This document shows positions 1-51,397 of a stretch of 51,397 bases of DNA, one piece after another. The first letter of the stretch is position 1. The number at the start of each line of letters is the position of its first letter. The notes beneath the pieces are model-generated. The model searched no databases and was not told the origin of the DNA. It saw only the letters and a program-made list of their open reading frames with translations. The stretch spans positions 1 through 51,397 of the forward strand of contig JADLFU010000145.1 in NCBI GenBank assembly GCA_020849655.1. Reading direction: 5' to 3'. Origin of the DNA: Polyangiaceae bacterium. Its GTDB lineage: Bacteria > Myxococcota_A > Polyangia > Polyangiales > Polyangiaceae. The position numbers and the translations under genes were made by a program.

Positions 1-217
1 GGCGGATGGACTCGTACGTCGCCGTCGGCGGCGGGTCGCCCGTGCCGACCATGTGGACGAACCGCAGCGGGATGACCCGCTCCATCCCCGCCTGCGTGAA
101 GGCCTCGCTGCGCGAGCTCGTCGCCACGGGGCCCGCCTGGGGAGCCTGGGGAGCCTCCCCCGCCTCCCCCGGCTTCTCACACCCCGAGAGCCCCAGCGCA
201 GCGAGCACCGCGGCCAC
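1..217 (-). CDS. N-terminal fragment of a lipoprotein, cut by the window edge
   Basis: Read on the minus strand, this frame gives a hydrophobic stretch ending in the lipobox LGLSGC, then a Glu/Pro/Ala/Gly linker (EKPGEAGEAPQAPQAGP) and the start of a globular part (MERVIPLRFVHMVGTGD). This is the layout of a lipidated envelope protein; its function is not recognisable. The only standard start codon in frame is GTG at 217, which leaves just 12 residues before the lipid Cys and no basic n-region. Further upstream the frame continues through a pentamer repeat (236-275) to a stop at 281-283, while an ATG at 284 lies out of frame by one base. The true start is therefore uncertain, and the gene may be in an off state. 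Confidence 0.6.
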   Translation of the reverse strand, partial: MAAVLAALGLSGCEKPGEAGEAPQAPQAGPVATSSRSEAFTQAGMERVIPLRFVHMVGTGDPPPTATYESIR

Positions 218-235
218 GCTCGTCAGACGTGAGAG

Positions 236-275
236 TCTCGTCTCGTCTCGTCTCGTCTCGTCTCGTCTCGTCTCG
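236..275. repeat. Eight perfect tandem TCTCG pentamers
   Basis: Eight uninterrupted copies of TCTCG (CGAGA on the minus strand) cover 40 bp. The tract lies between an ATG at 284 and the lipoprotein signal peptide on the minus strand. Perfect short tandem repeats of a unit not divisible by three are the classic substrate for slipped-strand phase variation. The distance from ATG 284 to the lipoprotein frame is one base out. Adding one pentamer, or losing two, would restore the frame. Confidence 0.9.
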
Positions 276-291
276 TGCGTTCATGAGGGCG

Positions 292-319
292 ATGATAGGC
301 TCGTTGGTTGGGCACGCAA
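292..319 (-). promoter_or_regulatory. Possible sigma70-type promoter for the minus-strand lipoprotein
   Basis: On the minus strand, TTGCGT (314-319) and TATCAT (292-297) are separated by 16 bases. Transcription would begin close to 285, so the ATG at 284 would head a leaderless or nearly leaderless message running straight into the pentamer tract. This rests on motif matching only. Confidence 0.35.
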
Positions 320-724
320 GCGAAATGTTGGCGCGCGGTTGTGCGACGCGGCGCCTCCCGCGGTGTGCGCGCCTCCGAGCCAGCCGGCCGACAGCGGCGG
401 CGTGTGAGGCGCAGGCGAGCCTCCCTGCGCTGCTCGAGCGCGGGGAGCCGCTGATCTCGCCGACGCTCGTGAGCGTTCTCTCCCAGGACCGCGCCCTCGG
501 CGCCCTTCGGCGCCCTCCCCGCCCTCCCCCCTCCACCGGAGGAGGATCGCGTGGTCCGCGAGCTCGCGCCGGCGCGGGACGTGTAGAGACGCCGCTCTCC
601 GCGCCCCCCGGTCGGGGCTCCCCCGGCCTCGCCCCCTCAGCGAGCGGGGCGGGCGCCTCGAATCCCGAGGGCCCCGCGCACGCGCGCTTCCCCCCCGCGC
701 GGATCGCGGGCACGTTCCCCCGCG
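320..724. other. Intergenic stretch with no convincing gene
   Basis: Open frames cross this region on both strands but have Arg/Pro/Ala-rich shadow compositions and no recognisable domain. A pyrimidine-rich run (about 510-540) and a small inverted repeat (CCTCC-acc-GGAGG, 530-542) are the only local structures seen. It presumably holds the divergent promoters of the left-edge lipoprotein and the proteinase gene at 725. Confidence 0.5.
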
Positions 725-1732
725 ATGACCGCCAAGCCCAAGGCCCCGCAGATCAAGCGCCCGCCCGTCCTCTTCGACAGGACGCAGAAGATCCACCAGC
801 GCATCTCGAAGATGCTCGGCCACACGTTCCTCGCGTACTGGAACTCGCACTCCGGGTCGGTCTGCCACTCCGACGTGCTCGGCCTCTGGACGGTGCTGCG
901 CGGCATCTCCGCGAAGGAGCGCCGGGCGACGTTGTTCATCAAGTCGGACGGCGGCACCGGCTCGGCGAGCCTGCGCGTCGTCAACCTGCTGCGCCGCAAC
1001 CTCGACCACGTCACGGCCGCGGTGCCGCTCGAGTGCGCGTCGGCGGCGACGATGATGGCGCTCGGCGCGGACGAGATCCACATGGGCCCGCTCGCCTACC
1101 TGACGGCGGTCGACACGAGCATCCGCCACGATCTCTCGCCGGTCGATCGCGACAACGACCGCGTGAGCGTCAGCCAGGACGAGCTCGCGCGCGTCGTGCG
1201 GCTCTGGCGCGACAACGCGGGCGACAAGACGTCCTACGAGGCGCTCTTCGGGCACGTGCACCCGCTGGTCATCGGCGCGGTCGACCGGGCCTCCTCGCTG
1301 TCGATCCAGCTGTGCACCGAGATCCTCAGCTACCACATGAAGGACGCCAAGAAGGCGCGCTCGATCAGCGAGCACCTGAACAATTCTTACCCATCTCACA
1401 ACTACCCGATCACCCTGCGCGAGGCGCAGCGCATCGGCCTGCACGCGCGCGAGCTCGACACCACGATGAACGCCGAGCTGCTCGAGCTGAACGCGCTCTA
1501 CTCCGAGATGGGCCAGCGCGCCGTCACCGACTTCGACGAGAAGAACCACCACGACAACGAGATCATCAACATCATCGAGGGGCCGGGGGTGATGGTGTAC
1601 TTCCAGGTCGACAAGGACTGGCACTACCGCGCCGAGGAGCGCCGCTGGGTGCCGTTGAACGAGAAGAGCGGCTGGCGCACGGCCGTCAAGCGCGGCGGCA
1701 AGGTGACGAGCGAGGTGCTGCACCTGCGGTGA
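725..1732 (+). CDS. Serine dehydrogenase proteinase family protein (ClpP/crotonase fold)
   Basis: A 335-residue cytoplasmic protein without a signal peptide. It resembles the SDH_protease family, a branch of the ClpP/SppA/crotonase clan named after a protease that degrades serine dehydrogenase. Visible landmarks are the strand-loop LFIKSDGGTGSASLRVV (about 78-94), where a GG turn builds the oxyanion hole, and ECASAATMMALGADEIHMGP (about 103-122), where the nucleophilic Ser and the typical ALGADEI helix sit. The C-terminal third (from about 255) is acidic and His/Asn-rich and may be an added domain. The substrate is unknown. The gene ends 72 bases before the catalase gene on the same strand, so the two may be co-transcribed. 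Confidence 0.8.
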   Translation: MTAKPKAPQIKRPPVLFDRTQKIHQRISKMLGHTFLAYWNSHSGSVCHSDVLGLWTVLRGISAKERRATLFIKSDGGTGSASLRVVNLLRRNLDHVTAAVPLECASAATMMALGADEIHMGPLAYLTAVDTSIRHDLSPVDRDNDRVSVSQDELARVVRLWRDNAGDKTSYEALFGHVHPLVIGAVDRASSLSIQLCTEILSYHMKDAKKARSISEHLNNSYPSHNYPITLREAQRIGLHARELDTTMNAELLELNALYSEMGQRAVTDFDEKNHHDNEIINIIEGPGVMVYFQVDKDWHYRAEERRWVPLNEKSGWRTAVKRGGKVTSEVLHLR

Positions 1733-1804
1733 GCGCGGGGCTTGCGGGCTCCGCCCTTGGCGCTATCCTCGGCGCCTTCGCCGAGCGAAGGAGGAGAGAC
1801 CCCG

Positions 1805-3334
1805 ATGAGTGATGCCCCCAAGAAGCACCCCGCTGGCCCCCTCACCACGGACTTCGGCGCCCCGGTGCCGAACAACCGCGACAGCCTGACGGCGGGCCCC
1901 CGCGGCCCGCTGCTCGCGCAGGACGTGTGGCTGAACGAGAAGCTCGCGTGCTTCGCGCGGGAGGTGATCCCCGAGCGGCGCATGCACGCGAAGGGCTCGG
2001 GCGCGTTCGGCGTGTTCACTGTGACGAAGGACATCACCCGCTTCACCCGCGCGAGGCTCTTCTCGGAGGTCGGCAAGCGCACGGAGCTGTTCGCGCGGTT
2101 CACCACGGTCGCGGGCGAGCGCGGGGCGGCCGACGCCGAGCGTGACATCCGCGGCTTCGCGCTGAAGTTCTACACCGAGGAGGGCAACTGGGACATGGTG
2201 GGCAACAACACGCCCGTGTTCTTCATCCGCGATCCGCGGCAGTTCCCGGATCTCAACAAGGCTGTCAAGCGCGACCCTCGCACCAACCTCCGCAGCGCCA
2301 CCGCCAACTGGGACTACTGGACGCTGCTGCCCGAGGCGCTGCACCAGATCACCATCGTGATGAGCGACCGCGGGCTGCCCGCGACCTACCGCCACATGCA
2401 CGGGTTCGGCTCGCACACGTACAGCTTCTGGAACCACCAGGGCGAGCGGTTCTGGGTGAAGCTCCACTTCAAGTCCCGCCAGGGCATCAAGAACCTCACC
2501 GACGCGGAGGCCGAGGCGCTCGTCGGGCGCGACCGCGAGAGCCACCAGCGCGATCTGTTCCTCGCCATCGCCCGCGGGGAGCACCCCAGGTGGACGATGT
2601 ACGTGCAGGTGATGCCCGAGCTCGAGGCGGAGAAGGTGGCCTATCACCCCTTCGATCTCACCAAGGTCTGGCCCCACGGCGACTACCCTCTCCTCGAGGT
2701 CGGCGAGGTCGAGCTGAACAAGAACCCCGAGAACTTCTTCCTCGACGTGGAGCAGAGCGCCTTCTCGCCCAGCAACCTCGTGCCGGGGATCGGCGTGAGC
2801 CCCGACCGTATGCTCCAGGCGCGCCTCTTCAACTACGCCGACGCGCAGCGCTACCGGCTGGGCGTCAACCACCAGCAGATCCCGGTGAACCGCGCGCGCT
2901 GCCCCGTGCACAGCAACCACCGGGACGGCGCGGGGCGCGTCGATGACAACTACGGCGGCCTGCCGGCGTACGAGCCGAACAGCTTCGGGCAGTGGCAGGC
3001 GCGGCCAGAGGTCGGAGAGCCGCCGCTCCGCCTCACGGGGGACGCCAAGCACTGGAGCTTCCACGAGGATGACAGCGACTACTTCACGCAGCCGGGTCGG
3101 CTGTTTCGGCTGATGTCGCCGGCGCAGCGGGAGGCGCTGTTCGGCAACACCGCGCGCGGGATGGGCGACGCGGCGCTCTTCATCAAGCACCGCCACATCC
3201 GCAACTGCCACGCCGCCGACGCCAGTTACGCGGCCGGCGTCGCCCAGGCGCTCGGCCTCGATCTCGCGACCGCGCTGGCGTCGCGGAGGGACGATCCGAT
3301 GCTCGGCGATCCGCGGGTGGCGCTGCCGGTGTGA
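1805..3334 (+). CDS. katA: Haem catalase (small-subunit, clade 3 type)
   Basis: A monofunctional catalase that dismutates hydrogen peroxide to water and oxygen. The catalytic triad is complete: distal His61 in RMHAKGSG, Asn134 in [11 protein letters not shown] and the proximal haem ligand Tyr344 in [14 protein letters not shown]. The spacings match bovine catalase (74/147/357). The 509-residue length and the absence of a C-terminal flavodoxin-like domain fit the small-subunit class. There is no signal peptide. The ATG at 1805 is chosen because AAGGAGGAG (1788-1796) lies 8 bases upstream; an in-frame ATG at 1742 has no such site. No peroxide regulator such as OxyR is adjacent. The gene converges on aroA. 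Confidence 0.97.
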
Positions 3335-3361
3335 CAGGAGCGTAGGTGCCACCGTCTCGCT

Positions 3362-3386
3362 CGCCGCGCGCCCTCCCTGCGCGGCG
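3362..3386. terminator. GC-rich hairpin between convergent katA and aroA
   Basis: CGCCGCGC (3362-3369) pairs perfectly with GCGCGGCG (3379-3386) around a 9-base loop. It lies between the stops of two convergent genes, so it could terminate both. There is no T-tract on either side, as is common in very GC-rich genomes. Confidence 0.5.
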
Positions 3387-3395
3387 GGCGCCCCG

Positions 3396-4760
3396 TCAGA
3401 CGACGTCCACCTCGGCGCCGAGCGCGCGCAGCGTCCCCGCGAACCTCGGGAAGCTCGTGCCGACGCACGCGACGTCCCGGACGCGCGTCTCTCCGTCGGC
3501 GACGAGCCCGAGCAGGGCGGCGCTCATCGCGATGCGGTGGTCGCCGTGGCTCTCGACGTCGGCGGCGGTGAGCGGCGCCTCGGGCCGGCCCTCGATCGTC
3601 ATGCCGTCCGGGCGCTCCTCGCAGTCGACCCCGAACGCGCGCAGCACCGACGCCATCACCGCCAGCCGATCGCTCTCCTTCACGCGCAGCTCCGCCGCGT
3701 CGGCGATCTCCGTGCGCCCGCGCGAGCGCGCCGCGAGCGCGCAGAGGGCCGGCACCTCGTCGATCGCGCGCGTCAACAGCTCTCCCGCGAGCAGGCCGCC
3801 CCCGAGCGGCGTGTACGCGACGTGCAGCTCTCCCACCGGCTCGCCGAGCGCGTCGGCGCGCTCCTCGACGGTCAAGCTCGCCGAGCGCGCGCGCAGGTAG
3901 TCGAGGACGCCGGCGCGCGTCGGGTTCAGGCCGACGCCGCGCACGGAGACGCGGCTCTCGGGCACGAGGTGCGCCGCGACGAGGAGGAACGCCGCCGCCG
4001 AGAGATCTCCGGGGATCTGCAGCGAGAACGCGGGCAGCGAGCCGTCGAACCTCGCCGCGTCGAGCTCGACCGCGCTCGCGACCGTCGACAGGGGCACGCC
4101 GAGCGCCTTCAGCATCCGCTCGGTGTGGTCGCGCGACAAGAGCGGCTCGCGCACGTAGGTGTTCCCCTCGGCGTACAGCCCTGACAACAACAAGGCGCTC
4201 TTCACTTGCGCGCTCGCCACCGCCAGCGACTCGTCGCTCTCCATCAGGGCGGCGCCCGCCGGGAGCGGCCCGATGACGAGGGGCGGCGTGATCTCTCCTG
4301 CCTTCGTCGGGTGAAACTCCCCCTCGACGACGGCGCCGCGCCTGCGCAGCGGAGCGGCGACGCGGGACATCGGCCGGCGTGACAGGGAGGCGTCGCCCAC
4401 CATCACCGCGCGGAACGGCTGCGCCGCGAGCACGCCCGCGAGCACGCGCATCGTCGTGCCCGAGTTGCCGCAGTCGAGGGGCCCGTCGGGCTCGCAGAGG
4501 CCCCGCAGCCCGACGCCGTGGACGCGGAGCGTGCCCGCGCCGTCGTCGTCGACCACGACGCCCATCCGCCGGAAGATCTCGAGCGTCGAGACGTTGTCAC
4601 CACCGTACGAGAACCCCCCGACCTCGCTCGGGCCAGCCGCGAGCGCGCCGAGCAGGATGGCGCGGTGCGAGATGCTCTTGTCACTTGGCACTGGCACGCC
4701 GCCGACCAGCGGCCGCGTCGCCGGGCGGATGACGAAGTCGCGCCGCGCGCCGCCGCTCAT
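3396..4760 (-). CDS. aroA: 3-phosphoshikimate 1-carboxyvinyltransferase (EPSP synthase)
   Basis: Transfers the enolpyruvyl group of PEP to shikimate 3-phosphate in aromatic amino-acid synthesis. The 454-residue protein shows the N-terminal PSDKSISHR motif with active-site Lys28, the PEP loop GNSGTTMR (98-105), SAQVKSALLL, NPTRAG and the C-terminal RVKESDR and DHRIAMS signatures. These mark both inside-out alpha/beta domains as complete. It starts at an ATG that overlaps the stop of the upstream lipoprotein gene by four bases (ATGA), so translation is probably coupled. No other shikimate gene is nearby; the upstream genes are a lipoprotein and larE. Confidence 0.96.
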   Translation of the reverse strand: MSGGARRDFVIRPATRPLVGGVPVPSDKSISHRAILLGALAAGPSEVGGFSYGGDNVSTLEIFRRMGVVVDDDGAGTLRVHGVGLRGLCEPDGPLDCGNSGTTMRVLAGVLAAQPFRAVMVGDASLSRRPMSRVAAPLRRRGAVVEGEFHPTKAGEITPPLVIGPLPAGAALMESDESLAVASAQVKSALLLSGLYAEGNTYVREPLLSRDHTERMLKALGVPLSTVASAVELDAARFDGSLPAFSLQIPGDLSAAAFLLVAAHLVPESRVSVRGVGLNPTRAGVLDYLRARSASLTVEERADALGEPVGELHVAYTPLGGGLLAGELLTRAIDEVPALCALAARSRGRTEIADAAELRVKESDRLAVMASVLRAFGVDCEERPDGMTIEGRPEAPLTAADVESHGDHRIAMSAALLGLVADGETRVRDVACVGTSFPRFAGTLRALGAEVDVV

Positions 4761-5737
4761 CGCGCGCCCCCGGGCCCCGAGAGCCGCTGCGCCATCCAGC
4801 CGACGACCGCGACGGTGGCGGGGCCGTCGAGCACCGCGGCGAGCTGCAAGTCGCGGTCGACCACGCGGGTCTCCAGGTGCTGGATGGGTGACTTGGCGCC
4901 GAAGATGGCGAAGAAGTTCATCAGCCCCGCCATCTGTTGCCACTCCTTCGCCTGGGCGTCGCCGCGCGCTGCGTGCTCGGGGGTGTCGTAGGAGATCACG
5001 CCCCCGACGTGCGCGCCGGGCCCCTCGAACGTGCCCAGGATCTTCGCTGTCTTCGCGCCGCGCAGGTACGGGGCCTCCTTCAGCGTCGCGTCCGGCAGCG
5101 CCTCCTTCGAGGAGTCGGCGATGAGCCCGAAGTGCGTGCCGGGCTTCGTGACGAACTCCAGCCACTCCGCGGCGACCTCGCGCTTCATCCGGTTGTCTCG
5201 CACCCGATCGAGCGCGCGGCGGACGCCCGTCTGGCTGCCGGTGAGCGCGATCTTGGGCGTCAGCACCGTCACCGCGACGTCGCCCGTCACGAAGACGTCG
5301 CGCCCGGCGTACGAGGACTTGACGAGCGGCTTGCCGACGGCCGAGAGCGCGCCCTTGTCGGCCGCCTTCGCGATGGCGTCCTTGTCGAAGCTGCCCTCGA
5401 CGACCGCGCACAGATCCGAGCCGCTGAACGCGTACCCCGCGAAGTGCACGAGCGACAGATCGCGGGAGGGCACGAAGCCCATCTCGGGCGTCAGCGGGAT
5501 GAGCCCGAGCGCCGCCTGCGTCGACTGGGGCGCCGTCGGCGAGGCGAAGAAGGCCTTCGCGTCCGCCCGACCGAAGGCCACCATGCCGCCCGGCAGGAGC
5601 GCGAGCGGGTCCTTCTCGATCTCCGCCGCCGTCAGCACCTTGCCCTCGCTGATGGGCGTGACGGCCTCCTTCGGGCCGCAGCCGGGCGTGACGAGCAGGC
5701 ACAGCGAGAGCGCGTACGAGGCCGCCTTCGGGAGCAT
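4757..5737 (-). CDS. Putative lipoprotein of unknown function
   Basis: A 326-residue protein with a signal sequence and a slightly atypical lipobox (LVTPGC, Cys20), so it is probably exported and lipidated. The mature part is alpha/beta in character, with repeated blocks such as LLPGGMVAFGRADAKAFF, DVFVTGDVAVTVL and ILGTFEGPGAHVGGVISYDTP. I do not recognise a family. The ATG at 5737 is supported by AAGG (5746-5749) eight bases upstream. It sits between larE and aroA, and its stop overlaps the aroA start by four bases. The coupling to aroA looks positional rather than functional. Confidence 0.75.
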   Translation of the reverse strand: MLPKAASYALSLCLLVTPGCGPKEAVTPISEGKVLTAAEIEKDPLALLPGGMVAFGRADAKAFFASPTAPQSTQAALGLIPLTPEMGFVPSRDLSLVHFAGYAFSGSDLCAVVEGSFDKDAIAKAADKGALSAVGKPLVKSSYAGRDVFVTGDVAVTVLTPKIALTGSQTGVRRALDRVRDNRMKREVAAEWLEFVTKPGTHFGLIADSSKEALPDATLKEAPYLRGAKTAKILGTFEGPGAHVGGVISYDTPEHAARGDAQAKEWQQMAGLMNFFAIFGAKSPIQHLETRVVDRDLQLAAVLDGPATVAVVGWMAQRLSGPGGAR

Positions 5738-5778
5738 CCCGCGGACCTTACGGCCTCGCGCGCCAGGGCGAAAGCTCG

Positions 5779-6627
5779 TCACAAGACCCGCAGCGACCGT
5801 CCCGTCAGCACCTCGTTGGCGCTGCCCATCCGGTAGCCGGCGAGATCGAGCGTCACGTGGCGGAACCCGCTCTCGCGCCCCGCGGCGACGATCGCGTCGC
5901 GCAGCTCGACGGCGCGCGCGAGCTCGTCGGGCCCGAGCTCGAGCCGCGCGAGCGACGCCGCGTGCTCCCCCTCGCCCGTCTCGTGGTAGCGGACGCGCAG
6001 CTGCCGCAGCCCGAGCGCCTTCAGCGCCGCCTCGAGCGCGCCGATCTTGCCGAGGCGCTCGCGGGTCACCGAGGTGCCGTACGGGATGCGGCTCGAGAGG
6101 CACGCCGACGCGGGTTTGTTCCAGATCGTGAGGCCGAGCTGCTCCGACGCCTGGCGGACGTCGGCCTTCGTGAAGCCCGCGTCGACGAGCGGGAACCGCA
6201 CGCCGTGCGCGCGCGCCGCGTCGAGCCCCGGCCGGTGATCGCCGAGGTCCTCGGTGATGATGCCCGCCGCGACGTGGGCGATCCCGCGGCGCGCGCGCTC
6301 GGCGGCGGCGACGTCGTAGAGCTCGGTCTTGCAGTGGAAGCAGCGGTCGGGGCCGTTCGCCTGGTAGCCCGCGACGTCGATCTCGTGCGTGTCGACGAAG
6401 ACGTGCGCCGCGCCCGCCGCGCGCGCCACCTCGGCCGCGGCCTCACGCTCACCCGGCGGGAGGCTCGGGCTGACGGCGGTCATCCCGAGGGCGCGATCGC
6501 CGAGCACCTGGTGCGCCACCATCAGCAGGAGCGCGCTGTCGATCCCGCCCGAGAAGCACACCAGCACCGAGCCGAGGGCGCGCAGCTCGTCGCGCAGCCT
6601 CGTGAGCTTCTCGTCGACCTCGCTCAT
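5779..6627 (-). CDS. larE: LarE-type ATP-dependent sacrificial sulfur transferase
   Basis: LarE adenylates the carboxylate of a pyridinium dicarboxylate intermediate and inserts sulfur to make the nickel-pincer nucleotide cofactor of lactate racemase. The PP-loop SGGIDS is at residues 26-31 and CFHCKTE at about 96-102. The Cys of ASACLSSRIPYG is residue 176, the number of the sacrificed Cys in Lactobacillus LarE when the protein is started here. AAGGG (6636-6640) lies 8 bases before this ATG, which favours it over the in-frame ATG at 6645. No larA, larB or larC is in the window. The gene probably leads the larE-lipoprotein-aroA operon and is divergent from a tolC-type gene. Confidence 0.88.
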   Translation of the reverse strand: MSEVDEKLTRLRDELRALGSVLVCFSGGIDSALLLMVAHQVLGDRALGMTAVSPSLPPGEREAAAEVARAAGAAHVFVDTHEIDVAGYQANGPDRCFHCKTELYDVAAAERARRGIAHVAAGIITEDLGDHRPGLDAARAHGVRFPLVDAGFTKADVRQASEQLGLTIWNKPASACLSSRIPYGTSVTRERLGKIGALEAALKALGLRQLRVRYHETGEGEHAASLARLELGPDELARAVELRDAIVAAGRESGFRHVTLDLAGYRMGSANEVLTGRSLRVL

Positions 6628-6639
6628 CGGTCGGGCCCT

Positions 6640-6654
6640 TAGCACCTCGTGCTA
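6640..6654. promoter_or_regulatory. Perfect inverted repeat in the larE/tolC divergent gap
   Basis: TAGCAC-ctc-GTGCTA is a perfect 6-bp inverted repeat with a 3-base centre. It lies in the 42-base gap between larE (start 6627) and the tolC-type gene (start 6670). The size and position fit the operator of a dimeric regulator acting on both genes. The larE Shine-Dalgarno lies at its left edge, so a hairpin acting at the RNA level is also possible. No regulator gene is adjacent. Confidence 0.45.
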
Positions 6655-6669
6655 GGGTCCGCGACCTCG

Positions 6670-8037
6670 ATGCGCCGCCTCGTCTCCGCCCTCGCCTGCG
6701 CCGCCGCGCTCAGCTGGCCGGCCACGGCGCGCGCGGTCGACGCGGTCGCGGCGGGGCCCGGGTACACGCTGCGACAGTGCCTCTCGCTCGCCGAGCACAA
6801 CCACCCCAACATCGCCGTCGCGCAGGCGAAGCTCGCGTACTACCGCGCGCAGGTCGCCGAGTCGCGGTCGGCGCCGTTCTCCGCGTTCTCGCTGACGGGC
6901 GGCGCCGGCCCCGCGCCGACGTTCCGCGGCGGGCCGGTCTACACGCAGGATCGCGAGGTCGGCCTCTCCTCGAGCCTCGGGATGGCGTGGCGGTTCACCG
7001 TCGACGGCACCGTCCCCATCTGGACCTTTGGTAAGATCACCAACACCTGGCGCGCGGCCGACGCGCAGGCGCAGCTCGGCGAGGAGGACATCAAGCGCGC
7101 GCGCAACGCCGTCCGCACCGACGTGCGCCGCGCGTACTACGGCCTGCAGCTCGCGCGCGACACGAAGGCGCTGCTCCGCGAGGCCGCCGACCGCCTCGAC
7201 TCGGCGCTCACCCGCGCGAAGAAGCGCGTCAAGGAGGACGACGGCGACGAGATCGACGTGCTGCGCCTCGACACGGCGCGCGCCGACATCGACGGGCGGC
7301 TCGCGGAGGCCGAGCGCGGCGAGCGGGTCGCGCTCGCGGCGTTGCGGTTCTACACCGGCGTCGACGGCGCCTTCGACATCAGCGACGCGCCTTTGCGCCC
7401 GCCGAAGCACGAGCTCTCGGAGCTCGCGCGCTACGTCGAGGTCGCGCGCGGCAAGCGCCCCGAGCTGAACATGGCGCGCGCGGGCGTGCGGGCGCGCGAG
7501 GCCCAGGTCGATCTCGCGCGATCGCGCCGCCTGCCCGACCTCGGCCTGTACCTCTTCTGGAGCTACGCGCGCGCGCCCGAGATCACCGATCAGACCAACC
7601 CGTTCGTCCGCGACGACATCAACTACTCGCGCTACGGCTTCGCGCTCGGGCTGAAGTGGAACCTCGATTTTCTCCCCGCGACCGCGCGCGTCCACCAGGC
7701 CGAGGCGCAGCTGCAGGAGACGCGGGCGCTCTTGCGGTTCGCGTCGAGCGGCATCTCCGCCGACGTCGAGAAGGCGTTCCGCGAGGCCGAGGAGGCGAAG
7801 AAGAAGGTCGACGCCTACCACCGCGCGACGCGCTCGGCGAAGCAGTGGATGGTGAAGATCTCGCAGGGCATCGACGTCGGCGTCCGCGAGGAGACCGATC
7901 TCGTCGACCCGGCGCGCCAGTACGCGCTCTATCGGTTCAACTACCTCTCGGCGCTGATGGATCTGAACATGGCGATGGCGAACCTCGCCGAGAAGACGGG
8001 CTGGGACGACGTGGCCGAGCCCGCGGAGGCCGAGTGA
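6670..8037 (+). CDS. TolC-family outer-membrane efflux protein
   Basis: A 455-residue outer-membrane channel protein of the kind that forms the exit duct of RND, ABC or MFS export systems. A signal peptide ends near ATARA-VDAV. Two OEP repeats follow, with long Ala/Arg/Glu-rich coiled-coil helices (for example about 130-215 and 355-440) and strand segments between them (VGLSSSLGMAWRFTVDGTVPI and YSRYGFALGLKWNLDF). The start at 6670 puts MRR directly before the hydrophobic core; an in-frame ATG at 6649 would add seven residues. No inner-membrane pump or adaptor gene is adjacent. The next gene is a murein endopeptidase that overlaps the stop by four bases. Confidence 0.9.
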   Translation: MRRLVSALACAAALSWPATARAVDAVAAGPGYTLRQCLSLAEHNHPNIAVAQAKLAYYRAQVAESRSAPFSAFSLTGGAGPAPTFRGGPVYTQDREVGLSSSLGMAWRFTVDGTVPIWTFGKITNTWRAADAQAQLGEEDIKRARNAVRTDVRRAYYGLQLARDTKALLREAADRLDSALTRAKKRVKEDDGDEIDVLRLDTARADIDGRLAEAERGERVALAALRFYTGVDGAFDISDAPLRPPKHELSELARYVEVARGKRPELNMARAGVRAREAQVDLARSRRLPDLGLYLFWSYARAPEITDQTNPFVRDDINYSRYGFALGLKWNLDFLPATARVHQAEAQLQETRALLRFASSGISADVEKAFREAEEAKKKVDAYHRATRSAKQWMVKISQGIDVGVREETDLVDPARQYALYRFNYLSALMDLNMAMANLAEKTGWDDVAEPAEAE

Positions 8038-8789
8038 GGCGCCTCGCCGCCGCGCTCTCGATCGCGCTCGCGGGCGCGCTCGCCCACGCGGCGCCCACGC
8101 CCCGCGTGACGGCCTCCGTGTCGAAGGGGCACCCCAACAGCGGCAAGCTGAGCGGCGGCAAGCGCTGGACGAACACCAAGTGGGCCCGCCAGCGGCCCGG
8201 GCGCGCCGGCAGCTGGGGCACGCCGGAGATGGTGCGGCTGCTGCAGTCGTCGGCCCACAAGGTCGCCGGCAAGCACCCGCGCTCGGTGCTGATGATCGGC
8301 GATCTGTCGGCGAGGGAGGGCGGCCCGCTGCCGGGGCACCACTCGCACCAGAGCGGGCGCGACGCGGACGTCGGGTTCTACCTGCGCGACTCGCGCGACC
8401 GCCACGTGGTGCTGGAGCGCTTCGTCGCCATCGACCAGCACGGCGACGCGAGGGGCGACAAGCGCGTCCACTTCGACGACGCGCGCAACTGGGAGCTCGT
8501 GGCGGCGTGGCTCGGCGACGGGCGCGTCGAGGTCCGCGGCGTCTTCGTCGCGGGCTGGCTGAAGGCGAGGCTGCTGCGGCGCGCCGAGGAGGCGCGCGCC
8601 CCGAAGACCCTGATCGAGCGCGCGCAGATGCTCCTGATGCAACCACCCAACGCAGAGTCCCACGACGATCACTTTCACTTGCGCATCGCCTGCGCGGCCG
8701 GGCAGCGGGGGGTGTGCTTCGATGACAGCATCGATCGCGCGCCCCGCTCTCCGGGCGGCCTCTCGTCTCCCTCGGGGGCCATCGAGTGA
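8034..8789 (+). CDS. MepA-type penicillin-insensitive murein endopeptidase (peptidase M74)
   Basis: A periplasmic zinc peptidase that cleaves D-Ala-meso-DAP cross-links in peptidoglycan. A GTG start overlaps the TolC stop (GTGA), and a signal peptide of about 19 residues ends at LAHA-APTP. The LAS-type zinc site is visible: HHSHQSGRDADVGFYL supplies the His and Asp ligands and DHFHLRI gives the HxH. At 251 residues it is close to E. coli MepA. Coupling to a TolC-type channel suggests local opening of the peptidoglycan where the trans-envelope channel is inserted; that role is inference. Confidence 0.88.
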   Translation: MRRLAAALSIALAGALAHAAPTPRVTASVSKGHPNSGKLSGGKRWTNTKWARQRPGRAGSWGTPEMVRLLQSSAHKVAGKHPRSVLMIGDLSAREGGPLPGHHSHQSGRDADVGFYLRDSRDRHVVLERFVAIDQHGDARGDKRVHFDDARNWELVAAWLGDGRVEVRGVFVAGWLKARLLRRAEEARAPKTLIERAQMLLMQPPNAESHDDHFHLRIACAAGQRGVCFDDSIDRAPRSPGGLSSPSGAIE

Positions 8790-8989
8790 CCCGCGGCCGC
8801 GCGTGCGCGCTCGCCGTCACCGCCGCTGTCATCGTCGCCTGCGGCCCGAAGAAGCCGCCGGAGGGCCCGCCCCCCGAGTACGAGCCCGGGCGCGAGTGGA
8901 CCCCCGACGGCAAGCCCCTGCCCCGCGGCAGCGCGGCGCCCGCCGCGAGCGCCGCGCCCAGCGCCGAGCGCCCCGACAGGCCGCAGTGA
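8786..8989 (+). CDS. Small Pro-rich lipoprotein
   Basis: A 67-residue protein starting at a GTG that overlaps the MepA stop (GTGA). It has a short signal peptide ending in the lipobox VIVACG (Cys19), followed by a Pro/Glu/Ala/Ser-rich unstructured tail (PKKPPEGPPPEYEPG). No domain is recognisable. Such a tail could tether or space envelope components, and its tight overlap makes it the third member of the TolC-MepA operon. Confidence 0.65.
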   Translation: MTRGRACALAVTAAVIVACGPKKPPEGPPPEYEPGREWTPDGKPLPRGSAAPAASAAPSAERPDRPQ

Positions 8990-9004
8990 GGATTGTTTTA
9001 CTGG

Positions 9005-10288
9005 TCAGCGCTGCGGCGCCGGCAGCGTGAGGGAGAGCCCCACCGTCACCGCGAGCACCCCAGAGAACAGCGCCAGCATCGTCGTGGTCAGCCCTGCGCT
9101 CACGCACGCCGAGGCGACGACGACGCCGATGATCCCGCCGAGGTAGCGGGCCGCGGAGACGACGCCCGCCGCGCGACCGCCGCGCGCCGCGTCGACCGCC
9201 GAGAGCGACACCGCCTGCGCGCCCGGCGAGGTCACGCCGAGCCCGAGCGCGACGAGGCACGCCGGCCCGAGCGCCGGCGCGTCGAGCGGCGTCACGATGA
9301 GGGCCGCCATCCCGAGCGCGGACAGCGACGCGCCGAGCGTCATCGAGCCGCGGGCGCCGAGCCGCCGCGAGAGCGCGCCGACCGCCAGCGAGCCCGCGAC
9401 CATGCCCCCCGTCATCAGCAGCATCATCCGCCCGACCACGCGCGGCGGCGTGTCGCTCGGGACCATCAGCGGCAGCACCGTGAGCAGCCCGTACATCGCG
9501 AGGTTCTGCAGGGCGATGACCAGCGACGACGAGCGGAAGGCCGGGATGCCGAGCAGCCGCACGTCGACCGCGGGCGCCGGCGCGCGCAGCTCCCACGCGG
9601 TGAAGGCCGCGAACGCGACGACCCCGAGCCCGAGCCACCCGGCCGGCGCGCGGGAAGAGCGCGCGGCGACGAGCGGGACCGTGGCCATCGCGAAGAGCAG
9701 CGCGCCCGGGACGTCGAAGGACACCTCGTCGCGAGGCGCCTCACGGGGCGAGACGAACACGCTCAGCGCGAGCGCGAGGAGGACGACGGGGACGTTGACC
9801 CAGAAGACCGACTGCCAGCCGAACCGCTGCACGAGCTCGCCGCCGAGCAGCGGCCCTATCGCCGCCGACACCCCCATCAGCGCGGAGAAGGCGCCGAGAA
9901 ACCGCGGGCGGTCGGCGGGCGCGACCTCGGCGCGCACCGTCGCGAGCGCGGCCGGGACGACCATCGACGCGCCCGCCGCCATCGCGACGCGCGCGACGCC
10001 CACCGCGACGATCGTGTGCAGCACGGCCCCGAGGACGGCCGCGGCGGCGAAGGCGACGAGCCCGAGGCGCTGGACCGTGCGGTGCCCGATCGCGTCGCCG
10101 AGCCGCCCTGCGGGCGCGGAGAACACGACGCTCGCGACGAGGTACGACGCCACCGCGACGACGGTCACGAGCTCGATCGGGCGCCCGAGGCCGCGCGCCA
10201 TCGGCGGCACGGCGACCGCGATCATGGTGGAGTTCAACGGCGCGAGGCCGACCGACAGGCCCCAGGAGGCGATCGCGAGCTTTCTCAC
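9005..10288 (-). CDS. MFS drug/proton antiporter-like transporter
   Basis: A 427-residue inner-membrane protein with about 12 to 14 hydrophobic segments. It shows MFS motif A after the second segment (GRLGDAIGHRTVQR), the antiporter motif C (GVSAAIGPLLGG) and the following FGWQSVFWVNVP signature typical of DHA exporters. It starts at a GTG whose GTGA overlaps the stop of the ATP-grasp gene, so it belongs to the same operon as the two phosphotransferase subunits. That linkage suggests export of the compound, or product, handled by the enzyme. The substrate cannot be read from the sequence. It is convergent with the small lipoprotein gene, 15 bases away. Confidence 0.9.
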   Translation of the reverse strand: MRKLAIASWGLSVGLAPLNSTMIAVAVPPMARGLGRPIELVTVVAVASYLVASVVFSAPAGRLGDAIGHRTVQRLGLVAFAAAAVLGAVLHTIVAVGVARVAMAAGASMVVPAALATVRAEVAPADRPRFLGAFSALMGVSAAIGPLLGGELVQRFGWQSVFWVNVPVVLLALALSVFVSPREAPRDEVSFDVPGALLFAMATVPLVAARSSRAPAGWLGLGVVAFAAFTAWELRAPAPAVDVRLLGIPAFRSSSLVIALQNLAMYGLLTVLPLMVPSDTPPRVVGRMMLLMTGGMVAGSLAVGALSRRLGARGSMTLGASLSALGMAALIVTPLDAPALGPACLVALGLGVTSPGAQAVSLSAVDAARGGRAAGVVSAARYLGGIIGVVVASACVSAGLTTTMLALFSGVLAVTVGLSLTLPAPQR

Positions 10289-11073
10289 CGGGTGATGGCG
10301 CGCGCCTGTAGCACCGAGAGCGCGCCGCCGCGCCACGCGAGCTCGAGATCGACCGGGCCGCCGACGAGCGCCTCCGCCGCGGGCACGACGCGCGCGACCT
10401 CGAGCAGGGCGGCGTCCCCGAGCGTGCGCGCGCCGCGCCGGGCCGCGTCGACCTCGCGCTCCACGAGCGCCGCGCCGTCGCGGACGATCTCGAGATCCTT
10501 GTCGCCGAGGGAGACCGAGCGCGGCGCGCCCGCGCGCGACAGGAGGAAGCGATCGGGGTTCACGAGCCCCTGCACGAGCGCCTCGCCGAGCCCCCACGTC
10601 GCCTCGACGACGAGGTGATCCTCGCGCGTGACGGGATCGCGCGAGAAGACGATCGCGGAGATCTCCGCGTCGACGAGCCGCTGCACGACGACGGCCATCC
10701 GCGGCGGATCGGTGAGGCCGAGCTTCGCGCGGTACGCGAGCGCCGCCTTCGTGTGGGCCGACGCGAGCACCCGGCGCACCGCCTCGCGGACGGCGTCCGG
10801 TGTCGCGCACCCGAGCACGGTCGCGTGCAGCCCGGCGAAGCTCGCGGCGGCGCCGTCCTCGCCGATGGCCGACGAGCGCACCGCGACCACCCCGAGCTGC
10901 GCGAGCGCGCGGATCTCTCCGTCGTCGAGGCCGCGCGTGGCGACGGCCGCGGCGTCCTCCGGCGACAGGGCGACGCCGCTCGGCACCGGCAGCCCCGCGC
11001 GGAGCGCGAGCGCGAGGCCGCGCGCCTTGCCGCCGTAGCGCGCGCCGTCGGCCGCGTCGGCGAGCGGGATCAT
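10285..11073 (-). CDS. Stand-alone ATP-grasp (PEP synthase/PPDK N-terminal) subunit
   Basis: A 262-residue nucleotide-binding domain like the N-terminus of PEP synthase, pyruvate phosphate dikinase and rifampicin phosphotransferase. All hallmark blocks are present in order: GGKARGLALALRAGLPVPSG near the N-terminus, VAVRSSAIGEDGAAASFAG, ISAIVFSRDPVTR, VEATWGLGEALVQGLVNPD and DLELAWRGGALSVLQARAIT at the C-terminus. It is somewhat shorter than the usual 300 or so residues, and no His or PEP-binding domain follows. The missing swivelling-His domain is encoded by the upstream gene, whose stop overlaps this ATG (ATGA). The two gene products probably act as one enzyme. Confidence 0.85.
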   Translation of the reverse strand: MIPLADAADGARYGGKARGLALALRAGLPVPSGVALSPEDAAAVATRGLDDGEIRALAQLGVVAVRSSAIGEDGAAASFAGLHATVLGCATPDAVREAVRRVLASAHTKAALAYRAKLGLTDPPRMAVVVQRLVDAEISAIVFSRDPVTREDHLVVEATWGLGEALVQGLVNPDRFLLSRAGAPRSVSLGDKDLEIVRDGAALVEREVDAARRGARTLGDAALLEVARVVPAAEALVGGPVDLELAWRGGALSVLQARAITR

Positions 11074-12770
11074 CCGAGGAGCGTGACCTCGCCCGTGTCG
11101 CCGTCGACGCGCACCCGCTGCCCGTCCCTGATCTTCGCCGTCGCGCGGATCGTGCCGACGACGCCGGGGATCCCGTACTCGCGCGCGACGATCGCCGCGT
11201 GGCAGAGCTGGCCTCCGCGGTCGGTCACGATGGCGCCCAGCAGCGGGAGCACGACGTTGAAGTACGGCGCCGTCGCGCGCGTGACCAGCACGTCCCCCTG
11301 CGCGATGCGGCCGAACTCCTCCTCGCGGTCCACCAGCCGCGCGGTGCCCTCGTAGACGCCGGGGCTCACCGCGAGGCCCTTGATGGCCTCGGCGCCAGCG
11401 GGCGCGGGCTCCTGGAAGATGCCCGTCATCACCGCCTCGACGGCCCGCCCCGCGCGCCGCCCGCGCTCCGGGAGCCAGTCGACCGGCGGCGGCGCGCCCG
11501 GCTCACCGCCGAGGAACTTCGGCACGTCGGCGTCCGAGACGCTCTTCGTCGTGCGCCACGCGCGGCGGGCCTCGAGCTCCGCCCGCTCTGCCTCGCTCAC
11601 GCGTCCTGCCGTCACGAAGCGGTCGAGCTCCTCGGGCGTCGCGTCCAGCAGGAGCGCCGCGTCCCGGAGCTGGCCGTCGGCGGCGAGCCGACGCCCCGCC
11701 TCGAGCACCGCGCGGCGGGTGATCCCGATCGCCCAGCCCTCGGAGTGATGACCCCGCTCGTCGCGCAGGCGCGCGATGTGCCGCGCCTCCGCCAGGAGCT
11801 CATCGAACCGCGCGCGGTGCTCCACGGGGACTCGCTCGCGCAGGCTCGAGATCGCCCGCGCGCCGTCGGTGTCACCTCTCGAGCCCGCGCCGCGGGTCGC
11901 CGCCCGGACCGCGCCGAGCAGCGTGTCGGGCAGCTCGCCGGCGCTCGGGGCGCACACGTCGTACCCGACCGCGCGGTGGCGCACGACGTCGAGGTACGCG
12001 CGGGCCGCCGAGCCCACGTCGCCGCCCGCGTCGCACAGCCGCGCGAGCGTGTCGGCCGCGGGCCCGTCGCCGTCGAGGGTCGCCTGCGCGGCAGGATCGC
12101 GCGCGACAGCCTCCGCCAGCGCCTGGAGCTCGGCGCGCGCCGCCCCCAGCGAGATGGCGGAGGCGCCGCGCACGGCGGCCAGGATCTCGCCCGTCGGGCG
12201 CCCCGTCCACGCGCCGACCTGCGCCAGAAAGTCACCGATGGGGAGGGTGCAGGTGATCGTGAAGCGGTGGTGCTGCCGGACCATCGCGGCGTTGTTCGCC
12301 ACGCACTCGGCGAGGTGGGCCGCGAGCTCGCGCGCGTCGAGCTTCTCGACCGACAGCGCCTGCATCTGCCGGTGCCTCGCGTCGGCCGCCGGCTTCACGC
12401 GCGCGTCCCACTCGTTCAAGTCCTCGCGCCACAGCTTGCGCTCGAACGCGTCGTGCGACGCCGTCACGCGCGCGCGGAGCTTCGGGACCGCGCGCGTCAG
12501 CAGCCAGAACACGGCGCGCGGAGGCGGGCCCTTCGCGCCGGGCGGCGCGCCGAACGGCACGGCCTGCATGTACGCAAAATCGTTCACGTACGCGGGCTGC
12601 AGGTGAGACAGCATCACCCCGAACCTCGCCGTGCTCTCGGCGAACCCCGCGGCGAAGCCCGCGAGCGTCGCGTGCTGGACGAGCCTCGACGCCGGGCGCG
12701 GGAAGTGTGCGGTCTCGAGCTCCCAGGTGCCCGGTCCGGGCGCAGCGAAAGACTTGGTGGTGGTCGGCAT
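11070..12770 (-). CDS. PEP-utilising enzyme subunit: substrate-like domain plus phosphohistidine swivel domain
   Basis: A 566-residue cytoplasmic protein. The C-terminal 90 or so residues form the PEP-utiliser mobile domain with the phosphate-carrying His524 in GGQLCHAAIVAREYGIPGVV, then DGQRVRVDGDTGEV. Residues 1 to about 460 are helical and resemble the substrate-binding part of rifampicin phosphotransferase-like enzymes (blocks such as HLQPAYVNDFAYMQ and LWREDLNEWDARVKP). It lacks an ATP-grasp domain, which the next gene supplies. The Cys before the catalytic His, where Ser or Thr is usual, is odd. A purine-rich GAGGGG stands a few bases before the ATG. The natural substrate is unknown. 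Confidence 0.8.
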   Translation of the reverse strand: MPTTTKSFAAPGPGTWELETAHFPRPASRLVQHATLAGFAAGFAESTARFGVMLSHLQPAYVNDFAYMQAVPFGAPPGAKGPPPRAVFWLLTRAVPKLRARVTASHDAFERKLWREDLNEWDARVKPAADARHRQMQALSVEKLDARELAAHLAECVANNAAMVRQHHRFTITCTLPIGDFLAQVGAWTGRPTGEILAAVRGASAISLGAARAELQALAEAVARDPAAQATLDGDGPAADTLARLCDAGGDVGSAARAYLDVVRHRAVGYDVCAPSAGELPDTLLGAVRAATRGAGSRGDTDGARAISSLRERVPVEHRARFDELLAEARHIARLRDERGHHSEGWAIGITRRAVLEAGRRLAADGQLRDAALLLDATPEELDRFVTAGRVSEAERAELEARRAWRTTKSVSDADVPKFLGGEPGAPPPVDWLPERGRRAGRAVEAVMTGIFQEPAPAGAEAIKGLAVSPGVYEGTARLVDREEEFGRIAQGDVLVTRATAPYFNVVLPLLGAIVTDRGGQLCHAAIVAREYGIPGVVGTIRATAKIRDGQRVRVDGDTGEVTLLG

Positions 12771-12836
12771 GTCCCCTCGGGTACGTACGATCCGCCCCGG
12801 AGGGTCCGCCGGTCCAGCGGAAAGTGATCCGCGTCA

Positions 12837-12858
12837 CCCCGGCGCCCGCGCGCCGGGG
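12837..12858 (-). terminator. Hairpin downstream of the acyl-CoA dehydrogenase gene
   Basis: CCCCGGCGC (12837-12845) and GCGCCGGGG (12850-12858) form a perfect 9-bp stem with a CCGC loop, beginning 10 bases after the stop of the minus-strand gene. There is no T-tract. It separates the uracil/acyl-CoA cluster from the phosphotransferase operon. Confidence 0.55.
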
Positions 12859-12867
12859 AGGCTCGGC

Positions 12868-14586
12868 TCAGATGAGGTCGAACGGGTAGCCGCCGTCGCC
12901 GTAGACGCGCGCCGCTATCGCCTTGCGCAGCTCGTCGTCGTTGCGGTCGAAGGCTCGCAGGTTGGCCTTCATGCGCGCGCCGGCGGACGACGCGAACATC
13001 GTCGTGAGATCGATCTCGCGGCGCGCGCCCTCCTCGCCCCGCTGCTCGATCGCGCGCGTCGTGCGGGAGATGCACGCGGCGAGGCAGAACAGATCGATCG
13101 CGATCTCGGCGACCCGGCGCTGCGTGTACTGCATCTCGGCGATGTCCTTGCCGTGCTTGCGGAGCACCTTGTCGACGGCCTTCACCAGCTCGACCACGTA
13201 CTCCTCGAACAGCACCGCCTCGCGCGAGAGCAGCGGGTGCGCCCGCGTGAGCCGCTCGCGCCCGAGGGCCGTGCGCGCCTTGCGCACCGCGAACTCACTC
13301 AACAATCCAAACCCCTTGATCGGCTCGCGCATCGCCCGCACGACCTCCGCGAGCTCCTTGCCGGGGCCCGCCATCCCCGAGAGCGCGATGAAGCAGCGCA
13401 GGATCTCGTTCGTGCCCTCGAAGATGAGGTTGATGCGCGCGTCGCGCAGCAGCCGCTCGTAGGGGTACTCCTTCATGTAGCCGATGCCGGCGGCGATCTG
13501 CAGCGCGTCGTTGACGACCCGCCACAGCGTCTCGCTGCCCACGATCTTGCAGATGGCGCTCTCGAGCGAGTAGTCGAGCCGCCCGGTGTCGACGAGGCCC
13601 GCCGTCAGGTACGCCGCGCTCTCGAGCGCCCACGTCTGGCAGGTCATCTCGGCGATCTTGTCCTTGATGAGCCCGAACTCGCCGATCGACCGCCCGAACG
13701 CCTTGCGCTCCATCACGCGCGCCGTGGCCATCGAGATCAGGCGCTTGCACGCGCCGACGCTGCCGGTCGCGAGCGAGAGCCGGCCGGTGTTCAGCACCTC
13801 CATCGCGACGCGGAACCCTCGCCCCGGCTCGCCGAGCACGCCCTCGACCGGCACGCGGACGTCGTCGAAATACACCGAGGTCGTCGACGATCCCCGGATC
13901 CCGAGCTTGTGCTCGCCGGGGCCGGAGGTGACGCCGGGGCCGCGCTCGACGAGCAGCGCGGTCAGCCTCGGCTTGTGCCCCTCCTCGGGGCGGCTCGTCC
14001 GCGCGAACACGGTGAACACGTCGGCGAAGCCGCCGTTCGTGATCCAGATCTTCGAGCCGTTGAGCACGTAGTGGCGGCCGTCGGGCGACAGCTCCGCGCG
14101 CGTCTGGATGGCCGCCGCGTCGGAGCCCGCGGACGGCTCGGTCAGCGCGAACGCGGCGACGCGCTCGCCCGTCGCGAGGCGCGGCAGCCAGCGCGCCTTC
14201 TGCTCCTCGGTGCCAAACAGCAGGATGGCGCGCAGGCCGATGCTCTGGTGGCCTCCGAGCGTCACCGCGAGCGAGGCGTCGTGGCGCGACACCTCCTCCA
14301 TCACCCGCGCGTACGCCATCGTCGAGAGGCCGAGCCCGCCGTGGGCCTGCGGCGTCACCATGCCGAACAGCCCGAGCTCCTTCAGGCCGTCGAGCACCTC
14401 GGCCGGGATCTCGTGCGCGTCGTCGATGGCGGCGCTGTCGACCGACGCCTCGCAGAACCGCCTCACCGAGTCCACCATGAGGCGCACCTCGTCGCGCTCG
14501 GCCTCGCCGGGCGCGGGGTACGGGAAGATCAGCTCCTCGGCGACGACGCCGTGGAACAGCGCCTTCATGAAGGACTCTTCGTTCAT
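12868..14586 (-). CDS. Acyl-CoA dehydrogenase (VLCAD/ACAD9-like)
   Basis: A FAD-dependent enzyme that introduces the alpha-beta double bond into acyl-CoA. The 572 residues hold the N-terminal helical domain, the FAD/substrate middle domain (AFALTEPSAGSDAAAIQT, KIWITNGG) and the C-terminal helical domain with RKAFGRSIGEFGLIKDKIAEM and the catalytic-Glu loop NLIFEGTNEILR. An extra C-terminal region of about 150 residues (from about 420) matches the longer VLCAD/ACAD9 architecture. It starts 7 bases after the upp stop on the same strand, so it probably shares the uracil-catabolism transcript. Its actual acyl substrate is not readable. Confidence 0.92.
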   Translation of the reverse strand: MNEESFMKALFHGVVAEELIFPYPAPGEAERDEVRLMVDSVRRFCEASVDSAAIDDAHEIPAEVLDGLKELGLFGMVTPQAHGGLGLSTMAYARVMEEVSRHDASLAVTLGGHQSIGLRAILLFGTEEQKARWLPRLATGERVAAFALTEPSAGSDAAAIQTRAELSPDGRHYVLNGSKIWITNGGFADVFTVFARTSRPEEGHKPRLTALLVERGPGVTSGPGEHKLGIRGSSTTSVYFDDVRVPVEGVLGEPGRGFRVAMEVLNTGRLSLATGSVGACKRLISMATARVMERKAFGRSIGEFGLIKDKIAEMTCQTWALESAAYLTAGLVDTGRLDYSLESAICKIVGSETLWRVVNDALQIAAGIGYMKEYPYERLLRDARINLIFEGTNEILRCFIALSGMAGPGKELAEVVRAMREPIKGFGLLSEFAVRKARTALGRERLTRAHPLLSREAVLFEEYVVELVKAVDKVLRKHGKDIAEMQYTQRRVAEIAIDLFCLAACISRTTRAIEQRGEEGARREIDLTTMFASSAGARMKANLRAFDRNDDELRKAIAARVYGDGGYPFDLI

Positions 14587-14593
14587 CAGCCGC

Positions 14594-15232
14594 TCACTTG
14601 GTGCCGAACAGCCGGTCGCCCGCGTCGCCGATGCCGGGGAGGATGTAGCCGTGATCGTTGAGGCCGTCGTCGACGCTCGCGGTGTAGATGGGCACGTCGG
14701 GGTGGTGCTCGGTGAAGTTCTTGATGCCCTCGGGGCACGCGAGCAGGCACACGAACTTCAGCGAGCCGGGCTTCGACCGCTTGATGCGCGCGACCGCCGC
14801 GATGGCGCTGTTGCCCGTCGCGAGCATCGGGTCGCACACGATGACCTCGCGGTCGGCGAGGCGCTGCGGCACCTTGTAGTAGTACTCGACCGCCATCAGC
14901 GTCTTCGGATCGCGGTACAGGCCCACGTGGCCGACGCGCGCCGACGGGATGAGCTCGAGCATCCCGTCGAGGATGCCGAGGCCGGCGCGGAGGATCGCGA
15001 CGAGCACGACCTTCTTGCCCTCGAGCATCGGCTTGTTCGTCACGGCGAGCGGCGTCTGCACCTCGACGTCGGAGAGCTTCATGTCGCGCGTCGCCTCGTA
15101 GGCGAGCAGCATCGAGATCTCCTTCAGCAGCAGGCGAAAGCTCGCGGTCGACGTCGTCGACTTTCGCATCAGCGTCAGCTTGTGTTGCACGAGCGGGTGG
15201 TCGACGACGTGGACGTTGGCGGGGAGGGTCAT
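14594..15232 (-). CDS. upp: Uracil phosphoribosyltransferase
   Basis: Converts uracil and PRPP to UMP. The 212-residue protein has the UPRT hallmarks: [19 protein letters not shown], the PRPP loop [15 protein letters not shown] and the C-terminal uracil-binding block [17 protein letters not shown]. In most bacteria this is a salvage enzyme. Here it lies 43 bases downstream of urc4 and urc1, where it is expected to supply the UMP that the URC pathway degrades (the counterpart of yeast URC6). Confidence 0.96.
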
Positions 15233-15275
15233 CAGGGTCTCTCGGGTGTCGTGGGAGGGTGGGACGCGACGCGCG

Positions 15276-16503
15276 TCAGAACACTGTGCCGTCGCTGACG
15301 ATGGAGATGGGAGGCGCGCCGTCAGAGCGGCGCTCCCGGGCGAGGAGGCGGCCCGTCGCCCACGTGCCGCCCTCGAGGACGCTGGCGAGCGGCAGATCGG
15401 TCGGCGACCTGTCGAGCGCGGCGCAGACCAGCGGATGCAAGTCATCGAGCAGCGACAGCGTGCACGCGCGCCACTCGACGACCAGCGGCGACCCCGGCAG
15501 GTGGGCCTCGCGGTAGAGCGACGGATCGCGCAGGGACAGCGCGCCGCCGTCGACGAACAGCCCGCCGTTGCGGTACTCGGGCAGGCCCGTGAGCGCGGCG
15601 CCACCCGTCACGCACAGACCGCCCTCCTCGAGCGGCTCGAACAGCGAGTACGCGAGCCACTGGCTGAGCTTGTGAAAGGGCACCAGCGAACCGGGCAGCG
15701 CCGGGTGCTCCCACACGTCGCCGAGGCTCACGCCGTCGAGGCGCAGGCGCCCCGGCCATATCTCCGCGAGCCCGCACAGGAGCGAGGACAGCAACAGCTG
15801 CGCGTCGACCTCGCCCGTCGACGAGGGCGCCGTGTCGAAGAGCCCGCCCGGGCGTCCGCTCGCGCCGAACACCGTCGTCTCGGCGGCCAGCGCGGCGCCG
15901 AGGCTCGCGAGCAGGGCGGCGCGCCCGTCGAGGCCGTCCATGGGGTTGGAGTCGTCGACCTGCAGCCCGCGCGCGACGTCGGCGACACGGAGGCGCGCGA
16001 GCCGCGCGGCGTCGACCCGCAGCGGATCGCCTGGGTCGTCGGAGAAGAGCCCCGCCTCGAACATGCGCAGGCTCGCGACGGCGAGGCCCTCGCTGCGGCC
16101 CGCGGAGGCGCCCGTCGAGGCGTCGCCGTACCGCCACACCGCGCCCGCGCCGGCGTCGAGCAGCACGCTCACCATGACGAGATCGATCATCGCGCGCGCG
16201 CGCTCCGCGGGGGCCCGCCCGACGAGGCGCGCGCGCAGCCCCGCGAGGCGCGGCGCGCCGCCGACGTCGAAGTGGCGGTAGCGACCGTGCACCGGCACGA
16301 GGAGGCTCGGGTACGCGGCGCGCGTGACCTCGGCGACCCTCGCCGCGATCTCGGGCAGGCGCGCCCGGTCGACGCTGAACCAGTCGCTCTCTCCGCGCTC
16401 GGCGCGATCGAGGAGCGCGCGGCTCTCTCGGCGGATGGTGTCGGTCGAGAACAGCCGCGCGAGCTCGGGCGAGAGGCGGCGCGGATCGAGCGGGGCGCGC
16501 GCC

Positions 16504-16511
<8 letters not shown>
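15276..16511 (-). CDS. urc4: URC4-type DUF1688 protein of uracil catabolism
   Basis: A 411-residue protein matching the DUF1688 family, whose fungal member URC4/URG3 is required for growth on uracil as nitrogen source. Typical blocks are [19 protein letters not shown] (about 67-85), [33 protein letters not shown] and [17 protein letters not shown]. The biochemical step is not firmly settled; genetics place it after UMP formation, on the way to ribosylurea and urea. Its start overlaps the end of urc1 by eight bases. This neighbourhood (urc1-urc4-upp) is the main support for the call. Confidence 0.88.
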
Positions 16512-17757
<1,246 letters not shown>

Positions 17758-17784
17758 GTTCGTGCCTCGCGAGAGGAAACGACG

Positions 17785-17814
17785 ATCCTAGAGCGCGGGT
17801 CGGCCCACGACCAA
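17785..17814 (-). promoter_or_regulatory. Candidate promoter of the urc1-urc4-upp operon
   Basis: On the minus strand, TTGGTC (17809-17814) and TAGGAT (17785-17790) are 18 bases apart, about 28 bases upstream of the urc1 start. This would give a short leader that includes the GCGAGG ribosome-binding site. Motif match only; no regulator site was recognised. Confidence 0.4.
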
Positions 17815-17847
17815 CAAGAATCCACGCGCCGCGCCGCGTCGGGGCGC

Positions 17848-17869
17848 GCGCGGCGCGCTGGCGCCGCGC
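17848..17869 (-). terminator. Hairpin at the end of the outer-membrane protein gene
   Basis: GCGCGGCGC (17848-17856) and GCGCCGCGC (17861-17869) form a perfect 9-bp stem with a 4-base loop, starting at the stop codon of the minus-strand barrel gene. It would isolate that gene from the urc operon promoter just downstream. Confidence 0.5.
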
Positions 17870-18798
17870 TAGAACGCGAATGGGAGATCGAATTGCACGA
17901 ACCGCTCACCCGCCTTCTTCAGCGGATCGTCCACCGGCACGAAGTACGCGAGGCCGGGGCGCAAGAGGGCGCCCTTCGACACCGCCAGGTTGAGCCGGAT
18001 CCCGCCGCCCACCGTCGTGTTGTCCCGCGCGGCGGGGCTCGCCTTCACCGCGGCGGGGGTGGACAGCCACCGCTGGTGGTGCGCCTCGACCGACACCGTC
18101 ACGAGCGGGATCACCTGATAGCCCACGTGAACGGCGAAGGTGGAGTTCGTGCGCGAGGCGTCCTTGTCGACCGCGGCCCCCTTCACGCGGGTGAGCTGCA
18201 GCACCGTCGCGTCGGCCTGCGCGGTCAGGCCGTCCTTGATCCACGCGACGCCGACGCCCGCCGTGGTCGTCTGGTAGTTGGTGACGTAGAGCGCGTTGTC
18301 CATCCCCTGGCGCGCGGCGATCCCGGCGCCGAGCGCGGCGCGCGTCGCCTTCTGCGGCGAGTCTCCTCCTCCCGCGCCGACCGGCGCGGTCGCCCCGACG
18401 AACAAGGGCAGCCGCAGCCCCCTGGACAGCTCGGGCGTGAACAGCGCGAAGAGCAGCGGGTTCGTCACCGCCGAGCCCGAGGCGCCGGCGTCGGGCGTGT
18501 CCTTCACCCAGCCGACGCGCCCATAGAAGCCGAGATCCTGCAGCGAGGCGATGGGCTTGTACCCGGCGGTCAACACCGGCGCCATCGTCGCCGCCCCGTC
18601 GCGCGGCGCGTACGCGAGATCGAGCCGCGCGAGGTTCGGCGCGACCGCGGGGCGCAGCAGGTACGGCAAGGAGTACCTGGCCCGCTTCTCCGCGGGGCTC
18701 GGGCCGTCACCAGCGGCGACCGGGGCGTCGCCCGCGAGGGCGAGGGACTGCGGAGCGAGCGCGAGGAGCGCGGCGAGCGCGGCGGTGGTCGGTTGCAT
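17869..18798 (-). CDS. Probable outer-membrane beta-barrel protein, unknown function
   Basis: A 309-residue protein with a signal peptide cleaved near ALAGDAPVA. Alternating hydrophobic and polar strands fill the mature part (APVLTAGYKPIASLQDLG, SVEAHHQRWLSTP, GGGIRLNLAVSKGALLRPG). The sequence ends FVQFDLPFAF, a terminal aromatic as recognised by the BAM machinery. It looks like a small porin or transporter barrel; no specific family is recognised. It lies 44 bases downstream of the Crp-type regulator on the same strand and may be one of its targets. Confidence 0.7.
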   Translation of the reverse strand: MQPTTAALAALLALAPQSLALAGDAPVAAGDGPSPAEKRARYSLPYLLRPAVAPNLARLDLAYAPRDGAATMAPVLTAGYKPIASLQDLGFYGRVGWVKDTPDAGASGSAVTNPLLFALFTPELSRGLRLPLFVGATAPVGAGGGDSPQKATRAALGAGIAARQGMDNALYVTNYQTTTAGVGVAWIKDGLTAQADATVLQLTRVKGAAVDKDASRTNSTFAVHVGYQVIPLVTVSVEAHHQRWLSTPAAVKASPAARDNTTVGGGIRLNLAVSKGALLRPGLAYFVPVDDPLKKAGERFVQFDLPFAF

Positions 18799-18842
18799 GC
18801 CGCAGAGCTAAGGCCGCGCCCCGCGGGCGCGCATGTCACGCG

Positions 18843-19568
18843 TCATGCGGCGACGGTTCGCCCGTCGCCGGCCTCCGTCAGCAGCGCGCGCAGGCGCGCG
18901 AGATCGGGCAGGACGAAGCCCTGCCGCGACGTCGTCACGAGCCCGCGCTTCTGCCAGCGGCTCATGGTGCGGATGGCGCTCTCGGTCGTCGTGTCGGTGA
19001 AGGCCGCCAGCTCCGCGCGGGACAGCGCGACCGGGATCGACCAGCTGCCGTCCTCGAGCTGATCGCCGAACCGCTCGAGGAGGTGGAGGAAGAGCGTGAC
19101 GAGGCGGCGCTCGACCGGGCCCGCGCTCGCGACGCCGAGCCGCGCGTGCAGGGCGCGGGAGTGGTCCGTCAGGGCGCGGATCATCCCCTGCGCGACCGCG
19201 AGATCGCGCGCCGCGAGCTCGTGCACGAACGCGGCGTCGACGCAGGCGACGTGCGTCCCCTCGGCCGCGGCGAACGCCGTCACCGGGTACGATCCGTCGT
19301 CGCACACCGCGACGCTCCCCACCGTCTCCCTCGGCCCGAACAGCGCGACGGCCGTCCCGCACTCCTTGCCCTCGCGCTCCAGGCGCACGAGCCCGTTCAT
19401 CACCACGCCGAGCCACAGCGCGCGCTCCCCCGCGGCGAAGATCTGCTCCCCGCGCGCGTACCGATGCTGCACCGTCTGCGCGGCGATCCGATCGAGCAAC
19501 GCAGAATCTACACCGGAGAAGGCCCGCGAGACGGCGAGCGCGGCGAGCAGAGAGGGGTTCCGAACCAT
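18843..19568 (-). CDS. Crp/Fnr-family transcriptional regulator
   Basis: A 241-residue protein. A cyclic-nucleotide-binding-type barrel spans about 15-125 (RYARGEQIFAAGERALWLGVVMNGLVRLEREG), then a long dimer helix and a Crp-type helix-turn-helix at about 185-215 (LSRAELAAFTDTTTESAIRTMSRWQKRGL). The cAMP pocket motif of E. coli Crp (GE..R..S/T) is not conserved (VGSVAVCDDGSYPVTAF), and there is no N-terminal Cys cluster as in Fnr. The signal is therefore unknown. It follows the aldo/keto reductase gene by 32 bases and probably shares its transcript. Confidence 0.88.
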   Translation of the reverse strand: MVRNPSLLAALAVSRAFSGVDSALLDRIAAQTVQHRYARGEQIFAAGERALWLGVVMNGLVRLEREGKECGTAVALFGPRETVGSVAVCDDGSYPVTAFAAAEGTHVACVDAAFVHELAARDLAVAQGMIRALTDHSRALHARLGVASAGPVERRLVTLFLHLLERFGDQLEDGSWSIPVALSRAELAAFTDTTTESAIRTMSRWQKRGLVTTSRQGFVLPDLARLRALLTEAGDGRTVAA

Positions 19569-19600
19569 CGGGGCCGCAGGAGAGCACGTCGCGTGCCGCG

Positions 19601-20635
19601 TCAACGCCTGTGATCGTCGATCCTGTCGTACGTGCCCCCGTACGCGACGCCGCGAATCTGCCCGCTCGCGAGGAAATCGTGCGGGAACCCCCGCGGCGCG
19701 CGGCTCACCGCGTCGAGCCGGGAGAGCTGCTCCGCGGTCAACGTGACGTCGCGCGCGCCGAGGTTGTCGACGAGCTGCTCGTGCGTGCGCGCGCCCACGA
19801 TGGGCACCACGCACGGGAACATCTGCCGCGTCCACGCGATGGCCACCTGCGACGACGTCGCGCCGAGCTGCTCCGCGACGGCCGCGACCTCCGCCGCGAT
19901 CGCGAAGTTCTTCTCGGTGAGGCTGCCCGCCGTCCAGCTCGCGCGGCGCGTGTCGTCGGGCGCCTTGCCGCCGGCGTACTTGCCGGTGAGGAACCCCGCG
20001 CCGAGCACGCCCCACGGCGTCACGCCGAGGTCGAACGCCCGCGCCATCGGGAGCAGATCGCGCTCCGCGTCGCGATCGATGAGGCTCCACCGGATCTGCA
20101 GGCCGACGAACCGGCTCCAGCCCCGCAGCTCCGCGAGCGTGTTCGCGTGCGCGACCACCCACGCCGGCGCGTCGCTGATCCCGACGTAGAGCACCTTGCC
20201 GCTCCGCACGAGATCGTCGAGCGCGCGCATCGTCTCGTCGACGGGCGTCATCGGATCGTGGAGGTGCACCCAGTACAGATCGACGTAGTCGGTGCCGAGG
20301 CGCCGCAGGCTCTGCTCGACGGACTGCACCATGTTCTTCCGGTGGTTGCCGCCGGCGTTCGGGTCTCCCGGGCGCGTGGAGATCGAGTACTTCGTCGCGA
20401 CGACGAGGCGCGCGCGCTCGCCCGCGATGAGCTCGCCGAGGATCCGCTCGGCCGAGCCGTTCGTGTAGTTGATCGCGGTGTCGAGGAGGTTGCCGCCCTG
20501 CTCGACGAACGTGTCGAACTGGCGCTTGCTCTCCTCGCGCGAGGCCCCGAACCCCCACTCCTCGCCGAACGTCATCGTGCCGAGCGCGAGCTCGGAGACC
20601 CGCAGGCCCGATCGGCCGAGCAGCTTGTAGCGCAT
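19601..20635 (-). CDS. Aldo/keto reductase
   Basis: An NADP(H)-dependent carbonyl reductase with a TIM barrel. The catalytic tetrad is complete: Asp52 and Tyr57 (LLDTAINYTNG), Lys82 (VVATKYS) and His124 (DLYWVHLHD). C-terminal cofactor-binding blocks are VVPIVGARTHEQLVDN and the preceding VAIAWTRQ. The 344-residue length and the motif LGTMTFGEEWGFGAS resemble the YghZ/Tas/AKR11-12 branch. The physiological substrate cannot be predicted. It is the first gene of a group continuing with the Crp-type regulator and the barrel protein, and it is divergent from era. Confidence 0.92.
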   Translation of the reverse strand: MRYKLLGRSGLRVSELALGTMTFGEEWGFGASREESKRQFDTFVEQGGNLLDTAINYTNGSAERILGELIAGERARLVVATKYSISTRPGDPNAGGNHRKNMVQSVEQSLRRLGTDYVDLYWVHLHDPMTPVDETMRALDDLVRSGKVLYVGISDAPAWVVAHANTLAELRGWSRFVGLQIRWSLIDRDAERDLLPMARAFDLGVTPWGVLGAGFLTGKYAGGKAPDDTRRASWTAGSLTEKNFAIAAEVAAVAEQLGATSSQVAIAWTRQMFPCVVPIVGARTHEQLVDNLGARDVTLTAEQLSRLDAVSRAPRGFPHDFLASGQIRGVAYGGTYDRIDDHRR

Positions 20636-20722
20636 CCGCCCCGCCTAACGCGGCGACCGAGCGGCGGCCACCCGCGCGACGAGCGATGGCAAAGGGCGCC
20701 GATCCAGAGTAAGGGCGCGCCG

Positions 20723-21670
20723 ATGCCGCGCGCGAACCAGCCCGACGAAGCGCCGTCGCCCGTCCGGCGCGCCGGCACCGTGGCGCTCGTCGGCCGCCCG
20801 AACGTCGGCAAGTCGACGCTGATGAACGCGCTGCTCGGCGAGGCGCTGTCGATCGTGTCGCCGACCGCGCAGACGACGCGCCACCGCATCCTCGGCGTGC
20901 TCCGTCACGGCGACGCGCAGCTCGGGCTGCTCGACACGCCGGGCCTGCACGCGCCGAAGACCCGCCTCGGCAAGGCGATGAACCACGCGGCCGAGGGCGC
21001 GGCCGGAGACGCCGACGTCGTCGTGTTCGTGACGGATCCGCCGAAGACCGATCCGCTCCGCGCGCACCCCGACGACCTGCGCTGGCTCGCGTCGCTCGGC
21101 GCGGCGCGCGTCGTGCTCGCCGTCAACAAGGTCGACAAGGTGCGCCCGCGCGAGCGCCTGCTGCCGCTGCTCGCCGAGCTCGGCGAGGTGGCGGGCGTCG
21201 ACGCGTTCGTGCCCATCTCCGCGGAGCGACGGAGCGGACTCGACCGCCTGCTCGCCGAGGTGTGCGAGCGGCTGCCCGAGGGCCCCGCGCTGTGGGAGGA
21301 CGACGCGCTCACCGATCGCCCCGTGAAGTTCTGGGTCGCCGAGTACGTGCGCGGCGCGGTGCTCGAGGTCGCCCGCCAGGAGGTGCCGCACGCGACCGCC
21401 GTCAGCGTCGAGCGCTACGACGAGAGCGGCAAGATGCCGCGCATCTTCGCCACCATCCACGTCGAGCGCGAGGGCCAGAAGGTCATCCTCGTCGGCAAGG
21501 GCGGCGCGGGGATCAAGCGCATCGGGACGCGCGCGCGCGAGCGCATCGAGCAGCTGCTCGGCCACCGGGTGCACCTCGAGCTGTTCGTGCGCGAGACGCC
21601 GGGCTGGGTCGAGAACGCGTCGATGCTCGTCGAGCTCGGCTACGAAGAGACCTCGCGAGACAAACCGTGA
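20723..21670 (+). CDS. era: GTPase Era, 30S ribosome maturation factor
   Basis: A GTPase that binds the 3' end of 16S rRNA during small-subunit assembly. G1 is GRPNVGKST (about 24-32), G3 LLDTPG, and G4 NKVDK. The KH domain at the C-terminus contains VILVGKGGAGIKRIGTRARERIE. The 315-residue length is normal. A weak AAGGG (20711-20715) sits 7 bases before the ATG. Its stop overlaps the start of der by four bases. A run of GTP-fold residues marks it as fully intact. Confidence 0.97.
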   Translation: MPRANQPDEAPSPVRRAGTVALVGRPNVGKSTLMNALLGEALSIVSPTAQTTRHRILGVLRHGDAQLGLLDTPGLHAPKTRLGKAMNHAAEGAAGDADVVVFVTDPPKTDPLRAHPDDLRWLASLGAARVVLAVNKVDKVRPRERLLPLLAELGEVAGVDAFVPISAERRSGLDRLLAEVCERLPEGPALWEDDALTDRPVKFWVAEYVRGAVLEVARQEVPHATAVSVERYDESGKMPRIFATIHVEREGQKVILVGKGGAGIKRIGTRARERIEQLLGHRVHLELFVRETPGWVENASMLVELGYEETSRDKP

Positions 21671-23106
21671 CCAAGCACCGATCCGTCCGAAGCGCGCCCG
21701 AGTTCCCCGCCGGCTCCGCCCTGCGAGGCCCGCGCGCGCTCGTCGCGGTCGTCGGCCGCCCCAACGTCGGCAAGAGCACGCTCTTCAACCGCCTGACGGG
21801 CTCCTCCGCCGCGATCGTCCACGACGAGCCGGGCGTCACCCGCGACCGCCACTACGCCGACGCGTTCGTCGGCGCCCGGCCGTACACCCTCGTCGACACC
21901 GGCGGGTTCGACCCCGAGAGCGACGATCCGATGAAGGCCGGCATCGCGCGCCAGGTCGAGGTCGCCGTGCTCGAGGCCGACGTCGTCGTCTGCGTGCTCG
22001 ACGCGACGAGCGGCCTCGTCGACGCCGATCGACGCGCCGTGAAGCTGCTCCGCAAGAGCAACAAACCTGTCATCTACGTCGCGAACAAGAGCGACTCCGC
22101 GCTCGTGGAGGCCGAGGCCCAGGATCTGTACCGCCTCGGCGTCGAGCGCATCATCGGCGTCTCCGCGCTGCACGGCCGCGGCATGCACGAGCTCGACGCC
22201 GCCATCGAGCGCGCGCTGCCGCCCGAGGCGCCGTTCGACGGCCCCGAGCCCGCGGACGACCTCGTGCGCGTCGCGATCATCGGCAAGCCGAACGCGGGCA
22301 AGTCGTCGCTCGTCAACCGCCTCGCGGGCGCCGAGCGCGTGCTCGTCGACGACCGCCCCGGCACCACGCGAGACGCCATCGACACCCTGGTCGAGCTCGA
22401 CGGCCGCAGGTACGTGCTCGTCGACACCGCGGGCATCCGCCGGAAGTCCAAGGTCACGAAGGAGGGCAGCGTCGTCGAGGCCGTGAGCGTGCTGCACGCC
22501 GTCCGCGCGATGGAGCGCTGCGACGTCGTCGTGCTGATGTGCGACGCGGCCGAGGGCGTCGCCGAGCAGGACGCGAAGATCCTCGGGCTCGCCGTCGACC
22601 GCGGGCGCGCCGTCGTCATCGCCCTCAACAAGACCGATCTGCTCGACAAGGACGGCCGCAAGCGCGCCGAGGAGCAGGCGAAGGACAAGCTCACGTTCGC
22701 GCCGTACGCGCCCATCCACGCGCTCAGCGTCGGGAAGAACCGCGGGGTCAAGGGGCTGCTCGAGCTCGTGACCAAGGTGCACGACGGCTACGTGCAGCGC
22801 GTCTCGACGGGCCAGCTGAACACCTTCTTCGAGGACGTGCTGAAGACCCACCCGCCGCCGACGCAGGGCGGCAAGGCGCCGCGGTTCTACTTCATCACCC
22901 AGGCCGAGACGCGCCCGCCGCTCTTCGTCGTGATGACGAACGCGCCCGAGTCGATCCACTGGAGCTACCACCGCTACGTGGCGAACCAGCTCCGCAAGCG
23001 CTTCGGGTTCGTCGGCGTGCCGATCCGCATCCGCTACAAGGCGCGCCGCAAGGCGTGGCGCGGCAAGGACGGCCCCGACGTCGAGCTCTCCGACAAGACG
23101 TCGTGA
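21667..23106 (+). CDS. der: GTPase Der (EngA), 50S ribosome assembly factor
   Basis: A double-GTPase of large-subunit assembly. Two G domains follow in tandem: G1 GRPNVGKST with G3 DTGG and G4 NKSD, then G1 GKPNAGKSS with G3 DTAG and G4 NKTD, then a C-terminal KH-like domain ending RYKARRKAWRGKDG. It is 479 residues long. The GTG start overlaps the era stop (GTGA), so translation of the two ribosome-assembly GTPases is likely coupled. In many bacteria era and der are not adjacent, so this pairing is notable. Confidence 0.96.
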   Translation: MTKHRSVRSAPEFPAGSALRGPRALVAVVGRPNVGKSTLFNRLTGSSAAIVHDEPGVTRDRHYADAFVGARPYTLVDTGGFDPESDDPMKAGIARQVEVAVLEADVVVCVLDATSGLVDADRRAVKLLRKSNKPVIYVANKSDSALVEAEAQDLYRLGVERIIGVSALHGRGMHELDAAIERALPPEAPFDGPEPADDLVRVAIIGKPNAGKSSLVNRLAGAERVLVDDRPGTTRDAIDTLVELDGRRYVLVDTAGIRRKSKVTKEGSVVEAVSVLHAVRAMERCDVVVLMCDAAEGVAEQDAKILGLAVDRGRAVVIALNKTDLLDKDGRKRAEEQAKDKLTFAPYAPIHALSVGKNRGVKGLLELVTKVHDGYVQRVSTGQLNTFFEDVLKTHPPPTQGGKAPRFYFITQAETRPPLFVVMTNAPESIHWSYHRYVANQLRKRFGFVGVPIRIRYKARRKAWRGKDGPDVELSDKTS

Positions 23107-23385
23107 GCGCAGGGGGTGAATCCTTGAACATGGATTTCGGGAGCCCAAGGAGCGAGTGTCGGAGTCCGACGCGGAATTCGAGCCGAATTGGGCTGAAATC
23201 CGCGCGCAGGCGTGGCCGCGCCACGTCGAGCACGGTTTCACCCAAGGCGGCCGAAGGACGCAAGGAATCCGGCGCTCGCGACGCCGGGATCCCGAAAGCC
23301 ATGTTGAACGGATGTCCCGTTTCCGTTGACGGCCTCTGATTCGGGTTGATAGCGTCCGCTCTCGCACGACGAGGAGCCTGGCACG
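23107..23385. other. Structured intergenic region after der
   Basis: A 279-base gap with lower GC than the neighbouring genes and several small perfect inverted repeats: GTCGGA-g-TCCGAC (23158-23170) and AATTCG-agc-CGAATT (23175-23189). Open frames cross it, but I recognise none of them. It may hold the der 3' untranslated region, a small structured RNA or a decayed repeat element; the right end holds the promoter of the next operon. Confidence 0.4.
23326..23355 (+). promoter_or_regulatory. Candidate promoter of the envelope lipoprotein operon
   Basis: TTGACG (23326-23331) and TAGCGT (23350-23355) are 18 bases apart. They are followed by GAGGAG (23371-23376), nine bases before the GTG at 23386. 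The -35 box is close to consensus and the -10 box is weak. Confidence 0.4.
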
Positions 23386-23705
23386 GTGAAACACGATCGC
23401 AGCATCGGGAGCTGTCTCGCAGGCTTGGCGCTGACCGCCACGCTCGTCACGTCCACTGGATGCGGGGGCACGCTGTACGCGGTCTCCGCGAGCTCCGCGA
23501 GCTCCAAGGTCGAGGAGGCGAAGGCCGTCGGCGCCGAGCAGCTCGCGCCGTACGAGTACTACCTCGCGGTCGAGCACCTGAAGAAGGCGTCCGAGGAGGC
23601 CTCCCAGGCCGACTACGGCGACGCGGAGGAGCTCGCGTCGGACGCGGAGAAGTTCGCCGACAAGGCCATCCGCCTCGCGCGTGACGCGCACAAGGGGGCG
23701 GGACG

Positions 23706-23709
<4 letters not shown>
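23386..23709 (+). CDS. DUF4398-like small lipoprotein
   Basis: A 107-residue protein with a signal peptide ending in the lipobox TSTGC (Cys26). The mature part is helical, with the pattern KVEEAKAVGAEQLAPYEYYLAVEHLKKASEEA typical of DUF4398 proteins, which pair with OmpA-family proteins in many envelopes. The GTG start is supported by GAGGAG nine bases upstream. Its stop overlaps the ATG of the OmpA-type gene (ATGA), so the two products probably work together at the outer membrane. DUF4398 membership is a judgement from sequence pattern. Confidence 0.75.
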
Positions 23710-24806
<1,097 letters not shown>

Positions 24807-24818
24807 GCGACGCCCGGG

Positions 24819-24840
24819 CGGCGCGGGGCTGACCGCGCCG
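24819..24840 (+). terminator. Hairpin downstream of the OmpA-type gene
   Basis: CGGCGCGG (24819-24826) and CCGCGCCG (24833-24840) form a perfect 8-bp stem with a 6-base loop, 12 bases after the stop. A second alternating-GC hairpin (24847-24856 with 24868-24877) follows. There is no T-tract. Confidence 0.5.
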
Positions 24841-24892
24841 TCCTGTCGCGCGCGCGTGGTGAGCGGGCGCGCGCGCTGCTACGGTTCCCCGG

Positions 24893-25618
24893 ATGGAGCT
24901 GAGCGGGGTGCTGCGCGCGCTGGAGATCGCGGGTCTGTCGGGCATCCGCCCCTCGTGGGTGCTCGCGGCGACGGCGGCGGCGGGCGCGCTCGGGTACGTG
25001 GTGTTCCCGAGCGGCCTCGAGTGGCTCGCGTCGTGGCCGGGGGCGGGCGCGCTCCTGCTCTTCGCGATCATCGAGCACTTCGCCGAGCGCGACACGGACA
25101 TGCTGCAGATCTTCGGCGCGGTGCAGCTGGGGCTCTCCGCGACCGCGGCCGTGGTGTCGACCGGCGCGCTCGCGCGGGCCGAGCGCGAGCTGTCGCACGG
25201 GGTGCCGCTCTGGGCCGTGCAGGCCGGCGCGGTCGTCATCGCGCTCGCGACGATCGGCGTGCGGCGCCAGCTGAAGCTGAAGCTCCTGCAGCTCTCGGCC
25301 AACGCCGTCAGCCCGTCTCGGTGGATCGCGCGCGCGGAGGAGGGCGGGCTCGTCGCGGGAGGCGGGCTGATGCTGCTGTCGCCCGTCATCCTCGCGGGGA
25401 TCTTCGTCGCGCTCCTGCTCGGCGGCGTCGGCCTCGTGCTCGCGTACAAGGAGCTCGATCGCGCGCGGCGGCGCCCGTGCCCGTCGTGCGGCGCGCTCGC
25501 GCGCAAGGAGGCCCAGCGGTGCCCGAGCTGCGCGGCGGCGCTCGAGCCCGAGGAGGTGCTGGAGCTCCCGACGCGGCTCTCCGAGCGCATCGGCGCCCTC
25601 GCCGAGCGCGCCGCTTGA
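24893..25618 (+). CDS. Membrane protein with C-terminal zinc ribbon (DUF4126-like)
   Basis: A 241-residue protein with about four or five membrane segments between residues 15 and 190. The opening ALEIAGLSGIRPSWVLAA, and the helix with IIEHFAERDTDMLQIFGAV, resemble DUF4126 membrane proteins. The soluble tail (about 197-240) holds two CxxC pairs (RPCPSCGALARKEAQRCPSC), a zinc-ribbon that could bind protein or nucleic acid at the membrane face. The function is unknown. It stands alone between two terminator-like hairpins and the barrel gene at 25672. Confidence 0.7.
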   Translation: MELSGVLRALEIAGLSGIRPSWVLAATAAAGALGYVVFPSGLEWLASWPGAGALLLFAIIEHFAERDTDMLQIFGAVQLGLSATAAVVSTGALARAERELSHGVPLWAVQAGAVVIALATIGVRRQLKLKLLQLSANAVSPSRWIARAEEGGLVAGGGLMLLSPVILAGIFVALLLGGVGLVLAYKELDRARRRPCPSCGALARKEAQRCPSCAAALEPEEVLELPTRLSERIGALAERAA

Positions 25619-25671
25619 GCCGCGCCGCGCCCTTGTGAACGAAGCCTGGTCGTGTAGCGTGCGTCCCACCG

Positions 25672-27180
25672 ATGAGGACGCGCGGCGGGCGTTGGCTGTG
25701 GGTGGGGCTCGCGGCGGCCTCGACGGCAGCGCACGCGCAGAGCTACCGCGACGTGCCTCTCGGGGGGCGGACCGCGACGATGGGCGGCGCGGCGACGGCG
25801 GCGGGCAACGACTCCGCGATGCCGTACCTCAACCCGGCCGGCATGGCGGGGGTGCCCGGCGACGTCTTCGGGCTGTCGGCCACGGTGTACGGTGTCACGC
25901 GGCGAACGCTGAGAGGCGTCTTTTTCCCGGGCGGGTTCGACACCTCGGCGTACGGGCGGTACGAGCCCGGCCGCGAGTCGTTCGCCACGAACGACACCTT
26001 CGAGCTGCCGAGCTCGGCGATGTACTTTCGCCACCTGTCCGCCGACGACGCGCCGGTCCGCCACAAGCTCGGGGTCTCGCTCGTCATCCCGACGGCGGAG
26101 CGGATGTCGTACTCGGGGAACACGACGGGCGCGTTCCCTGACGTCGCGGGGCGGCTGTCGCTGTCGCAGGCGGTCTCGCGCTCGATGACCGACTACTGGC
26201 TGGGGCCGTCGTACGCGGTCGCGGTGGGTGACCGCCTGAGGGTCGGGGTGTCGCTGTTCGCGATCTACCGGACCGAGTTCGCGACGCAGTCCCAGGACAA
26301 CGCGATCCAGCTGTTCTCCGGCTCGGGGATCGTCACGGGGGCTTCCACGCTGACCCGCGAGGACCGCGGCTGGGGGGCGGCCCTCGTGGTCGGGGCGCAG
26401 GCGGAGATCGCGCGCAACGTCTGGGTCGGCTTCGGCGCCGCGACGCCGTCGCTCCCCATCGACGGGAGCAGCGTCGGGAGCGCGTCGGGGCGCGTGTTCG
26501 CCGACTCGACGACGACGCACATCGGCACCACGCGCGCGGCGGAATACTCGTTCCGCACGCCGCTGCGGCTGAACGCAGGCGCCGCGTACGAGGATCGCCG
26601 CCGGCTGACGATCGCCGCGGACGTGCAGTACTACGCCCCCGTCACGCAGGCCGAGCGCAGCCGCGGCGCCGGGCGCGTCGAGACGTCGTTCCCCGGCGAC
26701 ATCGCGCGGAGCGTGGTCGTCCCGATCGACGATCAGCGAGGCACGACGGCGGTCATCGCCGCGTCCGTCGGCGGCGAGGTCTGCGTCACCGACGCCGTCG
26801 CGCTGCGCGTCGGCGTGTTCACCGACCAGTCGCCGCGCAAGGCGCTCGGCTCCGCTGCGATCGATCTGTGGCAGACGCGCGCCAACAGGAGGGGCCTGTC
26901 CGCCGGCGTGGGCGTGCGGCTCGGCAGCTTCGACACCACGCTGGGCGGGCAGTACGTGCGCGGAGAAGGGACGTATGGCGCTCAGAACTTCCTCGGCAAG
27001 GGCGCGTCCTTCGACCAGCCGACCGTGCCGCGCTCGTACCGCGAGGACACCGTGATGCTGCTGCTCTCCGGCGCGGTGACCCGCGATGAGGCGCGGCGCC
27101 AGATCGAGGCCGCGGCGCCGATCGGCGGGCCCTCGGGGAGCGTCGAGCTCGCCCCCGGCGGCGCGGGAGGAGCACGATGA
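25672..27180 (+). CDS. FadL/OmpP1-like outer-membrane protein
   Basis: A 502-residue protein with a signal peptide cleaved near AHA-QSYRD. The start of the mature part (LGGRTATMGGAATAAGNDSAMPYLNPAGMAG) has the NPAG motif that marks the hatch of FadL-type barrels, which take up long-chain hydrophobic molecules. Amphipathic strands follow throughout (VALRVGVFTDQSP, GLSAGVGVRLGSFDTTLGG). The last 40 residues are Glu/Ala/Gly-rich and do not end in a barrel strand, so the C-terminus may be a periplasmic tail. Its stop overlaps the next lipoprotein gene (ATGA). Confidence 0.75.
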   Translation: MRTRGGRWLWVGLAAASTAAHAQSYRDVPLGGRTATMGGAATAAGNDSAMPYLNPAGMAGVPGDVFGLSATVYGVTRRTLRGVFFPGGFDTSAYGRYEPGRESFATNDTFELPSSAMYFRHLSADDAPVRHKLGVSLVIPTAERMSYSGNTTGAFPDVAGRLSLSQAVSRSMTDYWLGPSYAVAVGDRLRVGVSLFAIYRTEFATQSQDNAIQLFSGSGIVTGASTLTREDRGWGAALVVGAQAEIARNVWVGFGAATPSLPIDGSSVGSASGRVFADSTTTHIGTTRAAEYSFRTPLRLNAGAAYEDRRRLTIAADVQYYAPVTQAERSRGAGRVETSFPGDIARSVVVPIDDQRGTTAVIAASVGGEVCVTDAVALRVGVFTDQSPRKALGSAAIDLWQTRANRRGLSAGVGVRLGSFDTTLGGQYVRGEGTYGAQNFLGKGASFDQPTVPRSYREDTVMLLLSGAVTRDEARRQIEAAAPIGGPSGSVELAPGGAGGAR

Positions 27181-28025
27181 GCCCGATGCGCGCGCTCGGC
27201 GCGGTCGCCGTCGCGCTGACGCTCGGCGCGTGCTTCGAGGTCGACGTCGAGGAAGCGCCGTCGACGTGTGACGCGTCGTCCGCATGCCCTGTCGGCCACC
27301 AGTGCGACGTCGAGACCCACGCCTGCACGCCGCTCGAGGAGGGGCGCTTGCAGGGCCGGTTCGCCTGCGACGTCGTCGGCCCGATGGGCGTCGACGAGCA
27401 CACGCTGCCGGGCTCCGACGTCATGGGGCAGATCGACGGCGCGCAGCTGCTGCTGCCGCTCGGCGCGCAGTGCGACGTCACCCCGTACGGCGAGGTGGTC
27501 CTGCTGCTCACGTCGATCGGCGCCGCGCAGACGGCGCTCGTCGTGAAGCTCCCGCCGGACGTGGCGGCGACCGGCGGCCAGGCCTCCATCGTCCCGGCGA
27601 CGACGAGCTACCTCGACGTCCCCGACGGGGTCGCGGTCGCGACGTTGCAGGCGCGCGGCGACGGGAGGTCGGCGGTCATCGCCCGCGCGACCGACGGCGC
27701 GCTCACCCTCGACGGCCCGGCGACGCCCGGCGCGCGCGTGCGCGGGACGATCGACGTGCGCGTCGTGCCGCTCCCCTCCGGCGCGGTGGCGCCCGGGTTG
27801 CCCTGTCCCGAGGGCGTGCACCAGTGCGGACCGCGGGTCGACGCGATGTGCAGCGCGATCCTGTACCCGGACGCCCCCATCTGCGTGTCTGCGTGCGCCT
27901 CCGACGCCGAGTGCCCCGCGACGCACCGGTGCACCGACGTCGGCGCGTGCCAGCTCCGCTGCACCACCGACGAGGTCTGCCCGGCGCCCCTGCTCTGCGC
28001 GGTCGCGGGGAGGGTGTGCGAGTGA
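27177..28025 (+). CDS. Cys-rich lipoprotein, unknown function
   Basis: A 282-residue protein with the lipobox TLGAC (Cys19). Two short Cys-rich segments flank a beta-rich core: STCDASSACPVGHQCD near the N-terminus and a C-terminal run with ten or more Cys (CVSACASDAECPATHRC, CQLRCTTDEVCPAPLLC). These six-Cys-like modules are frequent in myxobacterial surface proteins. Most cysteines are spaced as disulfide pairs, suggesting a periplasmic or surface location. It overlaps the FadL-like gene before it and the second lipoprotein after it (GTGA), so the three form one operon. Confidence 0.75.
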   Translation: MSPMRALGAVAVALTLGACFEVDVEEAPSTCDASSACPVGHQCDVETHACTPLEEGRLQGRFACDVVGPMGVDEHTLPGSDVMGQIDGAQLLLPLGAQCDVTPYGEVVLLLTSIGAAQTALVVKLPPDVAATGGQASIVPATTSYLDVPDGVAVATLQARGDGRSAVIARATDGALTLDGPATPGARVRGTIDVRVVPLPSGAVAPGLPCPEGVHQCGPRVDAMCSAILYPDAPICVSACASDAECPATHRCTDVGACQLRCTTDEVCPAPLLCAVAGRVCE

Positions 28026-28687
28026 TCCCGCGCCTCCTTCGGTCGCTCGCTCGTCGGCTCGCAGAGCGCGCGCCGCGGCTGCTCGCCCTGCCCTGCGCCT
28101 GCTTCGCGGTCGTCGTCGCGTGCGATGACAGCACCTCGGGCGCCGAGGATCTCGTCGCGAGCTCGCACGCGGGGGCGGCCGGGGCCGAGGCCACGGCGGG
28201 GCACGCGGCGGGCGGCGCGGCGCCGACCATCGAGCCGCCGCCGTACTGCACGCCGTGCCTGCAGGCCCGCTGCCAGCCGCAGCTGGACGCCTGCAACGCC
28301 GACGCTCCGTGCCGCGCGCTCTTCGCCTGCCAGCGCGCGTGCGGCGCCGACCCGACCTGCTTTGTCGGCTGCGAGTCGAGCACTCCCCTCGGCGCGCGGC
28401 GCGCCGAGCAGCTGCGCGACTGCCTCTCCCAGAAGCCCTGCAGCGGCTGCCTCCGGTGGTCGCACGGCCTGCCCGCCACCGACTGCAACGCGTGCCGCGA
28501 CACCGCGTGCTGGTCAGAGTATGGCGACGCGCAGGCGAGCCGCGAGTACTGGCGCTTCGTCGACTGCTGGGACACCTGCAACCAGGCCCTCTCCTGCTAC
28601 TCGACCTGCAAGACGCAGTACCCGGTCGGCTACGGCTTCATGGACCGCTGGACCACCTGCCTCGCTGCCAACTGCAAGGGTTGCTGA
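28022..28687 (+). CDS. Second Cys-rich lipoprotein, unknown function
   Basis: A 221-residue protein starting at a GTG that overlaps the preceding stop. The n-region is unusually long and basic (RLLRSLARRLAER) before the hydrophobic core and the lipobox VVVAC (Cys34). After an Ala/Gly linker, the rest has about 25 Cys in CxxC and CxxxC spacing (CTPCLQARCQPQLDAC, CRALFACQRACGADPTC, SCYSTCKTQYP), a disulfide-rich compact domain. Its end faces prmC tail to tail, 14 bases apart. The function is not recognised. Confidence 0.75.
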   Translation: MIPRLLRSLARRLAERAPRLLALPCACFAVVVACDDSTSGAEDLVASSHAGAAGAEATAGHAAGGAAPTIEPPPYCTPCLQARCQPQLDACNADAPCRALFACQRACGADPTCFVGCESSTPLGARRAEQLRDCLSQKPCSGCLRWSHGLPATDCNACRDTACWSEYGDAQASREYWRFVDCWDTCNQALSCYSTCKTQYPVGYGFMDRWTTCLAANCKGC

Positions 28688-28701
28688 GCCGAGCCGGCCG
28701 C

Positions 28702-29568
28702 TCACCCGACGAGGGGCGCGACGCCCGAGACGACGCGGTCGTGGCCTGCGAGGTCCCGGTCGACCGCGATGTGCTCCAGCCCGGCCGCGCGGAACAGCTC
28801 CGCCACCGCCGCCGACGTGCCCGCCATGATCTCGACCGCGAGCACGCCCCCGGACGCGAGCGCGAGCGGGGCCCCCGCGACCACCCGACGGCACAGCGCG
28901 AGGCCGTCCGCGCCCCCCGACAGCGCGAGGCGCGGCTCGAAGTCGCGCACATCGGCGTCGAGCCCGTCGATCTCGATGTCAGGAATATAAGGTGGGTTCG
29001 CCGTGATGAGCTCGAAGCGCCGCCCGCCCACGGGCGCGTACAGATCGCCCTCGAGGAGCGCGAGCCCGTGCGCGCCGAGCCGGTGGGCGTTGTCGCGCGC
29101 GACGACCAGCGCGTCCGGCGAGAGATCGGTCGCGGTCACCCGCCACGTCGGGCGCTCGCGCGCGATCGTGACGGCGACGCAGCCCGACCCGGTGCAGAGA
29201 TCGAGCGCGCGCGCGTACAGGCTCCTCTGCGACGTGCGCGCGAGCGCGACCTGCACCAGGGTCTCGGTGTCCGGCCTCGGGATGAGCACGCGCGCGTCGA
29301 CGCGGAACGAGCGCCCGTAGAACTCGCGCTCGCCGATCAGGTACGCGACGGGCTCTCGCGCGCGTCGGCGCGTGATGAGCGCGCGGTAGCGGCCGAGCTC
29401 GTCGCGATCGAGCTCCCGCTCGAGCTGGAGGAACAGCTGGATGCGCGGCAGGCCGAGCGCGTGCGCGAGCAACACCTCGGCCTCGAGGCGGGGCGACTCG
29501 AGCCCCCTCGCGCGAAAATCGTCGGTCGCCCACGCGGCGACGCGGGCGATCGTCCAGACGTCGCTCAT
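28702..29568 (-). CDS. prmC: Peptide chain release factor N5-glutamine methyltransferase
   Basis: Methylates the Gln of the GGQ motif in release factors RF1 and RF2. The 288-residue protein has an N-terminal helical domain (about 1-80) that recognises the release factor, then a Rossmann-type methyltransferase with the SAM loop ALDLCTGSGCVAVTIA and the catalytic ITANPPYIPD motif. It overlaps the upstream phosphomutase gene by four bases (ATGA). The usual partner prfA is not in this window. Confidence 0.95.
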   Translation of the reverse strand: MSDVWTIARVAAWATDDFRARGLESPRLEAEVLLAHALGLPRIQLFLQLERELDRDELGRYRALITRRRAREPVAYLIGEREFYGRSFRVDARVLIPRPDTETLVQVALARTSQRSLYARALDLCTGSGCVAVTIARERPTWRVTATDLSPDALVVARDNAHRLGAHGLALLEGDLYAPVGGRRFELITANPPYIPDIEIDGLDADVRDFEPRLALSGGADGLALCRRVVAGAPLALASGGVLAVEIMAGTSAAVAELFRAAGLEHIAVDRDLAGHDRVVSGVAPLVG

Positions 29569-30932
29569 CGCAGCCGCGCGCGCTCCTCGGCGACGGCGGC
29601 CTCGACGAGGCGGCGCACCTCGTCACGCCGCGCCTCAGTCCTCGCCTCGAACCGGAGCACGAGCACGGGCTGCGGGTTCGACGCGCGCACGAGCCCCCAC
29701 GCGCCGTCGCCGAAGGAGACGCGCGCGCCGTCGACGTCGACGACCTCGTGCGTCTGGCGGAAGCGCGCGAGGATGGCGTCCACCACCCGCACCTTCTCGT
29801 CGTCGGGGCACGCGACGCGCAGCTCCGGCGTGACGTACGTGACCGGCAGATCCGCGAGCAGCTCGCGCAGCCCCTGCCCCGTCTCGGCGAGGATCTCGAC
29901 GAGGCGCAAGGCCGCGTAGATCGCGTCGTCGAAGCCGAAGTATCGATCCGCGAAGAAGAGGTGGCCGCTCATCTCTCCGGCGAGCAGCGCGCCCTCCTCC
30001 TTCATCTTCGTCTTGATCAGGGAGTGCCCGGTCTTCCACAGGATCGGGCGGCCGCCGCGCCGCGCGATGTCGTCGTAGGTCGTCTGCGAGCACTTCACCT
30101 CGCCGAGCACGGCCGCGCCCGGACGGTCGCGCAGGATGGCCCGCGCGAACAGCACGAGCAGCTTGTCACCCCACACGACGTCGCCGCGCTCGTCGACCGC
30201 GCCGAGGCGATCCGCTTCGCCGTCGAGCGCGAGGCCCACCCTCGCGCCCGCCTCGCGGACGCGGGCGATGAGCGCCTCGAGGTTCTCGGGCTGCGTCGGA
30301 TCGGGGTGGTGGTTGGGGAACCGCCCGTCCATCTCGCAGAACAGCGCCTCCGTCGGCACCCCGGCGCGCTCGAGGACCCGCCGCGCGATGGGGCCGCCCG
30401 CGCCGTTGCCCGCGTCGAGGACGACCTTCGGCGCGCCCGACAGGCGCACGCCGGCGAGCAGCGCGCGCTCGTAGTCCGCCTCCACCGAGCCGCGCGTGAT
30501 CGAGCCCGCCGCCGCGGTGAACCGCTCGTCGACGATCGCCGCGTGCAGCGCCGCGATGTCCGCGCCGAAGAACGGCGCCGTCCCGCGCACGAGCTTGAAG
30601 CCGTTCTCGTCGCCGGGGTTGTGGCTGCCGGTGATCATCACGCCGCCGTCGGTCGCGAGGTGGTGCGCCGCGAAGTACATCATCGGGGTCGGGCCGACGC
30701 CGAGATCGATCACCTCGGCCCCCGACGCGACGAGGCCGCCCGTGAGCGCGTCGAACAGGCGAGGGCTCGAGAGCCGACAGTCGCGCACCACGGCGACGCG
30801 CGGCCGCGCGCGCGCCTCCCCGAGCCTCGTCGCGAACGCGCGCCCGATCCCGCGCGCGACCTCGTCCGTCAGATCGGCGTCGGCCTTGCCGCGGATGTCG
30901 TACTCACGAAACGCGTGGACGTTCGGCTGCAT
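29565..30932 (-). CDS. Phosphomannomutase/phosphoglucomutase
   Basis: Interconverts hexose 1- and 6-phosphates for sugar-nucleotide synthesis. The 455-residue protein keeps the four-domain alpha-D-phosphohexomutase layout: REYDIRG near the N-terminus, the phosphoserine loop [15 protein letters not shown] (Ser103), the metal loop at 237-241, the sugar loop GEMSGHLFF and a C-terminal phosphate-binding segment ([16 protein letters not shown]). The metal loop reads DGEAD where nearly all members have DGDGD, so the middle metal ligand is Glu rather than Asp. Activity may be altered. It is the first gene of the pair with prmC. Confidence 0.9.
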
Positions 30933-31030
30933 GCCGAGCCCCTTACCCGAGGCGCCGCGCCACGTCGCCTCGTCCGGGTCACAAAGCGCGTGTCGCAGGC
31001 GGCGAGGCGGAGTACCCCTCGGCGCCGGAC

Positions 31031-31726
31031 ATGTCGGCGAGCAAGAAGACGGTCCTGATCATCGAGGACGAGCCGCACATCGCGCTCGGCCTGCGCGACG
31101 CGCTCGAGTTCGAGGGCTTCGAGGTGATCGACGCCGGTCGTGGCCGCGACGGGATCCACGCGGCGCGCGCGTCGAGCCCGGACGCCGTGCTGCTCGATCT
31201 GATGCTGCCCGACATGAACGGCTACCAGGTGTGCGAGGAGCTGCGCCGCTGGGACTCGTTCGTCCCGATCATCATGCTCACCGCGCGCAGCCAGGAGACC
31301 GACAAGATCCGCGGGCTCGACGCCGGCGCCGACGACTACGTGACGAAGCCGTTCTCGGTCGGAGAGCTGGTCGCGAGGCTGCGCGCCATCCTCCGCCGCG
31401 CGGCGCGCGTGCCGGAGCAGGTCGAGCGGTTCACGCTCGGCGCCGCCGAGATCGATCTGTCCGCGCACCTCGTCGTCCGCGGCAGCGCGAGGTCGGAGCT
31501 GTCGTTCTACGAGGTGGAGCTGCTGCGCCTCTTGCGGGATCGCGCCGGGCAGCCCGTCTCCCGCGAGGACATCCTGCAAAAAATCTGGGGCCTCGACGCT
31601 TCGCCGACGAACCGCACCGTCGACAACTTCATCGTGAAGCTCCGCAAGAAGATCGAGGAGCACCCCGACAAGCCCGCGCACATCCTCACGGTCTACGGCT
31701 TCGGCTACAAGCTCGTCCCGTCCTGA
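31031..31726 (+). CDS. OmpR/PhoB-family response regulator (orphan)
   Basis: A 231-residue two-component regulator. The receiver domain (7-120) has the acidic pair Glu12/Asp13, the phosphorylation site Asp56 ([11 protein letters not shown]), a conserved Thr (MLTARS) and Lys in VTKPF. The C-terminal winged helix (about 132-230) has [17 protein letters not shown] and the wing [12 protein letters not shown]. No histidine kinase gene is adjacent on either side. Its last 22 bases overlap the end of the convergent EamA gene, so transcription of the two may interfere. Confidence 0.94.
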
Positions 31727-32607
31727 GCTGGCGCGCGACGCGCGCTCCACACGAGCGCCGCGCCCGCCGCGAGGATGGCGGCGATCCCCGCCCACGCGAG
31801 CGCGCCCGGGCGCTCGCCGAACACCGCGGCGCCGAGGGCGAGGCCCGCGACGATCTGCAGGTAGTTCATCCCGCCGACCCGCGCCGCGACGTCGGCCGCG
31901 TACGCGCGCGTCATCGTGACCTGCGCGACCGTGGCCGAGAGGCCGGCGACCACGAGCAGCGAGAGCTCGCGCGCCGTCGGCGTCACGAACACCGGCGCGG
32001 TCGCCACGAGCGTCACGACAGCGCCCGCGGCGAGGAAATGCGTGACCACCGCCTCGCTCGACTCGGTGTCGCCGAGGCGCCGCAGCGACACCATCGAGAC
32101 GGCCGCCGTCGCCGACGCGCAGATCGCCGCGACGCCGCCGCGAGAGAGCGCGCCCGGACGAGGCTGGAACACGAGGAGCGCCCCCGCCATCCCGAGGCAC
32201 AGCGCGACCACGATCGCAGGAGACGGCCGCTCGCCGAGGAACACCGCGCCGAGGAGCGCGACGAACAGCGGGGTCAGGTTCAGGAGCGCCGACGCCTCCC
32301 CGAGCGGCGAGACCGAGAGCGCGTAGAACGTCAGCGCCATCGCCGCGACGCCGCTCCCCGCGCGCAGCGCCATCAGGCGCCGGTTGTGGATGGCGAGCGA
32401 GGCGCCGCGCGCCCGAGCGTACAGCGCGAGCGCGACCGCGCCGACGAGGCTCCTCGCGAAGGCGATCTCGATGAAGGGCAGGCGCAAGGACGCCTCCTTC
32501 GCGCACGCGTTCATCACCGCGAAGCCGACCGCGGCGACCACCATCAGCGCGGCGCCGCGCGGCAGGACGGCCCGCGCGCTCGGCGGCGGTTCGATCACGG
32601 CGCGCAC
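31705..32607 (-). CDS. EamA/DMT-superfamily transporter
   Basis: A 300-residue inner-membrane protein with ten hydrophobic segments in two EamA repeats. The first repeat shows [24 protein letters not shown] and [34 protein letters not shown]; the second ends [21 protein letters not shown]. Relatives export metabolites or amino acids; the substrate is not predictable. Two GTG codons (32607 and 32598) are possible starts. I took the first. It is divergent from the DUF3105 gene by about 18 bases, so the two share a very short control region. Confidence 0.85.
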
Positions 32608-32625
32608 GGTGGTAGAAGCCCGCGC

Positions 32626-33225
32626 GTGAAGCAAGCCGTCACGACGCTCGGTCGAGGGTGCGCGCTCGCGCTCGGGCTCTCTGCGTGCGGAGGAGAGCTC
32701 GACGCCGCGACGCCGGTCTCGGACGAGCCGCTGCCCGCGGGGTGCCAGGCGACGGCCCGCGCGCACCCGAGCGAGGGGCAGGCGCACGTCGACGCGTGCA
32801 CGAAGGTGACGTACGGAACGAACCCGCCGTCGTCCGGGTCGCACTACCCCGTCTGGGCGGCGTCGAAGGCGTACGACGCGCCGATCCCGCAGGGGTTCAT
32901 CGTGCACGCGCTCGAGCACGGCGCGGTCGCCGTGCAGTACCGCCCGGCCGACGTGGACGCGGCGACGCGGGCGGCGCTGTCGGCGTGGGTCTCGACGCTG
33001 CCGCTCGACCCGACCTGCGGCGACGCGCGGCGCGTGCTCATCGCGCCGAACCCTGACCTCGACGCGCCGTTCGCCGCGGCCGCCTGGCAGACGACGCTGA
33101 CGTCGACCTGCTTTCACGGGCCGACCTTCGCGCGGTTCTACCGCGACCACGTCGGGCGCGCGCCGGAGGACATCTGCGCCGGCGGCAGCGACGTCAGCAA
33201 CGCGGCGCCCGGCTGCGGAAAATAG
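32626..33225 (+). CDS. DUF3105 lipoprotein
   Basis: A 199-residue exported protein starting at GTG, with the lipobox GLSAC (Cys21). The DUF3105 signature is clear: VTYGTNPPSSGSHYP (about 64-78) and QGFIVHALEHGAVAVQYRP (about 89-107), with conserved His residues that could bind a metal. Four further Cys (for example DPTCGD, TSTCFHG) may form disulfides. Family function is unknown; in other bacteria such proteins are secreted or membrane-anchored. The 3' end overlaps the convergent esterase gene by 32 bases. Confidence 0.85.
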   Translation: MKQAVTTLGRGCALALGLSACGGELDAATPVSDEPLPAGCQATARAHPSEGQAHVDACTKVTYGTNPPSSGSHYPVWAASKAYDAPIPQGFIVHALEHGAVAVQYRPADVDAATRAALSAWVSTLPLDPTCGDARRVLIAPNPDLDAPFAAAAWQTTLTSTCFHGPTFARFYRDHVGRAPEDICAGGSDVSNAAPGCGK

Positions 33226-34366
33226 ACAATACTAACTTCTTCAGGGGGTGCGCCTCGAAGAACTCGAGCATCGCGCGGGTCGCGTCGAGATCCTTGCTGG
33301 TCTTGCCGACGACCGGGATGGGCAGCCCGCCGGGCCAGGTGTGGCCGCCGCCGTCGATGGTGCAGAGCGCGGTCATCGCGTCGTCGGCGCAGCCCTCCCA
33401 CTCTACGCAGGTGGCGTCACCCTTCTGGTAGAAGGGCGTGGGCGCCGTCGCGCACTGGTTCTTCGCGCGCCAGGCTTCCATGGAGTCGGCCACCGAGCGG
33501 AACACGATCCCGACGCCGAGCTGCGGCACGACGGGCGTCCCGCCCCCGTAGGGCACGATGGGGTCGGACGTGCCATGGAAGTGAAGCACCGGCACGTGCC
33601 GCGTGGGCTGACACTTGTCAGGATCGACGCCGAGGACGCCGGCGACCGGGGCGATGGCCGCGACGCGATCGGAGAGCTCGCACGCGAGGCGGTGGGCGAG
33701 GAACCCTCCGTTGCTCATGCCGGTCGCGTACACGCGCGCCGGATCGACGCAGTGGTCTGCCTCGAGCTTCGCCAGCAAGTCCTTCGTGAAGGTGACGTCG
33801 TCGACGGCGTCCACCCACGCCGTGCCGCAGCAGTCGCCGGCGTTCCAGCTGGTGGCGACGCCCGAGGGGTACGCGACGATGAACCCGCGCTCGTCCGCCA
33901 CCTGCGTCATGTGCGTGAGCAGCTCCTCCTGCCAGTCTGCGGAGCTGAAGCCGTGGAAGTTGAGCACCAGCATCGCGCCCTTCGTCGCGTCGAGCGCCCC
34001 AGGGACGTGCACGATCGCGGTGCGCAGCAGCCCCCCGCTCTGTACGGAGACAGTGTGTGTGCCGGTGGGGTTGGGCTTGCCGGTGCAAGTGAAGGGAGGC
34101 GGCGGCCCGGCGTCGAACACCGGCGCCGGCCCGGCCTCCACGGGGCCGTCGGGCGCCGCGTCGGGCCAGATCGAGCCGGCATCCAGCTGGCCCGAGGAGG
34201 CGTCCTTCGGGCCGGCGTCCGCGCCCCCTCCGCTGCCCCCTGCCCCGCCGGCGAGGGTGGCGTCGGTCACGGGCGAGAACGCGCCCGTCTCCTCGGCGCC
34301 GGAGCACGCGGCGGCGATGGCCACGGCGGCCGCGAGGAGCGCCCAGCGCTGGCGGGGTGCGATCAT
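33194..34366 (-). CDS. Extracellular polyester depolymerase/feruloyl-esterase-like lipoprotein
   Basis: A 390-residue alpha/beta hydrolase of the LpqC/PHB-depolymerase (esterase family 1) group. The lipobox AIAAACSG (Cys21) is followed by a Gly/Ala/Asp/Pro-rich linker to about residue 95, then the hydrolase with oxyanion region MLVLNFHGFSSADWQ, nucleophile Ser218 in ATGMSNGGFLAHR, and the catalytic-His block DGGGHTWPGG; an Asp in GTSDPIVPYGGG completes the triad. Cys residues around CCGTAW suggest disulfides. Probable substrates are polyesters or plant-ester bonds. It follows the ABC ATPase genes by 55 bases. Confidence 0.85.
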   Translation of the reverse strand: MIAPRQRWALLAAAVAIAAACSGAEETGAFSPVTDATLAGGAGGSGGGADAGPKDASSGQLDAGSIWPDAAPDGPVEAGPAPVFDAGPPPPFTCTGKPNPTGTHTVSVQSGGLLRTAIVHVPGALDATKGAMLVLNFHGFSSADWQEELLTHMTQVADERGFIVAYPSGVATSWNAGDCCGTAWVDAVDDVTFTKDLLAKLEADHCVDPARVYATGMSNGGFLAHRLACELSDRVAAIAPVAGVLGVDPDKCQPTRHVPVLHFHGTSDPIVPYGGGTPVVPQLGVGIVFRSVADSMEAWRAKNQCATAPTPFYQKGDATCVEWEGCADDAMTALCTIDGGGHTWPGGLPIPVVGKTSKDLDATRAMLEFFEAHPLKKLVLSIFRSRAPRC

Positions 34367-34421
34367 CGGGGTCGGAGGATACACGCCGCGTCGATCGGGA
34401 GCAGCGGACCGGGCGCCCGGG

Positions 34422-35384
34422 TCAGTCCGGGAAGAAGCACGCGACCGCGTGCGGCTCGTCCGTCAGCGCGGGCGCCTCGACGTCGCACCGCCCCGGGACC
34501 GCGCGCGGGCACCGGGGGTGAAACGCGCAGCCGCTGGGCGGCGACAGCGGGCTCGGCGGCTCTCCGGCGATCGCGAGGCGCGCCCGCCTCGCGCCGGGGT
34601 CCGGCACCGGCGCGGCCGACAGCAGCGCCTCCGTGTACGGGTGACGCCGCCGCGCGAAGATCGAGGCCGCCGGCGCGCGCTCGACGACGCGACCGAGGTA
34701 CATCACCGCGACCCGGTGCGCGAGGTGCTCGACGACCTTGAGATCGTGGCTGATGAACAGGTACGCGAGGCCGAGCTCCGCCTGCAGCTCGACCAGCAGG
34801 TTCAGCACCTGCGCCTGCACCGACACGTCGAGCGCGCTCGTCGGCTCGTCGCACACGATGAGATCCGGCGACACCGCGAGCGCCCGCGCGATGCCGATGC
34901 GCTGGCGCTGCCCTCCGCTGAAGGCGTGCGGCCGGCGAGACATCGCGTCCCTCGGCAGCCCGACGCGCGCGAGCAAGTCGCCGACGCGGGCGTCGAGCGC
35001 GGGGCCGCGGGCGAGGCGGTGGATGACGAGCCCCTCGCCGACGATCTCGCGCACCGTCATGCGCGGATCGAGCGACGAGTACGGGTCTTGAAACACCATC
35101 TGCATGCGCCGGCGCAGCTTGCGGAGCGCCGCCTGGTCGAGCCTCGTGACGTCGACGCCGTCGAAGCGGACGAGGCCCGAGGTCGGCTCGACCAGGCGCA
35201 GCACCGCGCGCCCGAGCGTGCTCTTCCCGCAGCCGCTCTCGCCGACGATCGCGAGCGTCTCGCCCGCGTCGACGGACAGCGACACGTCGTCGACCGCGCG
35301 GACGACCCTGCCGCCGCGCGACAGCAGCCCCGTCGAGACCGGAAAGTGCACAGAGAGCCCCGTGGCGACGAGGAGCGGCGTCAT
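34422..35384 (-). CDS. Peptide-type ABC transporter ATPase (OppF/DppF-like)
   Basis: A 320-residue ATPase of dipeptide/oligopeptide importers. It has Walker [10 protein letters not shown] (about 43-51), Q-loop [13 protein letters not shown], signature FSGGQRQRI, Walker [13 protein letters not shown] and the switch His in FISHDL. The C-terminal oligo_HPY extension ends with a Cys cluster ([15 protein letters not shown]). Its ATG overlaps the stop of the oppD-like gene (ATGA). No permease or peptide-binding protein gene is in the window, so the membrane part must be encoded elsewhere. Confidence 0.92.
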
Positions 35385-36364
35385 GCGAGCGGGAAGTGAC
35401 AGCGCACGTCGCGCTCGCCCTGCGAGGTCAGCGGCGGCTCCTCCTCGGCGCACCGCGGCCGGCGCTCCGGGCACCGCGGCTCGAACCTGCACCCGCGCGG
35501 CAGCTCGCGCAGGCTCGGCACGACGCCCTCGATGGTGGGCAGCCGCCGGCGCGCCTCCCCTCGCTGCGACGCGCCGATGGGCGGGATGCTGCGGAAGAGC
35601 CCCGCCGCGTACGGGTGCAGCGGGCGCGCGAAGAGCGCCTCGACCGGCGCGCGCTCGACGACGCGCCCCGCGTACATGACGACCACGCGCGACGCGACCT
35701 CCGCGACCACGCCGAGATCGTGCGTCACCAGCAGGATCGCCATGCCCATCGAGCGCTGCAGCTCCGACAGGAGCGCGAGGATCTCCGCCTGGATGGTCAC
35801 GTCGAGCGCGGTCGTCGGCTCGTCGGCGATCAGCACCTCGGGCTCGCACGCGAGAGCCATCGCGATCATCACGCGCTGCCGCATGCCCCCGGACAGCTCG
35901 TGCGGATACGCGTCGACGCGCGCCTCGGGCGCCGGGATCTTCACGCGCGAGAGGAGCGAGATCGCCCGCGCGCGCGCCTCCTTGCGGCTGACGTCGCGGT
36001 GCAGGCGGATGGCCTCGCCGATCTGCGCGCCGACCGAGTACACGGGGTTCAGGCTGGTCATCGGCTCCTGGAAGATCATCGCGACCTTCGCGCCGCGGAC
36101 GCGCGACAGCTCGCGCTCGCTCAGCCGGAGCAGATCGACCTCGCCGAGGCGCGCCGCGCCGCTCTCGACGCGCGCGACGTCCGGGTCGAGCAGCCCGAGG
36201 AGCGACAGCGACGTCACGCTCTTGCCGCAGCCGCTCTCGCCGACCAGGCCCAGCGTCTCGCCTCGCACGAGCTCGAAGCCCACGTCCTCGACCGCGCGGA
36301 CGCGGCCGCCCCCCGACGCGAACGAGACGGTGAGCCCCGAGAGCGACAGCGCGACGTCGGTCAC
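35381..36364 (-). CDS. Peptide-type ABC transporter ATPase (OppD/DppD-like)
   Basis: The partner ATPase, 327 residues. Walker A is GESGCGKSV, the Q-loop [17 protein letters not shown] is typical of OppD/DppD, the signature is LSGGMRQRV, Walker B is [12 protein letters not shown] and the switch is LVTHDL. The C-terminal Cys-containing extension reads [14 protein letters not shown]. It starts at a GTG overlapping the stop of the von Willebrand lipoprotein gene (GTGA), an unusual upstream partner for an importer ATPase. The two ATPases would form a heterodimer. Confidence 0.92.
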
Positions 36365-37521
36365 TTGATGATCGTGGGGCAGCCGAGCACCGCCTCGATC
36401 TGCGCGAGCCCGTCGGCCTTCACCGCCGCGCAGAGCCCGCCGCAGAGCTTGATGCGCGTGGGCTTCGCGGGATCGTCGTAGTCCCACGCGCCGTCCGCCG
36501 CGCAGCCGGGCGACCGCGCGAGATCGGTCACCTTGCCGTCGCCCGCGGTGTACCGGACGTTGACCTCGGTGTAGTCGATCTTCATGCCGCCGGGCGGCGC
36601 GGGGATGGGGAACTCGCAGCCGAGCCCCTCGCCGCGCACCGTCGCGAGCGCGTCGCGGAACTTCTTGTCGGGATCGACGCCGTCGACGAACACCGCGCTG
36701 CCGCCGCCCTTCTGCGAGACGAGCTGGGCGAACGCGACGTCGTCCGAGTCCTTGCTGAAGCTGACGACGAACGTGCGCACCTTCGACTGCCCGTGCGCCT
36801 TCTCCGCGAGCGAGGCGATGACGTCCGGCGACAGCGCGTCGACGCCCGTGCACGTCGCGGGTTGCGGAGCGGGCGAGCCGTCCGTGACGAGCAGGACGAC
36901 GAAAGCGTCGCCGGGCTGCTGCTTCAGCGTGTCGGCGCCGCGCGTGTACGCGCCGAGCAGCGCGGGGTACATCGGCGATCCGAAGCCGTTCGGCGACATC
37001 GCCGCGAGCGCGCCCTCGATCTTGGATTTGTTCGCCGGGAGCAGGCCGAAGGCGACGGCGGGATCCTGGTACGGCGCGAAATCGCACTCGTTGCCGGGCT
37101 GCTGGTTCACCGCGGGGAACGGCGTCATCGCGACGTCGATGCCGACCGACGCCTTGTCGTCGAGGAACGCCGAGACGCCCGCCTTCACGGCCTCCCAGCG
37201 GGTCGCCATCGAGGACGACCGATCGACCAGCAGGTACAGGTGCAGCGGGATGCGCGTCGCCTTCGCGTCGATCGTGCTGCACCCCTCGGGGAGCGCGTCG
37301 GACACGCCGCCGTCCTGGCCCGAGAAGCCTCCGCCCGCGCCCGCGCCGCCCGCGCCCGCGCCCGCCGTCGAGCCGCCCGCGCCCGCCGCGCCGCCGCCTG
37401 TCGCGCCCGCGAAGGTCGAGCCGTCGTCGCTCACCTTCGTCCCGCCCGAGGAGCACGCGCCTGCGGCGAGGAGCGGCGAGCCGAGCGCGACGACGAGGAG
37501 CCACCGGGAGGGGAAGCGCAT
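36361..37521 (-). CDS. Lipoprotein with von Willebrand factor A domain
   Basis: A 386-residue surface or periplasmic lipoprotein (lipobox AAGACSS, Cys23). A low-complexity Gly/Ala linker (about 38-73) leads to a VWA domain from about 90 to 300. Its MIDAS is complete at the start: DRSSSM (Asp100, Ser102, Ser104), with TDGSP later. MIDAS domains bind ligands through a metal ion. A C-terminal Cys-bearing region follows ([12 protein letters not shown]). It is the first gene of an overlapping group with two peptide ATPases and an esterase, and is divergent from the unknown gene at 37611. Confidence 0.87.
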
Positions 37522-37610
37522 GACGGCGGAGGTTAGACGAAAGGCGGCGACGGCGCCGCACCGCCTCGCGCGCTTGTCGCGCGCGCCCGACTTTGCGACG
37601 GTGTCGCCCG

Positions 37611-38237
37611 ATGAGCAGGGCCGCCGTCGGGCTGGGCACGTTCCGGGTCGTGTCGCGCGAGAAGTCCGAGATGACCGCGGGGAAGTTCTTCGAGCTCCCG
37701 CAGGAGGGCGCGATCACGCTCCGCTACGAGAGCAGCGACGAGGTCAGCGTCTGCGTGGGCAACGGCGACGTCGAGGCGGAGATCGCGCGCGTGTCGGTGA
37801 CGGAGGGCCCGCTGCAGCTCGAGATGCTGGGCAAGCGCTACGCGCCGTCGACGCGCACCCGCCCGCTGTCGAGGATGCCAGGCGCGCTCGCCCGCGCGAC
37901 CGAGATGGCCGAGCGCGTGTCGCAGCTCGGCGTGGACGATCGCAGGATGCTCCGCGCGCTCGCGAGGCTCGAGCGAGAGGGCGCGCACGGCATCGAGGAC
38001 GACGAGAACGAGCCGCCTCCCGCGATCGAGCGCCTGCGGTGGCTAGGGTTCGTCGATTTCTTCCGCGAGGGCCCGGCCTGGCGCGCGCGGCTCAACGACT
38101 ACGGGCGGTGGGCCGTCGGCGACCCGGAGCTGCGCGCGCGGGGCATCCCGATGATGGGCGTGCGCACGACGGGCGATCTGCTCGAGGCGGCGTCGCAGGC
38201 GTTCAAGGCTCCCTGGCAAGACGACCCGAAGAAGTGA
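37611..38237 (+). CDS. Conserved-looking cytoplasmic protein, unknown function
   Basis: A 208-residue protein with no signal peptide or membrane segment. The first half is beta-rich ([39 protein letters not shown]). The second has helices and a segment ([17 protein letters not shown]) that could form a winged-helix-like fold. I do not recognise a family. The ATG at 37611 is used because an in-frame ATG 18 bases earlier begins with an Arg/Cys run and lacks a ribosome-binding site. It precedes the TolC-type gene by 39 bases and may be co-transcribed. Confidence 0.6.
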
Positions 38238-38276
38238 GGTTGCCGGCCGGCCCGCGCGAGGCCAAAGCTCCGCGCC

Positions 38277-39743
38277 ATGCGCTCCCTCCACGCCGCCGCC
38301 GCGCTGTCGCTCCTCGCCGCCCTGGGCGCGGGCGCGGTCGCGCGCGCGCAGGTCCCGCCCGCGGCGCCGACCATGCCCGCGGCGTCCTCGTCTGCGGCGC
38401 CAGCGCTCTCCGGCGTCGCGGCCGACCTCCCTCCCCCGCCCGCGGTCGACGATCCCTTGCTCGAGGCGCCGCCCCTCGCCGCGAAGCAGGTCGCCGGCTG
38501 GCAGGACGCGCTCACGCTCGTGAAGGCGCGATCGATCGACTACCGCCTCGCGCTCGCCGACCTCGAGCGCGCGCACGCGCAGGCCGAGGTCGCGCAGGCC
38601 TCGTCGATGCCGACGCTGACCGGGACGGCGAACATCTCGCAGCCGCTGCTGCGCACCATCACGAACCCCCGCACGGGCGACACGCTGAAGCAGTACGTGC
38701 CGGAGAACTCCCACTCCATCAGCGGCTCGGCGACGCTGTCGATCCCCGTGTACGCGCCGCGGGCGTGGTGGGCGCGCGGGACGGCGCGGGAGAGCGAGCG
38801 CGCGGCCGAGCTGCAGATCGCCGAGCAGAAGCGGCTGCTCGCGGCCGCCGTCGCCGACTCGCTCGTCGCCGAGATCGTCGCCGAGCGCGTGGTCGAGCTG
38901 AACCGCAGCGCGCTCCGCGCCGCGCTCGAGCGGGTCGCCTTGACGAAGCGCCGCGTCGATCTCGGCGTCGCGACCGCGCTCGACTTGCTGCGAGTCGAGC
39001 AGGACGCGAACACCACGCGCGCGCAGGTCGTCGCGGGCGACGAGGCGCTCCGCAAGGCGCGAGAGGCGCTCGGGCTCGCGCTCGGGTTCTCGGAGCCGTA
39101 CGGCGTCCCGCGGGATCTCTCGCTCGATCAGTTCGCGAGGGACAGCGAGCGCGCGTGCCCGCGCGGCGAGTCGGCCGACCAGCGCACGGACGTCGGCGTC
39201 GCCCGCCAGCGCGGGGAGGTCGCGAAGCGCGCGACGCGCGACGCGGAGCTCGCGTACCATCCGACGGTGAACGTCGTCACCACGTACGGCATCACTTGGC
39301 AGCCGTTCACGCCAGTCTTGCAGTCGAAGCCCGACCGGCACGTCTCGTACCACACGTGGACGATCGCGGGCGTCCTGTCGTGGAACATCTACGACGGAGG
39401 CGCGCGCGCGGGGCAGCTCCGCGACGCGGAGGCGCAGGCCGGGCAGGCGATGCTGCGCACCGAGCAGACGCTACGACAGGCGACCGTGCAGGTCGCGCAG
39501 GCCGCGCGGGCGGTGCAGGTCGCGGAGCGCGCGCGGGAGATCGCGGGCCGCTCCCGCGACATGTCGCGAGACGCCGAGCGCATGGCCCGCACCGGCTTCT
39601 TGCTCGGCCGCGGCACCTCGCTCGAGCTGGTCGACGCCGGCCGGAGCCTGCGCGACGCCGAGATCCAGCTCGCCCTGAAGGAGTTCGACGTCGTGCAAGC
39701 GAAGATCCGCGCCCTGTTCGCGCTGTCATCGTGCACCTATTGA
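38277..39743 (+). CDS. Second TolC-family outer-membrane protein
   Basis: A 488-residue protein. A signal peptide ends near ARAQV, followed by a Pro/Ala-rich stretch to about residue 70 that is absent from typical TolC. The two OEP repeats follow, with helices rich in Ala/Glu/Arg (LERAHAQAEVAQASS, about 95-110; LRQATVQVAQAARAVQVAERA, about 400-420) and strands such as HTWTIAGVLSWNIYDGGARAG. The final SLELVDAGRSLRDAEIQLALKEFDVVQAK is the classic end of the second repeat. It is distinct from the other TolC-type protein here and has no adjacent pump. Confidence 0.9.
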   Translation: MRSLHAAAALSLLAALGAGAVARAQVPPAAPTMPAASSSAAPALSGVAADLPPPPAVDDPLLEAPPLAAKQVAGWQDALTLVKARSIDYRLALADLERAHAQAEVAQASSMPTLTGTANISQPLLRTITNPRTGDTLKQYVPENSHSISGSATLSIPVYAPRAWWARGTARESERAAELQIAEQKRLLAAAVADSLVAEIVAERVVELNRSALRAALERVALTKRRVDLGVATALDLLRVEQDANTTRAQVVAGDEALRKAREALGLALGFSEPYGVPRDLSLDQFARDSERACPRGESADQRTDVGVARQRGEVAKRATRDAELAYHPTVNVVTTYGITWQPFTPVLQSKPDRHVSYHTWTIAGVLSWNIYDGGARAGQLRDAEAQAGQAMLRTEQTLRQATVQVAQAARAVQVAERAREIAGRSRDMSRDAERMARTGFLLGRGTSLELVDAGRSLRDAEIQLALKEFDVVQAKIRALFALSSCTY

Positions 39744-39858
39744 GCGCACGTTCTCGGGATCTTCACCGATGCGAGCGGATGGCTCGCCTCCCAACGCAAA
39801 ATTCCACGAGGGGAGCTGTCCGCTGCGCTCGAGTCCGCGAAACCCACGCTGACCGCAG

Positions 39859-39885
39859 TTGCGGAAGCTGTGGCTGGCCTATAGG
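39859..39885 (+). promoter_or_regulatory. Possible promoter of the Gly/Ala-rich lipoprotein gene
   Basis: TTGCGG (39859-39864) and TATAGG (39880-39885) are 15 bases apart, a little short. Transcription would start near 39892, only about five bases before the ATG at 39897, giving a nearly leaderless message. No ribosome-binding site is visible, which fits. The 153-base gap is the most AT-rich stretch of this region. Confidence 0.35.
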
Positions 39886-39896
39886 GTGAGCGCAAG

Positions 39897-40613
39897 ATGG
39901 CTTCGCAGAAGAACTCCGTGGGGGCGTTCGCTTGGATCTCTCTGTTCGCGGCGCTCGCGGCGTGCGCGCAGGCCAAGGCGGAGGTCCAGGAGGAGCCCGG
40001 AGCGACCGGCGGCGCCGTGAACACCGGCGGCTCGAAGGCCGGCACCGGCGGCAAGGCCGGCTCCACGTCCGCTGGCGGCAAGGCGAACACCTCGGGATCA
40101 TCGGCCGCGGGCGCCGTGGGGTTCGGCGGCGACGCGGGCGCCCCGTCGTTCGGAGGCGCGGGAGGAGATCCGTTCGGAGGCGGCGGCGAGGCCGGCTCCG
40201 GCGGAGGCCCCGGCACCGGCGGCAGCGGCGGCATGGGCGGCGCGATCACCTGCGGCGCCGTGATGTGCCCGGTCGAGGCCACCTGCTGCACCGACAAGGA
40301 CGAGTGCGGCGACAGCTTCCTCGGCATGGGCACGTGCGATCCGCTCTCCACCGGGACGGGCGGCGCCGCGGGCGCAGCGGGCACGGCCGGCGCAGCGGGC
40401 GAAGGTGGCGCAGCGGGCGAGGGCGGCGCCGCGGGCGCGAGCGGCGGCGGCGGCGCGGCTGCAGGCGCAGGTGGCATGAGCGGTGGCGGCGGCGCGTCCG
40501 CGGGGACGGGCGGTATGAGCGGGGGCGGCGGCGCGTCCGCGGGCGCGGGCGGTGACGCGGGCGCAGGCGGCGCGGCGGCAGGGTCGAGCGGCACCGCGGG
40601 CGCGGGCGGCTGA
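39897..40613 (+). CDS. Gly/Ala-rich low-complexity lipoprotein
   Basis: A 238-residue lipoprotein (lipobox LAACA, Cys23). After a short Glu-rich piece, residues 35 to about 118 and from about 145 to the end are Gly/Ala/Ser-rich repeats (GAGGMSGGGGASAGTGG). The only ordered segment is a small Cys-rich patch at about 121-141 (CGAVMCPVEATCCTDKDEC). It is probably a flexible surface protein. The opposite strand shows a Pro/Ala frame that is a codon-composition shadow. No function is known. Confidence 0.7.
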   Translation: MASQKNSVGAFAWISLFAALAACAQAKAEVQEEPGATGGAVNTGGSKAGTGGKAGSTSAGGKANTSGSSAAGAVGFGGDAGAPSFGGAGGDPFGGGGEAGSGGGPGTGGSGGMGGAITCGAVMCPVEATCCTDKDECGDSFLGMGTCDPLSTGTGGAAGAAGTAGAAGEGGAAGEGGAAGASGGGGAAAGAGGMSGGGGASAGTGGMSGGGGASAGAGGDAGAGGAAAGSSGTAGAGG

Positions 40614-40625
40614 CCCGCCGCTCGC

Positions 40626-41840
40626 TCACACGGGGACGGTCGTCGCGAGGGTGCGGAGCGCGATGCAGAGCAGCGTCGCGTCGTCCGCGAGCGGCTTGCC
40701 GCGGGTGAACTCGGAGAGCGCCGCCGCGACCGCGTCGGAGACCTTCTCGCGCGCGGCGATGGCGTCGCGCGCCGTGCGGCTGAGGCCCTCCTCTCCGTAG
40801 ACGCGCGCGCCGTCGAACACCTCGGTGCAGCCGTCGGTGAACACGAGGAGGTGATCGCCCTCCGCGAGGTCGACCGTCGCCTCGGGGACGACGAGATCGT
40901 CGACGACGCCGAGGATGGGGCCCGACGCCTCCAGCTCCTCGAACACGCCCGCGCGCACGACGCACGGGGGCGGGTGCCCCGCGGCCGCGAACACGATCTC
41001 CCGCTCGCGGAAGCGCACGTCGACGCACGCGGCGGTGAACTGGACGCGCGCGTGGGCGAACTTCGCGACGAGCGCGCCGTTCAGCGCCGCGAGCGCCGCC
41101 GCGGGTGAGCGCAGGTGCCGGGTCGCCTCGTACTCGCTCACGATCAGCATCGTCGTGAGCGACGCCTGCACGCCATGACCGACGGCGTCCGCGACGAACA
41201 CGCGCAGCGAGCCGTCCGACAGCACATGCAGCTGGTAGACGTCGCCGCCCACCTGGTCGACGGGCTGGTAGAGGACGTCGATCTCGACGCCGGGGAGGTC
41301 GGGGTGCTGGCGGAGCAGCCGCTGCTGGAACTCCCGCGCCTGCGCCAGATCCTGCTCGAGGTCGGCCGTGATGAGCGCGCTCTTGCCGGAGCGCCGCGCG
41401 AGGTACAGCTCCTCGAGCGTCTCGGCCTCGCCCTCGTCCATGATGGTGAAGCGGAGCTTCGTCGCGCGGCCGAGGCCGACCGCGTCGCCGTCGACGAGCT
41501 GCGTGGCCGACGAGATGCGCCTGCCGTTCACGTACGTGCCGTTCGTCGACCGGTTGTCGTCGAGCATGTAGGCCTCACCGAGGCGCAGGCAGCGCGAGTG
41601 GAGCCGCGAGAGCCCCTCGTCCGGGAGCTGCACCGTGCAGTCGTGGCTGCGACCGAAGCTGACGACGGCGCCGTGGGGGACGCGCACGACCCGCCCCGTG
41701 TCGGCGCCCGAGGTGATGAGGAACACGCCGACGCGCCGACGGACGGACGACGAGCTGGGATCGCTCTGCACCGCTCGCGTCTGGTCGAGGCGAGTGGCGT
41801 TCAGGGGCGACTTCCGCGAAGGCGGGGGCGCGTCGGCCAT
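40626..41840 (-). CDS. FHA domain plus SpoIIE/PP2C-type phosphatase
   Basis: A 404-residue signalling protein. After an N-terminal Thr/Ser tail, an FHA domain (about 37-130) reads phospho-Thr peptides: Arg64 in FGRSHDC, SRLHSR (Ser78, His81) and STNGTYVNG (Asn100) are present. The C-terminal half (about 160-400) is a SpoIIE/PP2C-like phosphatase with the metal motifs GGDVYQLHV and VFVADAVGHGVQASL and later AAGHPPP and DDATLL. It is the last gene of an operon with the E1 genes. Its start lies 40 bases inside the DUF3025 gene; an upstream in-frame ATG (41915) is less likely because it would deepen that overlap. Confidence 0.88.
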   Translation of the reverse strand: MADAPPPSRKSPLNATRLDQTRAVQSDPSSSSVRRRVGVFLITSGADTGRVVRVPHGAVVSFGRSHDCTVQLPDEGLSRLHSRCLRLGEAYMLDDNRSTNGTYVNGRRISSATQLVDGDAVGLGRATKLRFTIMDEGEAETLEELYLARRSGKSALITADLEQDLAQAREFQQRLLRQHPDLPGVEIDVLYQPVDQVGGDVYQLHVLSDGSLRVFVADAVGHGVQASLTTMLIVSEYEATRHLRSPAAALAALNGALVAKFAHARVQFTAACVDVRFREREIVFAAAGHPPPCVVRAGVFEELEASGPILGVVDDLVVPEATVDLAEGDHLLVFTDGCTEVFDGARVYGEEGLSRTARDAIAAREKVSDAVAAALSEFTRGKPLADDATLLCIALRTLATTVPV

Positions 41841-42583
41841 TCGTCCCACAACGATGAAGCGGGTCGCCGCGCGCGTAAAGCGGGTTTCGAGGTCGCGCAG
41901 ACCTCTCGCAGCCACGCGCTGCCGAGATCTCGCCGATTCATCGGGAATTGTCCGCGGTCGAGCCGCTCCGCGAGCGCGCGATCAACGTCCGCCTCGCGCA
42001 CCCACGCGACGGCCGCGAGCACGTCCGCCGGCCTGCCCTCGGCCTCGTGCTCGAGCAGCGCGTGGCCGAACACGTGCACCGTGGCGGCGCCCGTGGCGAC
42101 GAGGTCGGGGAGCCTTGCGAGGCGCGCGTCCGCGTCGGAGCAGACGACGAGCCCTCCCTCGTCGAGCATCGCGAGCGCGTCTTGCTCGTCGGTGCGCGCG
42201 TTCGGCAGCGAGGTCGCGTGCGCCGGGACGCGGGCCCGGATGGCTCGCAGCTGCCGCGCGTGCAGCGCCCGCTTCGCCCGGGGGAACCTCGCCCACACGA
42301 GCGCGTTGGCGAGATCGTGCCAGCAGGCGCGCGTGGGCACCTCACCGCGCTCGACGATGCACGCGTCGTAGACGGAGGAGAGATCGACGGGCGCGCCCCG
42401 CCGGCGCCTCGGCAGCGGCGCGACGAAGCGCACGCCCGCGCGACCGGCGAGCGCGCCGTTGAGATCGACGATCGACGGCCACCCCGGGCCGTCGCCGAGC
42501 CCGAGAGCGAGCGAGCGCACCCCGGCGAACGCGGGCCGCGCGAAGACCGTCGGATCGAAGCGGCCGCCCGCGCCCAGGGTCAC
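41801..42583 (-). CDS. DUF3025 domain protein
   Basis: A 260-residue cytoplasmic protein. The DUF3025 hallmark is the block ACIVERGEVPTRACWHDLANALVWARFPRAKRALHARQL (about 74-112), with TRACWHD and ALVW invariant in relatives; the N-terminal part carries a core beginning RFDPTVFARPAF. Its biochemical function is unknown. It starts at a GTG that overlaps the E1 beta stop (GTGA) and runs 40 bases into the phosphatase gene, so it is translationally linked to both. Confidence 0.8.
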   Translation of the reverse strand: MTLGAGGRFDPTVFARPAFAGVRSLALGLGDGPGWPSIVDLNGALAGRAGVRFVAPLPRRRRGAPVDLSSVYDACIVERGEVPTRACWHDLANALVWARFPRAKRALHARQLRAIRARVPAHATSLPNARTDEQDALAMLDEGGLVVCSDADARLARLPDLVATGAATVHVFGHALLEHEAEGRPADVLAAVAWVREADVDRALAERLDRGQFPMNRRDLGSAWLREVCATSKPALRARRPASSLWDEWPTRPRLRGSRP

Positions 42584-43749
42584 CGGACGGCGTACGCGCG
42601 CGCGAAGGCCTCGCGGTGGTCGAGCTCGGCGGACGCGAGCCGCGGGGGCGCGGCCGGGCGCGACCGCGGCGCCGATGACGCCCCGCGCGCGATGGAGGTC
42701 GCCGCGAGCTCTCGCACCGCCTGCTCGATCCCGCTCGCCTGCGGGACGCTCGCCTTCTCGAGTTCATCGGAGAGGCCGATGCCGGGGAGGTTCTTGCCGG
42801 CGAGCACGCGCGGCGCCGCGAGCAGCTCGCCGAACAGCTCCTCCGTCACGCGCCGCGCGAGGTGCTCGCCGAAGTTCGTCACCTCGGTGTCCTCGTTGAT
42901 GAGCAGGAGGCGCCGCGTGCGCGACACGCTCTCGACGAGCCCCTCCCAGTCGTACGGGATGAGCGAGCGCAGATCGATGACCTCGACCGAGACGCCGTCG
43001 GCGGCGACCTGCTCGGCGACCCGCTCGCAGATGGCGACCATGCGGCCGTACGCGACCACCGTGACGTCGCGCCCCTCGCGGACGCGCTTCAGCTTGCCGA
43101 ACGGGAGGAAGATGTCCGGCGTGTCGGGCCACTCGGGCCGCCACTTCGATCGATCGCCGAGCGGCGCGTCGATCATCTTCGAGAGCACGCGCTCGTCCTC
43201 GGGCTCGCCGGGGATGAGCTCGCCCGGTCGCGCCTTCACGCGCATCAGCGCCTTCGGCAGCAGCACCATCACCGGGTTCGGATCGACGATCGCGGAGAGC
43301 AGGAGGCCGTACGTGTCGTAGGGCGTGGACGGCATCACCACCTTCCAGCCAGGCGTCCGCGTCGCCTGCGCGTCGAACGAGTGCGAGTGGTAGATGCTGC
43401 CGTGGATGCCCGAGCCGACCGGCGTCATCATCACCATCGGGAGGCTCCAGTCGCCGTTGGACGACCAGTGCATCGCGCCGGCGAGCTTCAGCAGATCGAT
43501 CGTGTTGAACGCGTAGTCGCCGAACTGGATCTCGCACACCGGGCGCTGGCCGGCGAGCGCGAGGCCCATCGCCGCGCCGATGACGCCGCGCTCGTCGAGC
43601 GGGGAGTTCCACGCGGTCGCGAGGCCCTGCGTCGCGGTGAACACGCCGCCGAGGGGCGGGCCCACGTCCTCGCCGAAGATGTCCGTCACGCCGAGGCGCG
43701 TCTCGCCGACGTGGAGCGCCATGCGCACTGCCTGGACCTGGGTCGCCAT
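42580..43749 (-). CDS. 2-oxoacid dehydrogenase E1 component, beta subunit
   Basis: The beta chain of a heterotetrameric thiamine-diphosphate E1, probably the branched-chain 2-oxoacid dehydrogenase. The 389-residue protein has the transketolase pyrimidine domain (VGPPLGGVFTATQGLATAW, ERGVIGAAMGLALAGQRPVCEIQFGDY) and the C-terminal transketolase domain (VTVVAYGRMVAICERVAEQ, VIDLRSLIPYDWEGL, INEDTEVTNFGEH). The Glu in the cofactor region and DTEV pattern are normal for BCKDH/acetoin types. A tail beyond about 345 (Ala/Arg/Ser-rich) is extra. The gene follows the alpha subunit by 17 bases. Confidence 0.92.
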   Translation of the reverse strand: MATQVQAVRMALHVGETRLGVTDIFGEDVGPPLGGVFTATQGLATAWNSPLDERGVIGAAMGLALAGQRPVCEIQFGDYAFNTIDLLKLAGAMHWSSNGDWSLPMVMMTPVGSGIHGSIYHSHSFDAQATRTPGWKVVMPSTPYDTYGLLLSAIVDPNPVMVLLPKALMRVKARPGELIPGEPEDERVLSKMIDAPLGDRSKWRPEWPDTPDIFLPFGKLKRVREGRDVTVVAYGRMVAICERVAEQVAADGVSVEVIDLRSLIPYDWEGLVESVSRTRRLLLINEDTEVTNFGEHLARRVTEELFGELLAAPRVLAGKNLPGIGLSDELEKASVPQASGIEQAVRELAATSIARGASSAPRSRPAAPPRLASAELDHREAFARAYAVR

Positions 43750-43766
43750 CGTCTCGTCTCCGTCGC

Positions 43767-44849
43767 TCAGTGGGCCTGGTCGAGCCAGGGGGTGCGGCGG
43801 CCGCCGCCGTGGTTGTCACAGGGGATGGGGTTCTGTTGCACGACGTCGCGCTCCGCGAAGACGTGGTCCCAGACCGTGTGTCCCTCGGGCTGAGGCTCCG
43901 CGATCACCCGCCGCGCGGCGGCCAGCAGCTCCTCCGTCTTCTGCGCGCGCATCGCGTCGAGCTCGGCGCGCCCGCGGAGGCCGCGCTCCTCGAGCTTCTT
44001 CTCGATCTCGACGAGGCAGTCGACCTCGCCCTTCACCAGGTTGGCGCCCGACGACGACGAGTGACCGTAGAGCCGCGACACGCGCGCCTCGAGCAGGAAG
44101 GGCCGCCGCTCGGTGCGCACGTAGCGCATCGCCTCCTCGAGCTCGCGGTACGCCACCTCGGCGTCGTTCGCGTCGATGGTCTTGCTGCGGATGCCGAAGG
44201 CGCGCCCTCGATCGGAGATGCGCGCCTCGCCGTGCTGGGTCGCGGCCGGGGTCGAGATGCCGTACTCGTTGTTCGTCACGATCATCAGGCAGGGCAGCTC
44301 GTTGCCGGGGCGCGACACCCAGATGAGGCACGTCGCGAAGTCGCCCTCGGCCGTCCCGGCGTCGCCGCCCTGCACGATCGTGATGCCCCGGCCGCCATAG
44401 CGCTTCTGCGCGAGCGCGGTGCCCGGGGCCATCGAGAACTGCACCTCGATCGGCGACGAGATCGGCGCGACGTTCCACCTGCGGATGGACGCGTGTCCGG
44501 CGAAGTTGCGCCCGCCCGAGTACGGATCGGTCGCGGTGTTCTTCATCTGCCGGAGCGCGTCGACCGGATCGGCGCCCATCGCGAGCAGCGTCGCGCTCGA
44601 GCGGTAGTGGAGGTGCAAGTAGTCGTGCGCGAGGCCCTCGCCGCGATCGACGAGCATCCCGAGCGCGACGTTGAACGCCTCCTCGCCGGGGCCGCCGATC
44701 CAGAAGTAGCCGTCGCCCTGCTTCTGCATGCGGATGAGGCGCTCCTCGAGCACGCGGCCCGTCAGCATCAGCTCGTGCATCCGCAGGAGCGTCTCGTCGG
44801 GGAGCGGGCGCGGCTGGCTCTCTCGGGGCGGCAGGACGGCGGCTTCCAT
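43767..44849 (-). CDS. 2-oxoacid dehydrogenase E1 component, alpha subunit
   Basis: The alpha chain of the E1 enzyme, 360 residues, which binds thiamine diphosphate and decarboxylates branched-chain 2-oxoacids. It has GEEAFNVALGMLV, the diphosphate motif VQGGDAGTAEGDFATCL...IVTNN (GD-x about 25-NN) and a loop RLYGHSSSSGANL (His263, Ser264-267) that aligns with the regulatory phosphorylation loop of mammalian E1 alpha. No E2 or E3 gene is present. It heads the operon continuing with E1 beta, DUF3025 and the FHA phosphatase. It is divergent from cysS. Confidence 0.92.
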   Translation of the reverse strand: MEAAVLPPRESQPRPLPDETLLRMHELMLTGRVLEERLIRMQKQGDGYFWIGGPGEEAFNVALGMLVDRGEGLAHDYLHLHYRSSATLLAMGADPVDALRQMKNTATDPYSGGRNFAGHASIRRWNVAPISSPIEVQFSMAPGTALAQKRYGGRGITIVQGGDAGTAEGDFATCLIWVSRPGNELPCLMIVTNNEYGISTPAATQHGEARISDRGRAFGIRSKTIDANDAEVAYRELEEAMRYVRTERRPFLLEARVSRLYGHSSSSGANLVKGEVDCLVEIEKKLEERGLRGRAELDAMRAQKTEELLAAARRVIAEPQPEGHTVWDHVFAERDVVQQNPIPCDNHGGGRRTPWLDQAH

Positions 44850-44921
44850 GCGTCGAGGGCGTAGTCGCGGGTGGCCGACGCGACAACCGCCTCGGCGCTG
44901 ATCTGCTAGACACCGCGCCCC

Positions 44922-46484
44922 ATGACGCTCCGTGTCTACAGCTCGCTGTCTCGATCGATCGAGGCCGTCGTCCCGCGCGAACCCGGGCACGTGCGCGTCT
45001 ACTGCTGCGGGCCGACGACGTACGACGTGAGCCACGCGGGGCACGGCCGCAGCGCGTGCCTCCCCGACGTCCTCGTGCGTCACCTGCGCGCGACGGGGCA
45101 CCGCGTCACGTACGTGCGCAACGTCACCGACGTCGAGGACAAGATCCTGAAGCGCGCGAAGGAGCGCGGCGAGGAGCCGCTCGCGCTGTCGGAGAGGTTC
45201 GCGGCGATGTACGACGAGGACCTCGAGGCGCTCTCGTGCCTGCGCCCGGAAGCGGCGCCGCGCGTCTCGCAGACGATCCCGGAGATCGTCGCGATGGTCG
45301 AGCGGCTCGTCGCCGCGGGGCACGCGTACGTCGTCGACGCCGAGTCGGGGAAGGACGTCTGGTACAGCGTCCGCAGCTTCTCCCGCTACGGCAAGCTCTC
45401 GGGGCGCGCCGTCGACGAGCTGCGCACGGGCGAGGGGCTCGTCGATCGCGGCAAGTCCGCGCACGCGGACAAGCGCGATCCGCTCGACTTCGCGCTGTGG
45501 AAGAGCGCGCCGCCCGGCGAGTGGAGCTTCGACAGCCCGTGGGGCAAGGGCCGCCCCGGCTGGCACATCGAGTGCTCGGCGATGGTCGAGAAGCACCTCG
45601 GGTTCGGGATCGACGTGCACTGCGGCGGGATGGATCTCGTGTTCCCCCACCACGAGAACGAGATCGCGCAGAGCGAGGCGGCGAGCCCGGGCTGCGGCGC
45701 GTTCGCGACCATCTGGCTGCACAACGGGTTCCTGAACGTCGACAAGGAGAAGATGGCGAAGAGCCTCGGCAACTTCGTCACGATGCGCGACTGCTTCGCG
45801 CGCAACGATCCCGACGCGCTGCGCCTGCTGTACCTGTCGGCGCACTACCGCGGGCCGATCGAGTTCGAGACGGAGAAGCTGCCGGATGGGCGCGTGATCT
45901 TCCCCGGCCTCGACGAGCACGAGGCGCGGCTCGACTACCTCTATCAGACGAAGGCGCGCGTCGCCGCGCTCGCCGCGAGGGACGCCGAGGGCGACGCGAA
46001 GGAGCTCACCGAGCTGCGCAAGCTGGTCCGCGGCGCGCGCGACCGCGTGACCAAGGCGCTCGACGACGATCTCAACACCCCCGTCGCGCTCTCCGTCGTC
46101 GGGGAGCTCGCGAAGGCCATCAATGATCTCTGCGATCTGGCCGATCGCAGGAAGAAGGACGCGAAGCTCGTCGCCGCCGCCGCGGGCCTCGCGCGCGAGG
46201 CGCAGACCGCGCTGTCGTCGTCGGCCGCCGTGCTCGGCGTCCTGCAGAGCGATCCCGGCGCGTACGCCGACCGGTGCCGGGCGCGGCGCCTCGCGCTCCG
46301 AGGGCTCGACGCCGCCGCGATCGACGCGAAGATCGCCGAGCGCCGGGCGGCGCGCGACGCGAAGGATTTCTCGCGAGCGGACGCGGTGCGCGACGAGCTC
46401 GTGGCGATGGGCGTCGAGCTCTTCGACACGCCCGACGGCACCACCTGGCGCCTGCCGATGCGCGCGCCTCGCGCGGCGGGCTGA
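44922..46484 (+). CDS. cysS: Cysteinyl-tRNA synthetase
   Basis: A class I synthetase that charges tRNA-Cys. The 520-residue protein has the zinc-ligand Cys in VYCCGPTTYD, the HIGH motif as HAGH (38-41), a second zinc group (GRPGWHIECSAM, HCGGMDLVFPHHENE) and the KMSKS motif as KMAKS (277-281). The C-terminal domain carries a typical DALR-like helical region and the ending AIDAKIAERRAARDAKDFSRAD. It is somewhat longer than average because of an internal helical segment around 370-450. The gene is divergent from the E1 operon, 72 bases apart. Confidence 0.96.
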   Translation: MTLRVYSSLSRSIEAVVPREPGHVRVYCCGPTTYDVSHAGHGRSACLPDVLVRHLRATGHRVTYVRNVTDVEDKILKRAKERGEEPLALSERFAAMYDEDLEALSCLRPEAAPRVSQTIPEIVAMVERLVAAGHAYVVDAESGKDVWYSVRSFSRYGKLSGRAVDELRTGEGLVDRGKSAHADKRDPLDFALWKSAPPGEWSFDSPWGKGRPGWHIECSAMVEKHLGFGIDVHCGGMDLVFPHHENEIAQSEAASPGCGAFATIWLHNGFLNVDKEKMAKSLGNFVTMRDCFARNDPDALRLLYLSAHYRGPIEFETEKLPDGRVIFPGLDEHEARLDYLYQTKARVAALAARDAEGDAKELTELRKLVRGARDRVTKALDDDLNTPVALSVVGELAKAINDLCDLADRRKKDAKLVAAAAGLAREAQTALSSSAAVLGVLQSDPGAYADRCRARRLALRGLDAAAIDAKIAERRAARDAKDFSRADAVRDELVAMGVELFDTPDGTTWRLPMRAPRAAG

Positions 46485-46527
46485 CCCTCGCGCGTCACAC
46501 TCCCGCCCCGCGCGGCGACGAGGAGGC

Positions 46528-47517
46528 ATGCGCGCCCGCTGGCTCCTGCCGCTCCTCGCCGCCTGCGCGGCGCCCGATCCCGCGCACACGCCCGCGCCGC
46601 TCATCGTCGCGCGCGAGGCGCCTGCCCCGCGCGCGGCCGACGACGCGCCGCCACCCCCGCAGGCCGCGTCCGCGCCGAGCGCCGCGCCCGCTCCCCCTTC
46701 GATCCAGGAGGTCGCCGCGCGGACGGCGCGCGAGCTCGAGCGCGCGGGGCTGTCACGACCGAGCGCGAGGCGACCGGGCGACGGGGCGCTCGCGCGCGAG
46801 CTGCACCCGGGCTTCCACGCGACGGGAGCGCGCGGGCCCGACGATCCCGCGGTCGAGTCGTCGCGCCAGTTCGTCACCCGCGTGCTCGACGCGCTGTTTC
46901 ACGAGCGGTTCGGCCGGGCGCCCGAGCCGCCGGTGCTGCTGGTGCTGCTGCGAGACGCGGGCTCGTACGAGCGCTTCTGCCGCGAGGCCTGGAGCGCGGC
47001 GTGCATCTCTCCCTACGGGTTCTACGTGCCGACCGAGCGGCGCCTCGTCGTGAACCTCGGCCCCGGGATCGGCACGCTCAGCCACGAGCTCGTGCACCCG
47101 ATCGTCGAGGCAGACTTTCCCGGCGCGCCGACGTGGCTGAACGAGGGCATCGCGTCGCTGTTCGAGGCGCCCGTCCTGGCGAGGCCGGGGGAGATCCACG
47201 GCGCGACGAACTGGCGGACCCCGACGCTGAAGGCGGCGCTCGCGACGCCGGGCGGTCGCGCGGCCGTGTCGCTGCGCGCGCTGTTCGAGCTCGACGACGC
47301 GGGCTTCCGCGCCGACGGGGCGGAGCAACGCAACTACGCGGCGGCGCGGACGCTGTGCCAGTGGCTCGACTCGCGCGGCCAGCTGTTCCCGTTCTCCCGC
47401 GCGTACCGCGACGGGTTCGCGACCGATCCTCGCGGGGAGCGCGCGTTCGCGCGGGTGACAGGGACGACGCTGGAGGAGGCGAACCCGGCGTGGCTCAGGT
47501 GGGCCGCGCGCCTGTGA
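46528..47517 (+). CDS. Lipoprotein with gluzincin-type zinc metallopeptidase domain
   Basis: A 329-residue protein with a short signal peptide and the lipobox PLLAACA (Cys13), then a Pro/Ala-rich linker to about residue 55. The peptidase domain has HELVH (186-190) and the third ligand Glu206 in [12 protein letters not shown], the spacing of gluzincins such as the peptidase-MA/DUF1570 group. Substrate and location outside the inner membrane are inference. AGGAGG stands only one base before the ATG, which is too close for a good ribosome site; the next in-frame starts are worse. It overlaps mtnA tail to tail by 23 bases. Confidence 0.8.
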
Positions 47518-48550
47518 GCGCGAGCGCCGAGAGCGAGGCCGCGTCGGGCGCGCGGACGACGCCCCGCTCGGTGACGAGCGCCGTCACGAGGCGCGCGGGC
47601 GTCACGTCGAACCCGGGATGCCGCGCCCTCACGCCCTCGGGCGCGACGCGGACCCCCGAGATCACGGTGACCTCGTCGCTGGCGCGCTCCTCGATGACGA
47701 TCTCCGCCCCGCGCGCGGTCGCGAGGTCGACGGTGCTCCACGGCGCGGCGACGTAGAAGGGCACCTCGTGCGCGCGCGCGAGCACGGCGAGCCCGTACGT
47801 GCCGATCTTGTTCGCGACGTCGCCGCTCGCCGCGATCCGGTCAGCGCCGACGATCACGGCGTCGATCTCGCCCCGCGCGAAGAAGTGCCCAGCCATGCCG
47901 TCCGTCAGCAGCTCCACCGGCACGCCGTCCTCGTGGAGCTCCCACGCGGTCAGGCGCGCGCCCTGCAAGTACGGCCGCGTCTCGTCCGCGAGCACATGGG
48001 ACAGCCGCCCCGACGCCCACGCCGCGCGCACCACGCCGAGCGCGGTGCCGTAGCCGCCGGTCGCGAGGGCGCCCGCGTTGCAGTGGGTGAGCACGCGCGC
48101 CCGGGGGGGCAACAGCTCGGCGCCGAGCGCCCCCATCGCGCGGCACGCCGCCACGTCCTCGCGGTGCAGCGCGCGCGCCTCCTCGCGCGTCTCCTCGAGC
48201 GATCCACGGCGCGCGACCGCGCCCACGCGCGCGACCGCCCAGCGGAGGTTCACGGCCGTCGGGCGCGCCGACGCGAGCTCGTCGAGCGCCGCGTCGAGGC
48301 CGCCCTCTCGCCGCGCGAGCGCCACGCCGTACGCCGCCGCGACGCCGATCGCGGGCGCGCCGCGCACCACCATGTCGCGGATAGCGCGCGCGACCTCGGC
48401 CGCCGAGCGCGCCTCGAGGTACACGACCTCGCCCGGCAGCCGACGCTGATCGAGCAGGTACACCGCGTCGCCCGCGTCGGAGAGCTCGACCGCCGAGTAA
48501 CGGGCGCCGGAGAGGGGCCGATCGAGGGGCAGCCGGGGGAGCGATCGCAT
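47495..48550 (-). CDS. mtnA: S-methyl-5-thioribose-1-phosphate isomerase
   Basis: Isomerises methylthioribose 1-phosphate to methylthioribulose 1-phosphate in the methionine salvage pathway. The 351-residue protein has the catalytic Cys motif [18 protein letters not shown] and the catalytic Asp motif [20 protein letters not shown], the two signatures that separate MtnA from eIF2B-like relatives. N-terminal [17 protein letters not shown] also matches. No other methionine-salvage gene is adjacent. It is divergent from the RCC1 lipoprotein gene. Confidence 0.95.
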
Positions 48551-48660
48551 CGAAGATGATCCCTGCCATTGCGCGGCGCCGGAGGCACCTCGTTCGGCTG
48601 GCGAGCGCCCCGTCGCGGGGTGTATGTTTCCCGGCGCACTACCTTGCCGTGTCCACAACC

Positions 48661-51273
48661 ATGAGAACTCTCCCCGCTCGCTGGTCGCTGCTCCCGCTCC
48701 TCTCGCTCGCCGCGTGCTCCCTCAGCACGAGCGACTACACCTTCGACGCCGGCCAGGCGGGCGCGGCGTCGGGCGGATCGAGCGGCGCTGGCACGGCCGG
48801 CCAGCCGGCAGGCGGCGCAGGTCAGGCTGGTCAATCGGTGGGCGGCGCAGGTCAGGCTGGTCAATCGGTGGGCGGCGCGGGTCAGGCAGGCCAGCAGACG
48901 GGCGGCGCGGGTCAGGCCGGGCAGCAAGCCGGCGGCGCGGGTCAGGGAGGCCAGCAGGCCGGCGGCGCGGGTCAGGCGGGCAGCGGCGGGTGTGCCGCCG
49001 GCGAGAAGCGCTGCAACGGCGCCGACATCGAGGGCTGCGTCGGCGGCGTGTTCAAGAAGGAGAGCAGCTGCGAGGCCCCCCAGACCTGCAGCCCGATCGG
49101 CGGCGTCCCCGCCTGCACGAGCTGCAAGCCCGACGAGGGCAAGTGCAGCGGCGCGACGCTGCTGCGGTGCTCGGCGGACGGCGCGTCCCAGGCGCTCGTC
49201 GGCGTGTGCAACGGCGCGACCGCGATCTGCGACGAGAAGGGCAACGGCGGCAAGGGCGAGTGTGACAAGTGCGCATCCGACGCCTTCCAGTGCGTCGGCG
49301 CGATGCTGTTCAAGTGCAGCGCCACCGGCCAGGACCTCGTGCTGTCGAAGGACTGCGGCAGCGACACCCTCTGCGACGCGGCCGCAGGCGGGTGCAAGAC
49401 CGAGGTGTGCAAGGCCGGCGAGCGCCGGTGCGACGGCGACAAGCCGATGGTCTGCGACACGAGCAAGAACCAGTTCGTGCAGGACGGCGCCGACTGCGCG
49501 CCCGGCCTCTGCAACCCCGCGTCGAAAATGTGCTTCGGGTGCGCGGCGGGCACGTACCGCTGCGACAGCGACGCGCTCCAGCAGTGCCCGACGGACGGCT
49601 CCGCGTGGACGACCATCACGCAGTGCCCCGCTGGCAAGTGCGACGCGAGCGCCAAGACCTGCACGGAGTGCTCCCCGGGCTCGCGCATCTGCGCCGGGCA
49701 GACGATCGTCGAGTGCGCCGGGGGATCGTTCACCCCCGGGTCGCCGCAGCAGACGTGCAAGGTCGGGCAGATCTGTGACGCCGCCTCGAATCAGTGTGAT
49801 GTCTGCCAGCCAAACGCCACGCGGTGCGACGGCGCGGATGTCAAGAGGTGCTCACCCGACGGACAGACCGAGACGATCTCCCAGACCTGCGCCTCTGCGG
49901 CGCTCTGCGACGCTGTCACCGGGGCGTGCCGGGCATGCGTCGCCGGAGAGATCCGCTGCACCGGCGCGACGCTCGAGGAGTGCGCAGCGGACGGCGGCGG
50001 CTGGGTCACGAAGCAGAAGTGCGCGAGCGCGGCGCTCTGTGACGCCACCAGCCAGGCGTGCGTCAAGCCGACCTGCGCCGCCGGGGAGATCGTCTGCGGC
50101 ACGGGGAACCAGGTCGGGCAGTGCAACGCCGACCAGACGGGCTACGACTACTCCGCCTGCGACGCCGCCGAGCTGTGCGTGGCCGGCAGCGGCTGCGCCC
50201 ACCCCATCAGCGTCTCCGTGGGTTCCATCCACGCCTGCGCGACCTTCAAGGGAGGCTCGGTGGCCTGCTGGGGCGGGAACACCGGCTTTCAGACCGGCTC
50301 CGGCGCCTCCGGGTACCTCCCGCCGACGGTGGTGAAGCAGGCGTCCGGCGAGGGGCTCGCGAGCGTCACCATGGTGTCCGCGGCCGCCATCCACACGTGC
50401 GCGCTCGTGAAGAGCGACGTCTACTGCTGGGGCGCCAACAACTGGGGCCAGCTCGGCACCGGCGCGGTCGGCTCCAACACGCCGACCCCACAGCGCGTCT
50501 CGCTGCCGAGGAGCGCTACGATGGTCGTCGCCGGAGGCAACTCCTCGTGCGCCGTGCTCGACGACGGCAGCACCTGGTGCTGGGGGCGCAACGACAACGG
50601 GCAGCTGGGCGTCGGAGACCAGGCCACCCACCCGAGCCCGACGGAGCTCTCCAAGCTCCCGCTCTTCCCGACCGAGCTGTCGCTCGGCGGGCTCACGAGC
50701 TGCGCCGCCGCGCCCGGCAGCCTGGGGAACAGCGAGATCCATTGCTGGGGAGGCAACCAGCATGGTCAGGCGGGACAACCGCTCGGCAGCGGCCCGTTCA
50801 CGTTCCCGGAGCTGGTGCCTGGTTTCACCGCGAGCCACGTCACCGTGGGGCAGACGACCAACGCCGTCACGTGCGCCCACTCCGGCGGCAAGATCTCCTG
50901 CTGGGGGAGCAACGCAGCGGGAGAGCTGGGGCGAGGCTCCACCGGCGCGGCGACCCCCACCCCCGGCTTCGTGACCGGCGTCAGCAAGAGCCAGGTGTCC
51001 ACCGGCGACACCTGCACGTGCGCGGCTGGCGAGGATGTCTTGTGCTGGGGCAACTGCGCCCCGGAGCTGGCGGGCCAGACCGCCGGCGGGCCTTTCCCGT
51101 CCCCCACGCTGGTGCCCGGCAGCACGAAGGTGACGGACATCTCCGTCGGCTCGACGTCGGCGTGCGGCTTCTCATCGCTCGGCACGCTCGTCTGCTGGGG
51201 CCAGAACGACAAGCTGCAGCTCGGCTCACCCGGGACGAGCGCGACCTCTCCCCGCCCGGTCGTCTTCCCCTGA
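48661..51273 (+). CDS. Large Cys-rich RCC1-repeat lipoprotein
   Basis: An 870-residue exported protein (lipobox SLAACS, Cys19). The mature part has three regions. A Gly/Ala/Gln linker (about 35-110) is built of tandem ten-residue repeats GGAGQAGQ-xx. A Cys-rich region (about 115-520) repeats a module such as [19 protein letters not shown] roughly nine or ten times. The C-terminal part (about 525-870) holds RCC1-type blades with seven CWG motifs ([28 protein letters not shown]), predicting a disulfide-stapled beta-propeller. It is probably a cell-surface binding or adhesion protein. The ATG at 48661 directly precedes the basic n-region. Confidence 0.9.
48811..48980 (+). repeat. 30-bp in-frame tandem repeat encoding GGAGQAGQ-xx
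   Basis: About 5.7 copies of a 30-bp unit beginning GGCGGCGCAGGTCAGG run in register. The first two copies are identical (48811-48840 and 48841-48870), and later copies differ at a few bases. The unit is ten codons long, so copy-number change would alter linker length without breaking the frame. The identical copies suggest recent duplication. Confidence 0.9.
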
Positions 51274-51287
51274 TCCACGAGCGCCCC

Positions 51288-51397
51288 ATGAACCGCCCCC
51301 GCACCCTGCTCCTCGCCCTCGCGCTCGCCGCCTCCGCCGCGCCGTCCTTCGCCCAGCCGAAGCCCGCCCCGCCCATCTCCGACGCCGCCAAGCAGTA
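51288..51397 (+). CDS. Start of a secreted protein, cut by the window edge
   Basis: The visible 36 residues are a signal peptide (MNRPRTLLLALALAASAAPSFA) followed by QPKPAPPISDAAKQ, with a typical signal peptidase I site after SFA. It begins 14 bases after the RCC1 lipoprotein stop, on the same strand, so it is likely co-transcribed. Nothing can be said about its domains. Confidence 0.65.
   Translation, partial: MNRPRTLLLALALAASAAPSFAQPKPAPPISDAAKQ

Follow-up and report, generated by a model that had tools for sequence, protein, structure and literature searches.

The minus-strand operon at positions 9005-12770 of the window (the whole 51,397-nucleotide stretch of DNA analysed here) is best read as a two-component small-molecule dikinase of the rifampicin phosphotransferase (RPH) superfamily with a dedicated exporter, most likely forming a self-contained detoxification system for a hydroxylated compound; we give this reading a probability of about 0.6. 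The class name is that of PMC12167813 and is used here in a broad sense. Our computations established the identity and fold of the subunits, their conserved catalytic residues and a conserved tie to the pump. The initial annotation had proposed a two-subunit, RPH-like phosphotransferase coupled to an exporter, and on this point the structural match, operon conservation, tree topology, correlated distances and a gene fusion all agree. While split dikinases were known already, the new element appears to be a subfamily with its own signature that is bound to an exporter.

Gene layout and the two dikinase subunits

The three predicted open reading frames were confirmed, all on the minus strand, as were the four-base overlaps at both joints: ATGA between gene 1 and gene 2 (11070-11073), and GTGA between gene 2 and gene 3 (10285-10288).

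Gene 1 (11070..12770, minus strand; 566 aa) encodes the substrate-binding and swivel subunit. Its sole Pfam match is PF00391 (PEP-utilizers; residues 490-560, E = 4.9e-21). The AF2 model of the protein (pLDDT 88.9) aligned end-to-end with residues 311-867 of RPH-Lm (5FBU; Z 23.1 over 471 residues, 4.3 Å, 20% identity), and its closest solved fold was RPH bound to rifampin; in the structure-based check, the N-terminal region matched RPH. Judged by this predicted structure, gene 1 is the substrate-binding plus swivel half of an RPH-type dikinase. HpeH was likewise reported to align with RPH over its whole length (PMC12167813). The chain had been described as permuted; we found no permutation in gene 1, because its substrate domain is followed by the His domain exactly as in RPH 311-867, and the ATP-grasp domain is supplied by a separate second gene.

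The phosphohistidine swivel domain spans residues ∼457-566 (11073..11402, minus strand), as indicated by the Pfam match and by VIA-align rows for PPDK, enzyme I and pyruvate kinase over the same residues. The residue singled out as the phosphohistidine, His524 in the motif TDRGGQLCH (11199..11201, minus strand), is indeed of the catalytic type: it is invariant in 76/76 split relatives and also in the PpsA, HpeH-like, CreH-like and RPH references. The Cys preceding it had been considered odd, yet it is ordinary, since 15 of the relatives have Cys and 60 have Ser at this position, HpeH carries Cys as well, and the PEP-synthase motif was published as GGxT[S/C]HAAI (PMC12167813).

A second conserved site, Arg336-Asp337 (11760..11765, minus strand), is the proposed counterpart of RPH Arg666-Glu667, which serve the second phosphotransfer step; the R666A and E667A mutants of RPH lose rifampin inactivation (PMC4844700). 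Among the split relatives, the first position is Arg in 76/76 and the second is Asp in 75/76; the PpsA, HpeH-like and CreH-like references have Val-Glu here. In the alignment with RPH the Arg is clear and the acid falls one column (one gap) off; no counterpart of RPH Lys670 was found in the gene 1 alignment.

Gene 2 (10285..11073, minus strand; 262 aa) encodes the ATP-grasp subunit, with a shortened N-lobe. PF01326 (PPDK_N; E = 8.3e-50) is its sole Pfam match and 9goj, the structure of HpeI, its top PDB match (E = 3e-33); the residues K16, R66, T85, E244, Q256 and R258 are conserved. The locus hence encodes a separate ATP-grasp protein together with a separate substrate-plus-swivel protein. 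We consider the two proteins likely to form one enzyme, because gene 2 immediately follows gene 1 at almost every split locus, and because three Myxococcota loci (L077, L078 and L146) fuse both genes, in permuted order. RPH residues 1-315 align with the ATP-grasp part (the homologue L146 was used), and an AF2 model of the L146 fusion (pTM 0.56) was confident for the ATP-grasp and helical domains but placed the swivel poorly.

Relation to known dikinases

The division into a substrate-plus-swivel protein and an ATP-grasp protein is shared with PpsAB (Thauera, Azoarcus), CreHI (Corynebacterium) and HpeHI (Rhodococcus), and the novelty initially attributed to the splitting does not hold. Gene 1 has the TxxGGxxxH swivel motif and the RPH-like large-subunit fold in common with PpsA, CreH and HpeH. 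In contrast, its family is only 22-25% identical to these proteins (43-46% identity among themselves), and the PpsA, HpeH-like and CreH-like references form a 100%-supported clade of their own, apart from the gene 1 family. The motif R-D-E-R of the gene 1 family reads V-E-[ND]-H in the PpsA/CreH/HpeH type. The ATP-grasp subunits differ as well (262 aa compared with 354-380 aa in PpsAB, CreHI and HpeHI), and so does the spacing between the conserved Lys and Arg, which is 50 in gene 2 and mostly 51-55 in its family, as opposed to 96-98 in the three characterised systems and 94-98 when RPH, PpsB, HpeI-like and CreI-like sequences are taken together. An ATP-grasp lobe shortened by ∼42 residues, along with the RDxR motif, is the signature of the family, and this shortening could alter the reaction. 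From sequence comparison, the gene 1 family constitutes a separate subfamily outside the phenolic PpsA/CreH/HpeH subfamily. Searches of the open-access literature, which are weak evidence in this respect, found nothing relevant on the operon or on a cNMP-controlled dikinase beyond HpeHI.

RPH itself (5FBT, 5FBU, 5HV1) shares all three domains, but is a single chain that begins with ATP-grasp, whereas the enzyme studied here is encoded by two genes. Gene 1 shares 27% identity with the substrate-plus-swivel portion of a Streptomyces protein annotated as RPH, and the RPH model NF041857 gave 95.9 bits (cutoff 999); confirmed RPHs are > 42% identical to RPH-Lm (PMC4844700). Rifampicin phosphotransferase proper was rejected on the low identity, the model score and the two-gene split. 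A complete fused enzyme elsewhere could have carried out the role, and the genome does encode an RPH-like one (G000:C26); however, its sequence matches gene 1 only at 362-562, which marks it as a different paralogue.

The transporter and its tie to the dikinase

Gene 3 (9005..10288, minus strand; 427 aa, GTG start) encodes an MFS transporter of the DHA2 (EmrB/QacA)-like type. It matches MFS_1 (PF07690; E = 7.3e-47), and shares with the DHA2 drug:H+ antiporters the conserved antiporter-type motif GP..GG (G145, P146, G149) and TIGR00711 (efflux_EmrB) as best NCBIfam model. Unlike that group, it stays below the curated model cutoff (122 bits, cutoff 230), is tied to one kinase family and has an ATP-grasp-fused homologue. 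We regard gene 3 as a predicted DHA2-like exporter. Because the score lies under the trusted cutoff, the subfamily assignment is less than certain, and with it the direction of transport (export as opposed to import). MFS transporters may also serve the uptake of growth substrates.

The operon survey revealed that the genes are conserved together, with an MFS gene beside the pair in at least six phyla. Specifically, 41 loci (38 tree rows once duplicates were removed) have it adjoining the gene pair; they come from Myxococcota, Actinomycetota, Acidobacteriota, Pseudomonadota, Cyanobacteriota and FCPU426. A clade of 31 rows with 98% support has the MFS gene next door in 30, and the remaining row stops at a contig edge. 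Mapped onto the tree, the presence of the MFS gene required 6 changes, compared with 29 when the labels were shuffled, and the distances of gene 1 and of the MFS protein were correlated (r = 0.89; 0 of 2000 permutations). In one locus, L119, ATP-grasp and MFS lie in one frame, in a single MAG sequence. Taken together, these results show joint inheritance of the dikinase family and a single exporter family in several phyla.

Among the 103 proteins flanking the MFS-type loci, no Pfam family occurred more than three times (SnoaL, methyltransferase and chorismate-binding models matched only two proteins each), although many of the loci compared sit on short MAG contigs whose genes were called in-house, and conserved neighbours might sit elsewhere in the genome. 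A natural-product cluster was rejected, as no biosynthetic family recurs among these proteins, and phage defence was rejected because none of the three genes had a PADLOC match.

Proposed function and alternatives

By analogy with the published mechanism of PpsAB, HpeHI and RPH, gene 2 would bind ATP and offer it to the gene 1 swivel domain, where His524 would attack the β-phosphate with release of AMP and Pi. The swivel would then swing back to gene 1's helical domain and phosphorylate a hydroxyl group on the bound small molecule, while Arg336-Asp337 would hold the phosphohistidine in position. The target may be a hydroxylated compound, perhaps a phenolic one, of endogenous or environmental origin. 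The DHA2-type pump would handle the same compound, either exporting the phosphorylated product or holding down the level of free compound while the kinase traps what remains; it is the context that suggests product export and a role in detoxification.

The operon could alternatively encode a catabolic or scavenging kinase, with a phenolic growth substrate trapped by phosphorylation and the MFS protein acting as importer. PpsAB, CreHI and HpeHI, with which it shares the split architecture, all initiate aromatic catabolism, and the sub-micromolar KM of HpeHI fits scavenging (PMC12167813). We nevertheless consider this unlikely, given the low identity to these proteins and their separate, fully supported clade, the resemblance of gene 3 to drug antiporters, and the neighbourhood: the Pps, Cre-like and Hpe-like loci are catabolic clusters that lack this MFS gene and carry carboxylase, P450, phosphatase or dehydrogenase genes, none of which recurs beside the gene 1 family (103 flanking proteins). 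Stand-alone detoxification or export is favoured over catabolism because no pathway gene recurs nearby. Phosphorylation of a rifamycin or another natural product, for antibiotic resistance or self-protection of a producer, as the initial annotation suggested, would agree with the rifampin-bound RPH fold, the retained Arg-acid pair and the drug-exporter-like neighbour. This is distinctly improbable in view of the identity well short of that among confirmed RPHs and of an operon scattered over unrelated phyla with no common cluster; the 103 neighbouring proteins gave no positive evidence for self-protection, as neither a biosynthetic nor a pathway family recurs.

More improbable still is that the enzyme phosphorylates a lipid or isoprenoid alcohol, and that its MFS partner then flips or exports this product across the membrane. 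The L119 fusion of a kinase half to MFS would suit membrane-bound substrates, and the operon stands alone, but no lipid gene recurs among the 103 flanking proteins and the top-scoring MFS models describe drug antiporters rather than lysophospholipid flippases. Finally, databases place both halves under PEP synthase models, and PEP synthase and PPDK share the ATP-grasp and swivel domains; however, their swivel lies mid-chain, not at the chain end as in gene 1, and the gene pair lacks their C-terminal pyruvate/PEP-binding TIM barrel (Pfam detected PF00391 and PF01326 only). With reading frames and catalytic residues intact across phyla, a broken or chance-adjacent remnant of PEP synthase or PPDK was discarded as having next to no likelihood.

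Within the preferred reading of a detoxifying dikinase with its exporter, the subfamily signature and the exporter link make testable the question of what non-rifampin dikinases act on. Coupling of kinase and pump would provide a new disposal route for hydroxylated compounds, with bearing on silent drug resistance and aromatic bioprocessing. A bolder and rather doubtful version would have the pump as a third subunit that takes the phosphorylated product directly from the two-piece phosphohistidine kinase, in a hitherto undescribed, phylum-spanning detoxification module. If true, phosphorylation coupled to export would amount to an outward group-translocation-like system that mirrors the sugar PTS.

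Upstream of gene 1, a fold of positions 12771-12870 gave a GC-rich hairpin (12837..12858, minus strand) in the gap that separates gene 1 from the acyl-CoA dehydrogenase gene. It has a perfect stem of nine base pairs and a 4-nt loop, lacks a T-run, and is a possible boundary of the unit.

Gene layout and domain order

The substrate-plus-swivel subunit (gene 1, 11070-12770, 566 aa), the ATP-grasp subunit (gene 2, 10285-11073, 262 aa) and the MFS transporter (gene 3, 9005-10288, 427 aa, GTG start) are all encoded on the minus strand. Their Pfam domains are, in turn, PEP-utilizers (swivel, residues 490-560 of the first protein), PPDK_N and MFS_1. The three overlapping genes seen in the initial annotation stand: each joint is a four-base overlap, ATGA being common to genes 1 and 2 and GTGA to genes 2 and 3. 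Between gene 1 and the acyl-CoA dehydrogenase gene upstream of it lie 97 bases with a strong GC hairpin that lacks a T-run, so gene 1 is probably the first gene of a separate unit; the gene downstream of gene 3 lies on the opposite strand. Elsewhere in the window, a group of genes at 14594-17757 (for uracil phosphoribosyltransferase, a DUF1688 protein and a GTP cyclohydrolase II-like protein) resembles the URC-type set for uracil catabolism.

Sequence searches against solved structures recognized the last 110 residues of gene 1 alone. With an AF2 model built from nine orthologues (mean pLDDT 88.9), the top six Foldseek matches were all rifampin phosphotransferase (RPH). VIA-align placed model residues 1-566 onto residues 311-867 of the reference RPH-Lm (Z 23.1, 471 aligned, 4.3 Å, 20% identity), nearly equal to the published figures for HpeH onto RPH (3.6 Å, 20% over 473 residues; PMC12167813). 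On the strength of this model alignment, which parallels that of HpeH, the helical part of gene 1 is a substrate domain of the RPH type, placed as in RPH. The permuted chain proposed initially is therefore wrong: gene 1 keeps the RPH order, the chain is split, and only the gene order departs from the domain order of RPH, as it does for ppsA-ppsB on the Azoarcus KH32C plasmid (annotated ppsA-ppsB-CBS-ppc).

Fusions occur among the relatives. Genes 1 and 2 form one protein of permuted order (substrate domain, swivel, ATP-grasp) at L077:5894-8458, L078:5152-7773 and L146:5986-8610; in a model of the last, RPH 1-315 is matched by the C-terminal domain (Z 31), and RPH 314-848 by the N-terminal part (Z ∼16). 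In an Immundisolibacteraceae MAG (L119:3081-5336), ATP-grasp and MFS share a single continuous open frame.

A distinct subfamily of two-component dikinases

PpsAB, CreHI and HpeHI are two-component dikinases that each need both parts; their swivel His is pyrophosphorylated and the beta-phosphate then handed on (PMC12167813, PMC6114531). As these enzymes are already split, and as a Cys precedes the catalytic His in HpeH and PEP synthases too (PMC12167813), neither feature is novel in the window. Cre-like clusters are present on Rhodococcus plasmids, and Rhizobium leguminosarum plasmid pRlBT01c (L167:4504-11606) carries an Hpe-resembling cluster of two-component kinase, biotin carrier, biotin carboxylase and HAD hydrolase.

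The window's family is nevertheless a distinct, uncharacterised subfamily of this known enzyme kind. Identity between gene 1 and the PpsA, HpeH-like and CreH-like proteins is 22-25%, against 43-46% within that reference group; to one annotated RPH it is 27%. In the tree, the PpsA, HpeH-like and CreH-like references make up a clade of their own with full support, whereas the window's family falls with RPH-like proteins of the fused kind, on long branches that leave its exact joining point unsure. The motif at gene 1 336-339 reads R-[DE]-x-R in 76/76 split relatives, where the phenolic kinases have V-E-[ND]-H. Arg666 and Glu667 of RPH are essential in the second transfer (PMC4844700); the Arg666 counterpart is clear in the gene 1 family, with the acidic residue one column off in the RPH alignment. 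The genome that holds the window also encodes a fused RPH-like protein (G000:C26, L170), in which ATP-grasp comes first and the swivel lies close to the C-terminus, unlike the PEP synthase layout.

The top solved relative of gene 2 is 9goj, HpeI of Rhodococcus rhodochrous GD02 (E 3e-33), and in the alignment Lys16, Arg66, Thr85, Glu244, Gln256 and Arg258 occupy the family's conserved positions. Gene 2 is shorter than known relatives because ∼42 residues are absent from its N-lobe: the aligned Lys-to-Arg spacing is 50 (mostly 51-55 in its family), compared with 94-98 in RPH, PpsB, HpeI-like and CreI-like proteins.

Partnership with a putative exporter across phyla

The interest of the subfamily is its exporter partnership, which spans phyla. 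A survey across phyla (379 genomes), together with a scan of named genomes, yielded ∼98 relatives, and nearly all of the split ones keep the order gene 1-gene 2. In 41 loci (38 once duplicates are removed), a DHA2-like MFS gene adjoins the pair. These loci come from Myxococcota, Actinomycetota, Acidobacteriota, Pseudomonadota, two cyanobacteria and FCPU426, and their MFS gene usually follows the pair on the same strand, although in L117 and L121 it lies upstream. Of the 31 rows in the window's clade (98% support), 30 have the MFS, and the exception, L066, ends at a contig end. The MFS label changes 6 times on the tree versus 29 when shuffled (0/500). Distance correlation is higher for gene 1-MFS (0.89) than for gene 1-gene 2 (0.77), values to which host-genome relatedness contributes. 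Gene 3 itself falls short of the DHA2 model's trusted cutoff, though it has a conserved antiporter-type motif of the kind that in MFS transporters generally goes with export.

In catabolic relatives, pathway genes sit beside the kinase; in contrast, across the 103 flanking proteins of the MFS-type operons, no Pfam family occurred more than three times. As a unit complete in itself, the kinase and its putative exporter are best interpreted as serving detoxification, with both the transport direction and the substrate inferred. The compound would be phosphorylated and then pumped out; alternatively, it may be pumped out as such, with phosphorylation as a backup. The initial interpretation thus survives in outline, as a two-subunit RPH-like kinase linked to export, while the self-protection against a natural product that it envisaged is unsupported.

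Relatives with other partners

In a fully supported sister clade (17 tree rows), a PF00027 cyclic-nucleotide-binding domain takes the place of MFS, either as part of the ATP-grasp chain or from a gene directly behind it (L128:7611-8861, L138:8436-8843, L109, L112, L113, L115, L116, L118, L122-L124, L127, L131-L133, L135, L142 and L149), and we predict a two-component dikinase under cAMP/cGMP control. In Variovorax YR216, a ferredoxin-class III cyclase-globin protein is encoded behind the cNMP-carrying dikinase (L124:9111-10433) and is a possible source of the cNMP signal. Judged by eye from sequence, a TetR-like regulator gene lies in the region of fourteen MFS-less relatives (L102-L104, L106, L125, L126, L129, L136, L144, L150-L152, L155 and L156).
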